49,196 nt of DNA from Acidimicrobiia bacterium. Its GTDB lineage: Bacteria > Actinomycetota > Acidimicrobiia > Spongiisociales > UBA11373. Positions within the stretch are counted from its first letter, which is position 1; the number at the start of each line of letters is the position of its first letter. Made by a program: the position numbers and the translations under genes. Below are positions 1 through 49,196 of the stretch, piece after piece. The notes beneath the pieces are model-generated. The model saw only the letters and a list, made by a program, of their open reading frames with translations. It was not told the origin of the DNA and made no database searches. The DNA is taken from positions 1-49,196 of the forward strand of contig JAFGCH010000068.1 of NCBI GenBank assembly GCA_016932695.1. Reading direction: 5' to 3'.

Positions 1-504
1 ATCGGCGTCATCCGCCAGGAGGGCCAGTCGACCCTGAAGAAGGTGGCCCGCTTCGTCAGCTCCCTCGACCAGTTCATGACCCACCGCCTCGCCGCCTACG
101 ACCTGTCCGGCGCCAAGGTGCTGGAACTGGTGCGGCCACGCAAGATCGTGAAATCGTGGGTTGAGGTCTACGACGGAGCCGGCGCCCTGGCGGGCACCAT
201 CCGCCAGCAGAACGTCTTCGGCAAGATCCGCTTCGGCTTGCACGACTCCGCCGAGCAGAAGATCGGCGAGATCCGGGCGGAGAACTGGCGGGCCTGGAAC
301 TTCGCCATCGTCGATGATCGGGGAGCCGAAGTCGGGCGCATCACCAAGACGTGGGAAGGCCTCGCCAAGACCCTGTTCACCACCGCCGACGACTACCTGC
401 TCGAGATCAACCCGAGCCTCGCCGGGCCGCTGCGCCTGCTGGCCTTCGCCTCGGCGGTCGGGGTCGACACCGCCCTCAAGCAGGACGCCCGCGGCCTGGG
501 CTAG
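1..504 (+). CDS. Scramblase/LURP1-like family protein (5' truncated)
   Basis: The reading frame is open from base 1, so the true start lies upstream of the window; a GTG at 43 is internal or a minor alternative. The visible 167 residues alternate beta-strand-like segments (YDLSGAKVLELVRP, VEVYDGAGALAGTIRQ, WNFAIVDDRGAEVGRITK) typical of the tubby-like barrel of phospholipid scramblase-related proteins, which are common in actinobacteria and of unproven function there. The C-terminus (LRLLAFASAVGVDTAL) is hydrophobic and could touch the membrane. The stop is 3 nt from the convergent folK stop. Family assignment is by pattern recognition; no enzymatic role is claimed. Confidence 0.75.
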   Translation: MGVIRQEGQSTLKKVARFVSSLDQFMTHRLAAYDLSGAKVLELVRPRKIVKSWVEVYDGAGALAGTIRQQNVFGKIRFGLHDSAEQKIGEIRAENWRAWNFAIVDDRGAEVGRITKTWEGLAKTLFTTADDYLLEINPSLAGPLRLLAFASAVGVDTALKQDARGLG

Positions 505-507
505 GCG

Positions 508-1002
508 CTACCCCTGCCACCACCCCGGGCCGGCGACGACGGCGACCACCTGGTCGGACACCGCCTGCAGCAGCGATGACACCGGGGTCTCGTCGGGGAG
601 CACCGCCTGCGGCCAGGCCTCGGCCAGCGGCTCGAGGGCGAAGCGGCGAGCGGTGAGGCGAGGGTGGGGCACCTGGAGCCCCGGCTCGTCGACCGTCTCC
701 CGACCGTAGAGCAACAGGTCGAGATCCAGCGAACGCGGCCCCCAGCGCAACCGCCGCCGGCGCCCGGCTTCCCGTTCGATCGCCAGGCACCTCGCGAGCA
801 GAGGGCGGGGCCGAAGATCGGTGTCCAGCACCACCACGGCGTTGAGGAAGGCCCCCTGCATCGGGCCCCCAATGGGTGCCGTCTCGTAGAGCGAGGAAAC
901 CGCCACCGGGCTGCCGGCCTCGGCCAGCCGCGGCACCGCCCGCGCCAGGCGCCCTCTCCGATCGCCCAGGTTCGAACCGAGCCCGATGGCCGCCCGGGGC
1001 AC
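508..1002 (-). CDS. folK: 2-amino-4-hydroxy-6-hydroxymethyldihydropteridine pyrophosphokinase
   Basis: HPPK transfers pyrophosphate from ATP to 6-hydroxymethyl-7,8-dihydropterin, the step before FolP in cytosolic folate synthesis. The 164-residue protein has the N-terminal GLGSNLGDR motif, the substrate-loop segment ETAPIGGPMQGAFLN, and the HPPK signature RWGPRSLDLDLLLYG near residue 90, whose acidic residues bind the two Mg ions; PHPRL follows. Length is normal. It starts 3 nt after the stop of the phosphatase-like gene and is the last gene of the minus-strand run that includes folP and ftsH. Confidence 0.95.
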   Translation of the reverse strand: MPRAAIGLGSNLGDRRGRLARAVPRLAEAGSPVAVSSLYETAPIGGPMQGAFLNAVVVLDTDLRPRPLLARCLAIEREAGRRRRLRWGPRSLDLDLLLYGRETVDEPGLQVPHPRLTARRFALEPLAEAWPQAVLPDETPVSSLLQAVSDQVVAVVAGPGWWQG

Positions 1003-1005
1003 GGC

Positions 1006-1479
1006 TCAGGCGCCCGCCGTCTGCGGGATGATCGCCCGGGCCTCGGGACCGAGAGGGCGGCGCAGGATCTCCTGGATCAGAGCGGTGGCCTTGATGGGGT
1101 CGTCGACGAGGCCCGAGTAGACCAGATACCCGGCGAGGATCCCGGCCACGGCGTCGTCGATGGTGTCGCGATGGACCAGCACCACTCGCCGATCGCGCAG
1201 CAGGGAACGCAGCGTGGCGAACACCCTCTCGGCGGCGGCCGGCTCCAATTCCGCGAGCGGCTCGTGCACTGCGGTGAGACCGGCGGCGGCATAGGAGGCC
1301 AGGTTCTGGTTGCCGGGCAGCAGGGAGAGCACGGTGTCGACCCCGGCACCCTTGAGCCAGGCGATCTCCTCTTCGCGGCGCACCCGCCGGTGCTGGAAGC
1401 CGTGGCCGCCCACCCGCTCGGCAACGGCGAGGCGCCCGGAAATCACCCAGGTGAACCCCCTTGGCTCCAGGCCGGTCAT
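1006..1479 (-). CDS. Dual-specificity-phosphatase-fold protein lacking the catalytic Cys (pseudophosphatase)
   Basis: About 157 residues that resemble the small cyclin-dependent-kinase-inhibitor-3/DSP type: an N-terminal strand (FTWVISGRLAVAERVGG), then EEIAWLKGAGVDTVLSLLP, a helix, and a strand VVLVHRDTIDDAVAGILAGYLVYSG where the HCxxGxxR P-loop belongs. Here the Cys is Arg and the Arg is Ala (VHRDTIDDAVAG), so phosphatase chemistry is not expected. Start: ATG at 1479 is preferred because AAGGG lies 5 nt upstream; GTG at 1485 overlaps the folP stop as GTGA. It sits between folP and folK, the slot often held by folB in actinobacteria. Function unknown; a pterin-binding or regulatory role is inference only. 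Confidence 0.6.
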   Translation of the reverse strand: MTGLEPRGFTWVISGRLAVAERVGGHGFQHRRVRREEEIAWLKGAGVDTVLSLLPGNQNLASYAAAGLTAVHEPLAELEPAAAERVFATLRSLLRDRRVVLVHRDTIDDAVAGILAGYLVYSGLVDDPIKATALIQEILRRPLGPEARAIIPQTAGA

Positions 1480-1481
1480 GC

Positions 1482-2363
1482 TCACCCTTCGCTCGCGGGC
1501 ACTGCCCTCACGATAGCGTCGGCAACGCGCGCTGTTTGTAGTCCTACGACCACGTTGTGTGTTCGGACGACGGAGGCCCCGCCGACAACGGCCAGCACCT
1601 GAGCGGCGGCGGTAGCGGCGTCACGCTCCAGGGGCGGGAGGGGACCCAGGATCTCGGCGAGGAACCGCTTGCGCGAGGCCCCCACCAGCACCGGGTAGCC
1701 CATGGCCGCCAACCGGGGCACCCCGGCGAGCAGGGCGAGATTGTGCTCCAGGCGCTTGCCGAAACCGATCCCCGGGTCCACACAGATGGTGTCGGCCGCG
1801 ATGCCGCCGGCCACGGCGACCGCCGCCCGGCCGGCCAGGAAGGCGGCCACCTCGGCCAGGACGTCGTCGTAGTGCGGATCGTCCTGCATGGTGCGCGGCG
1901 TGCCCTGCATGTGCATCAGCACCACCCCCGCTCCTGCGACGGCTACCACCTCCGCCATCTCCGGGTCGCCCAGGGCGGTGATGTCGTTCACCACCGCCGC
2001 CCCCGCCTCGAGTGCCGCCGCCGCCACCTCGGCCTTCGAGGTGTCGATGGAGACCACCGCCCCGGCGCCGGCCAGGGCCCGCACCACGGGGAGCACCCGG
2101 CGCAGTTCCTCGGCGGCGGTCACCGGCGCCGCCCCGGGCCGGGTCGACTCGCCCCCGACGTCCACCAGGTCGGCACCCTGGGAGAGCATCTCCAGCCCGC
2201 GACGCACCGCCGCCTCGGCCTCGGCGTAGTGGCCGCCGTCGCTGAAGGAGTCGGGGGTGACGTTCAGCGCCCCCATGATCAGAGGGCGGGCGGCCGTGTC
2301 GAGACGGCGCCCCCGTACCCGCCAGGCAGCCGGGCGTCGGGGGGAGGAGAGGGTGGCGGCCAC
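1482..2363 (-). CDS. folP: Dihydropteroate synthase
   Basis: Condenses 6-hydroxymethyl-dihydropterin pyrophosphate with p-aminobenzoate to give dihydropteroate. The 293-residue protein has both DHPS signatures: IMGALNVTPDSFSDGG near residue 28 and VDVGGESTRPGA about 40 residues later. Further TIM-barrel motifs are SIDTSKAEVAAAAL, VNDITA, MHMQGTPRTMQ, DPGIGFGK and the KRF-containing GASRKRFL. The start is taken as GTG at 2363, just after the ftsH stop (TGAGGTG); a longer reading frame upstream is only the out-of-frame shadow of ftsH. Placement after ftsH is a classic actinobacterial arrangement. Confidence 0.95.
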   Translation of the reverse strand: MAATLSSPRRPAAWRVRGRRLDTAARPLIMGALNVTPDSFSDGGHYAEAEAAVRRGLEMLSQGADLVDVGGESTRPGAAPVTAAEELRRVLPVVRALAGAGAVVSIDTSKAEVAAAALEAGAAVVNDITALGDPEMAEVVAVAGAGVVLMHMQGTPRTMQDDPHYDDVLAEVAAFLAGRAAVAVAGGIAADTICVDPGIGFGKRLEHNLALLAGVPRLAAMGYPVLVGASRKRFLAEILGPLPPLERDAATAAAQVLAVVGGASVVRTHNVVVGLQTARVADAIVRAVPASEG

Positions 2364-2364
2364 C

Positions 2365-4344
2365 TCAGGCAGCCGGCGGGGCCTCGTCGGCGGAGGCGGG
2401 CAGGACGGCCGCGCTCTTCGCCGCCTCGCCGTCGGGCATCTGGATGCGCATCGAACCGTTGACGGCGTGCTGCCACTTGGGCACGTCGCGCAGCACTTCC
2501 TTGATCTCGTCGGCGTCGAGGGTCTCCCGCTCCATGAGAGCGAGGCAGATGCGCTCCAGGGCATCACGATGAGTGGTCAGGATGGCGCGGGCCTCATCGT
2601 GGGCCCGGGTGATGAGCTTGCGCACCTCCTCATCGATCATGGAGGCCACCTCATCGGAGTAGTCCTGGTGGCGGACGTAGTCACGGCCCAGGAAGACCTC
2701 GCCCTCCGGCTGGCCGTACTTCATGGGCCCGAGGCGGTCGCTCATCCCGTACTCCATGACCATGCGGCGGGCCAGGTTGGTGGCGTACTGGATGTCGCTG
2801 TGGGCCCCGGTGGAGGGGTCGCCGTAGATGATCTCCTCGGCGGTGCGCCCCCCGAGAGCCACGGCCAACTCGTCCACCAGTTCGCTGCGCTTCTGGTAGA
2901 CCTTGTCGGTCAGGGGGAGAGAGCGGGTGTAGCCGCCCGCCCGGCCCCGGGGAATGATGGTGACCTTGTGCACCGGGTCGGCCTGGGGAAGGGCATGGCC
3001 GACAAGGGCGTGCCCGCCCTCGTGGTAAGCGGTGAGGCGCTTGTCCTCCTCCGTCATCACCCGGCTGCGGCGCTCCGGGCCGGCGATGACCCGGTCCACC
3101 GCCTCGTCCAGCTCGTCCTGGGTGATCTCGTCCTTGCCCCGGCGGGCGGCGAGGATCGCCGCCTCATTGATGGTGTTGGCCAGGTCGGCCCCGGTGAACC
3201 CGGGAGTGGAGCGGGCCAGCACTTCCAGATCGGCCCCGGCGGCCACCGGCTTGCCCTTGGCATGCACCTGCAAGATGGCCAGACGGCCCTTGATGTCGGG
3301 CATGCTCACGAAGACCTGCCGGTCGAAGCGCCCCGGGCGCAGCAGAGCGGGGTCGAGGATGTCGGGCCGGTTGGTGGCGGCAATGAGGATGACCCCGGTC
3401 TTGGGGTCGAAGCCGTCCATCTCCACCAGCAGCTGGTTCAGCGTCTGCTCGCGCTCGTCGTGGCCGCCGCCCAGCCCGGCGCCGCGGTGGCGACCCACGG
3501 CGTCGATCTCATCGATGAACACGATGGCCGGGGCCTGGGCTTTGGCCTGCTCGAACAGATCGCGCACCCGGCTGGCCCCAACGCCCACGAACATCTCCAC
3601 GAAGTCGGAGCCCGAGATGGAGAAGAAAGGCACCCCCGCCTCGCCGGCCACGGCGCGGGCGAGCAGCGTCTTGCCGGTGCCCGGCGGCCCGAAGAGCAGC
3701 ACCCCCTTGGGGATCTTGGCGCCCATGGCGCGGAACTTCTGCGGGCGGCTGAGGAACTCCTTGATCTCCTGCAGTTCTTCCACCGCCTCCTCGAGCCCGG
3801 CCACATCCTTGAAGGACACCTTGGGCTGGTCGCGAGTGACCTGCTTGGCCTTGGAGCGTCCGAAGGCCATGACCCGATTGCCGCCCCCCTGCATCTGCAT
3901 GAGGATGAAGATGAACACGCCGAAAATAAGGATGTAGGGCAGGATGGTGCCGAGGAACCACTGCATGATCCCCGGGTTCTCGGCGTCCACCTTCACCTCG
4001 ACCCCGGCCCCAACGAGCAGGGTGGTCAGGACCTCTTCGTAGCCCTCCGGGTAGGGGGTCTCGAAGCGCGGCGTCTCACCAGAAGGCTCCAGCAAAGCTC
4101 CCTGGACGACGTTCGACTTCTGCTTGATGGTCACCGACTCGATCTCGCCGACGGATACCCGGCGCTCGAACTCGTCGAGGGTGAGCGACTCGGGAGCGGT
4201 GGCGCTGCTGACGAACGCGTTGACCGCCATGACCGCCACCACTATGACGATCACATAGATCAGAACGGTGCGAAACGTCCGGCTCACCTTGCTCCTCTTA
4301 TGGGGCGCCCCGGCAACCATGGTATTCCCGCCGGGCGGGTACAC
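2365..4344 (-). CDS. ftsH: ATP-dependent zinc metalloprotease FtsH
   Basis: Membrane-anchored AAA+ protease that degrades misfolded membrane and selected cytosolic proteins. The 659-residue protein has two N-terminal membrane segments (about 26-46 and 132-150) around an extracytoplasmic domain, Walker A GPPGTGKT (219-226), Walker B VFIDEID (275-281), the second region of homology [20 protein letters not shown], and the zinc site HEGGH (441-445). [10 protein letters not shown] should supply the third ligand. The GTG at 4344 has GGAGG 5 nt upstream; a GTG 19 codons in also has a good GAGGAG. The gene lies between hpt and folP. Confidence 0.97.
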
Positions 4345-4393
4345 CGACGCCTCCGGTCGGGTCTCATCGGAGCCGCCGAAGCAGCTCTGAACC

Positions 4394-4948
4394 TCAAGCC
4401 CCCGAAGGGGTGCCCTCGGCGGGCTCCTCCCCCTCCTCCATGACTGCGACGTAGGGCAGGTTGCGGTATTGCCCCAGGTAGTCGAGCCCGTAGCCGATGA
4501 CGAAGTCCGGAGGGATCTCGAAGCCCATGTAGCGCACCGAGACCGGCACCACCTGCAACCCCGACTTCGAGAGCAGGGTGGCGATCTCCAGGGAAGCGGG
4601 GCGGCGCACTTCCAGGTTTCGCCGGAGGTACTGGAGGGTGAGGCCGGAGTCGACGATGTCCTCCACGATCAACACGTGGCGGCCGGAGATCTCCCGGTCG
4701 AGGTCCTTGAGGATGCGCACCACCCCCGAGGTCCGGGTGGCTTCGCCGTACGAAGACACCGCCATGAAGTCGAGGTCCACCGGCAGGGCGATGTGGCGCG
4801 ACAGGTCGGCCATCACCATGAACGCCCCCTTGAGCACCGCCACCAGCAGCAGATCCTTGCCCCGGTAGTCCGCGGTGATCTGAGCGCCCATCTCCGCCAG
4901 GCGCGCCTGGATCTGCTCCGCCGAGATCAGCACCCGGCCGATCCTCAC
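4394..4948 (-). CDS. hpt: Hypoxanthine phosphoribosyltransferase
   Basis: Purine salvage enzyme that makes IMP or GMP from hypoxanthine or guanine and PRPP. The 184 residues contain the PRPP-binding loop [17 protein letters not shown], the N-terminal metal/pyrophosphate segment [17 protein letters not shown], the flexible loop [13 protein letters not shown] and the C-terminal base-recognition region [22 protein letters not shown]. The start is GTG at 4948, overlapping the tilS stop as GTGA; the longer open frame upstream is antisense noise within tilS. The tilS-hpt-ftsH order is widely conserved in Gram-positive bacteria. Confidence 0.95.
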
Positions 4949-6258
4949 CCTGCCTCCCGCAGCTTCAAACAGACGGCGACCGGCCCGCGAGGCGCCGCCC
5001 AGGCGGCGACGCGAGCCCCGGGCACCCAAGCGATTGTGCCACCCGAGGCGACAACGGGCCAACCGCGACGCTGCGCCGCCGCCACCCCCGCCTCGCGCAG
5101 GGCCTCGGCTACCGGCTTGTGCCCCTCTCCCGTGCTCACCCGGTCCCCGGGCAGAGCCGCCCGGACCACCAGGCCCGGCTCGACTGCCGCCGGGTCCAGG
5201 AGGCCCCAGCGCCGCCCCACCGGGAGGGGCGCCGGCAGAGGCCCCGGAGGACCCGCCCCCAACTGCCACGGGCCGAAGTCGACCTCCCCCGGCACCGGAA
5301 GGGCTACGGCAACCGGCAGCGGGGCATCCGCCACGGGGCCCAGCACCACCCAGGGCCCCTCGTGCCGCGCCCGGTGGCCTCCTTCCAACGGCCGGGCTGC
5401 TCCCGGACCGCCGCGAGCGGCGGCGAGGACCGCGGCCACGTCGGCGCCGTGCCCCGGGTAAGGGTCGAGCAGCAGCCGCAGCGCCCGGCGCGCTACCCGG
5501 CCGGCGATCGCCGGCGGCAGCGTCGCCAGAGCGGCCGCCGGCAGGCGAATCACCCCGGCGCGCGATTGCACCGGCACGGCTTCGGCCCGCCGTTCCAGTT
5601 CGGCGTCGTCGGCCCCCAGGAGAGCGGCGGCCCGGGCGAGGGCGGGACGCACGCCGGGTCCCAGCCGGGCCTCCAGCCAGGGGAGCACCTCGTGGCGCAG
5701 CAGGTTGCGCCGCCTATCCAAGTCCTCGTTCCCCGGGTCGTCGGCGTAGGGCAGGCTCAGGGCATCGGCTGCCTGCCGCACCTGCTCCCGGCTGAAGGCC
5801 AGCAGCGGGCGGCACCAGCGACCCCGACGCGGGGGAATCCCGGCCAGGCCCCCGGCTCCGGCGCCGCGGAGCAGGTTGCCCAGCACCGTCTCCGCCTGGT
5901 CGTCCTGGGTATGGCCGGTGACGATCACCTCCGCGAGGTCGGCCTCCGCTTCCAGAGCGGCGTAGCGGGCGACGCGCAGGGCGGCCTCGGAGGTCCCTCC
6001 CCCGACGGGGGCCAACAGCCGGTGCGGGATACCCAAACGGGCGGCCACCGCCCGGGAAGCGGCGATGAGCGCCGGCGAGGCGGGCAGGCCGTGGTTCACC
6101 GTGACGGCCCGCACCCGATGCCCCGACTGCACCGCGGCCCAGGCGCACACCGCGCTGTCGGCGCCCCCTCCCAGAGCCACCAGCAGCGGGGCCTCGGGGA
6201 AACGCACCGCGCCGAGGATCGCCTCCCCCTCTGCCGTCAGGCCACCCTCTGCAGCCAT
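4945..6258 (-). CDS. tilS: tRNA(Ile)-lysidine synthetase
   Basis: Attaches lysine to C34 of the CAU-anticodon tRNA-Ile, changing decoding from AUG to AUA. The 437-residue protein has the N-type PP-loop ATPase domain: [15 protein letters not shown] near residue 27 (first Ser of the usual SGGxDS is Gly), then [19 protein letters not shown] and [14 protein letters not shown]. The middle and C-terminal substrate domains are Ala/Pro-rich but recognisable ([41 protein letters not shown]). The ATG start lies inside the end of the zincin gene (22-nt overlap) and the stop overlaps hpt, so the three genes are probably cotranscribed. Confidence 0.93.
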
Positions 6259-7256
6259 CGCTCCGGCTCCCGGATCTCCTCCAACGTCGGCAATCGGTCG
6301 GGCCCCTCCCAGGCGCGATCGAGTGCGGCAAACCCGCCGCGGCGCTCCACCGCCAGCACGAAGCGCTCCCCCTGCTCGTACTGCTGCATCTTCATCTCCA
6401 GGCCGGTCAGCCGCAGGAAGGCGGCGTAACGCGGGTCGCGGCGCCGGGCCTTCAGCACTCGCGCCATGCGATGCTGACCGACCAGCAACCGCCCTCCGAT
6501 GCGGTCCATGATCACATGCCCGTGCCCCTCGAGGAGCGACATGAGGGCCTGCACCCGGTCGATCACCTGCCGCTGCTCCGGGGTCGCCAACAAGCCCATC
6601 AGCCCGGTCTCATCGAGCAGGGGGCGGCCCCGGCGAGCGGCGGAACGCCACTCCCCCAACACGCGGCCCAGCCGACCCTCGTGGGATGAGGTCGCTTGCA
6701 CCAGTTCGGAGACCAGCCCCAAGAAGTAGGGGCGCATCCAGGGGACGGCGGTGAACTGCAGGCGGTGGGTGCATTCGTGGAGCGCCACCCACAGCCGGAA
6801 CTCCGCCGGGCGGAACTCGTGGAGGCGCTCCAGGGCGAGCAGGTTGCCGCCGACGAGCATCACCGTGTCGCTTCCCCCATCGCCCGAGGGCACCACCAGC
6901 TCATACTGGCCCAGCACCCGCCGGGCCAGGAACCCCACCAGCGCCCCCACCTCAGCCGCCACTGCCGAGCCCGACACGCGGCCGCCGGAGACCGCCAGCT
7001 TGTCTTCGACCGGGGCCAGCAGGCGGCGGAACGACTCCACGTTGGCCCGGGCCCATTCCGCCCGGGTGACCACCGCCACCGCCGGCTCTCCCGTCCAGGG
7101 CAGGCCGGTCTCCTCCGCCACAAGAGCGGCGGCGCGCGCCACAACCTCGGGCGCGCGGCGGGCCAGCAGGGCGAAGTGGTAGGTGCCTTCGAGGGGGTAC
7201 TTCCCGGCGAGACGCGCCCCGACCCGCGCCGCCAGCGGCCAGCGGATGGCGCTCAC
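6237..7256 (-). CDS. Zincin-2 family zinc-dependent metalloprotease (F420-biosynthesis-associated family)
   Basis: A 339-residue protein of the actinobacterial family annotated as zinc-dependent metalloprotease or coenzyme F420 biosynthesis-associated protein (Zincin_2/DUF2342). It has the zincin motif HECTH (WVALHECTHRLQF, near residue 158) and the family's EGHGHVIMDRIGG segment. The N-terminus (RVGARLAGKYPLEG) and the C-terminal LEMKMQQYEQGERFV also fit. The biochemical substrate is unknown and the F420 link rests on phylogenetic co-occurrence, not chemistry. It commonly lies beside tilS and hpt in actinobacteria. The GTG start at 7256 overlaps the stop of a possible 8-codon leader ORF. Confidence 0.88.
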   Translation of the reverse strand: MSAIRWPLAARVGARLAGKYPLEGTYHFALLARRAPEVVARAAALVAEETGLPWTGEPAVAVVTRAEWARANVESFRRLLAPVEDKLAVSGGRVSGSAVAAEVGALVGFLARRVLGQYELVVPSGDGGSDTVMLVGGNLLALERLHEFRPAEFRLWVALHECTHRLQFTAVPWMRPYFLGLVSELVQATSSHEGRLGRVLGEWRSAARRGRPLLDETGLMGLLATPEQRQVIDRVQALMSLLEGHGHVIMDRIGGRLLVGQHRMARVLKARRRDPRYAAFLRLTGLEMKMQQYEQGERFVLAVERRGGFAALDRAWEGPDRLPTLEEIREPERWLQRVA

Positions 7257-7279
7257 CGGGCGCGGGGCATCGAGGTCAT
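7253..7279 (-). other. Possible 8-codon upstream ORF in the zincin leader
   Basis: ATG at 7279 opens a frame MTSMPRAR that ends in TGA overlapping the zincin GTG start as GTGA. The ATG lies exactly 6 nt after a TATCCT hexamer, the spacing expected for a leaderless transcript. If translated, termination there would hand ribosomes to the metalloprotease start. This is arrangement only; a chance occurrence is quite possible. Confidence 0.25.
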
Positions 7280-7285
7280 CGGACG

Positions 7286-7291
7286 AGGATA
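7286..7291 (-). promoter_or_regulatory. Candidate -10 element for the zincin-tilS-hpt run
   Basis: TATCCT on the minus strand, 6 nt before the candidate leader ATG and about 30 nt before the zincin GTG. No convincing -35 is visible at 16-18 nt. Confidence 0.35.
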
Positions 7292-7312
7292 CCCCCGCCG
7301 CTCGGCGAGGAT

Positions 7313-7504
7313 TCAGGCCTCGCGTACCACCCGGCCCCGCAGGCGCGGGAAGCGAGTGGGAGCGTGGGCGTAGCAGAACTCACGGTTGTTGTACCGCGAC
7401 AGCTTCGTAGGGCAGCCGGGATGGGCGCACAGGCGCTCACCTTCGTGGGAACGGGGAGCGCGTAGCTTCCCGGTCACCTTGTTGCCCTTCAGGATCTCAG
7501 ACAT
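7313..7504 (-). CDS. Small Cys/His (zinc-binding type) protein
   Basis: A 63-residue basic protein. It has a single Cys/His cluster, C-x4-C-x12-C-x2-H (CAHPGCPTKLSRYNNREFCYAH), that looks like a treble-clef or short zinc-ribbon site; similar LSRYN-C-x2-H motifs occur in actinobacterial regulatory proteins. The start is ATG at 7504, with a strong GGGAGGTG 3-4 nt upstream; the GTG at 7510 is inside that ribosome binding site. It lies 31 nt after the anti-sigma factor on the same strand, so it may belong to the sigma regulon. Nucleic-acid or partner-protein binding is inference. Confidence 0.7.
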   Translation of the reverse strand: MSEILKGNKVTGKLRAPRSHEGERLCAHPGCPTKLSRYNNREFCYAHAPTRFPRLRGRVVREA

Positions 7505-7535
7505 CGTCACCTCCCGGAGGTGGGACGATGCGACC

Positions 7536-7787
7536 TTACCCGGGGGGATCGGCCTTGATGGGCAATTCCCTGAGCGCGGCCCTCAGCCTTTCGTACACCG
7601 CCGTGGGGATTTCTTCGTGACAGCCCTCGTGGATCCGCCGGCGGAGCACCTCCTCGAAATGGAAGCCGTGCTCACACCGAGGGCAGCGCCGCAGATGCCA
7701 GCGCACCTGGAGGCGGCGGTACCACACCATCTCACGATCGAGGTAGCGGTAGGCCAGCGCCCGGGCTTTCTCGCAGTTGTGGCTCAT
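7536..7787 (-). CDS. RsrA/RshA-like zinc anti-sigma factor
   Basis: An 83-residue protein of the mycothiol-system anti-sigma family. It shows an N-terminal Cys ([17 protein letters not shown]) and the ZAS motif H-x3-C-x2-C (HLRRCPRC) that binds zinc; in characterised RsrA, oxidation of these thiols ejects zinc and releases the sigma factor. The ATG at 7787 overlaps the sigma stop as ATGA, giving translational coupling and roughly matched amounts of both proteins. Further Cys residues (EGCHEE) exist near the C-terminus. It binds the sigma factor in the cytosol; thiol stress as the signal is inferred from the family. Confidence 0.85.
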
Positions 7788-8347
7788 GCCGGTGATTCCA
7801 CGGTGCCTCGGCGCTCGGTGATATCCCACAACGCCTTCTCGAGGGCCTTTCTTCCCCGATGCAGGCGGGACATCACCGTGCCGATGGGAACGTCGGTGAT
7901 CCGGGCGATCTCCTTGTAGGAGAAGCCCTCCACATCGGCGAGGAGGACGGGGATGCGGAAGATCTCCGGGAGGGACTCCACCGCCGCCCTCAGGTCGGCA
8001 TCCACGAAGCGCTCCAGGGCCTCCTCCTCGGCACTTCGGGCCGCCCCCGACCCCTGGCCGAGGCGCCGATACAGGTAGAGGTCCTCCAGCTCACCCAGCT
8101 CGACCTCGGCCGGCTGGCGGGTCTGCTGGCGGTAGCGGTTGATGAAGGTGTTGGTGAGGATCCGGTACAGCCAGGCCCGCAGGTTCGTGCCCGCCTTGAA
8201 GCCGCCGTAGCCCCGGAAAGCCCGCAGAAGGGCCTCCTGCAGCACGTCCTCGGCGTCGGTGGGGTTGCGGGTCAGGCGCAGCGCCGCCGAGTACAGCTGC
8301 GGCAGCAGGGGCACAACATCGTCCTCGAAGCGGGCCGGATCGGCCAT
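7784..8347 (-). CDS. ECF RNA polymerase sigma factor, SigR/SigH (ECF12) type
   Basis: A 187-residue sigma-70 family protein. Region 2 reads [17 protein letters not shown] and [19 protein letters not shown]. An acidic linker follows, then region 4 ([49 protein letters not shown]) with its helix-turn-helix. Wording and context (overlapping zinc anti-sigma gene) match the SigR/SigH thiol-oxidative-stress group. ATG at 8347 with GGAGACG upstream is chosen over an upstream in-frame ATG. It is divergent from the tRNA-Thr gene. I did not find a clear GGAAT-type autoregulatory promoter upstream. Confidence 0.9.
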
Positions 8348-8408
8348 CGCGTCTCCGTGCGGGGCGGCCAGGTTACCAACGCCGACCTTCAAGCTTCGGC
8401 ACGGCCGT

Positions 8409-8414
8409 TACCAT
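8409..8414 (+). promoter_or_regulatory. Candidate -10 element for tRNA-Thr
   Basis: TACCAT ends 10 nt before the first base of the tRNA, a normal distance for a transcription start just upstream of the mature 5' end. A weak -35-like CTTCAA lies 16 nt upstream. Confidence 0.4.
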
Positions 8415-8424
8415 GCCGCCGCCG

Positions 8425-8496
8425 GCCGGAGTAGCTCAGGGGTAGAGCAGCTCACTCGTAATGAGCAGGTCGGGGGTTCAAATCCCCCCTCCGGCT
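8425..8496 (+). tRNA. tRNA-Thr (anticodon CGT)
   Basis: A full cloverleaf can be folded by eye. The acceptor is GCCGGAG with CTCCGGC, the D stem GCTC/GAGC, and the anticodon stem GCTCA/TGAGC around the loop CTCGTAA with anticodon CGT at 8457-8459. The T stem is GGGGG/CCCCC with loop TTCAAAT. The discriminator is T at 8496 and the CCA end is not encoded. It decodes ACG. Confidence 0.96.
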
Positions 8497-8580
8497 CCCT
8501 TGTGCCGTAGAGGCGCGCCCGCCGTGACCCTCTCGGCCCAAACCCCCCCGGCAGGTGAACCGACTCGAGACCCCGGCCCT

Positions 8581-8913
8581 TCATGCCGCCAGAGGCGGGC
8601 CCTCTTCGAAGAGGTGGTAGCGGAGGCGGTAGAAGGCCTCCCGGGCCCGCTGCATCGTGTTCTCGGCGCGGTCTGGGTCGAGCTGGGCCAGCCAGAGCCG
8701 GACCTCGCTCAACCGCAACCCGTCCGACACCTGCTCGAAGAGGGGGGCCAGGTCCGGGGCCTCGGCCCCCTCGTAGAGGCGCTCGCTCAGCTGCACCACC
8801 GCCTCCAGGAGCCGCCGCTGGGCCGTATCCCAATCCCAGCGGCTCGCCTCCCGCACGCAAGCAGCCAGCTCGGCGGCATAGAGCCAGGCGAAGGCGGGGT
8901 CGGATGGATTCAT
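8581..8913 (-). CDS. Hypothetical helical protein
   Basis: 110 residues I do not recognise. The sequence is predicted mostly helical and acidic (FAWLYAAELAACVREAS; AQRRLLEAVVQLSERLYEG; MQRAREAFYRLRYHLFEEG), with no membrane segment, signal peptide or metal motif. A strong ribosome binding site (GAGGAGG, 7 nt before the ATG) and the use of high-GC codon bias support a real gene. It stands alone, divergent from the aldehyde oxidoreductase gene, with which it shares an intergenic region of 157 nt. Confidence 0.65.
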   Translation of the reverse strand: MNPSDPAFAWLYAAELAACVREASRWDWDTAQRRLLEAVVQLSERLYEGAEAPDLAPLFEQVSDGLRLSEVRLWLAQLDPDRAENTMQRAREAFYRLRYHLFEEGPPLAA

Positions 8914-9034
8914 CGGTGACCTCCTCTTTCCGGGGGCGCGCCTACCCCAGGCACGCGATCTGCCGGAACAAGGAAGTCACATAGGACGATCCCGGGTTGG
9001 GCCGCCGGAGGATAGCGGCCCGGCCCGAGGGCGG

Positions 9035-9040
9035 TAGGCT
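9035..9040 (+). promoter_or_regulatory. Candidate -10 element for the aldehyde oxidoreductase gene
   Basis: TAGGCT lies 30 nt before the ATG at 9071 in the divergent region. No good -35 is visible, and the leader has only a weak ribosome binding site. Confidence 0.3.
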
Positions 9041-9070
9041 CCCCGGGTCAGGAACCTGCGAGCCGGACCG

Positions 9071-10870
9071 ATGGGCCCCGCCGACTTCACCTTCGACCGC
9101 TACTTCGTGGACCTCACCACCCAAACGGTGCAGCGCGAGCGGGTGGCCTGCGCCGACCTCGAGGACGTGCTGGGGGGGATCGCCCGGGCGTTCAAGCTGC
9201 TGTGGCGGGAGGCGGTGACCGATCCCTACGACCCGGCCTCGCCCCTGGTAATGAGCATCGGCGCGCTGACCGGGACCAGGGTGATGACCGGCCTCCGCAC
9301 CTACCTGACCGGCTACTCGCCGCTCAAGGCCTCCCTCTCGGGAGCCCCAGGGCTCATGTGGGCGGCGGGGAGCGGCAGTTTCGGCACCCGCCTGCGCAGC
9401 CTGGGTATCGACGAGGTGGTGTTCACCGGCCGGTGCCCGCGACCCACCCTGCTGCACCTCACCCCCGGCGAGGAAGGAGCCCCGGCGCGGTTCGCTTTCC
9501 TGGACGCCTCCGACCTGAGCGGCCGGGAAGCCAACGAGCGGGCCCGCCTGCTCCACCGCCGCTTCCCGACGGCCCACTTCGCCCTGGTCGGCCCGGCCGC
9601 CGAGCACTACCGGCAGGTGGCCTACGCCGGGGTGGCCATCACCACCGACCAGCAGTTGGAGACGGGAGACCCCAAACCGCGCTGGTGCGGTCGGGGCGGT
9701 TACGGCGGGGTGCTGGCCTCCAAGAACCTGCTGGCCGTCGCCGCCGACGCCCCCAACCCGCGGGCCTCCGCCTCGGGGCTGAAAGAGATCAACCGCGAAA
9801 TCAACCTGGGGGCGGGCTCGGCCCGGTACCGGGACCTCCCCCACGACCGGGGCGGCACCTGGCGCACCTTCAAGATGATGCACGAAGTCGGGGCGCTCAC
9901 CGAGCTGAACTTCCACTCCACCGGCACCGACCGCTCGGCGGCGCTCTACCGGCCCAACGTGGAGGCGGGCCCCTACGAAGTGCGCGCTGAGGGCTGCTAC
10001 CTGTGCGGGATTCGCTGCCACAAGAACGTCTACGACGCCCCGGAAGGCACCGCCGCGGGATTCCGGGCAAAGGTCGACCACGAGCCCCTGGGCTTGCTCG
10101 GGCCCAATCTGGGCATCTTCGACCCCGACCAGGTGCTGAGCCTCATCGCCCAGGTCGACGAGGCGGGCCTGGATGCCATCTCGCTGGGGGTCACCCTCGG
10201 CTACGTGATGGACCACAACCGGCGCCACCCCGAGACTCCTCTAGTGGCCGGCCTGTCCTTCGGTGACTTCGCCGGCATCCGCCGGGCCATCGCCGCGGTC
10301 GCCGCCGGCCGCCTCCCCGAAGTGGGCCTCGGGGTGAAGCGGCTCGCGGAAAGCACCGGAGAGACGGCCTACGCCATGCACTCCAAGGGGGTCGAGTACC
10401 CAGCCTACCTGCCCCACACCAACCCGGGCTTCCCCTGGGCCCTCGCCGGTGGCCACATGTCGATGCGCACCTTCTTCCTACTCGTCCTGGAGCGGGAGAC
10501 CGGCCTGGACTACTGGGTGGAGGCCATCACCAATCGCGGCCCCCTGTACATGCTCGACGACATCACCGGCCTCTGTAAGTTCTCCAACCTGACCCCCGAG
10601 GTGGAAGCCGAGGCGCTGGCGGCTGCTCTGGGCCTGGAGGTGACCGCGGATGACCTCCGCGCGATGGTGGGGCGCACCTACTTGCGCGGCTACGCCTCGG
10701 AACGCCGCCACGGCTTCGTCCCCGCCGACTACGCCCTGCCGGCCGAGGCCCACGAGCATCTGCCCGAGATCCGCCTCCCCTACTTCGTGACCGAGGAGTT
10801 CTTCGCCACCCTGGCGGAGCAGGTCCTGGCCACCTTCGACGCCCGGGTGGCGGCCGCCGACTTCCTGTAG
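9071..10870 (+). CDS. Tungsten/molybdenum-dependent aldehyde:ferredoxin oxidoreductase family protein
   Basis: A 599-residue AOR-family enzyme, full length for the family. Members oxidise aldehydes to carboxylic acids (or run in reverse) using a bis-tungstopterin and one [4Fe-4S] cluster, passing electrons to ferredoxin. The cluster ligands are visible as C309-x2-C312-x3-C316 (GCYLCGIRCHKN) and the distant C502 in DDITGLCKF. The N-terminal pterin-binding domain includes GALTGTRVMTG, GRGGYGGVLASKNLLAV and DPKPRWCGRGG. The true substrate cannot be told from sequence. It converges on a MoaD-like gene 5 nt away, consistent with cofactor supply. Confidence 0.93.
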   Translation: MGPADFTFDRYFVDLTTQTVQRERVACADLEDVLGGIARAFKLLWREAVTDPYDPASPLVMSIGALTGTRVMTGLRTYLTGYSPLKASLSGAPGLMWAAGSGSFGTRLRSLGIDEVVFTGRCPRPTLLHLTPGEEGAPARFAFLDASDLSGREANERARLLHRRFPTAHFALVGPAAEHYRQVAYAGVAITTDQQLETGDPKPRWCGRGGYGGVLASKNLLAVAADAPNPRASASGLKEINREINLGAGSARYRDLPHDRGGTWRTFKMMHEVGALTELNFHSTGTDRSAALYRPNVEAGPYEVRAEGCYLCGIRCHKNVYDAPEGTAAGFRAKVDHEPLGLLGPNLGIFDPDQVLSLIAQVDEAGLDAISLGVTLGYVMDHNRRHPETPLVAGLSFGDFAGIRRAIAAVAAGRLPEVGLGVKRLAESTGETAYAMHSKGVEYPAYLPHTNPGFPWALAGGHMSMRTFFLLVLERETGLDYWVEAITNRGPLYMLDDITGLCKFSNLTPEVEAEALAAALGLEVTADDLRAMVGRTYLRGYASERRHGFVPADYALPAEAHEHLPEIRLPYFVTEEFFATLAEQVLATFDARVAAADFL

Positions 10871-10875
10871 GACCG

Positions 10876-11148
10876 TCAGCCTCCGTCCACCGCCACCAGG
10901 AAGGTGAGGGTGTCCCCCGGGCCCAGCGGGGCGTCCGGCGCCTCGTCGCGGCGCAACTGGGTGTCGTTGCAGAAGACGGCCAGGTGGGGATGGATCACCC
11001 CGGCCTCATCCACTAGGCGGATCCGCAGGGCGGGATGCCCGGCGAAGGCGTCGGCTAGAGCGGCTCCCACCGTGGCCCCGGCCACCCCAAGGACCACCTC
11101 CCCCCCGGCGTAACGGCGTAGGGCCTCGGGGATACACAAGGTGGGCAC
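10876..11148 (-). CDS. MoaD/ThiS family sulfur carrier protein
   Basis: A 90-residue ubiquitin-like protein that ends in the Gly-Gly tail (FLVAVDGG) on which a thiocarboxylate is built. Beta-grasp strands are evident (VIHPHLAVFCNDTQL; LGPGDTLTFLVAV). MoaD homologues supply sulfur for the dithiolene of molybdopterin or tungstopterin, and the adjacent AOR gene makes a dedicated role plausible. ThiS or another sulfur pathway cannot be excluded. The GTG start at 11148 lies 6 nt after a TACAAT hexamer, so the transcript may be leaderless. Confidence 0.85.
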   Translation of the reverse strand: MPTLCIPEALRRYAGGEVVLGVAGATVGAALADAFAGHPALRIRLVDEAGVIHPHLAVFCNDTQLRRDEAPDAPLGPGDTLTFLVAVDGG

Positions 11149-11154
11149 AACGCG

Positions 11155-11160
11155 ATTGTA
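11155..11160 (-). promoter_or_regulatory. Candidate -10 element for the moaD-like gene (leaderless)
   Basis: TACAAT on the minus strand, a five-of-six match to TATAAT, separated by 6 nt (CGCGTT) from the GTG start. The inverted repeat at 11160-11183 fills the place of the spacer and -35. Confidence 0.5.
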
Positions 11161-11183
11161 GGGAGGGGCTTCCGCCCCTCCCT
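11160..11183. repeat. Perfect 10-bp inverted repeat between divergent promoters
   Basis: AGGGAGGGGC, loop TTCC, GCCCCTCCCT. It is placed between the candidate -10 of the moaD-like gene and that of the COG2403 gene, upstream of both transcription starts. It is therefore more likely a DNA-level operator than a terminator. Confidence 0.6.
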
Positions 11184-11200
11184 AGAGGCGGCGCCCCTGG

Positions 11201-11206
11201 CAGACT
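11201..11206 (+). promoter_or_regulatory. Candidate extended -10 for the COG2403 gene
   Basis: CAGACT preceded by TGG (CCTGGCAGACTG at 11196-11207). The same 12-mer occurs at 49102-49113 before the last gene of the window. Confidence 0.3.
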
Positions 11207-11242
11207 GGATCTCTGCACCTACGGCGGCAGACGGAGGCAAGC

Positions 11243-12583
11243 ATGGCGCAGCGGCGGGTGATCATCATCGGGGCGGCGGGGCGGGACTTCCACAACTTCA
11301 ACACGCGCTATCGGGACGACGAGGGCTACGAGGTGGTGGCCTTCACCGCGGCCCAAATCCCCGACATCGACGGCCGCCGCTACCCGGCGGAATTGGCCGG
11401 GCCTCGCTACCCCCAGGGAATCCCCATCTACGCCGAGGAGGACCTGCCCCGGCTCATCAAAGACCTGGACGCGGACGAGTGCGCCTTCTCCTACAGCGAC
11501 GTGTCCTACACCTACCTCATGCGCCTCTCGGCCCTGGTGCAGGCCGCCGGAGCCACCTTCACCCTCCCGGGCCCGGGCGACACCCAACTGGTCTCCGCCA
11601 AGCCGGTGGTCTCGGTCTGTGCGGTGCGCACCGGCTGTGGCAAGAGCCAGACCTCCCGCCGGGTGATCGAGGTCCTGATGCGCCGCGGCCTCAAGGTGGT
11701 GGCGGTGCGCCACCCCATGCCCTACGGCGACCTGGCGGCCCAGCGGGTGCAGCGTTTCGCCACCCTGGAAGACCTGGAGCGCCACCACTGCACCATCGAG
11801 GAGATGGAGGAGTACGAACCGCACATCGTTCGCGGCAACGTCATCTACGCCGGGGTGGACTACGAGGCCATCCTGCGGGCCGCCGAGACCGACCCGAATG
11901 GCTGCGACGTGATCGTCTGGGACGGGGGCAACAACGACTTCCCCTTCTTCCGTCCCGACCTGGCCATCACCCTCGTGGACCCCCACCGCCCCGGGCACGA
12001 GATCGGCTACTACCCCGGCGAGGTCAACTTGCGCACCGCCGACGTGGTGGTGATCAACAAGATCGACAGCGCCGACCCGGCCGGGGTGGCCGAGGTGCGC
12101 GAGAACATCGCCGCGGTGAACCCCGGGGCGGCCGTGGTAGCGGCCAACTCGGCGCTGCGCCTGGAGAACCCCTCCGTGGTGGCGGGCAAGCGGGTGCTGG
12201 TGGTGGAGGACGGTCCCACCCTCACCCACGGCGGCATGATCATCGGGGCGGGCACCGTGGCGGCCCAGCGCTTCGGGGCGGCCTCACTGGTCGATCCCCG
12301 GCCCTACCTGGTCGGCCGCCTGCAGGCGACCTTCGAGACCTACCCGGAGATCGGCACCCTGCTGCCGGCCATGGGCTACGGCGAGGAGCAACTGGCCGAC
12401 CTGGAAGCCACCATTGCCGCCGTCGACGCCGAGGCCGTGGTCATCGGGACCCCCATCGATCTGGCCCGGGTCATCCGCATCGACAAGCCCCACACTCGCG
12501 TGTTCTACGACCTCGAGGAGATCGGCACCCCGAACCTGGAGGGCATCCTCGGGGAGTTCCTGGCGAAGCGCGGGCCGGGGTAG
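11243..12583 (+). CDS. COG2403 P-loop protein, cyclic 2,3-diphosphoglycerate synthetase-like
   Basis: A 446-residue protein of the predicted-GTPase family related to archaeal cyclic 2,3-diphosphoglycerate synthetase. It has an N-terminal Rossmann-like part (RVIIIGAAGRDFHNFNTRYRD), a P-loop in the middle (VCAVRTGCGKSQTSRRV, near 130-145), a Walker B-like VIVWDGGNNDFPFF, and a G4-like VVVINKIDSAD. In bacteria such genes have no settled function, and the cDPG reaction should not be assumed. The start is ATG at 11243 with GACGGAGG upstream. Downstream, 23 nt away, is the maleylpyruvate isomerase-family gene on the same strand. Confidence 0.85.
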   Translation: MAQRRVIIIGAAGRDFHNFNTRYRDDEGYEVVAFTAAQIPDIDGRRYPAELAGPRYPQGIPIYAEEDLPRLIKDLDADECAFSYSDVSYTYLMRLSALVQAAGATFTLPGPGDTQLVSAKPVVSVCAVRTGCGKSQTSRRVIEVLMRRGLKVVAVRHPMPYGDLAAQRVQRFATLEDLERHHCTIEEMEEYEPHIVRGNVIYAGVDYEAILRAAETDPNGCDVIVWDGGNNDFPFFRPDLAITLVDPHRPGHEIGYYPGEVNLRTADVVVINKIDSADPAGVAEVRENIAAVNPGAAVVAANSALRLENPSVVAGKRVLVVEDGPTLTHGGMIIGAGTVAAQRFGAASLVDPRPYLVGRLQATFETYPEIGTLLPAMGYGEEQLADLEATIAAVDAEAVVIGTPIDLARVIRIDKPHTRVFYDLEEIGTPNLEGILGEFLAKRGPG

Positions 12584-12606
12584 GCCGCTTCACGCGAGGA
12601 GGCAAC

Positions 12607-13341
12607 ATGCGCCATCACCTCGACTACTCGGCCGCCGTGCGCCGCGACGGATTGGCCCTGGCCGAGGCGGCCGAGGCCGCCGGGCCCCAGGCGCCGATTG
12701 CCGGCTGCCCGGGGTGGGACGTAGCCGAACTGGTGTGGCACCTCACCGAAGTGCATTGCTTCTGGGCGGAGATCGTCGCCCGGCGGCTACTCGACCCCGA
12801 GGCCGTGCCCCGGCTGGAGCGACCGGGTACCTTCCCCGCCCTGCTCGCCCGGTTCCGCTCCGGGGTGGAGCACCTGGCGGCCACCCTCGCCGCCGCCGAC
12901 CCAACAACGCCGGTGTGGACCTGGGCCCGGCAGAAGGACGCCGGCTTCGTGATCCGCCACCAGGCCCAGGAGACGGCGGTGCATCGCTGGGATGCCGAGA
13001 CGGCCGCCGGGCGGGCCTTCGGCATCGACCCCGACCTGGCCGCCGATGCCGTGGACGAGTTCCTGGAGCACACCGCCGCCTTCCGCGGCGAAGGGGCCCG
13101 GCCGATCGGGGGCACGGTCCACCTCCACGCCACCGACGCCGCCGGGGAGTGGACGGTGGCCGAGGACGAAGCCGGCGCGCTGGTGATCAGCCGGGAGCAC
13201 GCCAAGGGCGACGCCGCCATGCGCGGCCCGGCCTCCGACTTGCTGCTGGTCCTGTACCGCCGGCGCGGGCCCGAAGTGCTGGAGACCTTGGGCGACCCCG
13301 GCGTGCTGGAGCGCTTCCTGGCCCGTCCAGATCTCGGCTAG
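12607..13341 (+). CDS. Mycothiol-dependent maleylpyruvate isomerase/DinB family protein
   Basis: A 244-residue protein of the MDMPI N-terminal (DinB-like four-helix) family. The helix LDYSAAVRRDGLALAEAA leads, followed by PIAGCPGWDVAELVWHLTEVHCFWAEIV; that His, with H in RHQAQETAVHRWDAE, forms the family's metal site. A C-terminal domain (TVHLHATDAAGEWTVAED) resembles the family's SCP2-like or beta domain. Related proteins use mycothiol as thiol donor; the substrate is unknown. ATG at 12607 has GAGGAGG upstream. The stop overlaps that of the next convergent gene on the palindrome CTAG. Confidence 0.85.
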   Translation: MRHHLDYSAAVRRDGLALAEAAEAAGPQAPIAGCPGWDVAELVWHLTEVHCFWAEIVARRLLDPEAVPRLERPGTFPALLARFRSGVEHLAATLAAADPTTPVWTWARQKDAGFVIRHQAQETAVHRWDAETAAGRAFGIDPDLAADAVDEFLEHTAAFRGEGARPIGGTVHLHATDAAGEWTVAEDEAGALVISREHAKGDAAMRGPASDLLLVLYRRRGPEVLETLGDPGVLERFLARPDLG

Positions 13342-14675
13342 AGGTCGACTCCCAGCAGGGCCTCCAGGTCGGCGCGCAGCCGCTCGACGAGAGCGACATC
13401 TGCCCCGGGAACCGCGGCGGCGGCTCCCAGCACCTGGGAGTACTCCTGGGCGACGTAGGACAGCTCCCATTGGGTGACGCCCCCGCCCTCGACGAGGTCC
13501 CCGGATGCCGCCAGCTGTGCCTCGTAGCCCGCGGTGTCGCCTGCCACCAGCAGGAAGGCGCTCAGGTTGATGTTGGCCAGCAGATCGTCGGGGTCGAGTC
13601 GCAGCGAGGTGTTGATGGCGTCGATGGCCCCCGCCAGATCCCCGAGCCAGAACCGGCAACCGGCCAGGTTGTTCCACGCCACGGCATTCAGCGGCTCCAG
13701 GGCGACCAGCCGGGCGAAGTCGTCACGCGCCCCGGCGAAGCCCCCGGGCCCTTCCAGCCCGTAGAGGCCGATACGGAACCGCGCCAAACCCCGAAACAGG
13801 TAGGCGTCTCCATAACTGGGGCGAGCCGCAATCGCTCGGGTCAGCGACTCCTCGGCCTCGGCCAGTCCCTCCTCGAGCCGCTGCGGGTCGCCTCCAACAT
13901 AGACCGAGTTGAAGGCCACATACCCCTCGACGTAGGCGTCGATGGCTTCGGCCGAGGGAGCCGCCACCGGCCGGGCGAGCACGGCGACACCCCACACCGT
14001 GGCGACGGCGGCGATGGCCGATCCCACCCCCACGAGGAGCACACCGGAGCCCGCCGCCACCGACGTGCGGCTCAGGCCGATGAGGAACAGGGCCACCGCC
14101 AGTACGGTGATCACCACCACGAAGACCCCTCCCTTGGCCCCCCATCCATCGCGCTGGGCGGCGTAGGCCTTCTGGTACTCGGCGGCGCGGTAGGCCGGGG
14201 CGAGGGACTCTTGGGCGAAGCGAGCCCGGTCGACCTCTCCCTCACCGATCTGGTATTCGGACCCCGCCAAATCGGTGTAGCCCAGCAGGACGTAGCGGGC
14301 CGCATCGCTGCTCCAGCCCAGGGCGGCGGCCTCAATGTCCTCCTGGGCGAGCAGCATCTCGGCAGCGGCCCCTTCCGCTTGGGCCAGATCCCAGATGGTG
14401 TTCTCCCCGGAGATCAGGTTCAGTGCCCGGGACAGGTGGGCCAGGGCTTCGACGGCGGCAATGTCGGATTGCCGGGTGGCCCGTGCCGCCCGGTTCCCGG
14501 CGGCATTCTGCAGGAAGGCGAACACCGCCCCCACCAGGGTGACCACCATGATCAGCACCGCTACCAGCCGTTGCAGGCCATCCTCCGGCGGCTCGGGCAA
14601 CGCGAGAGGAGGCGCCGGCGGCTCTTCCGGCGGCTCCTCCAAGCGGGAAGTGGGCTCCTCGTCGGGGTCGATCAC
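13338..14675 (-). CDS. Membrane protein with C-terminal TPR-like repeats
   Basis: A 445-residue protein with an acidic Pro/Glu-rich N-terminus (EEPTSRLEEPPEEPPAPP), a membrane segment near 40-60 (LVAVLIMVVTLVGAVFAF), a helical region, and two further hydrophobic segments near 190-240 (GGVFVVVITVLAVALFLIG; GVLLVGVGSAIAAVATVWGVAVLA). Repeats follow that look like tetratricopeptides (YGDAYLFRGLARFRIGLYG; NAVAWNNLAGCRFWLGDL; DDLLANINLSAFLLVAGD). No enzyme motif is visible. GTG at 14675 overlaps the upstream gene stop as GTGA, so the two are a translationally coupled membrane pair. Function unknown; protein-protein interaction is inferred from the repeats. Confidence 0.75.
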   Translation of the reverse strand: MIDPDEEPTSRLEEPPEEPPAPPLALPEPPEDGLQRLVAVLIMVVTLVGAVFAFLQNAAGNRAARATRQSDIAAVEALAHLSRALNLISGENTIWDLAQAEGAAAEMLLAQEDIEAAALGWSSDAARYVLLGYTDLAGSEYQIGEGEVDRARFAQESLAPAYRAAEYQKAYAAQRDGWGAKGGVFVVVITVLAVALFLIGLSRTSVAAGSGVLLVGVGSAIAAVATVWGVAVLARPVAAPSAEAIDAYVEGYVAFNSVYVGGDPQRLEEGLAEAEESLTRAIAARPSYGDAYLFRGLARFRIGLYGLEGPGGFAGARDDFARLVALEPLNAVAWNNLAGCRFWLGDLAGAIDAINTSLRLDPDDLLANINLSAFLLVAGDTAGYEAQLAASGDLVEGGGVTQWELSYVAQEYSQVLGAAAAVPGADVALVERLRADLEALLGVDL

Positions 14676-15382
14676 AGGGCCTCCACCACAACCAGCAACG
14701 CCGCCGACACCAGCAGTACCGAGGCGCCGCCGCACCAGTACAGGATCCCGGCCCGCGTGCTGCGAGTCACCTCGGCCAGGGTGAGGAAGAGGGCGGCCGC
14801 AATGAAGAAGGCGGTCAGGCCGACCAGTCGCTGCGACTTGCTGCGCAGCGCCGCGGCCTGGGCCATCTCCGGTGCCGGGTCGAGATCCTGGGTGTAGGCG
14901 GCGCTGGTCCAGTCGGCCTGACGTTTTGCCTCCAGGTCCAGGCTGCCGTCGGGGCCGACCGCTCCGGCATCGATCCAGTAGGACGCCGCCTCGGCCTCCT
15001 GGGCCGCGGCCAGGATCAGCAGCCGGGCGGCCTGGCCGGAGTCCGCCGCGGCGGCTTCATCGCGCAGGACTCCGGCCGACACATAGAGAGCCACCGCCCG
15101 GGCATACGACAGCTCGATCCGACCCAGACCCGACTCGATGATGGTGCGCATCTGCTCGGCATCGACGGTGTTGGAGAAGGCCCGCCGCTCCGCCCCGGCG
15201 GCGGCCCCGGAGGCCGCAGAAGCCCGCCAGGCACCGAGGGCCCCCAGGACCGAAGTGAGCGCGATGAGCACCGGGATCAGCGCCCGCCGGCGTGCCGCCC
15301 ACGCATCCCCGCCCAGCCCCTGGGGAATTGTGCCCGCCGAGCCGTCCGCCACCAACGCCTCCTCAACCGGTACCCGCGTCAC
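14672..15382 (-). CDS. Membrane protein of unknown function, partner of the TPR protein
   Basis: 236 residues with one hydrophobic segment near 36-55 (LIPVLIALTSVLGALGAW), an Ala-rich extracytoplasmic or helical middle (IELSYARAVALYVSAGVL), and two C-terminal membrane segments (LVGLTAFFIAAALFLTLAE; GILYWCGGASVLLVSAALLVVV). The plan of one anchor, a soluble helical stretch and two closely spaced helices mirrors the N-terminal half of the downstream gene, so the pair may have arisen by duplication. The GTG start at 15382 is uncertain. No family recognised. Confidence 0.7.
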   Translation of the reverse strand: MTRVPVEEALVADGSAGTIPQGLGGDAWAARRRALIPVLIALTSVLGALGAWRASAASGAAAGAERRAFSNTVDAEQMRTIIESGLGRIELSYARAVALYVSAGVLRDEAAAADSGQAARLLILAAAQEAEAASYWIDAGAVGPDGSLDLEAKRQADWTSAAYTQDLDPAPEMAQAAALRSKSQRLVGLTAFFIAAALFLTLAEVTRSTRAGILYWCGGASVLLVSAALLVVVEAL

Positions 15383-15412
15383 GATACCCGCGTCGCCCGG
15401 GCGGGGGTCGGC

Positions 15413-15703
15413 TCACCCGGCGGCGCGATTGGGGTACACCACCCGGAAGCCCGGCTCGAACTCGGCCGGGGCGGGGGTGAGGAAGACCTCCATGTAGGTG
15501 CGGCTGGGATGGCGCGGGTCGGCGTAGATCTCGGCGACCACATCGGGGGGTAGCAGGCGCGCCACCTTCAGCATCTCGCGTCGCGCCTCCAGCGTGTGGG
15601 CCACGAAGCGCGCGTGACCGGTGGCATCCACCCGGCTGACCAGATATGCCGCCACATCGCGGCGCCAGGCTCGCCGCGACCTCGGCTCCGAGCGCAAAGG
15701 CAT
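15413..15703 (-). CDS. Hypothetical small protein
   Basis: 96 residues, Arg-rich at the N-terminus, then RDVAAYLVSRVDATGHARFVAH, a helix with EARREMLKVARLLPPDVVAEIY, and a Pro/aromatic end (TYMEVFLTPAPAEFEPGFRVVYP). No recognised domain. The ATG at 15703 has GGAGG 11 nt upstream, and a TACAAT -10 candidate with an overlapping inverted repeat lies about 40 nt upstream, supporting a separately regulated gene. Confidence 0.6.
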   Translation of the reverse strand: MPLRSEPRSRRAWRRDVAAYLVSRVDATGHARFVAHTLEARREMLKVARLLPPDVVAEIYADPRHPSRTYMEVFLTPAPAEFEPGFRVVYPNRAAG

Positions 15704-15724
15704 GGTCCCCCGCCTCCGAGGGGA

Positions 15725-15744
15725 ATCACAACAGTGTGATTGTA
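15725..15744 (-). promoter_or_regulatory. TACAAT -10 overlapped by the inverted repeat ATCACA-acag-TGTGAT
   Basis: The perfect 6-bp arms (15725-15740) overlap the minus-strand hexamer TACAAT (15739-15744) and would cover the transcription start of the 96-residue gene. That placement is typical of a repressor operator. Confidence 0.45.
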
Positions 15745-15794
15745 AGCCCGAGGCACCGCCCGGGGTGGCTTTTGGGCGAGATACTTGGCGCTTC

Positions 15795-15828
15795 CGGGGC
15801 GAGAGCGCCGACGCGCTCTCAGGCCCCG
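15795..15828 (-). terminator. Stem-loop at the end of the hydrogenase operon
   Basis: CGGGGC-GAGAGCGC, loop CGAC, GCGCTCTC-AG-GCCCCG: a 14-bp stem with a 2-nt bulge. The protease stop codon (15819-15821) lies within the distal arm. No U tract follows on the minus strand, so termination efficiency is uncertain. Confidence 0.5.
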
Positions 15829-16424
15829 CCCGCCGCCCTATCGAGCAGGGTGAGGACCTCCTCTACCACTGCGGGCACCGCCGCTCCCACGGGAGCGGTC
15901 ATCCCGCCCCCAACGGTGAGGTAGTCCCCGGCCTCCACCGCCACGATGGCCACCTCGGCGGGGACTTCCAACCCCAGGCTGCGCGCCAGCCCCACTGCCT
16001 CGAACAGACCGACGTAGTGGGGCGACCCACCCCAGGTGACGGCGGCGAAATCGCCCTCGCCCAGCACGGCCACGGTGCCCGGCTCGGCCGACCCGGTCAC
16101 CACGGTGTCCACCACGATCAGCCGGGAGGCGCCGACGACTGCTTCGAGGAGGTACATGCCGGTCAAGGCGGTCTCCACGACTTCGACGGTCCCCGCCCGG
16201 GGATGGTCGAAGGCACGCACGGTGGCCGCCGGGTCGAAAGCGGGCCCGGCCGGGCGGACCCGGCCGAGAGCGGCCAGGCGCCGGCAAAGCCGGCGGGCCA
16301 CCACTATGCCCAGCGCGTCATCGGAGATGAGGTCGTTGCCCAGGCAGAGCACCCGGATGGGGCGCTCTGCCCGGTCGCCTTCTCGAGACGGCGGTGCCGC
16401 GCTACTCGCGGTGGAGGCTGCCAT
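15819..16424 (-). CDS. [NiFe] hydrogenase maturation endopeptidase (HyaD/HycI family)
   Basis: Clips the C-terminal tail of the large subunit after nickel insertion. The 201 residues have the family start (RVLCLGNDLISDDALGIVVAR, with the metal-binding Asp), the hydrogenase-protease strand RLIVVDTVVTGSAEPGTVAVL with its Asp, and SPHYVGLFEAVGLARSLG, whose His is the third nickel ligand. ATG at 16424 overlaps the end of the large-subunit gene by 23 nt, so it is cotranslated with its only evident substrate. No hypA-F genes are in the window, so they must be elsewhere. Confidence 0.92.
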   Translation of the reverse strand: MAASTASSAAPPSREGDRAERPIRVLCLGNDLISDDALGIVVARRLCRRLAALGRVRPAGPAFDPAATVRAFDHPRAGTVEVVETALTGMYLLEAVVGASRLIVVDTVVTGSAEPGTVAVLGEGDFAAVTWGGSPHYVGLFEAVGLARSLGLEVPAEVAIVAVEAGDYLTVGGGMTAPVGAAVPAVVEEVLTLLDRAAGGA

Positions 16425-17955
16425 CGGAGTCGCGGCGCAGCCGCGACAGCGTCTCGCCCGCCGGCCCATGGACCTCCACTACAAGCGGCATGCTCCCCGG
16501 CAGGGAGTGGGTAGCGCAGGCGTGACAGGGGTCGTAGGCCCGGAAGGCCATCTCGACCTTGTTCAGGATCCCCTCGGACACAACGCCCTTGGAGATGAGG
16601 CCCTTGGCCGCCTTCTCCACGCTCATCGCCATGCGCGCCGAGTTGTTCTGTGTGGCCACGATCAGGTTGGCCTTCTCGATGATCCCGCGGGAGTCGGTGA
16701 CGTAGTGGTGGAAGAGGGTGCCCCGCGGCGCCTCGACCACCCCGACTCCCTCTCGCGGTGTCTCGGTGGGCAGGGTGCGCACGTTGGGGTCGATCAACTC
16801 GGGGTCGTCGGCCAGCTCCTTCAGCCTCTCGGTGGCGTTGAGGACCTCCACCACCCGGGCCCAGTGGTTGGCCAGGGTGTGGTGCACGGGCTTGCCCCCG
16901 AGGGTGGCGTACATCTCCTCAAAGGCCTCCTGGGCCAGCGGGGTGGACATGGCATCCGCGGCGTTCAGCCGGGCCAGCGGCGCCACGGAGAAAATGCCGC
17001 TCTCCATCCCGTCGGTGAACCCCTGCCAACCAAAGGGCTTGAGGTAGCAGAACTTCACGTAGGACCAGGGCTCGACATGCTCCGCCACGTAGTCGAGGTA
17101 GTCGGCCGGGGCGAACTTGGCCCACTCGCCTCCTTCAGGAGAGACCACCCGGATCTGCCCGTCGTAGAAGTTGGGCCGGTTCTTCTCGTCCATGACGCCC
17201 ATGTAGTAGGTGCGGTGGGTGAAGGCGTCGGAGAGAATCAGCTCCACATAGCCGGGGTTGCCCAGCACGACCTTCCGGAACAGATCGAGGGTGAAACGGG
17301 CGAACTCGACGGCGTCGGCCGCGGTCCGGCGGATCTCGGTTTGCTGCTCGGCGGTGACTCGCTTGGCCACCCCGCCGGGCAGGCCCAGCACCGGATGAAT
17401 GACCTTGCCGCCCACCATGGTGATGATCTCCCGCAGGCGCCGCCGCATGGCAATCACCTGCCGCCCCGTCTCCTCACCCACGGTGGCGATGACCCCCAGG
17501 ATGTTGCGCTGCGCCGCCGGGGCCTCGGGGCCGACCACGAAGTCGGGGCCGCCGAGGAAGTAGAAGTGGAGCAGATGGTCTTCGGCCATGAACGCCGAAT
17601 AGACCAACTCCCGGATCTTCTTCGCCGCCGGCGGCGGATCGACCTTGTAGAGGGCATCCAGGGTCTTGGTGGCCGCCATGTGGTGCGCCGTGGGACAGAC
17701 GCCGCAGATGCGGGAGGTGATCTGCGGCATGTCCTCGGCAGGCCGGCCCTCGGCGAACTTCTCGAATCCACGCAGCTCCGGGACCTGGAAGTAGGCGCGC
17801 TCTACCTCTCCGGCCTGATCGAGGAAGATGTCGATCTTCCCGTGGCCTTCGAGGCGCGTGATGGGATCGACGGTAATCCGGCGCCGGGCGTAGGCGGCCT
17901 TGGCTCCCTGTGAGCCCTGGTGCCAGGCCTCCTGGGTGGTCATCTCTTCTGACAT
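16402..17955 (-). CDS. mvhA: [NiFe] hydrogenase large subunit, MvhA-like (group 3 type)
   Basis: The 517-residue catalytic subunit carries the NiFe(CN)2CO site. The L1 motif is RICGVCPTAHH (C84, C87) and the L2 motif is DPCHACATH (475-483), after which a 34-residue tail would be removed by the adjacent protease. HPVLGLPGGVAKR and FEKFAEGRPAEDMPQITSRI are typical of soluble group 3 hydrogenases, and the MvhD and HdrA neighbours point to group 3c (F420-non-reducing). It oxidises or evolves H2 in the cytosol. The start at 17955 has GGAG 9 nt upstream, right after the mvhG stop. Confidence 0.95.
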   Translation of the reverse strand: MSEEMTTQEAWHQGSQGAKAAYARRRITVDPITRLEGHGKIDIFLDQAGEVERAYFQVPELRGFEKFAEGRPAEDMPQITSRICGVCPTAHHMAATKTLDALYKVDPPPAAKKIRELVYSAFMAEDHLLHFYFLGGPDFVVGPEAPAAQRNILGVIATVGEETGRQVIAMRRRLREIITMVGGKVIHPVLGLPGGVAKRVTAEQQTEIRRTAADAVEFARFTLDLFRKVVLGNPGYVELILSDAFTHRTYYMGVMDEKNRPNFYDGQIRVVSPEGGEWAKFAPADYLDYVAEHVEPWSYVKFCYLKPFGWQGFTDGMESGIFSVAPLARLNAADAMSTPLAQEAFEEMYATLGGKPVHHTLANHWARVVEVLNATERLKELADDPELIDPNVRTLPTETPREGVGVVEAPRGTLFHHYVTDSRGIIEKANLIVATQNNSARMAMSVEKAAKGLISKGVVSEGILNKVEMAFRAYDPCHACATHSLPGSMPLVVEVHGPAGETLSRLRRDSDGSLHRE

Positions 17956-17968
17956 CTCTCTGGGCTCC

Positions 17969-18949
17969 TCAGGCGTCGACGGGGGTCATCTTGCGCCGGC
18001 GCAACAGCGAGCCGGCCAAGCCGTAGCGGTAGAAGGTGCCGACGGGGTCGGGGATCCCGTCCAGCGCCCGATCGATGGCGGCTTCATCCTCGAAGCCGAG
18101 CATGGAGGCGATGGCCGAGAGATACTTGGCTCCCTGATCGCGCACCTTGGAGGTGGGGCCGAAGCAGCCGGTGCAGGGCATGTTGCCGTTGATGCACAGG
18201 TGGCCGCAGCCCGACCGGGTGGCGGGCCCCATGCAGAGCAGCCCCTGGGCGAGCAGGCAGGTCCCCTCGTCGGCGATCACCTCATGGGGCCGCCGGAAGC
18301 GCTCGATGGTGAGCTCCTGCGGCTTGGTATCGAGGCGAGGGCAGTCCTCGCACAGGGCGATATCGGGGGTCAGCACCGTGCCTGCCGGCGGCAGGTCGCC
18401 GCCGAGCAAGGTCTCCACCGCCCCGGCGATGATGTTCGGCGTGGGAGCGCAACCTGGGATGTAGTAGTCGACCTCGGTGACCTGGTCGAGGGCGCGCACC
18501 GTGTTGTAGAAGCCGGGAAGGTGGACCCGGTCCCCGTTGTGCGCCAGGCTGACCTGAGGCAGGGTCCCCTCAGGGTTCACCGTCGAGGCCGTGGTGCGGT
18601 AGGCGGTATCGAAGATCGCCTCCCGATCCCACAGGTTGGCCAGGGCAGGGATGCCGCCCAGGTGAGCGCAAGACCCGAAGGCCACCAGGACCTTGGACTT
18701 GCGCCGCAGGAGGAGAGCCATCTCCTCTTGCTCCGTGGTGCGAATGGCCCCGTTGACGAAGGAGGCCAGGATCGACCCGTCCTCCATGGCCTCCACGTCG
18801 GACTTCTTGAAGTCCAGCGCCACCGGCCAGAACACGATGTCCACCGCCGCCACCACGTCGAGGATCTTCTCGGCGAGGTCGACCACGGCTTCTTCGCAGC
18901 CGCCGCAGGAGGCGCACCAGTAGAAGGCGACCTTCGGCTTGTCGGGCAT
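17969..18949 (-). CDS. mvhG: [NiFe] hydrogenase small subunit, MvhG-like
   Basis: Electron-transfer subunit of 326 residues. The proximal-cluster ligands lie in FYWCASCGGCEEAV (C12, C15, C18 available), GSCAHLGGIPAL and DYYIPGCAPTPN. A long C-terminal Cys-rich part (LCEDCPRLDTKP; LLCMGPATRSGCGHLCINGNM; CTGCFGP) would hold further FeS clusters that lead to MvhD. No Tat signal is present, so the enzyme is cytosolic, as expected for group 3. ATG at 18949 overlaps the mvhD stop as ATGA. Confidence 0.94.
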   Translation of the reverse strand: MPDKPKVAFYWCASCGGCEEAVVDLAEKILDVVAAVDIVFWPVALDFKKSDVEAMEDGSILASFVNGAIRTTEQEEMALLLRRKSKVLVAFGSCAHLGGIPALANLWDREAIFDTAYRTTASTVNPEGTLPQVSLAHNGDRVHLPGFYNTVRALDQVTEVDYYIPGCAPTPNIIAGAVETLLGGDLPPAGTVLTPDIALCEDCPRLDTKPQELTIERFRRPHEVIADEGTCLLAQGLLCMGPATRSGCGHLCINGNMPCTGCFGPTSKVRDQGAKYLSAIASMLGFEDEAAIDRALDGIPDPVGTFYRYGLAGSLLRRRKMTPVDA

Positions 18950-19464
18950 CAGACCGTCACCCCTTCCACCTCTTCGTCCGCCTCTTCCTCGAGGCCTACC
19001 GCCCAATCCTCCGGGGGAGTCCCCAAGCGAGCCGGGCCCAGGGCCTTGACCTGAGCCACCATCTCGTTCACCACATCGCGTAGCTTGTCGGCCTCCGCCG
19101 CTGAGATCCACTCCAGGCGAACGCGCTCGTCTTCGATGCCGAAAGCCAGCAGCATCCGCTTGAGCAGCCGGAAGCGGCGCAGGGCCTTGTAGTTGCCGGA
19201 CTGGTAATGGCAGTCGCCGGGGTGGCACCCGCCGATCAGCACCCCGTCGGCCCCGTGGGCCAGCGCCTCCAGCACGAACTGCGGGTCGACCCGCCCCGAG
19301 CACATCACCCGGATCACCCGGGTGTTGGGGGCGTACTTCATGCGGGAGGTGCCGGCCAGGTCGGCGGCCAAGTAGGTGCACCAGTTGCAGAAGAAGGCCA
19401 CGATCTTGGGTTCCCAGCCGTCGGCGGTGGCCGGCGCGGCCGGTTTGTCCATCGGTTCAGGCAT
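18949..19464 (-). CDS. mvhD: Hydrogenase delta subunit, MvhD/FlpD type
   Basis: A 171-residue iron-sulfur protein that links MvhAG to HdrA in the known Mvh-Hdr complex. Cys residues at C26, C29 (AFFCNWCTYLAADLAG), C55 (VMCSGRVD), C80 and C85 (GGCHPGDCHYQSGN) match the family's [2Fe-2S] pattern. The segment LKRMLLAFGIEDERVRLEWISAAEA is also characteristic. ATG at 19464 overlaps the hdrA end; an internal ATG at 19452 is possible but lacks a ribosome binding site. A short acidic extension closes the protein. Confidence 0.94.
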   Translation of the reverse strand: MPEPMDKPAAPATADGWEPKIVAFFCNWCTYLAADLAGTSRMKYAPNTRVIRVMCSGRVDPQFVLEALAHGADGVLIGGCHPGDCHYQSGNYKALRRFRLLKRMLLAFGIEDERVRLEWISAAEADKLRDVVNEMVAQVKALGPARLGTPPEDWAVGLEEEADEEVEGVTV

Positions 19465-21439
19465 TGGCCAGCACCCCCAGGATCTCCTCGTAGATCTCCT
19501 CATCCTCGAACAGGTTCTGCCGGATCGACCCGGAGGGGCAGGCGGCCACGCAGGTGCCGCAGCCCTTGCAGAGCACCGGGTTGATGTAGGCCTTCCCATC
19601 CACCCGGCTTATGGCGGTGTAGGGGCACAGCGGGATGCAGGTCTTGCACCCCGAGCACTCCTCCGTCACCACGTAAGCGGTGTTGGGCTCCATCTCCACG
19701 AAGCCCTTGTCCACCAGCGCCAGGGCCTCGGCGGCGGCGGCCCCGGCCTGGGCCACCGTGTCGGGGATGTCCTTGGGGCCCTGGCAACACCCGGCCAGGA
19801 AGATGCCGTCGGTGAAGGTGCTCACCGGCGCCAGCTTGGGATGGCGCTCCATGAAGAAGCCGCCACCGCCGCAGGTGATGTTGAAGGTGCGCCGCACCTC
19901 GTCGGCGTCGGCCTGGGCCTCGAGCCCGGTGGCCAGCACCACCATGTCGACCGGGATCTTGCGCACCCGGCCGAGCAGGGTGTCCTCGGCCTGCAGGACC
20001 ACCCGGCCGGTATTGCCCGCTTCGGGGTACACGTCGGCGACCTTGCCCCGGATGAAGTGCACTCCTTCTTCGGCCACCCGGTTGTAGAACTCCTCCATGC
20101 CCTTGCCGGGAGCCCGGATGTCGATGTAGAAGTTGTAGATCTCGGCGCCGGTCTTCTCCTTGACCAGGTGGGCCAGCTTCAGCGAGTACATGCAGCACAC
20201 CCGGGAGCAGTGCTCGTTGGTGTTGACGTCACGACTACCGACGCAGTGGACGATCCCCACCGTCTCGGGGGTGCGCCCATCCCGCAGCGTGACGTGGCCT
20301 TCGGTGGGGCCGGAAGCATTCACTAGGCGCTCGATCTCCATGGCGGTGTAGACATTGGGGTAGACCCCGTACCCGTAGGAGGGGGTCCGCCTCGGGTCGA
20401 AGGTCTTGAAGCCGGTGGCGACCACGATGGCCCCGACCTCCACCGTGTCGAAGGTCTCGGTCTGGGTGAAGTCGATGGCGTTGCGCTCGGCGCAGACCTC
20501 CACGCAAGTCTTCTTGCAGCGCCCAGTGCGGAACTCGATGCAGGCGTCCTGGTCGATGACCACCACCTGCGGCACCGCCTGGGGGAAGGGGATGTAGACC
20601 GGCTTGCGCATGTTCAGGCCCAGGTTGAACTCGTCGGGGGTCTTGCCGCGGCGGAACACGCAGACCTCGATGCACTCCATGCAGCCGACACAGGCCTCCT
20701 CGATGATGAAGCGCGGCTTGTGGCGCACCGTCACCTGGTAGTTGCCCACGTAGCCGTCGACCTTGTCGACTTCGGCCATGGTCCACAGCGTGATGTTGGG
20801 ATGCTGGCCGACCTCGGTCATCTTCGGAGTGAGGATGCAGGCGGCGCAGTCCAGCGTGGGGAAGGTCTTGTCGAACTGGGCCATGTGCCCCCCGATGGAG
20901 GGCTCCCGCTCCACCAGATAGACCTTCTTCCCGGCGTTGGCCAGGGTGAGGGCGGCGTGGATGCCGGCAATGCCGCCGCCCACCACCATGACCGCCGGGT
21001 TGACGTTCACCCGCGCCCGCTCGAGCGGCTTGTGGAAGCGGACCCGGTGTATCGCGGCCCGAATGAGGTCCTTGGCCTTGGCCGTGGCCTCAACGATGTC
21101 GGTGTGCACCCAGGAGTCCAGTTCCCGGATGCTGACCATGTGGAAGTAGTAGGGGTTGATGCCGCCGGCAGCGGTGGCCCGCCGGAAAGTGGCCTCATGC
21201 AGGCTCGGGGAGCAGGCGGCCACGATGACTCGATCCAGCTGATTGGCCAGGATGTCTTCCTTGATCAGCTCCTGGCCCGGGTCGGAGCACATGTACTTGT
21301 AGGTCTTGGAGACCGTTACTCCGGGCAGCCCGGCGGCGTACTCCGCTACCGCCTCGACGTCGACCGTCGCCGCGATGTTGGTGCCGCAGTGGCAAACGTA
21401 GACCCCGATTCTCGGCTGGCCGTTCGTGTCGGCACTCAT
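19457..21439 (-). CDS. hdrA: Heterodisulfide reductase subunit A-like flavin/FeS protein
   Basis: A 660-residue HdrA, the FAD-containing centre of flavin-based electron bifurcation in Mvh-Hdr complexes. The order is an N-terminal HdrA domain (YVCHCGTNIA; CSPSLHEATF), FAD-binding GGGIAG (154-159), the LDCAACILTPKM motif (C198, C201), a first FeS set (C250-x2-C253-x2-C256-x3-C260, then CKKTCVEVC), and a C-terminal two-cluster ferredoxin domain (CSGCKTCIPLCP; CKGCGTCVAACP). All expected Cys are present. It is coupled by ATGA to the membrane oxidoreductase gene upstream and overlaps mvhD downstream. The actual acceptor is not CoM-S-S-CoB in a bacterium and is unknown. Confidence 0.95.
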   Translation of the reverse strand: MSADTNGQPRIGVYVCHCGTNIAATVDVEAVAEYAAGLPGVTVSKTYKYMCSDPGQELIKEDILANQLDRVIVAACSPSLHEATFRRATAAGGINPYYFHMVSIRELDSWVHTDIVEATAKAKDLIRAAIHRVRFHKPLERARVNVNPAVMVVGGGIAGIHAALTLANAGKKVYLVEREPSIGGHMAQFDKTFPTLDCAACILTPKMTEVGQHPNITLWTMAEVDKVDGYVGNYQVTVRHKPRFIIEEACVGCMECIEVCVFRRGKTPDEFNLGLNMRKPVYIPFPQAVPQVVVIDQDACIEFRTGRCKKTCVEVCAERNAIDFTQTETFDTVEVGAIVVATGFKTFDPRRTPSYGYGVYPNVYTAMEIERLVNASGPTEGHVTLRDGRTPETVGIVHCVGSRDVNTNEHCSRVCCMYSLKLAHLVKEKTGAEIYNFYIDIRAPGKGMEEFYNRVAEEGVHFIRGKVADVYPEAGNTGRVVLQAEDTLLGRVRKIPVDMVVLATGLEAQADADEVRRTFNITCGGGGFFMERHPKLAPVSTFTDGIFLAGCCQGPKDIPDTVAQAGAAAAEALALVDKGFVEMEPNTAYVVTEECSGCKTCIPLCPYTAISRVDGKAYINPVLCKGCGTCVAACPSGSIRQNLFEDEEIYEEILGVLANA

Positions 21440-23544
21440 GCCTCGCTCCTCTGTGTCGCGCCGATGGCGTCTTCCACCAGTTCCACGATATCGCGCACCG
21501 CGAGCACCTCTTCCAGACCGGTCGTCTTGAGGGCGTCGCGGAACATCACCAAGTCCTTCGGGCAGGCCACGACCAGCGTGCCCACCCCCTTCAGGCCGGC
21601 GGCTTCGCGCACCCGGCTCTCCGCCGGGCGCTCCTTCACCCCAGGCACATCTTCCATCCAGATCCGCCCGCCGCCGGCCCCGCAGCAGAAGGCCCGCTCA
21701 CGGTTACGCGGCATCTCATGCAGCGGCGCGCCGAGCGCGGTCAGCACCCGGCGCGGGGCATCGAACACCCGGCCGTACCGGCCCAGGTAGCAGGGGTCGT
21801 GATAGGTGACGTCGCCCCGGAGCGGGGCGACGATGCAGAGCCTGCCGCTCTCGAGAAGGCCCGCCAGCACCTCGGTGTGGTGCAGCACCGGTACCCCACC
21901 GTTGCCGTTGAGGCTTCCGTACTCTCGAGTCAAGGCATGGTAGCTGTGCGGGTCGGTGGTGAGGATCTTGCGGAACTGCGCCTTTGCCAGCGCCTGCAGG
22001 TTCTTGTCCCGCTGCATCTCGAAGAGGCCTTCTTCTCCGATGCGCCGCACATCGGTGCCGGTGTTCTGCTCGGCCTCGTAGAGAATGCCGAAGTCGAGGC
22101 CGGCCGCGTGGAACACCCGGGCAGCCGCCAGGGTGACGGCCTGCGCCCGGGGGTCGAACGAGGCGTAATCCCCGACGAACCACAGGTACTCCACCGGTTC
22201 CTTGCGGGCGTCCTTCACCTCGAAGGGCAGCTCCTTGACCCAACGCGCCCGATTGCGCGGCGACTGGCCGAGGGAGTTGCCGTAGCGCATAACGTTGGTG
22301 AGCGTGTCCTGTATGCGGTCGCTCACCTCGCCCCGAGCGACCAGGTCGCGCCGCATCTGCAGGATCAGCGGCAGGTGCTGGATCCCCAGAGGGCAGACCT
22401 CGTCGCAGGCGAGGCATGAGGTACAGGACCACAACCAGGAGGCCGGGATGACCTCTCCGGCGAGAGCGGGTGCCGTCGCCGTCGTGCCCGGGGCGGGACG
22501 CAACCCGGGCAGTAGCCGGCGAGCACTCACCTGCAAGGCCAGGATGAGATCGCGCGGGGAGAGGGGGAAGCCACCTTCGGCCGCCGGGCACTCCACGTGG
22601 CAACGACCGCAACGAATGCAGGCTTCGAGGATCGCCAGCTCACCTCGGCTGAGGTCTTCGAGGCGGCCGTAGCCCCCGCCGGCCGTGGGAACCGCTGGGG
22701 GCATGTCCCCGATTCGGGCCGGCTTCACCGCCAGGCTGTACCACCCGGCGAGCATGTGCCAAGCCTTCGAGGTGGGGATGAAGGCAATGAGCGCCATTGC
22801 GCTCAGGGCGTGGAACACCCACAGGTAGCCGAAGGTGGTATCGGCGCCGCTCGCGGTGACTCCGGTGTCTCCCAGCCACCCGCTCAGCAGCCAGCCGACG
22901 AAGGAGACCCCTTCGAAGGACGGGTTCGTGGCCCGGATCCGCAAGGCCTCCAGGAAGAAACCGCCCAGCCCGGCAGTGAGCAGCAGGACGAGGAAGGCCC
23001 AATCCTCCCAGCGCACCACTCGCGGCTTGAGGAAAGCCACGTCGTCGCGTTCTTCTACTCGCAACTGGCGGGGGCGCAGCACGGCCCGCCGGAAGACGAA
23101 CATCGCCAGGCCCACCACCAGGATGGCCCCCGAGAAGTCTGCCAGCCAGGAGAAGACCAGGTAGAAGTCGCCCTTCATGAAGGTCCACGACGGCAGCAGC
23201 GGGTGGAGGATGTCATTGTCCACCAGCACCAGGATGGTGGCGACGAACAGGCCCACGAACCCCCAGAAGACGGCCAGGTGGGCCAGCCCGGCGTACCAGT
23301 TGTCGCGAAGGACGTTGCGGTTGGTGAACACTCCCAGCAGGGCGCCGGGCAGCCGGCGCCAGGCCGGCCGGTCGGCCGGGTCCTGCCTCCCCGAGCGGTA
23401 GCGGCGGATCTTGCGGGCCACCGCGTAGAAGAACCACACCAGCGTTGCCACCGCGACCACGTAGAAGGTGATGGTGAGCCAGAGCGGCAGCGAGTAGAAG
23501 ACCGGTCGGGAGACCGGATCACCGGCTTCGGCTGCCCAGATCAC
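21436..23544 (-). CDS. Membrane cytochrome b/FeS/CCG-domain oxidoreductase (EMO-like, HdrDE-like)
   Basis: A 702-residue fusion. The N-terminal NarI/HdrE-like part has five membrane helices (near 20-45, 85-108, 126-152, 181-200, 240-265) with His candidates for heme b (H89, H245, H263). Two [4Fe-4S] motifs follow (C309-x2-C-x2-C-x3-CP and C374-x2-C-x2-C-x3-CP), then two CCG-type regions. The second CCG region is intact (DPCYLGRY, FCCGAGGG, VACPKD); in the first the usual Cys are replaced (FVGDYASFD, EAEQNTGTD). Such proteins beside etfAB are known as ETF:menaquinone oxidoreductases. It is coupled by ATGA to etfA and hdrA. Confidence 0.88.
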   Translation of the reverse strand: MIWAAEAGDPVSRPVFYSLPLWLTITFYVVAVATLVWFFYAVARKIRRYRSGRQDPADRPAWRRLPGALLGVFTNRNVLRDNWYAGLAHLAVFWGFVGLFVATILVLVDNDILHPLLPSWTFMKGDFYLVFSWLADFSGAILVVGLAMFVFRRAVLRPRQLRVEERDDVAFLKPRVVRWEDWAFLVLLLTAGLGGFFLEALRIRATNPSFEGVSFVGWLLSGWLGDTGVTASGADTTFGYLWVFHALSAMALIAFIPTSKAWHMLAGWYSLAVKPARIGDMPPAVPTAGGGYGRLEDLSRGELAILEACIRCGRCHVECPAAEGGFPLSPRDLILALQVSARRLLPGLRPAPGTTATAPALAGEVIPASWLWSCTSCLACDEVCPLGIQHLPLILQMRRDLVARGEVSDRIQDTLTNVMRYGNSLGQSPRNRARWVKELPFEVKDARKEPVEYLWFVGDYASFDPRAQAVTLAAARVFHAAGLDFGILYEAEQNTGTDVRRIGEEGLFEMQRDKNLQALAKAQFRKILTTDPHSYHALTREYGSLNGNGGVPVLHHTEVLAGLLESGRLCIVAPLRGDVTYHDPCYLGRYGRVFDAPRRVLTALGAPLHEMPRNRERAFCCGAGGGRIWMEDVPGVKERPAESRVREAAGLKGVGTLVVACPKDLVMFRDALKTTGLEEVLAVRDIVELVEDAIGATQRSEA

Positions 23545-24515
23545 GACTTGTGCTCCTTGACCTTGTCGATCAGCACCGGCACGAACTCGAGCAAGTCCTC
23601 GGCCACTCCATAGTGGGCCACGTTGAAGATGGGTGCCCCGGGGTCGGTGTTGACGGCGACGATCAGCGCCGCGTCCTTCATCCCCTCGACGTGCTCCGGG
23701 GCCCCGCTGATGCCCAGAGCGATGTAGAGCTTGGGCTTGACCAGCATGCCGGACTTGCCCACTTGCCGGGTCATGGGCAGCCAGCCCATGTCGACGGCGG
23801 GGCGGGATGCGCTGACTGCACCGCCGAGCAACTCCGCCAACTCCTCGGCCAGGTCGAGGTTGGCTTGCCCTTGAAGCCCGCGCCCCACCGAGACCAGCAC
23901 CTCCTGCTGGGTGATGTCGATGTCCCCGGCCTCGGGCTCCTCGTACCCCAGGAGGCGTACCCCGCAGGTCTCAGGAGCCGGCGCGGCTACGGGCTCGACC
24001 TCGGGTCGCTTTGTCGACCGCCCGGCATCGGCTCGGCGAGCGCCGGGCAGCACCCCGATCACCACGGGCTCGCTCTCGGGAACGGCCCGCACCTCCATCT
24101 TGCCCCCGAACACCAGGCAACGGGCTTCCAGCCCGTCGCCGACGGCGGCCACGTCCATGCAGAAGTTGACCAGGGGAACCCCCAGTCGTGCCGGCAGCAG
24201 TCCCACCAGGTCCCAACTCACGTTGGTGATGGGCACCAGCACGACGGTGGGCTTCCGTTCCGTGGCAAGGGCGGCCAGAGCCCGGCTGCCCACCTCGCCC
24301 ACCGGTTCGGCAAAGGCCGGGGAGTCGGCGTAGAGAACGCGATCGGCCAGGCCCAGCGACTCCGCAAGGCCGACCACCCCGCTCCCCAGCAACACAGCCT
24401 CCAGGGCGGCGCCCCGGTCGTCGGCGATCTGCCGGCCGAGCGCCAGCAGCTCGTAAGTCACCTCGGAGAGGCCTCCCCGCCACTGCTCGGCGATTACCCA
24501 GACAGCTCCCGGCAT
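23541..24515 (-). CDS. etfA: Electron transfer flavoprotein alpha subunit
   Basis: A 324-residue FAD-binding subunit. The C-terminal FAD domain is canonical: LVSVGRGLQGQANLDLAEEL, SRPAVDMGWLPMTRQVGKSG, PKLYIALGISGAPEHVEGM and VNTDPGAPIFNVAHYGVAEDL. The linker (residues ~150-190) is longer and Arg/Pro-rich. With EtfB it collects electrons from acyl-CoA or other flavin dehydrogenases and passes them to the membrane oxidoreductase encoded next. ATG at 24515, with GGAG 5 nt upstream, is preferred over the GTG at 24521. Whether this ETF bifurcates cannot be decided from the motifs alone. Confidence 0.94.
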   Translation of the reverse strand: MPGAVWVIAEQWRGGLSEVTYELLALGRQIADDRGAALEAVLLGSGVVGLAESLGLADRVLYADSPAFAEPVGEVGSRALAALATERKPTVVLVPITNVSWDLVGLLPARLGVPLVNFCMDVAAVGDGLEARCLVFGGKMEVRAVPESEPVVIGVLPGARRADAGRSTKRPEVEPVAAPAPETCGVRLLGYEEPEAGDIDITQQEVLVSVGRGLQGQANLDLAEELAELLGGAVSASRPAVDMGWLPMTRQVGKSGMLVKPKLYIALGISGAPEHVEGMKDAALIVAVNTDPGAPIFNVAHYGVAEDLLEFVPVLIDKVKEHKS

Positions 24516-24523
24516 AGTCACTC

Positions 24524-25297
24524 CTACAGCAATCCCCGCCCCGCCAGGATCTCGCAGACCCTGGAGGCGATGTCGTCGAGGCCGCCGGCGATCATCTCGG
24601 CGCGCTCGGCCACCTCAGGCTTCTTCATCTCCACGACCCGCAGCGGCAAGGCCCCAGGCGGAGAACCCGCAACCGTCTCAATGGTGCCCGAAGTCATTGC
24701 CGCCCGGACCTTGGCGATGGGCACATATCGCGGGGGCTTTTCGGCCCCTTGGATACCGACCACCGCCGGAAGGTCGAGTTCGAAGCTGCCCCGCACCCCG
24801 CCCGGGTACTCGCGCAGGCACCGGCCCATCCCTCCGGGGTGCACGTCGAGGCCGGTCACGATCCCGACGTAGGGCAGCCCCAGCTGGTGAGCCACCAGCG
24901 GCCCCACCAGGCCGTCGAGATCATCGATGGCCTGGCACCCGGTCAGGATCAGGTCCACCGGGAGCAGACCGGCGACGGACGACAGGGCCGCAGCGACCGT
25001 GACCGTGGCCTCTGCAGACCCGACGCCCTCCTCCAGGCCGGTGACCTTCACCACCCGGTCGGCGCCTCTCGCCAAGGCGGTATACAGCACATCGTCGACC
25101 TCGGGAGCATCCGGGGCGACGACCGTGACCGTCCCCTGATGGCGCTCCTTGAGGATCAGCGCCTGCTCGAGGGCGTTCTCATCACGCTCGTTGATGATGA
25201 GCCGCAGGAAGTCGCGGCTGAGAGAAGCGCCGTCACCGGCGACCTCCAGCTCCTCGACAACGTCGGGCACCATCTTGAGGAGTACCAGTGTCTTCAT
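24524..25297 (-). CDS. etfB: Electron transfer flavoprotein beta subunit
   Basis: A 257-residue subunit with the family's nucleotide-binding features: LLKMVPDVVEELEV at the N-terminus, INERDENALEQALILKE, the TGCQAIDDLDGLVGPLVAHQLGLPYVG segment, and PAVVGIQGAEKPPRYVPIAKV near residue 180. It forms the EtfAB heterodimer. The stop is 8 nt before the etfA ATG. The 49-nt gap upstream holds a GA/GC-rich repeat-like stretch and a GAGGAGG some 13 nt before the ATG, a rather long spacing. Confidence 0.94.
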   Translation of the reverse strand: MKTLVLLKMVPDVVEELEVAGDGASLSRDFLRLIINERDENALEQALILKERHQGTVTVVAPDAPEVDDVLYTALARGADRVVKVTGLEEGVGSAEATVTVAAALSSVAGLLPVDLILTGCQAIDDLDGLVGPLVAHQLGLPYVGIVTGLDVHPGGMGRCLREYPGGVRGSFELDLPAVVGIQGAEKPPRYVPIAKVRAAMTSGTIETVAGSPPGALPLRVVEMKKPEVAERAEMIAGGLDDIASRVCEILAGRGLL

Positions 25298-25346
25298 GGC
25301 GCCTTGCCGCCCTCCTCGCTCGCTGCTCGCTCGGTTCGCCGCGCCA

Positions 25347-26546
25347 TCAGTCCGCCAGGGCCTCGGCGACCAATTCCATGACGTCGCGGACGACCATGCG
25401 GTCGTCGCCTCCCAACACCTTCAGGGAGTCCTCGAACCGGGGCACCTCGTACGGGCAGGAGACGGCCAGCACGTCGGCGCCGGTGGCCAAGGCCTCCTCC
25501 ACCCGGCGGTCCGACAGGCGGGGGTAACCCTTGGCCTTGTAGAAGGTGTCGAGCCACATGCCGCCCCCGCCCCCGCCGCAGCAGATGGTGTTGTCCCGGT
25601 TGTGGGTCATCTCCACCAGGCTCACCCCGGGCAGGGCGTCGAGGATGCGTCGCGGCTCGTCGTGCATGTGGTTGTGCCGCCCCAGCACGCAGGAGTCGTG
25701 GTAGGTGATCTTGTACCCGAGATCCTTGGTGAGCAGGGGCCGCAAAGCGTCAAGCCGCGCCGCCACGAAAGGCGTCGTGTGATCCACCGGCCGGCTCAGG
25801 CCGAGGGCCGGGTACACGTAGGCGAGGGCGTCGAAAGCGTGCGGGTCGCAGGTCAATAGCGAGCCGAACTCGTACTTGGCGTAGGTGGCCGCGTTCTGCT
25901 CCCTGAGGGTGTCGAAGAGCCCCTTCTCCCCGACCAGGCGGGCGCACTCCCCGACGCACTTCTCCTCGTTGCCCAGGATGGCGAAGTCGACTCCCAGGGC
26001 ATGAAGGATACGAGCGGTGGCCCGGGCATTGTCCTGGCCCCGGGGGTAGTAGGCGGTGTAGCACTCCACGATCCACAGCACGTCCACCGGCCGGCCCAGG
26101 TCGCGCAGGATGGGCACCGGCACCCCGGCGCTCTCGACCCAAGCGGCGCGCTTGCGGGGCGACTCCCCCATAGGGTTGCCGTAGCGCATGGTGTTGGCCA
26201 GGGCACTCTGCAGCTCGGCGGGCACCTCGGGCAGGCGGAGCAGCACCTGCTCCTTGACCGCCGGGAGCAGCACGTCGGTGAGACGCAGCCCCCGCGGGCA
26301 CTTCGCCCAGCAGTCGTAGCAGGTGACGCAGGTGAGGAGGTCGTCCGTAGAGAGGACCTCCTCAATGAACCCCTCCCGCAGCATGCCGATGAGCCGCCGC
26401 GGCGTGTAGCGCATGAAGTCGCCGTAGGGGCAGGTGCCGGCACAGGTGCCGCACTGAATACAGCTCAGCAACTCTCTCCCCGCCGGCGTGGCCAGAAGGC
26501 CGTCGAGCGTGAGGTCGGGGATCTCCAGCACGGACGCCTGAGCCAT
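25347..26546 (-). CDS. Soluble HdrD-like (HdrC-HdrB fusion) iron-sulfur oxidoreductase
   Basis: A 399-residue protein with an HdrC-like N-terminus holding two [4Fe-4S] motifs (C29-x2-C-x2-C-x3-CP and C73-x2-C-x2-C-x3-CP). Two CCG-type regions follow, both with Cys retained: ECYTAYYPRG with EEKCVGECARLVGEKGLF, and DSCVLGRH with TICCGGGGGG and SCPYEVP. No membrane helices. In Hdr complexes this module receives electrons from HdrA and holds non-cubane clusters that cleave disulfides. It overlaps the MarR stop by one base (TGATG) and heads the structural genes. Its substrate is unknown; acting as the HdrBC equivalent of this system is inference. Confidence 0.9.
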   Translation of the reverse strand: MAQASVLEIPDLTLDGLLATPAGRELLSCIQCGTCAGTCPYGDFMRYTPRRLIGMLREGFIEEVLSTDDLLTCVTCYDCWAKCPRGLRLTDVLLPAVKEQVLLRLPEVPAELQSALANTMRYGNPMGESPRKRAAWVESAGVPVPILRDLGRPVDVLWIVECYTAYYPRGQDNARATARILHALGVDFAILGNEEKCVGECARLVGEKGLFDTLREQNAATYAKYEFGSLLTCDPHAFDALAYVYPALGLSRPVDHTTPFVAARLDALRPLLTKDLGYKITYHDSCVLGRHNHMHDEPRRILDALPGVSLVEMTHNRDNTICCGGGGGGMWLDTFYKAKGYPRLSDRRVEEALATGADVLAVSCPYEVPRFEDSLKVLGGDDRMVVRDVMELVAEALAD

Positions 26547-27184
26547 CAGCCATTCCCTCCTGTGGTCGTTTCAATCTGCGTGCTGCTGCGGCCGGGCCGG
26601 GGGGAACTCCCCGTACTGGAGCGCGTCGGGCCAAGGTGCCGATAGCACCGGCGGTCACTCAGCATCCGCAAGAGGCAATCGTCCCTGAGGTAGAGGCCGC
26701 AGCGGAAGCACACTCGATCGGGATCCCGGCTTGCCGCCGAGAGCGAGACGGACAGACGATCGAGGCCCTCGGCGAGATCGCGCAGCCGGCCGACCCCAAC
26801 TTCCGCCAACAGGCCCAGCAACATCTCGCTGGCGCGAGCATCGAACTCATCCAGCAGCCGTTCGGCCTCATCGGTTATCGAGACCTCGGTGGCCCTCCGG
26901 TCGCCGGGCGATTCCGCCCGGCTCAGGAGCCCCCCGCGCACCAGACGGTCGACGGCCTTGCTCGCCGCCGCGTTGCTGATGCCGAGGAAGGCGGCCACAT
27001 CCCCGATGGTGAGATGCCCTTGTCTCTCCACCAGGCGCAGCAGCTTCAGTTGGGTGAAGGTGAGACGGTCTCCGGCCACCTCGCCGAGTTCGGCGGCCAG
27101 TACTTCGGCAGATGCCGTGGTGAAGATCGTGGCGCTCGCGAGGAGACCGTTTATCGCCTCGAGGGCCTCGACTCGCCCTGCCAC
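26546..27184 (-). CDS. MarR family regulator with a Cys-rich C-terminal tail
   Basis: 212 residues from GTG at 27184. The winged helix is clear: LTFTQLKLLRLVERQGHLTIGDVAAFLGISNAAASKAVDRLVRGGLL, then the wing RAESPGDRRATEVSITDEAERLL. Beyond the dimerisation helices comes an unusual tail with C159-x2-C162-x7-C170-x9-C180-x2-H183, suited to zinc, an FeS cluster or thiol switching, followed by a Ser/Thr/Pro-rich end. It is the first gene of the hydrogenase/Etf operon, and its stop is fused to the next start (TGATG). Redox-responsive autoregulation is inferred from tail and position. Confidence 0.85.
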   Translation of the reverse strand: MAGRVEALEAINGLLASATIFTTASAEVLAAELGEVAGDRLTFTQLKLLRLVERQGHLTIGDVAAFLGISNAAASKAVDRLVRGGLLSRAESPGDRRATEVSITDEAERLLDEFDARASEMLLGLLAEVGVGRLRDLAEGLDRLSVSLSAASRDPDRVCFRCGLYLRDDCLLRMLSDRRCYRHLGPTRSSTGSSPRPGRSSTQIETTTGGNG

Positions 27185-27227
27185 GGAACACCCGCCCTTC
27201 GGTTTCGGCGGACTACTCGCAACTCTG

Positions 27228-27259
27228 TTGATATTAAACCGGGTTGACCAATGCCGCAA
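27228..27259 (-). promoter_or_regulatory. Candidate promoter and operator of the MarR-Etf-Hdr-Mvh operon
   Basis: Minus-strand TAATAT (27231-27236) is 17 nt from TTGCGG (27254-27259). The -10 lies inside TTGATATTAA (27228-27237), an 8-of-10 palindrome and the most AT-rich spot nearby, which suits binding by the operon's own MarR protein. Confidence 0.45.
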
Positions 27260-27313
27260 CGCGGCCCGGGGAACTGAATGAGGGCTCTCAGAATCGACGG
27301 CGAGACGCCGCGG

Positions 27314-28231
27314 TCACCGGGCCAAGGCGAGCACCAGCGCCTCCTCCACCCGGGGATGGAGGAAACGGAACCCGTCGGCTTCCAGTCGCTCGGGGTATGC
27401 CGCCTGGCTGTCGAAGAGGAGCGTGTCGGCCAGCCCCCGGCCCAGCAAGAGCCGGGGGACGAAACGCGGGATGCGCAGCCGGACCGGCCGGCGCAGCGCC
27501 CGGCCTACCGCCCTGACGAAGCGCTTGTTGTCCACCGGCTCGGGGGAGGTCAGGTTCACCGGGCCGGCGAGGCCGCTGCCGAGGAGGTGGACGATGGCGC
27601 GCACCTCGTCTTCAAGGCTGATCCAGGGCCACACCTGCGTGCCGTCGCCCAGCCACCCGCCCAACCCCCACCGATAAGGGCTCAGCCAGGCCGGCCCCAG
27701 GGGGGCCAGGAGGCGCGCCAGGGCGCCGCCCGCCCGGGAGAGCACCACCCCACTGCGCAGCAGGACCACCCGCGTACCCGCCGCCGCCGCCGGGGCGGTG
27801 GCCCCCTCCCAGGCGAGGCACAGCTCCGGGAAGAACCCCGTTCCCGGGGCGCTGTCCTCGGTGAGCCTCTCCCCGGGCCGGTGCCCGTAGTACCCGACTG
27901 CCGAAGCGCTGAGCAGCACCGCCGGAGGCCGCCTCAGCCCGGCCAGGGTGCTTGCCAGCAGCGCCGTGGAGCCCACCCGGCTGTCCCAGATCAGCCGCCG
28001 CTCGGCATCATCCCAGCGGTGCTCCCCGATGCCCCGCCCGGCGAGGTTGACTACGGCATCGACCCCTTCCAGAGCCTCGCCGTCGAAGGACCCCGCCTCT
28101 GGATCCCACGGGATCCCGGCCGCCGCGGCCCCGGGCCGCACCAGGCGCTCCACCCGGTGGCCCGCTTCCTGGAGCGCAGACACCAATGCCGAACCGATGA
28201 GCCCGCTTGCCCCCGCCACCGCAATATGCAT
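27314..28231 (-). CDS. TIGR01777 family NAD(P)-binding epimerase-like protein
   Basis: A 305-residue extended-SDR protein of the TIGR01777/SulA-like family. The Rossmann start is MHIAVAGASGLIGSALVSAL (residues 1-20), followed by VDAVVNLAGRGIGEHRW, SASAVGYYGHRPGERLTED and LRSGVVLSRAGGALARL. The C-terminal DUF1731-type piece (RIPRFVPRLLLGRGLADTLLFDSQAAYPERLE) completes the family layout. The reaction is unknown. ATG at 28231 has AGGAGGGG 7 nt upstream, and a TAGCCT hexamer about 30 nt before the ATG may be its promoter. The long open frame upstream of this start is antisense noise. Confidence 0.9.
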   Translation of the reverse strand: MHIAVAGASGLIGSALVSALQEAGHRVERLVRPGAAAAGIPWDPEAGSFDGEALEGVDAVVNLAGRGIGEHRWDDAERRLIWDSRVGSTALLASTLAGLRRPPAVLLSASAVGYYGHRPGERLTEDSAPGTGFFPELCLAWEGATAPAAAAGTRVVLLRSGVVLSRAGGALARLLAPLGPAWLSPYRWGLGGWLGDGTQVWPWISLEDEVRAIVHLLGSGLAGPVNLTSPEPVDNKRFVRAVGRALRRPVRLRIPRFVPRLLLGRGLADTLLFDSQAAYPERLEADGFRFLHPRVEEALVLALAR

Positions 28232-28257
28232 TCCGCCCCTCCTCTTCCAGCCGCAGG

Positions 28258-28920
28258 CTAGGAGGCCGAGCTCCCGTAGGCCCGCTGCAGCGCCTCGGCC
28301 ACCCGGCGGGCCCACTCGGCGGTCATGGAGCCCAACGGATCCGGGACGCGGGCGAAGTCCGCCGGGTAGAGGGGATCGCCCACCTCCACGTGAATGGGTC
28401 GGCGGCTCACCCGGGCGGTACCCCGGCCCATGGCCTCCTCGGAGCCGGCCACGGCCACCGGTAGGAGAGGCACCCCGGCGCGGCGCGCCAGCCAGGCTGC
28501 CCCTCTCTTGGGCCGAGCCTCCCCCCATACCCACACCCGCATCCCCTCCGGGTACAGGCCCACGGTGCCTCCCGCGGCCAGTTCGGCCAGGGCGAGACGG
28601 AGGGCACCCACCGGGGCCCGCGAGCGCGACATGGGGATGGCCCCCAACCAGAAAGTGAGCCGGTCGAAGAACTCCGAACGCCCGTACAACTCGTCCACCG
28701 CCAGATACCGAATGGGCCGGCCCACGGCAAGGGAGACCATCACCGGGTCGAGGTGCGAGAAGTGGTTGGCTGCCACCACCAGCGGGCCCGGGGGCACCCG
28801 TTCCGTCCCGGCGTAGCTGAAGGGGAAGTAGCGGGCGCCGATGAAGCGCAAGACGGGGCTGACCGCCCGCCACGCGGTATAACCCCCCCAGGGGAAGCCG
28901 GGGCTAAGCCGCGGTTCCAA
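28258..28920 (-). CDS. PlsC-type 1-acylglycerol-3-phosphate acyltransferase
   Basis: About 220 residues of the lysophospholipid acyltransferase family. Motif I is NHFSHLDP (H-x4-D), and GAIPMSRSR, LYPEGMR (motif III; the usual EGTR is EGMR) and GVPLLPVAVAGSEEA (motif IV) follow. Such enzymes acylate lysophosphatidic acid or related lipids at the inner membrane face. The start is uncertain; TTG at 28920, overlapping the holB end by 17 nt, keeps the expected N-terminus (PWGGYTAWRAVSPVLRFIGA). No Shine-Dalgarno is obvious, so coupling to holB is likely. Confidence 0.85.
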   Translation of the reverse strand: MEPRLSPGFPWGGYTAWRAVSPVLRFIGARYFPFSYAGTERVPPGPLVVAANHFSHLDPVMVSLAVGRPIRYLAVDELYGRSEFFDRLTFWLGAIPMSRSRAPVGALRLALAELAAGGTVGLYPEGMRVWVWGEARPKRGAAWLARRAGVPLLPVAVAGSEEAMGRGTARVSRRPIHVEVGDPLYPADFARVPDPLGSMTAEWARRVAEALQRAYGSSAS

Positions 28921-29971
28921 GGTCGGCAAACAACGCGGCGAAGGCGAGCTCCGGCCGCTGGTTGGCATGCAGGGCGGCCACCGCCTCCAGCACCCGACCG
29001 GCCGCGGACACCGCCGCGGCCGGCGTGAGGGCGGTGAGGGAAACCGGGGGGACATCGCGGTTGCGCACCTCGGCGCCCAGCTGGGCGGCGGCGGCATCCC
29101 GGTACCACGAGGCCAGGATCTCCAGGCCGGTGGTGTGCAACGCGGCGGCGGCCCGCCGGCGCTCCCGCTCCTGGCGCTCCTTGACGGCCCGGCCCAGGGC
29201 ACCCTCGGCCTCCACCTGGTCGCGCTCGAAGCGGTGCCGCTGGTCGAGCGCATCGAGCAGCGGCTCGGCCGCGGCGACCAGCTCCTCGGCCAGCCGAAAG
29301 GCACCCCCCGGCTGCGACCCGACTCGCCCCGGCACCGAGAGCCAGGCCCGGCGGAAGGCGGCCACCTGGGGCTGGGTGGCCAGCATCAGCGCCAGGCCGG
29401 GACGGCCGCCGGAGGCGACGGCAGCGTGGTGCGCCTGCTCGGGGTCCACTCCCCGCTCCACCAGCGCCGCTGCTACCTCTTCGTCGGTAACCCTCCCGAA
29501 GAAGATGGTGCGGCAGCGGCTGGCGACGGTGGGCGGCAGATCGTGCTCCGCCTCGGCCACCAGGATGAAGACGGTGGTGGGGCTCGGCTCCTCGAGAGTC
29601 TTCAGCAGCGCGCTGGCTGCCTCGTCGGTCATCACCCCGGCTTCCTCGAAGAGCACCACCTTCCGCTCCCCCTCGACGGGGGCGAGCACCGCCCGGGCCA
29701 CGGTCGAGCGGGCTTGGTCCACAGTGAGGGAAGTCCGCCCGTCGGGCTCCACCAGGGACAGGTCGGGATGAGTCCCCGCGACCACCCGCCGCAGGCAGCC
29801 GGAGTCGGCCCCGGGGCAGAGCAGCAGGCCGGCGAAACGCCGGGCCAGGGTGGCCTTGCCCACACTGGCAGGGCCGACGAAGAGGTAGGCCTGGGAGGGA
29901 GAGGCCGCCTCGGCCTCGAGTAGCCCCACGAGGGCCCGGTGGCCGACCACCCCGGCGAAAGAGCTCACCAT
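28904..29971 (-). CDS. holB: DNA polymerase III delta' subunit
   Basis: A 355-residue clamp-loader subunit. GPASVGKATLARRF near residue 33 is a Walker A remnant with Ala in place of the Thr/Ser, as expected for a subunit that does not hydrolyse ATP. The SRC arginine-finger motif (ASRCRTI) is intact, with LLKTLEEPSPTTVFILVAE before it. The zinc module is reduced: only CPGADSGC remains of the usual four Cys. The start overlaps the tmk stop (ATGGTGA). The tmk-holB pair is conserved in many bacteria. Confidence 0.92.
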   Translation of the reverse strand: MVSSFAGVVGHRALVGLLEAEAASPSQAYLFVGPASVGKATLARRFAGLLLCPGADSGCLRRVVAGTHPDLSLVEPDGRTSLTVDQARSTVARAVLAPVEGERKVVLFEEAGVMTDEAASALLKTLEEPSPTTVFILVAEAEHDLPPTVASRCRTIFFGRVTDEEVAAALVERGVDPEQAHHAAVASGGRPGLALMLATQPQVAAFRRAWLSVPGRVGSQPGGAFRLAEELVAAAEPLLDALDQRHRFERDQVEAEGALGRAVKERQERERRRAAAALHTTGLEILASWYRDAAAAQLGAEVRNRDVPPVSLTALTPAAAVSAAGRVLEAVAALHANQRPELAFAALFADLGTAA

Positions 29972-30570
29972 CGGCGCAGCACCTCCGCTTCCGCCGCCGC
30001 GACCACCGCATCGAAGGACGCCGAGGCGTCGACCACCACAAAGCGCTCCGCCTCGGCGGCGGCCAGCCGGTCGTACGCCTCCGCCACCCGCACCTGCAGG
30101 CCCAAGCCGGCGGTGCTGATGCGGTCGGCGCCGTCTTCGCGAGCCAGGCCCCGCTCCGGATCGAGGCGGAGCAGCACCACCGTCTCCGGCCACACTCCGC
30201 CCAGGCCGGCCTCGTTCACCATCCGCACTGTCTCGATTCCGAGGCCGCGGGCCCCGCCCTGGTAGGCCAGGGAGGAGTAGACGCTGCGGTCGCTGACCAC
30301 CGCTCGCCCGGCAGCCAGGGCGGGCCCGACCACCTCGGAGGCCAGCTGGGAGCGGGCGGCGGCGAACAGCAGAGCTTCGGCCCAGTCGGCCACATCGCCC
30401 CCCAGGCCCAGCAGGATCCTCCTGATGGCCTCGCCGGTGGGGGTGCCTCCGGGCTCACGGACGGTGAGGATGTCGAAGCCGCGGCCGGCCAGGCGCTCGG
30501 CCACCCGGGCGGCCACGGTCGTCTTGCCCGCCCCGTCCACTCCCTCGAAGGCGGCGTAGCGGCGGGTCAC
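29965..30570 (-). CDS. tmk: Thymidylate kinase
   Basis: Phosphorylates dTMP to dTDP. The 201 residues show the P-loop FEGVDGAGKTT (residues ~8-18), the DR motif SDRSVYSSLAYQGGARGLG, and REPGGTPTGEAIRRILL for dTMP binding. The LID region (LDPERGLAREDGADRI) carries several Arg. GTG at 30570 overlaps the MFS stop as GTGA. It lies between topA/MFS and holB, a common actinobacterial arrangement. Confidence 0.94.
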   Translation of the reverse strand: MTRRYAAFEGVDGAGKTTVAARVAERLAGRGFDILTVREPGGTPTGEAIRRILLGLGGDVADWAEALLFAAARSQLASEVVGPALAAGRAVVSDRSVYSSLAYQGGARGLGIETVRMVNEAGLGGVWPETVVLLRLDPERGLAREDGADRISTAGLGLQVRVAEAYDRLAAAEAERFVVVDASASFDAVVAAAEAEVLRRW

Positions 30571-32009
30571 CGGCCCCCCTCTTCGGAAGGAGGCGCCGGG
30601 TCGGGCGCCGTCTCGCCCGAGCCGACCAGGCCGTTCATCTCCTCCGTCAGCTGCTCGCCCGCCGTGGAGCGCCGGTAGCTGCGGAAGGCCGAGGTAACCG
30701 CCTCGAGAGTGGATCGCCGATCGGCGTGGCCCAGAGCGACCAGGATGCGGCGCACCCGCCACAGGGTGGCGAGCCCGGCCAGGAAGATCAGGCCCCCGCC
30801 GAGGATCGGCACGACCCTCATACCTTCGGAGAGCAGGCCGGGGATGACCCCGTCGAAGAGGCCGGAGAGCGGCAGGGCCACCGTCATGGATAGCAGCAGG
30901 CCGATGCGCATCAGGCTGAAGAGGGCAGCGAAAGTGCGCCCCCGCACCTCGTCGACCACCTGCTCGTGGAGGTGAGAGAAGCCCAGCACATAGGCGCCGC
31001 CGGTGCCGAAGCCCATGGCGGCGATCCACGCCGCCCCCCCGAACAGAGTGCGTACTAGGCCTGCCGAGGCGAGAGAGAGACCGGTGATCAGCAGTGCCAG
31101 GGAGAACACCACGTCCTTGTGCACGATGCGCGAGCCGAACACCGTCACCAGCACGATTCCCAGGGCCGTCCCCAGGCCGAAGGCGGTCAGCAGGGCGGGG
31201 AAGCCGGTGGGCCCGGTCTGCAGGACGTCGGTGGCAAAGGGCTTGCCGATCACGATGATGATCCCGCCGCCCGCCAGAGCCACGCCCATGGCCCCCACCA
31301 CCAGGCGCACCCGCGGGTGGGTGACCACGAACACCACCCCGTCGCGCAGATCCCGCAGCGGGGCCATGAGGTTGAGCCGACCGCTGCGGCGGCGGCGCTC
31401 GGGGAGGTCGTGACCCGCCAGGGGGATGGTCCAGATGATGGCCGCCGAGACCAGAAAGGTCCCGGCATCCACCATGAAGGCCAGGCCCTCGGCGGTGTCG
31501 GTGATCCTCTCGCTGAAGGGCGCCAACGCCAGGAAGAGGAGGGCACCCAGCGGGAAGGTGCCGTAGGCCGCACTCAGCGAGAGGCTGTTGGCCTGCACCA
31601 GTTCGTTGCGCTGCACCAAGTTGGGGACGCTCGATTCCCGGGCCGGCTGAAAGACGAGGGTCAAGCCCTCCATGGCCAGGTTCACCAGGACCAAGTACTG
31701 GATGCTGTCGGCGAACACCAGGCTGAACACGAGGGCCGCCCGTCCCACCTCCACGACCACCATGGCGTACTTGCGATTGACCCGATCGGCGATCACCCCG
31801 CCGAGAGCGGCGAAGAACAAGCCGGGGAGGATGCGAGACACCAGCGCCAGCACTATGCCGCTGCCCCCGGCCAGCTCGTCGGCCAGGGAGAGGGTGGCCA
31901 GGATGGCCACCCAGTCGCCGGTGCTGCTGATCAGCCCCGACTTCCAGAGACGGGCGAAGGGCCCCGACTTCATCAGGGCCCAAGTGCTGCGCGGAGGCGC
32001 CTCGGTCAC
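30567..32009 (-). CDS. MFS transporter
   Basis: A 480-residue integral membrane protein with about 12 hydrophobic segments. The A-motif-like loop after helix 2 reads GGVIADRVNRKYAM, and QPARESSVPNLVQRNELVQANSL is typical of the MFS_3/enterobactin-exporter-like group often found between topA and tmk in actinobacteria. The C-terminal about 60 residues are hydrophilic and extend into the cytosol. Substrate unknown. The GTG start at 32009 is 6 nt after TGATACGCT, an extended -10, so the mRNA may be leaderless. Confidence 0.88.
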   Translation of the reverse strand: MTEAPPRSTWALMKSGPFARLWKSGLISSTGDWVAILATLSLADELAGGSGIVLALVSRILPGLFFAALGGVIADRVNRKYAMVVVEVGRAALVFSLVFADSIQYLVLVNLAMEGLTLVFQPARESSVPNLVQRNELVQANSLSLSAAYGTFPLGALLFLALAPFSERITDTAEGLAFMVDAGTFLVSAAIIWTIPLAGHDLPERRRRSGRLNLMAPLRDLRDGVVFVVTHPRVRLVVGAMGVALAGGGIIIVIGKPFATDVLQTGPTGFPALLTAFGLGTALGIVLVTVFGSRIVHKDVVFSLALLITGLSLASAGLVRTLFGGAAWIAAMGFGTGGAYVLGFSHLHEQVVDEVRGRTFAALFSLMRIGLLLSMTVALPLSGLFDGVIPGLLSEGMRVVPILGGGLIFLAGLATLWRVRRILVALGHADRRSTLEAVTSAFRSYRRSTAGEQLTEEMNGLVGSGETAPDPAPPSEEGGR

Positions 32010-32015
32010 GCCGAG

Positions 32016-32021
32016 AGCGTA
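32016..32021 (-). promoter_or_regulatory. Candidate extended -10 of the MFS-tmk-holB-plsC run
   Basis: TACGCT preceded by TGA (TGn extension) on the minus strand, 6 nt before the GTG start. Confidence 0.5.
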
Positions 32022-32065
32022 TCAGAGGCCGCCGACCTGCCTCCCGAGCCCCCGGCCGCCGCGGC

Positions 32066-34690
<2,625 letters not shown>

Positions 34691-34742
34691 GTGGACCTCA
34701 TCCGACGGCGACCAGCCACCGCGGTGACGGGGGAACGCCGTG

Positions 34743-34772
34743 AGGATGAACCAAACGGGGGCGCTATGTCAA
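34743..34772 (-). promoter_or_regulatory. Candidate topA promoter
   Basis: A perfect minus-strand -35 TTGACA (34767-34772), overlapping the glycosyltransferase stop, lies 17-18 nt before TCATCC/CATCCT. The leader to the topA ATG is about 45 nt. Confidence 0.5.
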
Positions 34773-35848
34773 GACGAACGCCCCGGGGAAGCGCCGGCCG
34801 CCGCCTCCCGCAGGCCTTCGGCCAGGCGGGCCGCCACCTGATCCCAGGTGTACTCGGCGAGCACGCGGTCCCGTCCCGCCCGCCCCATCTCGCGGGCCCG
34901 AGCGGGATCATCGAGCAGCAGGCGCAGCCCCTCCTCCAGGGCGGCATCGTCGGGCACCACGTACCCGGTCACCCCGGGCACCACCGTCTCCGGAGAACCC
35001 CCCGAATCGCCGGCCAGCACCGGTAGCCCGCAGGCGGCAGCCTCCAGGAAGACCAGGCCCAGGCCCTCCATCTCGAGGCCGAACCAGCGCGAGCGGCAGG
35101 GCATGGCGAACACGGTCATCTGCCGGTAGAGGCCGGGGAGAGCCGACCAGGGCACCGCCACCTCCATGCGGGTCGGCACCCCGAGGCGAGCGGCGAGGCG
35201 GCGCAGATCCTGCTCGTCGCGGCCGGTACCCACCAACAGCAGGCTCACCTCGCGTCCCTCGGCCCGCAGCCGCGCCACCGCGCCCAGCACCCGGCGCTGC
35301 CCCTTGCGGGGGACGAACCGGCTCACGCAGCCCACCACCGCCTCTTCCGGCGGCTCTCCGGGGCTGAAGACGGCCTCCACTCCCGCCCCCAGGTAGTGCA
35401 CCGGGCGGCCGGCGAAGCGCTCTACCCGGCCCCGGGTGTAGCGGCTCACTCCGAAGAGGGCATCGGCGCGGCGCAGGGCATGCCGCAACGCCTGGCGCAG
35501 CCCGGGGACGGCCGCCGGCAGGAACACCTCGGCACCGTGGCAGATGACGGCGTAGGGCACGCCGGTGGCCCGCCGCAGCGCCGGCCCCATCAGCGCCAGG
35601 GGGTGAGGCGCACCAAAAAGCACCACGTCGGCCCCGAAGTCGGCCGCCTGCTCCGCCACCCAGCGCCGCACCGAGCGGGTGGGCCACATGAAGGGCCGGG
35701 GGTGGCGCACCACCCGGGAATCATCGCCCTCATCGGCCGGGGCCAGCACCCGCACCTCGCCCCAGAAGGCGGCCACCAGGTTGCCCAAGTACTGCTGGAT
35801 CCCGCCCGGCTTGGGGGGGTAGTCGTTGGTGACGAGGAGCACCCGCAC
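34769..35848 (-). CDS. GT4 glycosyltransferase, PimB-like
   Basis: A 359-residue GT-B enzyme. The N-terminus LLVTNDYPPKPGGIQQYLGNL closely matches mycobacterial PimB, the GDP-mannose-dependent mannosyltransferase that adds the second mannose to phosphatidylinositol mannosides. VICHGAEVFLPA, VGCVSRFVPRKGQ and the donor-site GLGLVFLEAAACGLPVLAGDSGG (E-x7-E) support retaining GT4 chemistry. The true sugar and acceptor are not proven. The GTG at 35848 follows the histidine phosphatase stop by 7 nt, and a TAGCCT hexamer overlapping that gene's end could be an internal promoter. Confidence 0.85.
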   Translation of the reverse strand: MRVLLVTNDYPPKPGGIQQYLGNLVAAFWGEVRVLAPADEGDDSRVVRHPRPFMWPTRSVRRWVAEQAADFGADVVLFGAPHPLALMGPALRRATGVPYAVICHGAEVFLPAAVPGLRQALRHALRRADALFGVSRYTRGRVERFAGRPVHYLGAGVEAVFSPGEPPEEAVVGCVSRFVPRKGQRRVLGAVARLRAEGREVSLLLVGTGRDEQDLRRLAARLGVPTRMEVAVPWSALPGLYRQMTVFAMPCRSRWFGLEMEGLGLVFLEAAACGLPVLAGDSGGSPETVVPGVTGYVVPDDAALEEGLRLLLDDPARAREMGRAGRDRVLAEYTWDQVAARLAEGLREAAAGASPGRSS

Positions 35849-35855
35849 GTTGGGC

Positions 35856-37076
35856 TCAGGCTACGCCGGTGTTGTAGTCGATGACGACGATGCCTTCCGG
35901 CCCCACCCGCAGGTGGGTGACGGAAGCGTTGCCCGGGCTCTCCAGCAGGTCCCGGGCCGCCGCCCCCAGGCCGAGGATCCCCCCAACGCAGGCCCGAATG
36001 GCCCCACCGTGGCTGAAGGCGAGCACCCGGGCCCCGGGGTGGGCGGCGGCGATCTCCTCCACCGCCCGGCGCATCCGGGCCGCCGCCCCTGCGGCCGTCT
36101 CCCCGGTGCGACCCCGGGGCTCATCCCCGCCGTGGACGTAGTTGGCCGCCCAGTCGTCGGGGAACAACCCCTGGATCTGCTCCGAGGTCAGACCCTCCCA
36201 GTTCCCGTAGGACATCTCGTGCAGGTCGGGGCGCACCGTGGGCTCCAGGCCCCGGCGGGTGCCGAAAGCGGCGGCGGTGAGACGGGCCCGCTGCAGGTGG
36301 CTGCTGTAGAGGTGGTCCACGGTGTCGTACCGAGCCGACAACTCCTCGCCCTGCTCCCGGCCGCGGGGGCTGAGCGGCCCGTCGGTGATGCCGTGCCAGA
36401 TGCCGACGGTGTTGGCCTCGCTCTCCCCATGGCGAGCCAAGCCCACCACCGTGGTCGCCCCGTCGGGAACCGGGGCCGTGCCCAGATGAGCGGCGTCGTT
36501 CAGGGACCGGACCCGCAGCCCGGAGCCCTCGTCCACCAGCACGGTGACGGCGGTGTTGTGGCCGTGCTCCAGAGGCCAGGGCCGCCCGCGAGCGCGGAAA
36601 CGCAGCAGTGCGGCGACCAGCGTGTGGATGGTGCCGCCGTGGGTCACTACCAGGGCCCGTTCTGCCGGGCGAAGGCGAGCGTGCAACGCGGCCAGGGCGC
36701 CGTCTACCCGGGCGCAGAAGCCGCCCCAGGTCTCCCCGCCGCCCATGGGAATGTCTTCGCCCGAAGCCAGGGCCTGCAGCTCGTCGGGATAGCGGCGGAA
36801 CACCTCCTCCCGGGTGAGGCCTTCCCAGCGGCCGATGTCCATCTCCCGCCAGGCCCGGTCGGAGTCGGCGCGCAGCCCGGCCGCCAGGGCGGTGGCCCGG
36901 GTCCGCTCCAGGTCGGACGCCAGCACCACGTCGAACGGGGTCCGGGCGAGGCGCTCCCCCACTGCGGCGGCTTGCAGCCGGCCGCGCTCGCTTAGGGCGG
37001 CGCTGCCCTGCCCCTGCCAGACGCCGGTGGCGTTGGCAGTGGTCTCTCCGTGGCGCACAAGCCAGATCTCAGTCAT
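35856..37076 (-). CDS. Tandem histidine phosphatase (two phosphoglycerate-mutase-like domains)
   Basis: A 406-residue fusion of two complete histidine-phosphatase domains. Domain 1 has LVRHGETTAN (catalytic H9), EMDIGRWEGLT and VVTHGGTIH (second His at 147). Domain 2 has LARHGESEAN (H216), EMSYGNWEGLT and AFSHGGAIR (H356). Both keep the phospho-accepting His, the RHG arginine and the distal His, so both should be active. Known relatives act on phosphoglycerate, alpha-ribazole phosphate, trehalose or other phosphoesters; the substrate is unknown. Fusions usually pair RNase H with one such domain; the double form here is less usual. Confidence 0.88.
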   Translation of the reverse strand: MTEIWLVRHGETTANATGVWQGQGSAALSERGRLQAAAVGERLARTPFDVVLASDLERTRATALAAGLRADSDRAWREMDIGRWEGLTREEVFRRYPDELQALASGEDIPMGGGETWGGFCARVDGALAALHARLRPAERALVVTHGGTIHTLVAALLRFRARGRPWPLEHGHNTAVTVLVDEGSGLRVRSLNDAAHLGTAPVPDGATTVVGLARHGESEANTVGIWHGITDGPLSPRGREQGEELSARYDTVDHLYSSHLQRARLTAAAFGTRRGLEPTVRPDLHEMSYGNWEGLTSEQIQGLFPDDWAANYVHGGDEPRGRTGETAAGAAARMRRAVEEIAAAHPGARVLAFSHGGAIRACVGGILGLGAAARDLLESPGNASVTHLRVGPEGIVVIDYNTGVA

Positions 37077-37089
37077 GGGTGCAGCCGCC

Positions 37090-37095
37090 TAGGCT
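37090..37095 (+). promoter_or_regulatory. Candidate -10 for the small membrane protein
   Basis: TAGGCT ends 9 nt before the GTG at 37105; the transcript would have almost no leader. Confidence 0.4.
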
Positions 37096-37104
37096 AACCC
37101 TGCC

Positions 37105-37317
37105 GTGACACCGTTCTGCCTCCTGGCTCAGGCCGAGGATTCCGGCTTTCGGCTGCCCGAAGGCCCCACAGAGTGGCTCCTCTGGGTCGGCTTCGCCGCG
37201 GTGATCACCGGCCTCTGGTGGGTAGTGCGCCGCACCCGGCGCCGCGCCCAAGACGAGTACTTCGCCCGCAAGCGGCAGGAGCAGGAGGAGCGCCGCCGTC
37301 GGCTCGGCGAGGATTGA
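37105..37317 (+). CDS. Small single-pass membrane protein
   Basis: 70 residues. A short N-terminus leads to a membrane helix (EWLLWVGFAAVITGLWWVV, about 23-41), followed by a highly charged, Arg/Glu-rich cytosolic helix (RRTRRRAQDEYFARKRQEQEERRRRL). It resembles the anchor-plus-helix plan of small scaffold or regulatory membrane proteins. It is convergent with the gene that ends the Trk operon. No family recognised; the clean topology and promoter-like hexamer argue that it is real. Confidence 0.6.
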   Translation: MTPFCLLAQAEDSGFRLPEGPTEWLLWVGFAAVITGLWWVVRRTRRRAQDEYFARKRQEQEERRRRLGED

Positions 37318-37336
37318 GACCGCGGGCCGGCCGCGC

Positions 37337-37903
37337 TCAGTCCTCCGCCCGGCGCCGCTTCGCTACCGCCACCGCCGCCGCCGCCCCCAACAGCCCGAAG
37401 CCCAGGAGGAGCGGGAGCCAGGGCATCTCTTCCTCGAGGGCCAGGGGCTCGTGGATCAGTTCCAGGTCGGTCACATCCAGATAGGACTCCCCGCCTCGGG
37501 CCGGGTCGTGATAACGCCAGACCCCGGTGGCTTCCACCACCGGGCCCCTGAGCCGGTAGCCGCCCGGCCGGTCGAAGCCGGGCCAGGCCTCGGAAGGGAT
37601 CCGCACCCCGATGCCCGCGTTCGCCCCGGCCAGGCTGCCCCCGCCGAGCAAGGGAGCTTCGGCGTAGGGGTCTCCATTCAGCTGGGTCCACACCGTGCCG
37701 TCGCGCCGCTCCCCGAAGTCGCCCACCAGCTCGCCCCGCACCACCACGGCCTCCCCGGCGTAGGCCGTCGGGTCGGCCAGCAACTCCGCCACCGTGACGG
37801 CGGCCGGGGCGGCGAACGCCGATCCGCCCGCGGTCGCCGCCGGCGCCGCGAGCCACAGCACCACCAAGGAGAGCAGCCAGGCCCGGGTCGAGCGGCGCCG
37901 CAT
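37337..37903 (-). CDS. Secreted, C-terminally membrane-anchored protein of the Trk operon
   Basis: 188 residues with a signal peptide (RRRSTRAWLLSLVVLWLAAPAATAGGSAFA), an extracytoplasmic domain rich in beta-strand (AVTVAELLADPTAYAGEAVVVRGELVG; YRLRGPVVEATGVWRYHD) that looks like an OB-fold, and a C-terminal helix (PWLPLLLGFGLLGAAAAVAVA) ending in RRRAED. The start is fused to the trkH stop (TGATG). A role as an accessory factor for potassium uptake is suggested only by this coupling. Confidence 0.7.
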   Translation of the reverse strand: MRRRSTRAWLLSLVVLWLAAPAATAGGSAFAAPAAVTVAELLADPTAYAGEAVVVRGELVGDFGERRDGTVWTQLNGDPYAEAPLLGGGSLAGANAGIGVRIPSEAWPGFDRPGGYRLRGPVVEATGVWRYHDPARGGESYLDVTDLELIHEPLALEEEMPWLPLLLGFGLLGAAAAVAVAKRRRAED

Positions 37904-39402
37904 CACTTCCCCCGCACCGCCGCCACGCAGAAGCCCAGCAGGGCGAACACCGCCACGAACTCCAGGCGGCCCAGCCACATCTGCAGGATGTAGGTGACTT
38001 CGAGAAGGATGGGCATGGACGGAGCGGCGACGCCGACCGACAGGCCCACATTGGCCGAGGCGCTGACCGACTCGAAGAGGGCGTCCTGTAGCGGATAGCC
38101 GTAGGCCAGCCCCACACCGGCGCCCAGGAGATACAGGGCCACGTAGAGCAGGGACACCAGCAGCACTGCCTGAGAAAGGGCAGGCGTGAGCCGCTTCGCC
38201 CCTCCCTGGAAGTACGCGTGGGATATCACTGCCTTGTCGGGGAGGAGCACCAGCTTGATCTGGTTCTTGAGCATGCGCAGCGCCAGGCCCACCCGCAGCG
38301 ACTTCACCCCGCCGGCGGTGGAGGAGGCCATACCACCCAGGGCCATGGCCAAGGCCACCCCGCCGAAGGCCAGCCCTCCCCAGCGGACGAGCTCGGACGA
38401 GGGGACGGTGGCGAAGCCGGTCCCGGTATGGGCCGAAAGCACATGGAACAAGCCCTGCCGTGCCAGAGAGGGAACGCTCCGGTACACGCCCAGGACCGCC
38501 AGCCCCAAGAAGGCGAGGGTGGCGGTGAGCAGCAACGTGAAGGCCAGGGTCCGCGTCTCCAGGTTGCGCAGAGAGCTCCAGCGCCGCGGACCGCGCCATA
38601 GGGCGTAGTGCAGCCCGAAGCTCATGGCGCCCGCCACCATGAACACGGCGGTGGCCGCCTCGAAGACCGCCGAGTGGTAGTAGCCGATGCTGGTGCTCTG
38701 CGGGGTGAAGCCCCCGGTGTCGAAGCCGGCGAAGAAGACCAGCAATCCATGGAAGAGGGAGCGCACGGGGGAGAACCCGAGGGTGAAGTAGGCCACCGAT
38801 CCCAGTACCACGACCCCGAACAGCAGGTGGACCACACTCGCCCACCAGATGAACCGCCCGGTCGAGGCCACCGAGGGCAGGAATCGTTCTTCGCGCGCCT
38901 CCCCGTAGAACAGGCTCAAGCCCACCCCGCCGGCGAAGACCGACACCGCAGCCAGCACGATCCCCTGGCCCCCCATGAACTGCAGCAGATGCCGCCAGAA
39001 GTTGAGGGAGGGAGCCAGGTGATCGAGGTCCTGAAGGAGCGACAGGCCGGTGGTCGTGAGGCCGCTCATGGCATCGAAATACGCATCGAGCGGGCTGCCG
39101 AAGTGGCCGCTGAGCGCCAAGGGAAGCGACCCCAGGGCGGGCACGATCAGCCAGGTGAGGGCGGCTACGACCATCCCGTGGCTCCAGTCGAGGCGGTGCT
39201 CGCCGGGCGGGCGCGAGGAAGCCAGCACGCCCAGCAGGGCGAACGCCCCGGCGGTCAGCACGAAGGAAGACACCGGGGCCCACTCCCGCCCTATCAGGGC
39301 CCAGGCCAGGGGAAGCCCCAGGAAGGCGCCCGCGACCAGCAACACCCGCCCCAGGTAGTAGGAGATGATGCGGAAGTCCTGGACGTCCGGCCGGACCAGC
39401 AT
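37903..39402 (-). CDS. trkH: Trk-type potassium uptake protein TrkH
   Basis: A 499-residue membrane translocation subunit. Four pore-loop/selectivity-filter segments are recognisable: SGLTTTGLS, GFDTGGFTP, HTGTGFATV and SASANVGLS, each with the filter Gly. The membrane segments between them fit the MPM architecture, and MGGMASSTAGGVKSLRV is a strong family motif. It imports K+ under control of the cytosolic TrkA RCK proteins encoded upstream. ATG at 39402 shares TGATG with the stop of the 47-residue gene. Confidence 0.94.
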   Translation of the reverse strand: MLVRPDVQDFRIISYYLGRVLLVAGAFLGLPLAWALIGREWAPVSSFVLTAGAFALLGVLASSRPPGEHRLDWSHGMVVAALTWLIVPALGSLPLALSGHFGSPLDAYFDAMSGLTTTGLSLLQDLDHLAPSLNFWRHLLQFMGGQGIVLAAVSVFAGGVGLSLFYGEAREERFLPSVASTGRFIWWASVVHLLFGVVVLGSVAYFTLGFSPVRSLFHGLLVFFAGFDTGGFTPQSTSIGYYHSAVFEAATAVFMVAGAMSFGLHYALWRGPRRWSSLRNLETRTLAFTLLLTATLAFLGLAVLGVYRSVPSLARQGLFHVLSAHTGTGFATVPSSELVRWGGLAFGGVALAMALGGMASSTAGGVKSLRVGLALRMLKNQIKLVLLPDKAVISHAYFQGGAKRLTPALSQAVLLVSLLYVALYLLGAGVGLAYGYPLQDALFESVSASANVGLSVGVAAPSMPILLEVTYILQMWLGRLEFVAVFALLGFCVAAVRGK

Positions 39403-39545
39403 CAGGCCACCAGCAGGATCAGCCCGGCCAGAGCCAGTGCTGCCGCTACCAGGAATCCCACGATCACCACCTCGAGAGCGAGGCCCCATGCCTCCCCGGC
39501 GGCCTCGCGCAGCAGGCCGCGGCGGCGGCGGGCCTCAGCGCTCAT
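39402..39545 (-). CDS. 47-residue single-helix membrane protein inside the trk operon
   Basis: The ATG at 39545 opens 47 codons ending in a TGA that overlaps the trkH ATG (TGATG). The start overlaps the trkA stop (ATGAGCGCTGA). The protein has a basic N-terminus (MSAEARRRRGLLREAAGEA) and one hydrophobic helix (LEVVIVGFLVAAALALAGL, then ILLVA) that reaches the C-terminus. This recalls KdpF-sized subunits of potassium transport systems, but I know of no such subunit for Trk. Overlap at both ends, correct membrane design and operon position make translation likely. Confidence 0.7.
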   Translation of the reverse strand: MSAEARRRRGLLREAAGEAWGLALEVVIVGFLVAAALALAGLILLVA

Positions 39546-40215
39546 GGTCGCCGGGGACGATCGTCCGATGCAGGGCGGCGCGCACCTCGGACTCCTGAGC
39601 CACCGCCGTCACCACCAGAACCCGGTCGCCGGGGCGGATGACCGTGGCGCCGCGGGGGATCTCCACCTCTCCCCCTTCCCCTTCGCGAGTCACCGCCACC
39701 AGGACCGTCTGCGGAGGCAGGCCCAGGTCGACCACCCGGCGGGGCGAGGCCTCGGCTCCCACTTCGGCTTCGATGAGGCTGATACGCCCCCGCGCCAGCA
39801 GGGCGATCCTCTCCAGGTGCAGGAAGTCGATCTCCCGGGAGATGAGCTGGCTGATCAAGTCGGTGACCGCCACTACCGGGATGCCGAGGGCATCGAACGT
39901 CGCCCGATTGCGCGGGTCGTTCAGCCGGGCCAGCACCCGCTTGGCGCCGAGGGTCTCGGCCAGTTCGCAGGCGGTCAGGTTCACCTCGTCCTGGCCGGTG
40001 AGCGCCAACAGCCAGTCGGCCCGCGCCACCTCGGCGTCCTTGAGGATGCTCATGCTGGTCCCATCCCCCACCAGCACCAGGGCCTCCACCGACTCGGCGA
40101 GCTCGCGGGCCACTTCGGCATTGCCCTCGGCCACGGTGACGGCGTGGCCTCCTTCGGCCAACTCCCGAGCGAGGTGGCGGCCGATCTTGCCCGCCCCGAT
40201 GATGATGATCCTCAC
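39535..40215 (-). CDS. trkA: TrkA family potassium channel regulatory protein (second copy)
   Basis: A 226-residue RCK protein. The Rossmann domain starts MRIIIIGAGKIGRHLAREL with the acidic residue at the end of the second strand (VTVAEGN). GDGTSMSILKDAEVARADWLLALT and the C-terminal RCK_C domain (PRRVVDLGLPPQTVLVAVTREG; IRPGDRVLVVTA) are complete. It should bind NAD(H) or ATP and gate TrkH. The GTG start overlaps the first trkA gene as GTGA. Two separate half-length TrkA proteins replace the single double-length TrkA of enterobacteria. Confidence 0.92.
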   Translation of the reverse strand: MRIIIIGAGKIGRHLARELAEGGHAVTVAEGNAEVARELAESVEALVLVGDGTSMSILKDAEVARADWLLALTGQDEVNLTACELAETLGAKRVLARLNDPRNRATFDALGIPVVAVTDLISQLISREIDFLHLERIALLARGRISLIEAEVGAEASPRRVVDLGLPPQTVLVAVTREGEGGEVEIPRGATVIRPGDRVLVVTAVAQESEVRAALHRTIVPGDHER

Positions 40216-40877
40216 GGTTCTTCCCCGCTCTCGGCGGCCAGGAAGCGGCGGACGCGAGAGGCCACGCCGCGGCGCACCGCCGCCGCCACCAGGTCGCCCG
40301 GCTGCAGCGCATCGGAAGAGCCGGGGATCAGCACGGTTCCGTTGCGCTGCACGGCCGCCACGCGCAGCGCCCCCTCAACCTCTAGGTCGGCCACGGTGTG
40401 CCCGGCGGCACCGGCTCCGAGCACTATCTCCACCACCTGGACGTTGCCGTCGGGGAACTCCAGGTGGTAGGCAAACTCCGGCTCGTGGACCCGCTCCACC
40501 AGCACCCGGGAAACCAGTTTGGCGGTGGGCACGAAGTCCACTGCCAGTGCCCGGTAGGCCGCCTCACGGGCCGGGTCGTCGAGGCGGGCGATGGCCCGGG
40601 GGACGCCGAACACCCGCTCCGCCAGTTGCACTGCCATGAGGTTGGCGTTGTCGCTCGGGGTGAGGGCCAGGAAGACATCCGCTTCCTCGATCCCGGCGGC
40701 CCGCAGGGCATCGACGTCGTAGGTCACTCCCACATGCACGGTGCCGTCGAAGGTCCGTCCCAGCAGCTCGAAGGCCTCCTCCGACTCGTCGAGGAGAGAG
40801 ACGTCGTCACCCAAGGCGCTCAGCGCCTGGGCCACCTCACGGCCCACCCTTCCCGAACCGGCGATGACGACCCGCAT
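40212..40877 (-). CDS. trkA: TrkA family potassium channel regulatory protein (first copy)
   Basis: A 221-residue RCK protein beginning MRVVIAGSGRVGREVAQAL, with LLDESEEAFELLG for nucleotide binding and GVTYDVDALRAAGIEEADVFLAL. The C-terminal RCK_C part (AGHTVADLEVEGALRVAAVQRNG; LQPGDLVAAAV) is intact. It diverges enough from the second copy to suggest a heteromeric ring. The ATG at 40877 is the first of the operon and lies 12 nt after a TACAAT hexamer, so the mRNA leader would be only a few bases. Confidence 0.92.
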   Translation of the reverse strand: MRVVIAGSGRVGREVAQALSALGDDVSLLDESEEAFELLGRTFDGTVHVGVTYDVDALRAAGIEEADVFLALTPSDNANLMAVQLAERVFGVPRAIARLDDPAREAAYRALAVDFVPTAKLVSRVLVERVHEPEFAYHLEFPDGNVQVVEIVLGAGAAGHTVADLEVEGALRVAAVQRNGTVLIPGSSDALQPGDLVAAAVRRGVASRVRRFLAAESGEEP

Positions 40878-40889
40878 TAGCCGGACGCG

Positions 40890-40940
40890 ATTGTAGGTAC
40901 CACCCCGCCCGCCGTACGGCGGCCGCACCCCCGTTAGCCT
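40890..40940. promoter_or_regulatory. Divergent promoters of the trk operon and nhaA
   Basis: Minus-strand TACAAT (40890-40895) serves trkA; plus-strand TAGCCT (40935-40940) lies 6 nt before the nhaA GTG. The whole intergenic region is 69 nt, so K+ import and Na+/H+ exchange may share control. Confidence 0.5.
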
Positions 40941-40946
40941 GGTGGG

Positions 40947-42302
40947 GTGCCGGAAGATCGCCTGCACCGCACCTGGCTGAACTCGGACCGGTTCCTGCCG
41001 CGGCGGTTCCTCCGCCCCGCGCTGCGCTTCACCCGGGTGGAGGCGGCCGGCGGCCTGGTGCTCCTCGTGGCGACGGCGGCCGCTCTGGTCTGGGCCAACC
41101 TTCCGGGGGGAGAGTCCTACGCCCGGTTCTGGGCGACCCCGGTGGACTTCACCCTGGGGGCCTTGTCCCTGCACGAGACCCTGCACGGCCTGGTGGGCGA
41201 TGGGCTGATGACCATCTTCTTCTTCGTGGTGGGGCTCGAGATCAAGCGCGAACTGGTGCGTGGCGAGTTGCGCGACCCGAGGACGGCGGCGCTGCCCGTT
41301 TTCGCCGCCCTGGGAGGCATGATCGGCCCGGCCGTCATCTACCTCGCGGTAGTGGGCGGCGGCGAGGCGGCGCGGGGCTGGGCCATCCCGGTAGCCACCG
41401 ACATCGCCTTCTCCCTCGGAGTGCTGTCGCTACTGGGACCACGCGTCCCCGTCGGCGCCCGGCTGTTCTTGCTGACCCTGGCCATCGCCGACGACATCGG
41501 GGGCATTGTGGTCATCGCCGTGGCATACACCACCGACCTCCGGCTCTGGTGGCTACTCGCCTCCCTGGGCGCTCTCGCCCTGGTGGGCGCAGCCAATCGC
41601 GCCGGGATCCGCTCGCTGGCCTTCTACGGCACAGCGGCCTTCGCCGCCTGGTTCTGCCTGCTGGAATCCGGCGTCCACGCCACCCTGAGCGGGGTAGCCC
41701 TGGCCCTCCTGACGCCGGCCCGTTCCCTCTATTCCGACGAGGAATACCGCGATCGTGCCCGGCGCACCCTGGCGGGGCACCGGGCCAGCTCGCTGGCCCC
41801 CTTCGGCCTAGAACGCCTGGATGAGGACGCCCTCACCCTGGCCATGGTGGCCCGGGAGTCGGTAGCGCCGCTCGACCGCATGGAGCGGGCCCTGCACCCG
41901 TGGAGCTCTTTCCTGGTGGTGCCCCTGTTCGCCCTGGCCAACGCCGGGGTGCGCCTTGCCGGGATCGACCTGGGGGCCGCCGCCCTCCACCCGGTCGCCC
42001 TAGGGACCGCCTTGGGGCTGCTTGCCGGCAAGCTGGTCGGCATCTCGGCTTTCACCTGGGTGGCGGTGCGCCTGCGGTGGGGGCGCCTGCCCAGTCTCAC
42101 CACCTGGCGCCACATCGTCGGGGTTGCCGCCGTCGCCGGCATCGGCTTCACCGTGGCCCTCTTCATCGACGGGCTCGCCTTCAGCGACCCCCTGCTTGCC
42201 GATCGGGCCAAGTTGGGCATCTTCGCCGGGTCGATCCTCGCCGGGGTGCTCGGCTACCTGGTCCTGCGCCTGGCCCCGGCGCCCCCAGGGGAGTCGAGCT
42301 AG
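40947..42302 (+). CDS. nhaA: Na+/H+ antiporter NhaA
   Basis: A 451-residue antiporter with about 12 membrane segments. The signature TDIAFSLG (151-158) and the paired ion-binding Asp D182-D183 (IADDIGG) are conserved. FFFVVGLEIKRELVRGELRD near residue 92 and the C-terminal VAGIGFTVALFIDGLAF are also typical. The middle loop (YSDEEYRDRARRTLAGHRA) is longer than in E. coli. It exports Na+ in exchange for H+. The GTG start is 6 nt after TAGCCT and lacks a leader. It diverges from the trk operon, tying Na+ export to K+ import. Confidence 0.95.
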   Translation: MPEDRLHRTWLNSDRFLPRRFLRPALRFTRVEAAGGLVLLVATAAALVWANLPGGESYARFWATPVDFTLGALSLHETLHGLVGDGLMTIFFFVVGLEIKRELVRGELRDPRTAALPVFAALGGMIGPAVIYLAVVGGGEAARGWAIPVATDIAFSLGVLSLLGPRVPVGARLFLLTLAIADDIGGIVVIAVAYTTDLRLWWLLASLGALALVGAANRAGIRSLAFYGTAAFAAWFCLLESGVHATLSGVALALLTPARSLYSDEEYRDRARRTLAGHRASSLAPFGLERLDEDALTLAMVARESVAPLDRMERALHPWSSFLVVPLFALANAGVRLAGIDLGAAALHPVALGTALGLLAGKLVGISAFTWVAVRLRWGRLPSLTTWRHIVGVAAVAGIGFTVALFIDGLAFSDPLLADRAKLGIFAGSILAGVLGYLVLRLAPAPPGESS

Positions 42303-42324
42303 AAGCACAACCGCTACCCCTGGG

Positions 42325-42330
42325 TAGAGT
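42325..42330 (+). promoter_or_regulatory. Candidate -10 for the LCP gene
   Basis: TAGAGT ends 8 nt before the GTG at 42339, directly after the nhaA stop; a leaderless transcript is likely. Confidence 0.45.
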
Positions 42331-42338
42331 CGGCGGGC

Positions 42339-43610
42339 GTGCATCGGCGCTCCGCCTTCATCGCGGCCGGCCTCGCCGCCGCCCTGGCGGCGGCCTCGGT
42401 GAGCGCCGTCCTGATCTTCGGGGGCGGCGACCGGGACGCTACCGCCGCCACCACCACCACCCTCGGCAACACGGCGGTCCCGGAAACGACGACCACCGCC
42501 GGCACCACCACCCGGGCGCCGACGACTACCACCACACGGCCGACGGCCGTGGTGATCCTCGACCTAGAGGGAAACGGCGCCCTGCAGCAAGCCGCCCGGG
42601 ACCTCTACGCCTGGCTGGGGGACCGCCGGGCCGTGGAGCCTCCTGCCATGGCCGAGGGCTTAGCCGCCTTTCTGTCCGACGCCGCCTACCCCACCGACCT
42701 GGCGCTCGCCGGGGAGGTCGCCACTGCCGACCTGGGCGACGGCCGGCAGGTGGCGGTGATCACCGCCGGGGACGACGTCCTCCTCGCCGCCGACGAGGGC
42801 GCCGGGGCAGGCTGGGCCATCGTCGGGGCCAAGCTGGCCTCACTGGGCCTGGGGGCCTGGTACGGAGAGCCGGTGCGACTGGTGATGGTCATCGGCACCG
42901 ATGCCCGGCCCGGGCAGAACGAGCCCTACTACCGGGGCGACAGCCTGCACATCCTCGCTTCGAACGTTGCCGCCGGCGGCGGGGCGATCGTCGGCATCCC
43001 GCGGGACGCCTGGGTGAGCGCCCCCTACGGCAACGACAAGCTGACCCACGTCAACGCCCTGGCAGACTCGGCCACGCTGGTACAGATCGTGCGCGACCTG
43101 ACCGGGCTCCCCCTCGAGGGCTACCTGGTGACCGGCTTCCGCAGCTTCCGGCGGATGGTGGATGCCTTCGGCGGCGTGGAGGTCGATGTGCCTTTCGCCA
43201 TGAACGACCCGAAGTCGAGCGCTTTCCTCCGGGCGGGGCTGCAGCGACTACTAGGCCAGGATGCGCTGGCCTTCTCTCGCAACCGCCACATCAGCGGGGG
43301 CGACTTCACCCGCTCCTTCCACCAGGGGGTGGTGATCGCCGCCGCCCTGAGAGGAGTGCAGGAGCAGGGAATCGGCGATCTGCCCGAGCTGCTGGCATTG
43401 CTGTCGCAGTACACCTGGACCGACCTCCCGACCGGGGACTTGCTCACCCTCGCCGCCGGGGCCTACGAGCTCGACCCGGACGCGGTGGCGAACCTCGTGC
43501 TACCGGGCACGCTGGGCACCGTAGGCGCCGCCAGCGTGGTCTTCCTGAACCCGGAGGCCGAGGACGTCTACCGCGACCTCGAGGACGGGATGGTCGCCCC
43601 GGCCGGGTAG
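42339..43610 (+). CDS. LytR-CpsA-Psr (LCP) family protein
   Basis: 423 residues with an N-terminal membrane anchor (AFIAAGLAAALAAASVSAVLIF), a Thr-rich wall-spanning linker (residues ~38-68, many TTT runs), an extra N-terminal domain, and the LCP domain starting near 180 (LVMVIGTDARPG, RGDSLHILASN, VGIPRDAWVSAP, KLTHVNALADSA). SRNRHISGGDFTR near 310 is the Arg-rich pyrophosphate site. LCP enzymes transfer undecaprenyl-phosphate-linked polymers to peptidoglycan; in actinobacteria, often arabinogalactan-like glycans. The acceptor polymer here is unknown. Confidence 0.88.
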   Translation: MHRRSAFIAAGLAAALAAASVSAVLIFGGGDRDATAATTTTLGNTAVPETTTTAGTTTRAPTTTTTRPTAVVILDLEGNGALQQAARDLYAWLGDRRAVEPPAMAEGLAAFLSDAAYPTDLALAGEVATADLGDGRQVAVITAGDDVLLAADEGAGAGWAIVGAKLASLGLGAWYGEPVRLVMVIGTDARPGQNEPYYRGDSLHILASNVAAGGGAIVGIPRDAWVSAPYGNDKLTHVNALADSATLVQIVRDLTGLPLEGYLVTGFRSFRRMVDAFGGVEVDVPFAMNDPKSSAFLRAGLQRLLGQDALAFSRNRHISGGDFTRSFHQGVVIAAALRGVQEQGIGDLPELLALLSQYTWTDLPTGDLLTLAAGAYELDPDAVANLVLPGTLGTVGAASVVFLNPEAEDVYRDLEDGMVAPAG

Positions 43611-43644
43611 GCCCGCCGCTCGGTCGGGCCCCGCGCCGTTGTCC

Positions 43645-43650
43645 TAGTCT
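43645..43650 (+). promoter_or_regulatory. Candidate -10 for the first YbjN-like gene
   Basis: TAGTCT, about 37 nt before the ATG; GAGGGAGG (43675-43682) serves as ribosome binding site, so this gene has a conventional leader. Confidence 0.4.
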
Positions 43651-43687
43651 CGGCACCAACAGACGCCACCACAGAGGGAGGCTTCGG

Positions 43688-44119
43688 ATGAGCGCGGACA
43701 GGATTGGGCCCGTCAAGGAGAAGGTCCGGCGCTACCTGACCGACATCTTCGGCACGGTGCAGATCGACCGGGACGGTGACTTCACCTTCCGCCAGGGAAG
43801 CGCCCGCATCTTCCTTCGGGTGGAGGAACTGGGCGACGACAAGACGGTGGTAGCGATCTGGGCACCCACGAACAACGACGTCCCGCCGAGCGCAGAGCTG
43901 TTTCGCTACATCGCCACTAACAACGCCTACCGGTTCGGCAGCCTGCTGGCCGTCGAGCGCGGCGACAAGGTCAACGTCGTCTTCAAGCACACCCTGCTGG
44001 GGGACACCCTCGACCCCGACGAGCTGATGATCGCCGCGGCGCTGGTAGCCGGCACGGCCGACAAACTCGACACCGAGATCAAGCAGAAGTTCGGCGGCCG
44101 CATCTTCCACGAGGACTGA
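43688..44119 (+). CDS. YbjN/type III chaperone-like fold protein
   Basis: 143 residues. The pattern IGPVKEKVRRYLTDIFGTVQIDRDGDFTFRQGSARIFLRVEELG, followed by VVAIWAPTNNDVPPSAELFRYIATNNAYRFGSLLAVERGD, matches the actinobacterial YbjN-like proteins with a T3SS-chaperone-like alpha/beta fold. Such proteins have no catalytic motif and are thought to bind other proteins. A C-terminal helix (DELMIAAALVAGTADKLDTEIKQKFGG) completes it. It is convergent with a second protein of similar design. Function unknown. Confidence 0.75.
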   Translation: MSADRIGPVKEKVRRYLTDIFGTVQIDRDGDFTFRQGSARIFLRVEELGDDKTVVAIWAPTNNDVPPSAELFRYIATNNAYRFGSLLAVERGDKVNVVFKHTLLGDTLDPDELMIAAALVAGTADKLDTEIKQKFGGRIFHED

Positions 44120-44139
44120 GGGCGCGAGGCTCCTCGGAT

Positions 44140-44160
44140 CGGCGCGGCTCGGCCGCGCCG
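44140..44160. terminator. Stem-loop between convergent YbjN-like genes
   Basis: CGGCGCGGC, loop TCG, GCCGCGCCG: a perfect 9-bp stem 20 nt after the stop of the plus-strand gene. It could serve either strand; no U tract is present. Confidence 0.45.
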
Positions 44161-44252
44161 GTCCCGGCGAGCACCCCCGTGTCGAGGCCGGCCGAGGCTG
44201 AGGCCGGCGCAGCGGGCAGACCGCCTTGGGGAACCGCCCCGGCCGGTACCCC

Positions 44253-44645
44253 CTAGAACTTGTCGCCGCCGTACACCTGCTTCTCGAAGTCGTCCGCCGA
44301 GCCGACCACGAGCTGCAGGGGGCGCAGGAACTCGTTGGTGTCCAGGTTCTCCAGCGGGACGGTATGCCGGAAAGTGACGGTGTTGCCCGAGCAGCCGACC
44401 CCGCCCACCACCGCGTGCTCTGCCGCCCGCACCACCGCGGCCACATTCTGCGGGGTGAACTCCCCCACAGGCGACTCGATCTGCACCCATTCCTCGGTAC
44501 CGCCCTTGAGGGTCATTCGCCAAACGAATACCAACTGCGAGCGGCCGTCCTCGAACCCGAAACCCATGCGGATGCAGCGGTCGTCTTCCTCCATGACCTT
44601 GAAGTTCTTCCGCACGAAGCTGCGCAGGTCGTTCCACGTCGCCAC
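44253..44645 (-). CDS. Second YbjN-like/chaperone-fold protein
   Basis: 130 residues. LRSFVRKNFKVMEEDDRCIRMGFGFEDGRSQLVFVWRM, EEWVQIESPVGEF, AVVGGVGCSGNTVTFRHTVPLENLDTNEFLRPLQLVV and a C-terminal ADDFEKQVYGGDKF show the same alternation of helix, paired strands and a helix as the convergent neighbour, though identity is low. The start is GTG at 44645 with GAGGAGG 7 nt upstream; TACGAT is a possible -10. It is divergent from the CASTOR/POLLUX-type channel gene. Function unknown. Confidence 0.72.
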   Translation of the reverse strand: MATWNDLRSFVRKNFKVMEEDDRCIRMGFGFEDGRSQLVFVWRMTLKGGTEEWVQIESPVGEFTPQNVAAVVRAAEHAVVGGVGCSGNTVTFRHTVPLENLDTNEFLRPLQLVVGSADDFEKQVYGGDKF

Positions 44646-44760
44646 GGCCGCCTCCTCGGGTAGTGGGCCCTGCCACCGATCGTACCTCTCCGGGGCGGGC
44701 CGCGGCAGGTGCCGGGCGGCCGGGGTATCGTCGGGGTAAGCGAAGGGGGAGGTGTTCTCC

Positions 44761-46713
44761 GTGCCCAGGTCCCCGCTGCGGCGGCGGCTGCGCTATCGCT
44801 TCGATAACTTCATGTCCCGCGGCGGGCGCTCCGTCTTCACCAGCCTCCTGGTGATCTTCCTCTTCGTGCTCGTGTTGCTGATCGTGGTGCGCCTGCTGCT
44901 GGCGGCGCTACTCCCCGGGGAGCAGCCGCGGGGGTTCGGGTGGAGCAGCTTCACCACGTTCCTGCAGATGACGGACCCCGGCTCCGTGGGTGAAGACGCC
45001 GCCTCGCGGGGCTGGTTCCAGGCGGTGGCCATCGCGGCAGGAATCAGCGGCATCGTGATGCTGTCGGCCCTGATCGCCTTCATCACCACCGCCGTGGACC
45101 GCCGACTGCACGACCTGCGCAAGGGCCACTCTCAGGTGGTCGAGGAGGACCACACCCTGATCCTGGGCTGGGACGAGCAGCGAGTGGTGGAGATCACCCG
45201 GGAGCTCATCGTGGCCAACGAGAGCCGCAAGCACCGGGCAGTGGTAATCCTGGCCGACCAGGACAAGGAGTACATGGATGACTACCTGGCCATCGGGGTC
45301 CCCCGGCGAGCCACGACCACCCTGGTCACCCGGTCCGGGAACCCCTCCTCTCTGACGAACCTGCAGCTGGCCGCGGTGGGCACGGCCGGCACGGTGATCG
45401 TGCTCAGCGGGTGCGCCGACTCCTCCCCCGCGGCGCTGCGCGAGGAGTCGGATGCCCGGGTGGTCAAGACCCTGCTGGCGGTGCAGCACCAGCGGCCCGA
45501 GTCGAACCCGCTCCACGTGGTGACCGAGATCTTCGACCCGGTGATCCGCTCGCTGGTCGGGGAGACGGCGGGCAGCAGCGTGGTGGCGTTGCACGCACGC
45601 GACATGCTCTCCCGGATCCTCGTCCAGACCTCCCGATCGATCGGGCTGTCGGTGGTCTACGACGAGTTGCTGTCCTTCGCGGGCAACGAGATCTACTTCT
45701 TCCGGGCCGACTGGGGAGGGGCGACCTTCGGCGAACTGCAGTACCGCTTCGTCCGCAGCGTCCCCATCGGCATCTGCCCGGCCGAAGGGGGCCTCCTCTT
45801 CAACCCGGCGCCGCAGCGGAGGATGGAGCCCACCGACGAGCTCCTGGTGATCGCCGACGACGACTCCACCATTGCCCTGCTCCCCGCCCCGGCAACCCCT
45901 CCCGGCTCCCGGCGGCTGCCGGCGCGGCGACTGGATCAGGCGGCGGAGCGGCACCTGATCGTCGGGCACACCCACAAGACCCCACTGGTGCTGCGGGAAC
46001 TGGGCAAGTACGTGGCCGCGGGGAGCTCGGTGGATCTGATGCCCCGCGACCACCACGCCGTGAACGGAGGGGAGGTGAAGGCCATCAGCGGCATGGTCGG
46101 CGGCCTGAACGTGGCCACCCTGGACGTCGACCCCCTCAACCCGGCGACCTGGGAGCAGCATCGGCCCGCCGACTACAACAGCATCATCCTCCTGAGCGAA
46201 GGCGACGAGGTCCGCAACCCGGACCAGATCGACGCCGAGACCATCTTGATCCTGCTCCTCATCCGCCGCGAGTTGGAGCGGGAGCGTGCCCGGAGAGAAG
46301 TGGGCACCACGGTCATCACCGAGCTCATCGAATCGGAGAATCAGGCCCTCGCCGCCAGCACCGGGGTGCACGACTTCGTGGTGTCGAGCCGCCTGGTGTC
46401 GATGCTGCTGGCTCAGATCAGCGAAGAGCCTCGCATCCACGAGGTCTGCCAGTCGCTCTTCGACGAGGAAGGCTCGGAGATCTACCTCAAGCCGGCCTGG
46501 CTGTATCTCGACGACCTGCCGCAGCAGGTCACCTTCTCCGATCTCATCGGCTTGGCCCAGCAGCGGAGCGAGGTCTGCTTGGGAGTGAAACTCAAAGCCG
46601 ACGAGGACCGCCAGGACCGCAACTACGGCATCACGCTGGCTCCCCCAAAGACCAGCGAATGGCGCCTGAACGCCGCCGACGCCCTGGTGGTGCTGGCCGA
46701 GGACGAGACGTAG
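44761..46713 (+). CDS. CASTOR/POLLUX-type ion channel
   Basis: A 650-residue protein. An N-terminal Arg-rich stretch precedes two membrane helices (near 30-53 and 90-113) that flank a pore-like loop, then tandem Rossmann/RCK-like domains begin with DHTLILGWDEQRVVEITREL and VVILADQDKEYMDDYL. A second such region starts RHLIVGHTHKTPLVLREL. This layout is that of the Castor/Pollux family, known as cation channels in plants and present in actinobacteria with unknown ion and ligand. The GTG at 44761, 8 nt after GGGGGAGG, is preferred over the in-frame GTG at 44752. Confidence 0.85.
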   Translation: MPRSPLRRRLRYRFDNFMSRGGRSVFTSLLVIFLFVLVLLIVVRLLLAALLPGEQPRGFGWSSFTTFLQMTDPGSVGEDAASRGWFQAVAIAAGISGIVMLSALIAFITTAVDRRLHDLRKGHSQVVEEDHTLILGWDEQRVVEITRELIVANESRKHRAVVILADQDKEYMDDYLAIGVPRRATTTLVTRSGNPSSLTNLQLAAVGTAGTVIVLSGCADSSPAALREESDARVVKTLLAVQHQRPESNPLHVVTEIFDPVIRSLVGETAGSSVVALHARDMLSRILVQTSRSIGLSVVYDELLSFAGNEIYFFRADWGGATFGELQYRFVRSVPIGICPAEGGLLFNPAPQRRMEPTDELLVIADDDSTIALLPAPATPPGSRRLPARRLDQAAERHLIVGHTHKTPLVLRELGKYVAAGSSVDLMPRDHHAVNGGEVKAISGMVGGLNVATLDVDPLNPATWEQHRPADYNSIILLSEGDEVRNPDQIDAETILILLLIRRELERERARREVGTTVITELIESENQALAASTGVHDFVVSSRLVSMLLAQISEEPRIHEVCQSLFDEEGSEIYLKPAWLYLDDLPQQVTFSDLIGLAQQRSEVCLGVKLKADEDRQDRNYGITLAPPKTSEWRLNAADALVVLAEDET

Positions 46714-46809
46714 GCCCCTCCGCCCCGCATGCCCCTTTCGGCAGCGGCGGGACAAGGGGGTCCGCCAGCCCGCCGGTGCCGCTCGCCGCAGCCCGTCACC
46801 CGCTCCCAA

Positions 46810-46815
46810 TACCAT
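46810..46815 (+). promoter_or_regulatory. Candidate -10 for the helicase gene (leaderless)
   Basis: TACCAT ends 7 nt before the GTG at 46823. Confidence 0.45.
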
Positions 46816-46822
46816 CCCCGAT

Positions 46823-49081
46823 GTGGACGATGTCGTCGCCGCCTGGCTGGAGGATCCGGAGAGCGCCGCTCGCATGGCCCACGTCGAGTTGATCCCGGCG
46901 CGTGACCCGGCCTTCGCCGACCTCGACCCACCTCTGTCTCCCCGACTGGCCGAGTCCCTGGCCGAGCGCGGCGTCCACCGCCTCTACCGGCACCAGGCGG
47001 GGGCGATTGCGCTCGTCCGGGGTAGCACCCACACCGTGGTGGCCGCCGGCACCGCCTCGGGCAAGTCGCTCTGCTACCAGATCCCCCTGGCCGAGGCGGT
47101 GCTCGCCGACCGCCGGGCCACCGCCCTCCTCATCTTCCCCACCAAAGCGCTGACCCGGGACCAGTTCGCCTCGCTCTACCGGCTCGGCCTGAAGGAACTG
47201 GTGCCGGCCGTCTACGACGGGGATACCGAGCCGGAGGACCGGGCCTGGGTACGCCGCCACGCCAACGCCGTGCTCACCAACCCCGACATGCTGCATGTCG
47301 GCATCCTCCCCGGCCACGCTCGCTGGGCCCGCTTCCTGAGCCGCCTCCGCCTGGTGGTGGTGGACGAACTGCACACCTACCGGGGAATCTTCGGCAGCCA
47401 CGTCGCCCTGGTGCTGCGCCGCCTGCGGCGCCTGGCGGCGCACTACGGGGCCCGACCCACTTTCGTCTTCTCCTCGGCCACCATCGGCAACCCCGGGGAA
47501 CTGGCCTCCCGCCTCACCGGCCTCCCGGTGGAAGTGGTCGACCAGGACGCCTCCCCCGCCGGGGCCAAGCAGGTGGTGGTGTGGAACCCGCCGCTGGACG
47601 ACCCGGATTCCGGGGAGCGGCGCAGCCCCCTGGCCGAGGCCACCGACCTGCTGGTGGACCTGGTGCGCCGGGGTCGGCACACCATCGCCTTCACCCGGAG
47701 CCGTAAGGGGGTGGAACTGGTCTACCGCTGGGCCCGGGACCGCCTCGAGCCCGACGTGGCCGAGCGCATTGCCCCCTACCGCGCCGGCTACCTGGCCGAG
47801 GAGCGCCGCCGGGTGGAGCAGCGCCTGTTCTCCGGTGAGCTGCTCGGGGTGACCGCCACCAACGCCCTGGAACTGGGCATCGACGTGGGCTCGCTCGACG
47901 CGGCGGTGATCACCACCTTCCCGGGCACCATCGCCTCCTTCCGCCAGCAGGCAGGGCGGGCGGGGCGCACCCGGGAGGAGTCCCTGGCCGTGCTGGTGGC
48001 CGGGGAGGACGCCCTCGACCAGTACTACGCCCACCATCCCTGGGAGCTGTTCCGCCGCCCCTCCGAAGCGGCGGTGGTCAACCCGGCCAACCCGCAGGTG
48101 CTCGCGGCCCACGCCGGCTGCGCCGCCTTCGAGAAACCCCTCGCCCCCGAAGACCGGGAGTTCCTCGGCGAGGAGATCGAGGAACTGGCCCCCGACCTGG
48201 TGGCGAGCGGCGACCTGCGGCCTCGCGGCGGGCTGCTCTTCTGGGACCGCCGGGAGGCGCCCGCCCCGGGGATCGACATCCGCACCGCGGGAGGCCCACC
48301 GCTCGACATCGTCGACGAACGCGGGGAGCTCATCGGGACGGTGGACGAGGGCCGCGCCTTCAGCCAGGCCCATCCCGGGGCGGTCTACCTGCACCAGGGG
48401 GACGGCTACCTGGTGGAATCCCTAGACCTCGGCGCCCGCCTGGTACGCGTGCGGCGGGAGGAGGTGCCCTACTTCACCCAGCCGCACGAGGAGACCTGGG
48501 TGACGGTTCTCCGGGTGGCCGCCGCCGGGCAGGTGGGGCGCTTCGGCCACTGCCACGGCGAGGTCGAGGTGCAGAGCCATGTGCTCGGCTTCAAGCGTCG
48601 CGGCCTGGCCGATCGCACCGTGCTCGGCTACGAGCCTCTCGACTTGCCGCCCCGGCGCTTCACCACCCAGGCGCTGTGGGTGACCGTCCCGGATGAGCTG
48701 GTGGCCGACGCCGGCATCGACGCCAAGGCCCTCCCGGGTACCCTGCACGCCGCCGAGCACACCTCCATCGCCCTGCTGCCCCTCTTCGCCATCTGCGATC
48801 GATGGGACGTGGGCGGCCTCTCCACCCCCTTCCATCCGGATGCCGAGGGGCCGGTGTGGTTCATCTACGACGGCTACCCCGGAGGGGCGGGCATCGCTCC
48901 CGTCGCCTGGGAGGCCGGGCAACGCCACCTGCGCGCCACCCTCGAGGCCCTGCGCGCCTGCCCCTGCGCCTCGGGATGCCCATCCTGCGTGCAGTCGCCC
49001 AAGTGCGGCAACTTCAACGAACCCCTCGACAAACGGGGGGCCATCGCCCTGCTCACGGCCGGGCTCGAGGCGGAGGCCTGA
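46823..49081 (+). CDS. DEAD/DEAH-box helicase of the MrfA/YprA family with DUF1998-type C-terminus
   Basis: A 752-residue SF2 helicase. Motifs in order are the Q-like YRHQAGAIAL, Walker A AGTASGKSLC (~75-84), FPTKAL, TNPDMLH, the DELH box (VVVDELHTYRG), SSATIGNP, then TNALELGIDVGSLDA and QQAGRAGRTREESLA (motif VI). The C-terminal domain holds the four-Cys cluster CPCASGCPSCVQSPKCGNFN, where Bacillus MrfA binds zinc. MrfA acts in mitomycin-type DNA damage repair; the same role is likely but unproven here. GTG at 46823 is the chosen start. Confidence 0.93.
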   Translation: MDDVVAAWLEDPESAARMAHVELIPARDPAFADLDPPLSPRLAESLAERGVHRLYRHQAGAIALVRGSTHTVVAAGTASGKSLCYQIPLAEAVLADRRATALLIFPTKALTRDQFASLYRLGLKELVPAVYDGDTEPEDRAWVRRHANAVLTNPDMLHVGILPGHARWARFLSRLRLVVVDELHTYRGIFGSHVALVLRRLRRLAAHYGARPTFVFSSATIGNPGELASRLTGLPVEVVDQDASPAGAKQVVVWNPPLDDPDSGERRSPLAEATDLLVDLVRRGRHTIAFTRSRKGVELVYRWARDRLEPDVAERIAPYRAGYLAEERRRVEQRLFSGELLGVTATNALELGIDVGSLDAAVITTFPGTIASFRQQAGRAGRTREESLAVLVAGEDALDQYYAHHPWELFRRPSEAAVVNPANPQVLAAHAGCAAFEKPLAPEDREFLGEEIEELAPDLVASGDLRPRGGLLFWDRREAPAPGIDIRTAGGPPLDIVDERGELIGTVDEGRAFSQAHPGAVYLHQGDGYLVESLDLGARLVRVRREEVPYFTQPHEETWVTVLRVAAAGQVGRFGHCHGEVEVQSHVLGFKRRGLADRTVLGYEPLDLPPRRFTTQALWVTVPDELVADAGIDAKALPGTLHAAEHTSIALLPLFAICDRWDVGGLSTPFHPDAEGPVWFIYDGYPGGAGIAPVAWEAGQRHLRATLEALRACPCASGCPSCVQSPKCGNFNEPLDKRGAIALLTAGLEAEA

Positions 49082-49097
49082 GGGCGCGCCGGCCCTC
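49080..49097 (+). terminator. Short stem-loop after the helicase gene
   Basis: GAGGGC, loop GCGCCG, GCCCTC, overlapping the stop codon. A 6-bp stem without U tract; weak evidence. Confidence 0.3.
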
Positions 49098-49140
49098 TGC
49101 GCCTGGCAGACTGTCGCCGACGCACGAAGGGAGGCCGGGT

Positions 49141-49196
49141 TTGGACGTACTGGCGGAGGGCCGCGGCGAGCGCCTCGGGTGGCACGACCCCGACGA
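49141..49196 (+). CDS. Start of an unknown gene (3' truncated)
   Basis: TTG at 49141 opens 18 codons (LDVLAEGRGERLGWHDP) to the window edge, with GAAGGGAGG about 6-7 nt upstream and a CAGACT -10 candidate further up. Too short to assign. Confidence 0.4.
   Translation, partial: MDVLAEGRGERLGWHDPD

Follow-up and report, generated by a model that had tools for sequence, protein, structure and literature searches.

In KdpFABC, the tiny KdpF is encoded ahead of the pore subunit KdpA. As a pore subunit, KdpA shares membership of the SKT superfamily with TrkH (PMC6987127), and the KdpA pore is capped by the periplasmic domain of KdpC (PMC6255902). The canonical TrkAH of Vibrio parahaemolyticus is two-component, and its gating has been established to proceed through the RCK-channel interface (PMC6987127). 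In Thermotoga maritima, TM1088A/B make up a two-subunit RCK ring with TM1089 as the TrkH partner, and in the accessible portion of the description neither a tiny membrane protein nor an exported one is mentioned (PMC4380455).

The window analyzed here, the whole stretch of 49,196 nucleotides (contig JAFGCH010000068.1) from an Acidimicrobiia bacterium, carries a trk cluster on the minus strand in which successive genes overlap:

40212..40880, minus strand: trkA-a, a single RCK protein of 222 aa (Pfam), with a 4-bp overlap with trkA-b
39535..40215, minus strand: trkA-b, a single RCK protein of 226 aa with TrkA_N and TrkA_C (Pfam), matching TrkA in 4j9u and TM1088B (3l4b)
39402..39545, minus strand: tiny single-pass membrane protein gene, 47 aa, with an ATG start, a predicted cytoplasmic N-terminus and the conserved Glu25
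39400..39404, minus strand: TGATG in which the stop of the tiny ORF overlaps the start of trkH; translational coupling is predicted from the sequence
37903..39402, minus strand: trkH, 499 aa (PF02386, E 4.6e-42; PDB 4j9u, E 4.9e-40; Foldseek 6v4k)
37337..37903, minus strand: exported protein gene, 188 aa, whose start overlaps the trkH stop (TGATG)

The initial annotation had described a short gene wedged between trkA and trkH and overlapping both. The ORF indeed occupies this slot, but two trkA-like genes rather than one precede it, and a second conserved accessory gene, located after trkH, had been missed. Both overlaps were confirmed: with its ATG at 39545-39543, the tiny ORF overlaps the last 11 bp of trkA-b, whose stop is at 39537-39535, and the TGA of the ORF (39404-39402) has one base in common with the trkH ATG (39402-39400), giving TGATG. 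Translation yields MSAEARRRRGLLREAAGEAWGLALEVVIVGFLVAAALALAGLILLVA (47 aa, 39402-39545, minus strand). TrkA_N and TrkA_C domains were found in both trkA genes, and the trkA-trkA order is conserved among loci; in L072, L074 and L085 the two trkA open frames overlap extensively. The Thermotoga system likewise has its RCK part split over two adjacent genes (PMC4380455), and TrkA-b of the window matches TM1088B. The trkH product has the Pfam TrkH domain and the TrkH fold, aligning with 4j9u over residues 10-488. Its model is of moderate confidence (mean pLDDT 73.5), and the best Foldseek matches were 6v4k, 4j9u and 3pjz, with Vibrio TrkH best of all; the pore fold is that of canonical TrkAH, down to the N-terminal helices that precede the first M1-P-M2 repeat. 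Divergent from the cluster is an ORF at 40947-42302 on the plus strand, which by eye we take to resemble an NhaA Na+/H+ antiporter.

Searching relatives with the 47-aa sequence by itself returned mostly noise and few true loci, and a TrkH-anchored search was used instead. Among 59 related genomes, TrkH searches recovered some 20 loci with a close TrkH (57-78% identity) and about 50 distant canonical TrkH (~30%). An ORF of ~42-52 codons filled the slot in all 17 close loci in which an intact upstream region could be read, as well as in L012, and within the order its product combines a basic N-terminus with a single helix and a Glu that is invariant. The initial annotation had proposed looking for a similar gene of 40-60 codons between trkA and trkH in related genomes, and orthologous loci do have one: the frame is kept, it carries no stops, and it is conserved at the protein level and often translationally coupled to trkH. 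A TrkH alignment scan of a contig collection identified 55 loci in Acidimicrobiia, Coriobacteriia, Salsipaludibacter and one Hadesarchaeote, and also a fragment binned as gammaproteobacterium. Most loci of the whole analysis come from metagenome assemblies, class names within the phylum are available solely for matches in this collection, and one pattern scan covered the breadth beyond Actinomycetota. The same type of TrkH was present in 106 of 396 genomes in a search of Actinomycetota, and a plasmid search returned only distant TrkH, all below 60% identity. Relative to canonical TrkH, the TrkH proteins of the subfamily form one clade (support 100) with the Hadesarchaeal TrkH at its base.

Presence of the tiny ORF was scored by a fixed rule, which called for a transmembrane segment above a hydrophobicity cut-off and a stop between -80 and +12 relative to the trkH start. 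By this rule, an ORF of 40-55 codons encoding a single helix was found at 113 of 133 subfamily TrkH loci, a set that includes some genomes twice because it was drawn from two collections. Applied to other genes of the loci, the rule gave 17 of 285, one of the 17 being a true case before the second trkH in L097, and for canonical trkH paralogues of the same order it gave 0 of 20, trkA usually abutting trkH directly there. Since canonical paralogues lack it, the ORF as judged from these searches goes with a single TrkH subfamily rather than with Trk systems at large. Where a trkA ended no more than 330 bp upstream of trkH, the ORF was present in 63 of 67 loci, usually as trkA-trkA-ORF-trkH. Loci scored as having no transmembrane ORF numbered 12 of 133 at a looser threshold, at which a few calls are tails of other genes, and 20 of 133 at a stricter one; some of these are loci at the edge of a contig, second copies of a tandem pair or ORFs just under the cut-off. 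The tiny ORF is not strictly required, given that some subfamily TrkH, including one subclade, are without it. Tandem duplicates of subfamily trkH occur in L129, L130 and L097, and no ORF was found ahead of some of the copies.

A profile of 54 members produced 19 matches (E <= 0.01) in the 59 whole genomes. All 19 lay directly upstream of a subfamily TrkH, with none elsewhere and none in genomes without this subfamily, so that in these genomes linkage is restricted to trk loci; most of the 19 were already in the profile, and the independent evidence consists of three loci that had been held out (G016:C94, G013:C24 and G004:C15) and of the lack of other matches.

The gene after trkH is similarly restricted. 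It was found there in 87 of the 91 loci whose sequence extends far enough downstream, and a profile built from 17 of those loci gave 22 matches in 20 of the 59 whole genomes, every one directly after a subfamily TrkH. It is kept in several TrkH loci that have no tiny ORF. Its product starts with a signal or transmembrane segment and ends in a transmembrane segment with a basic tail; the soluble domain between them bears the motif GE(L/A)(V/I)GD...W.QLNDD.Y. Comparison with Pfam, NCBIfam and PDB gave no credible match to KdpC or any other known family; the weak similarity of one member to an OB-fold model (E 0.11) serves as no more than a lead. In seven genomes of the order a canonical trkH stands beside the subfamily trk cluster (L183-L189; G020, G036, G044, G042, G023, G016 and G004), and at these seven loci with both types of TrkH the two accessory families occur solely beside the subfamily TrkH.

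The basic N-terminus and single hydrophobic helix described for the tiny protein were borne out by a maximum 19-residue Kyte-Doolittle mean of 2.94 and by an AF2 model consisting of one helix over residues 3-46 (mean pLDDT 91). Homologues have a median length of 47 aa. In 88% of them the N-terminus has a net charge of +1 or more, and their C-terminal tails are near neutral, from which the positive-inside rule predicts an N-in/C-out topology. At the predicted cytoplasmic end of the helix is a G-x-x-x-E motif, its Glu (Glu25 in the window) ~6 residues into the hydrophobic stretch. This Glu is present in 65 of 99 members and the motif is kept by the most distant ones, for example YLAGMAIEILSVLFLSAFAFLLIALLVSWYS; Val or Ile replaces the Glu in Eggerthellaceae and one other clade. 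Among E-type members, a small residue is found at -4 from the Glu in about 77-83%, and Ala, Gly or Ser at +11 in 97% and at +15 in 74%. These three positions fall on a similar helix face, forming a small-residue stripe; a formal test for helical periodicity of conservation was not significant (p about 0.1). The protein had been called undescribed, and in keeping with this no significant family was found among the Pfam-A and NCBIfam models, and no third small Trk subunit was found in openly accessible papers. KtrE is a glycolipid synthase.

The possibility that the protein is KdpF itself was rejected. The KdpF model PF09604 gave no match up to E 5 for six members, and its search of 40 genomes gave none in G000 and none over the cut-off at tiny ORFs. 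True KdpF, recognized elsewhere by PF09604, carries a C-terminal P-E-(R/K) motif and is encoded before kdpA in the kdp operon, whereas the tiny ORF stands before trkH. In L090 (MELR01000015.1) the two potassium systems adjoin, with a subfamily trkH and tiny ORF shortly before kdpF and kdp-like genes.

In the GC-rich DNA of the window an open frame by itself says little, as many such frames arise there, and the tiny ORF might be no gene but a chance frame or an N-terminal piece of trkH, for which a longer frame starting at ATG 39489 is available in the window. In many orthologues, however, the trkH frame is closed within 5-10 codons upstream of the same start, and the ORF is conserved across the phylum. 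In ten independent close pairs dN/dS for the ORF frame was 0.05-0.70, with nine of the values at or below 0.46, and the two shifted frames in the same pairs were generally without a comparable excess of synonymous change. Given the protein-level conservation of the frame, the dN/dS below 1 in every close pair and the absence of the ORF before canonical TrkH paralogues, the tiny ORF is a real gene, and the comparative data refute the contrary explanation, whose residual probability is negligible. Selection is the key evidence that the peptide itself matters, and not only the position of its ORF.

This same selection weighs against a translational leader, in which a partnerless hydrophobic peptide would bring ribosomes to the translocon and so set trkH expression through coupling and membrane targeting. 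Such a role would accord with the frequency of TGATG or near-overlap junctions (46 of 99 homologues, at +1, +4 or -1) and with the lack of a clear Shine-Dalgarno sequence before trkH in the window. It accounts poorly for purifying selection at the level of residues and for a pattern of Glu, Gly and small residues maintained across very divergent lineages, and the ORF persists at loci where its stop is 30-80 bp ahead of trkH; canonical trkH, moreover, manages without such a leader. We consider it improbable. About equally improbable in our estimate is a chaperone-like factor for assembly or insertion of TrkH that would leave the mature complex, a function that small upstream-encoded membrane proteins can serve. 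The comparative evidence that favors a subunit favors such a factor equally and does not separate the two; the conserved buried charge argues mildly for a specific and lasting contact.

Our preferred reading, to which we assign a probability of roughly 0.7, is that the tiny protein serves one distinct TrkH subfamily as a small accessory subunit, working as KdpF does and not homologous to it. KdpF is also single-pass and encoded directly ahead of a pore subunit. The small structural or regulatory Trk subunit proposed in the initial annotation is thus supported, the word subunit being what we infer from the comparative evidence. The protein would cross the membrane as a single helix, its Arg-rich N-terminus facing the cytoplasm and its C-terminus the exterior, and translation coupled directly before TrkH would place it at hand during TrkH insertion. 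Within the membrane it may then pack on TrkH, using a helix face made up of the small residues and the conserved Glu; the likeliest site is D0M1, the first and peripheral helix of TrkH. Such putative binding would stabilize either the dimer of TrkH or the coupling between that dimer and the two-gene TrkA (RCK) ring, and may thereby affect gating or assembly, with the basic tail at the interface of membrane and ring. The disordered N-terminal tail of KtrB, which modulates gating, is likewise basic and membrane-proximal at the channel-RCK interface (PMC12059179). That tail is part of KtrB and the one considered here sits on a separate protein; the comparison, an analogy only, suggests a role of the basic tail in gating. 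AcrZ and CydX similarly are short single-helix proteins that modulate or complete larger complexes (PMC7267776, PMC6005532); their partners are unrelated, and no sequence relation is claimed.

A candidate for the contact is TrkH residue 19, which in D0M1 comes immediately after a Gly that is conserved, and is Arg in the window. This position is Lys or Arg in 65 of 68 members with an E-type ORF and Ala, Ser or Thr in 11 of 11 readable canonical paralogues; its counterpart in Vibrio TrkH is Leu12. The Hadesarchaeal locus also has the Glu and a Lys. The similar membrane depth of Glu25 and Arg/Lys19, together with the difference between E-type and canonical members, suggests a buried ion pair. Phylogenetically independent comparisons, of which the tree offers only 2-6 pairs, lend the pairing no support, the two traits changing together too rarely, and one clade keeps Lys19 yet has lost the Glu. 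The ion pair is accordingly a tentative proposal, and a rather doubtful one.

By analogy with KdpFABC, in which KdpF would correspond to the tiny helix and KdpC to the exported protein, the latter may act as a further subunit, placed on the outer face. The most economical reading of the locus would then be a larger Trk complex, with the RCK ring inside, the TrkH pore and a small helix in the membrane, and the exported domain outside. That the subfamily forms the pore of an undescribed multi-subunit Trk, comprising two RCK proteins, a KdpF-like helix and an extracellular cap, and ancestral in Actinomycetota with at least one archaeon sharing it, is a proposal to which we give slightly less than even odds. 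If true, a Kdp-like accessory set would surround a Trk pore.

Trk is among the best-studied bacterial potassium systems and has been described as a two-component machine. A conserved tiny helix and a conserved exported protein, tied to one subfamily across the phylum, would imply unmodelled regulatory or structural parts in many actinobacterial Trk channels, which annotation misses because both are without curated families. The locus would also offer a testable case of tiny membrane proteins tuning ion channels, and an instance of convergence on a KdpF-like part inside one pore superfamily.
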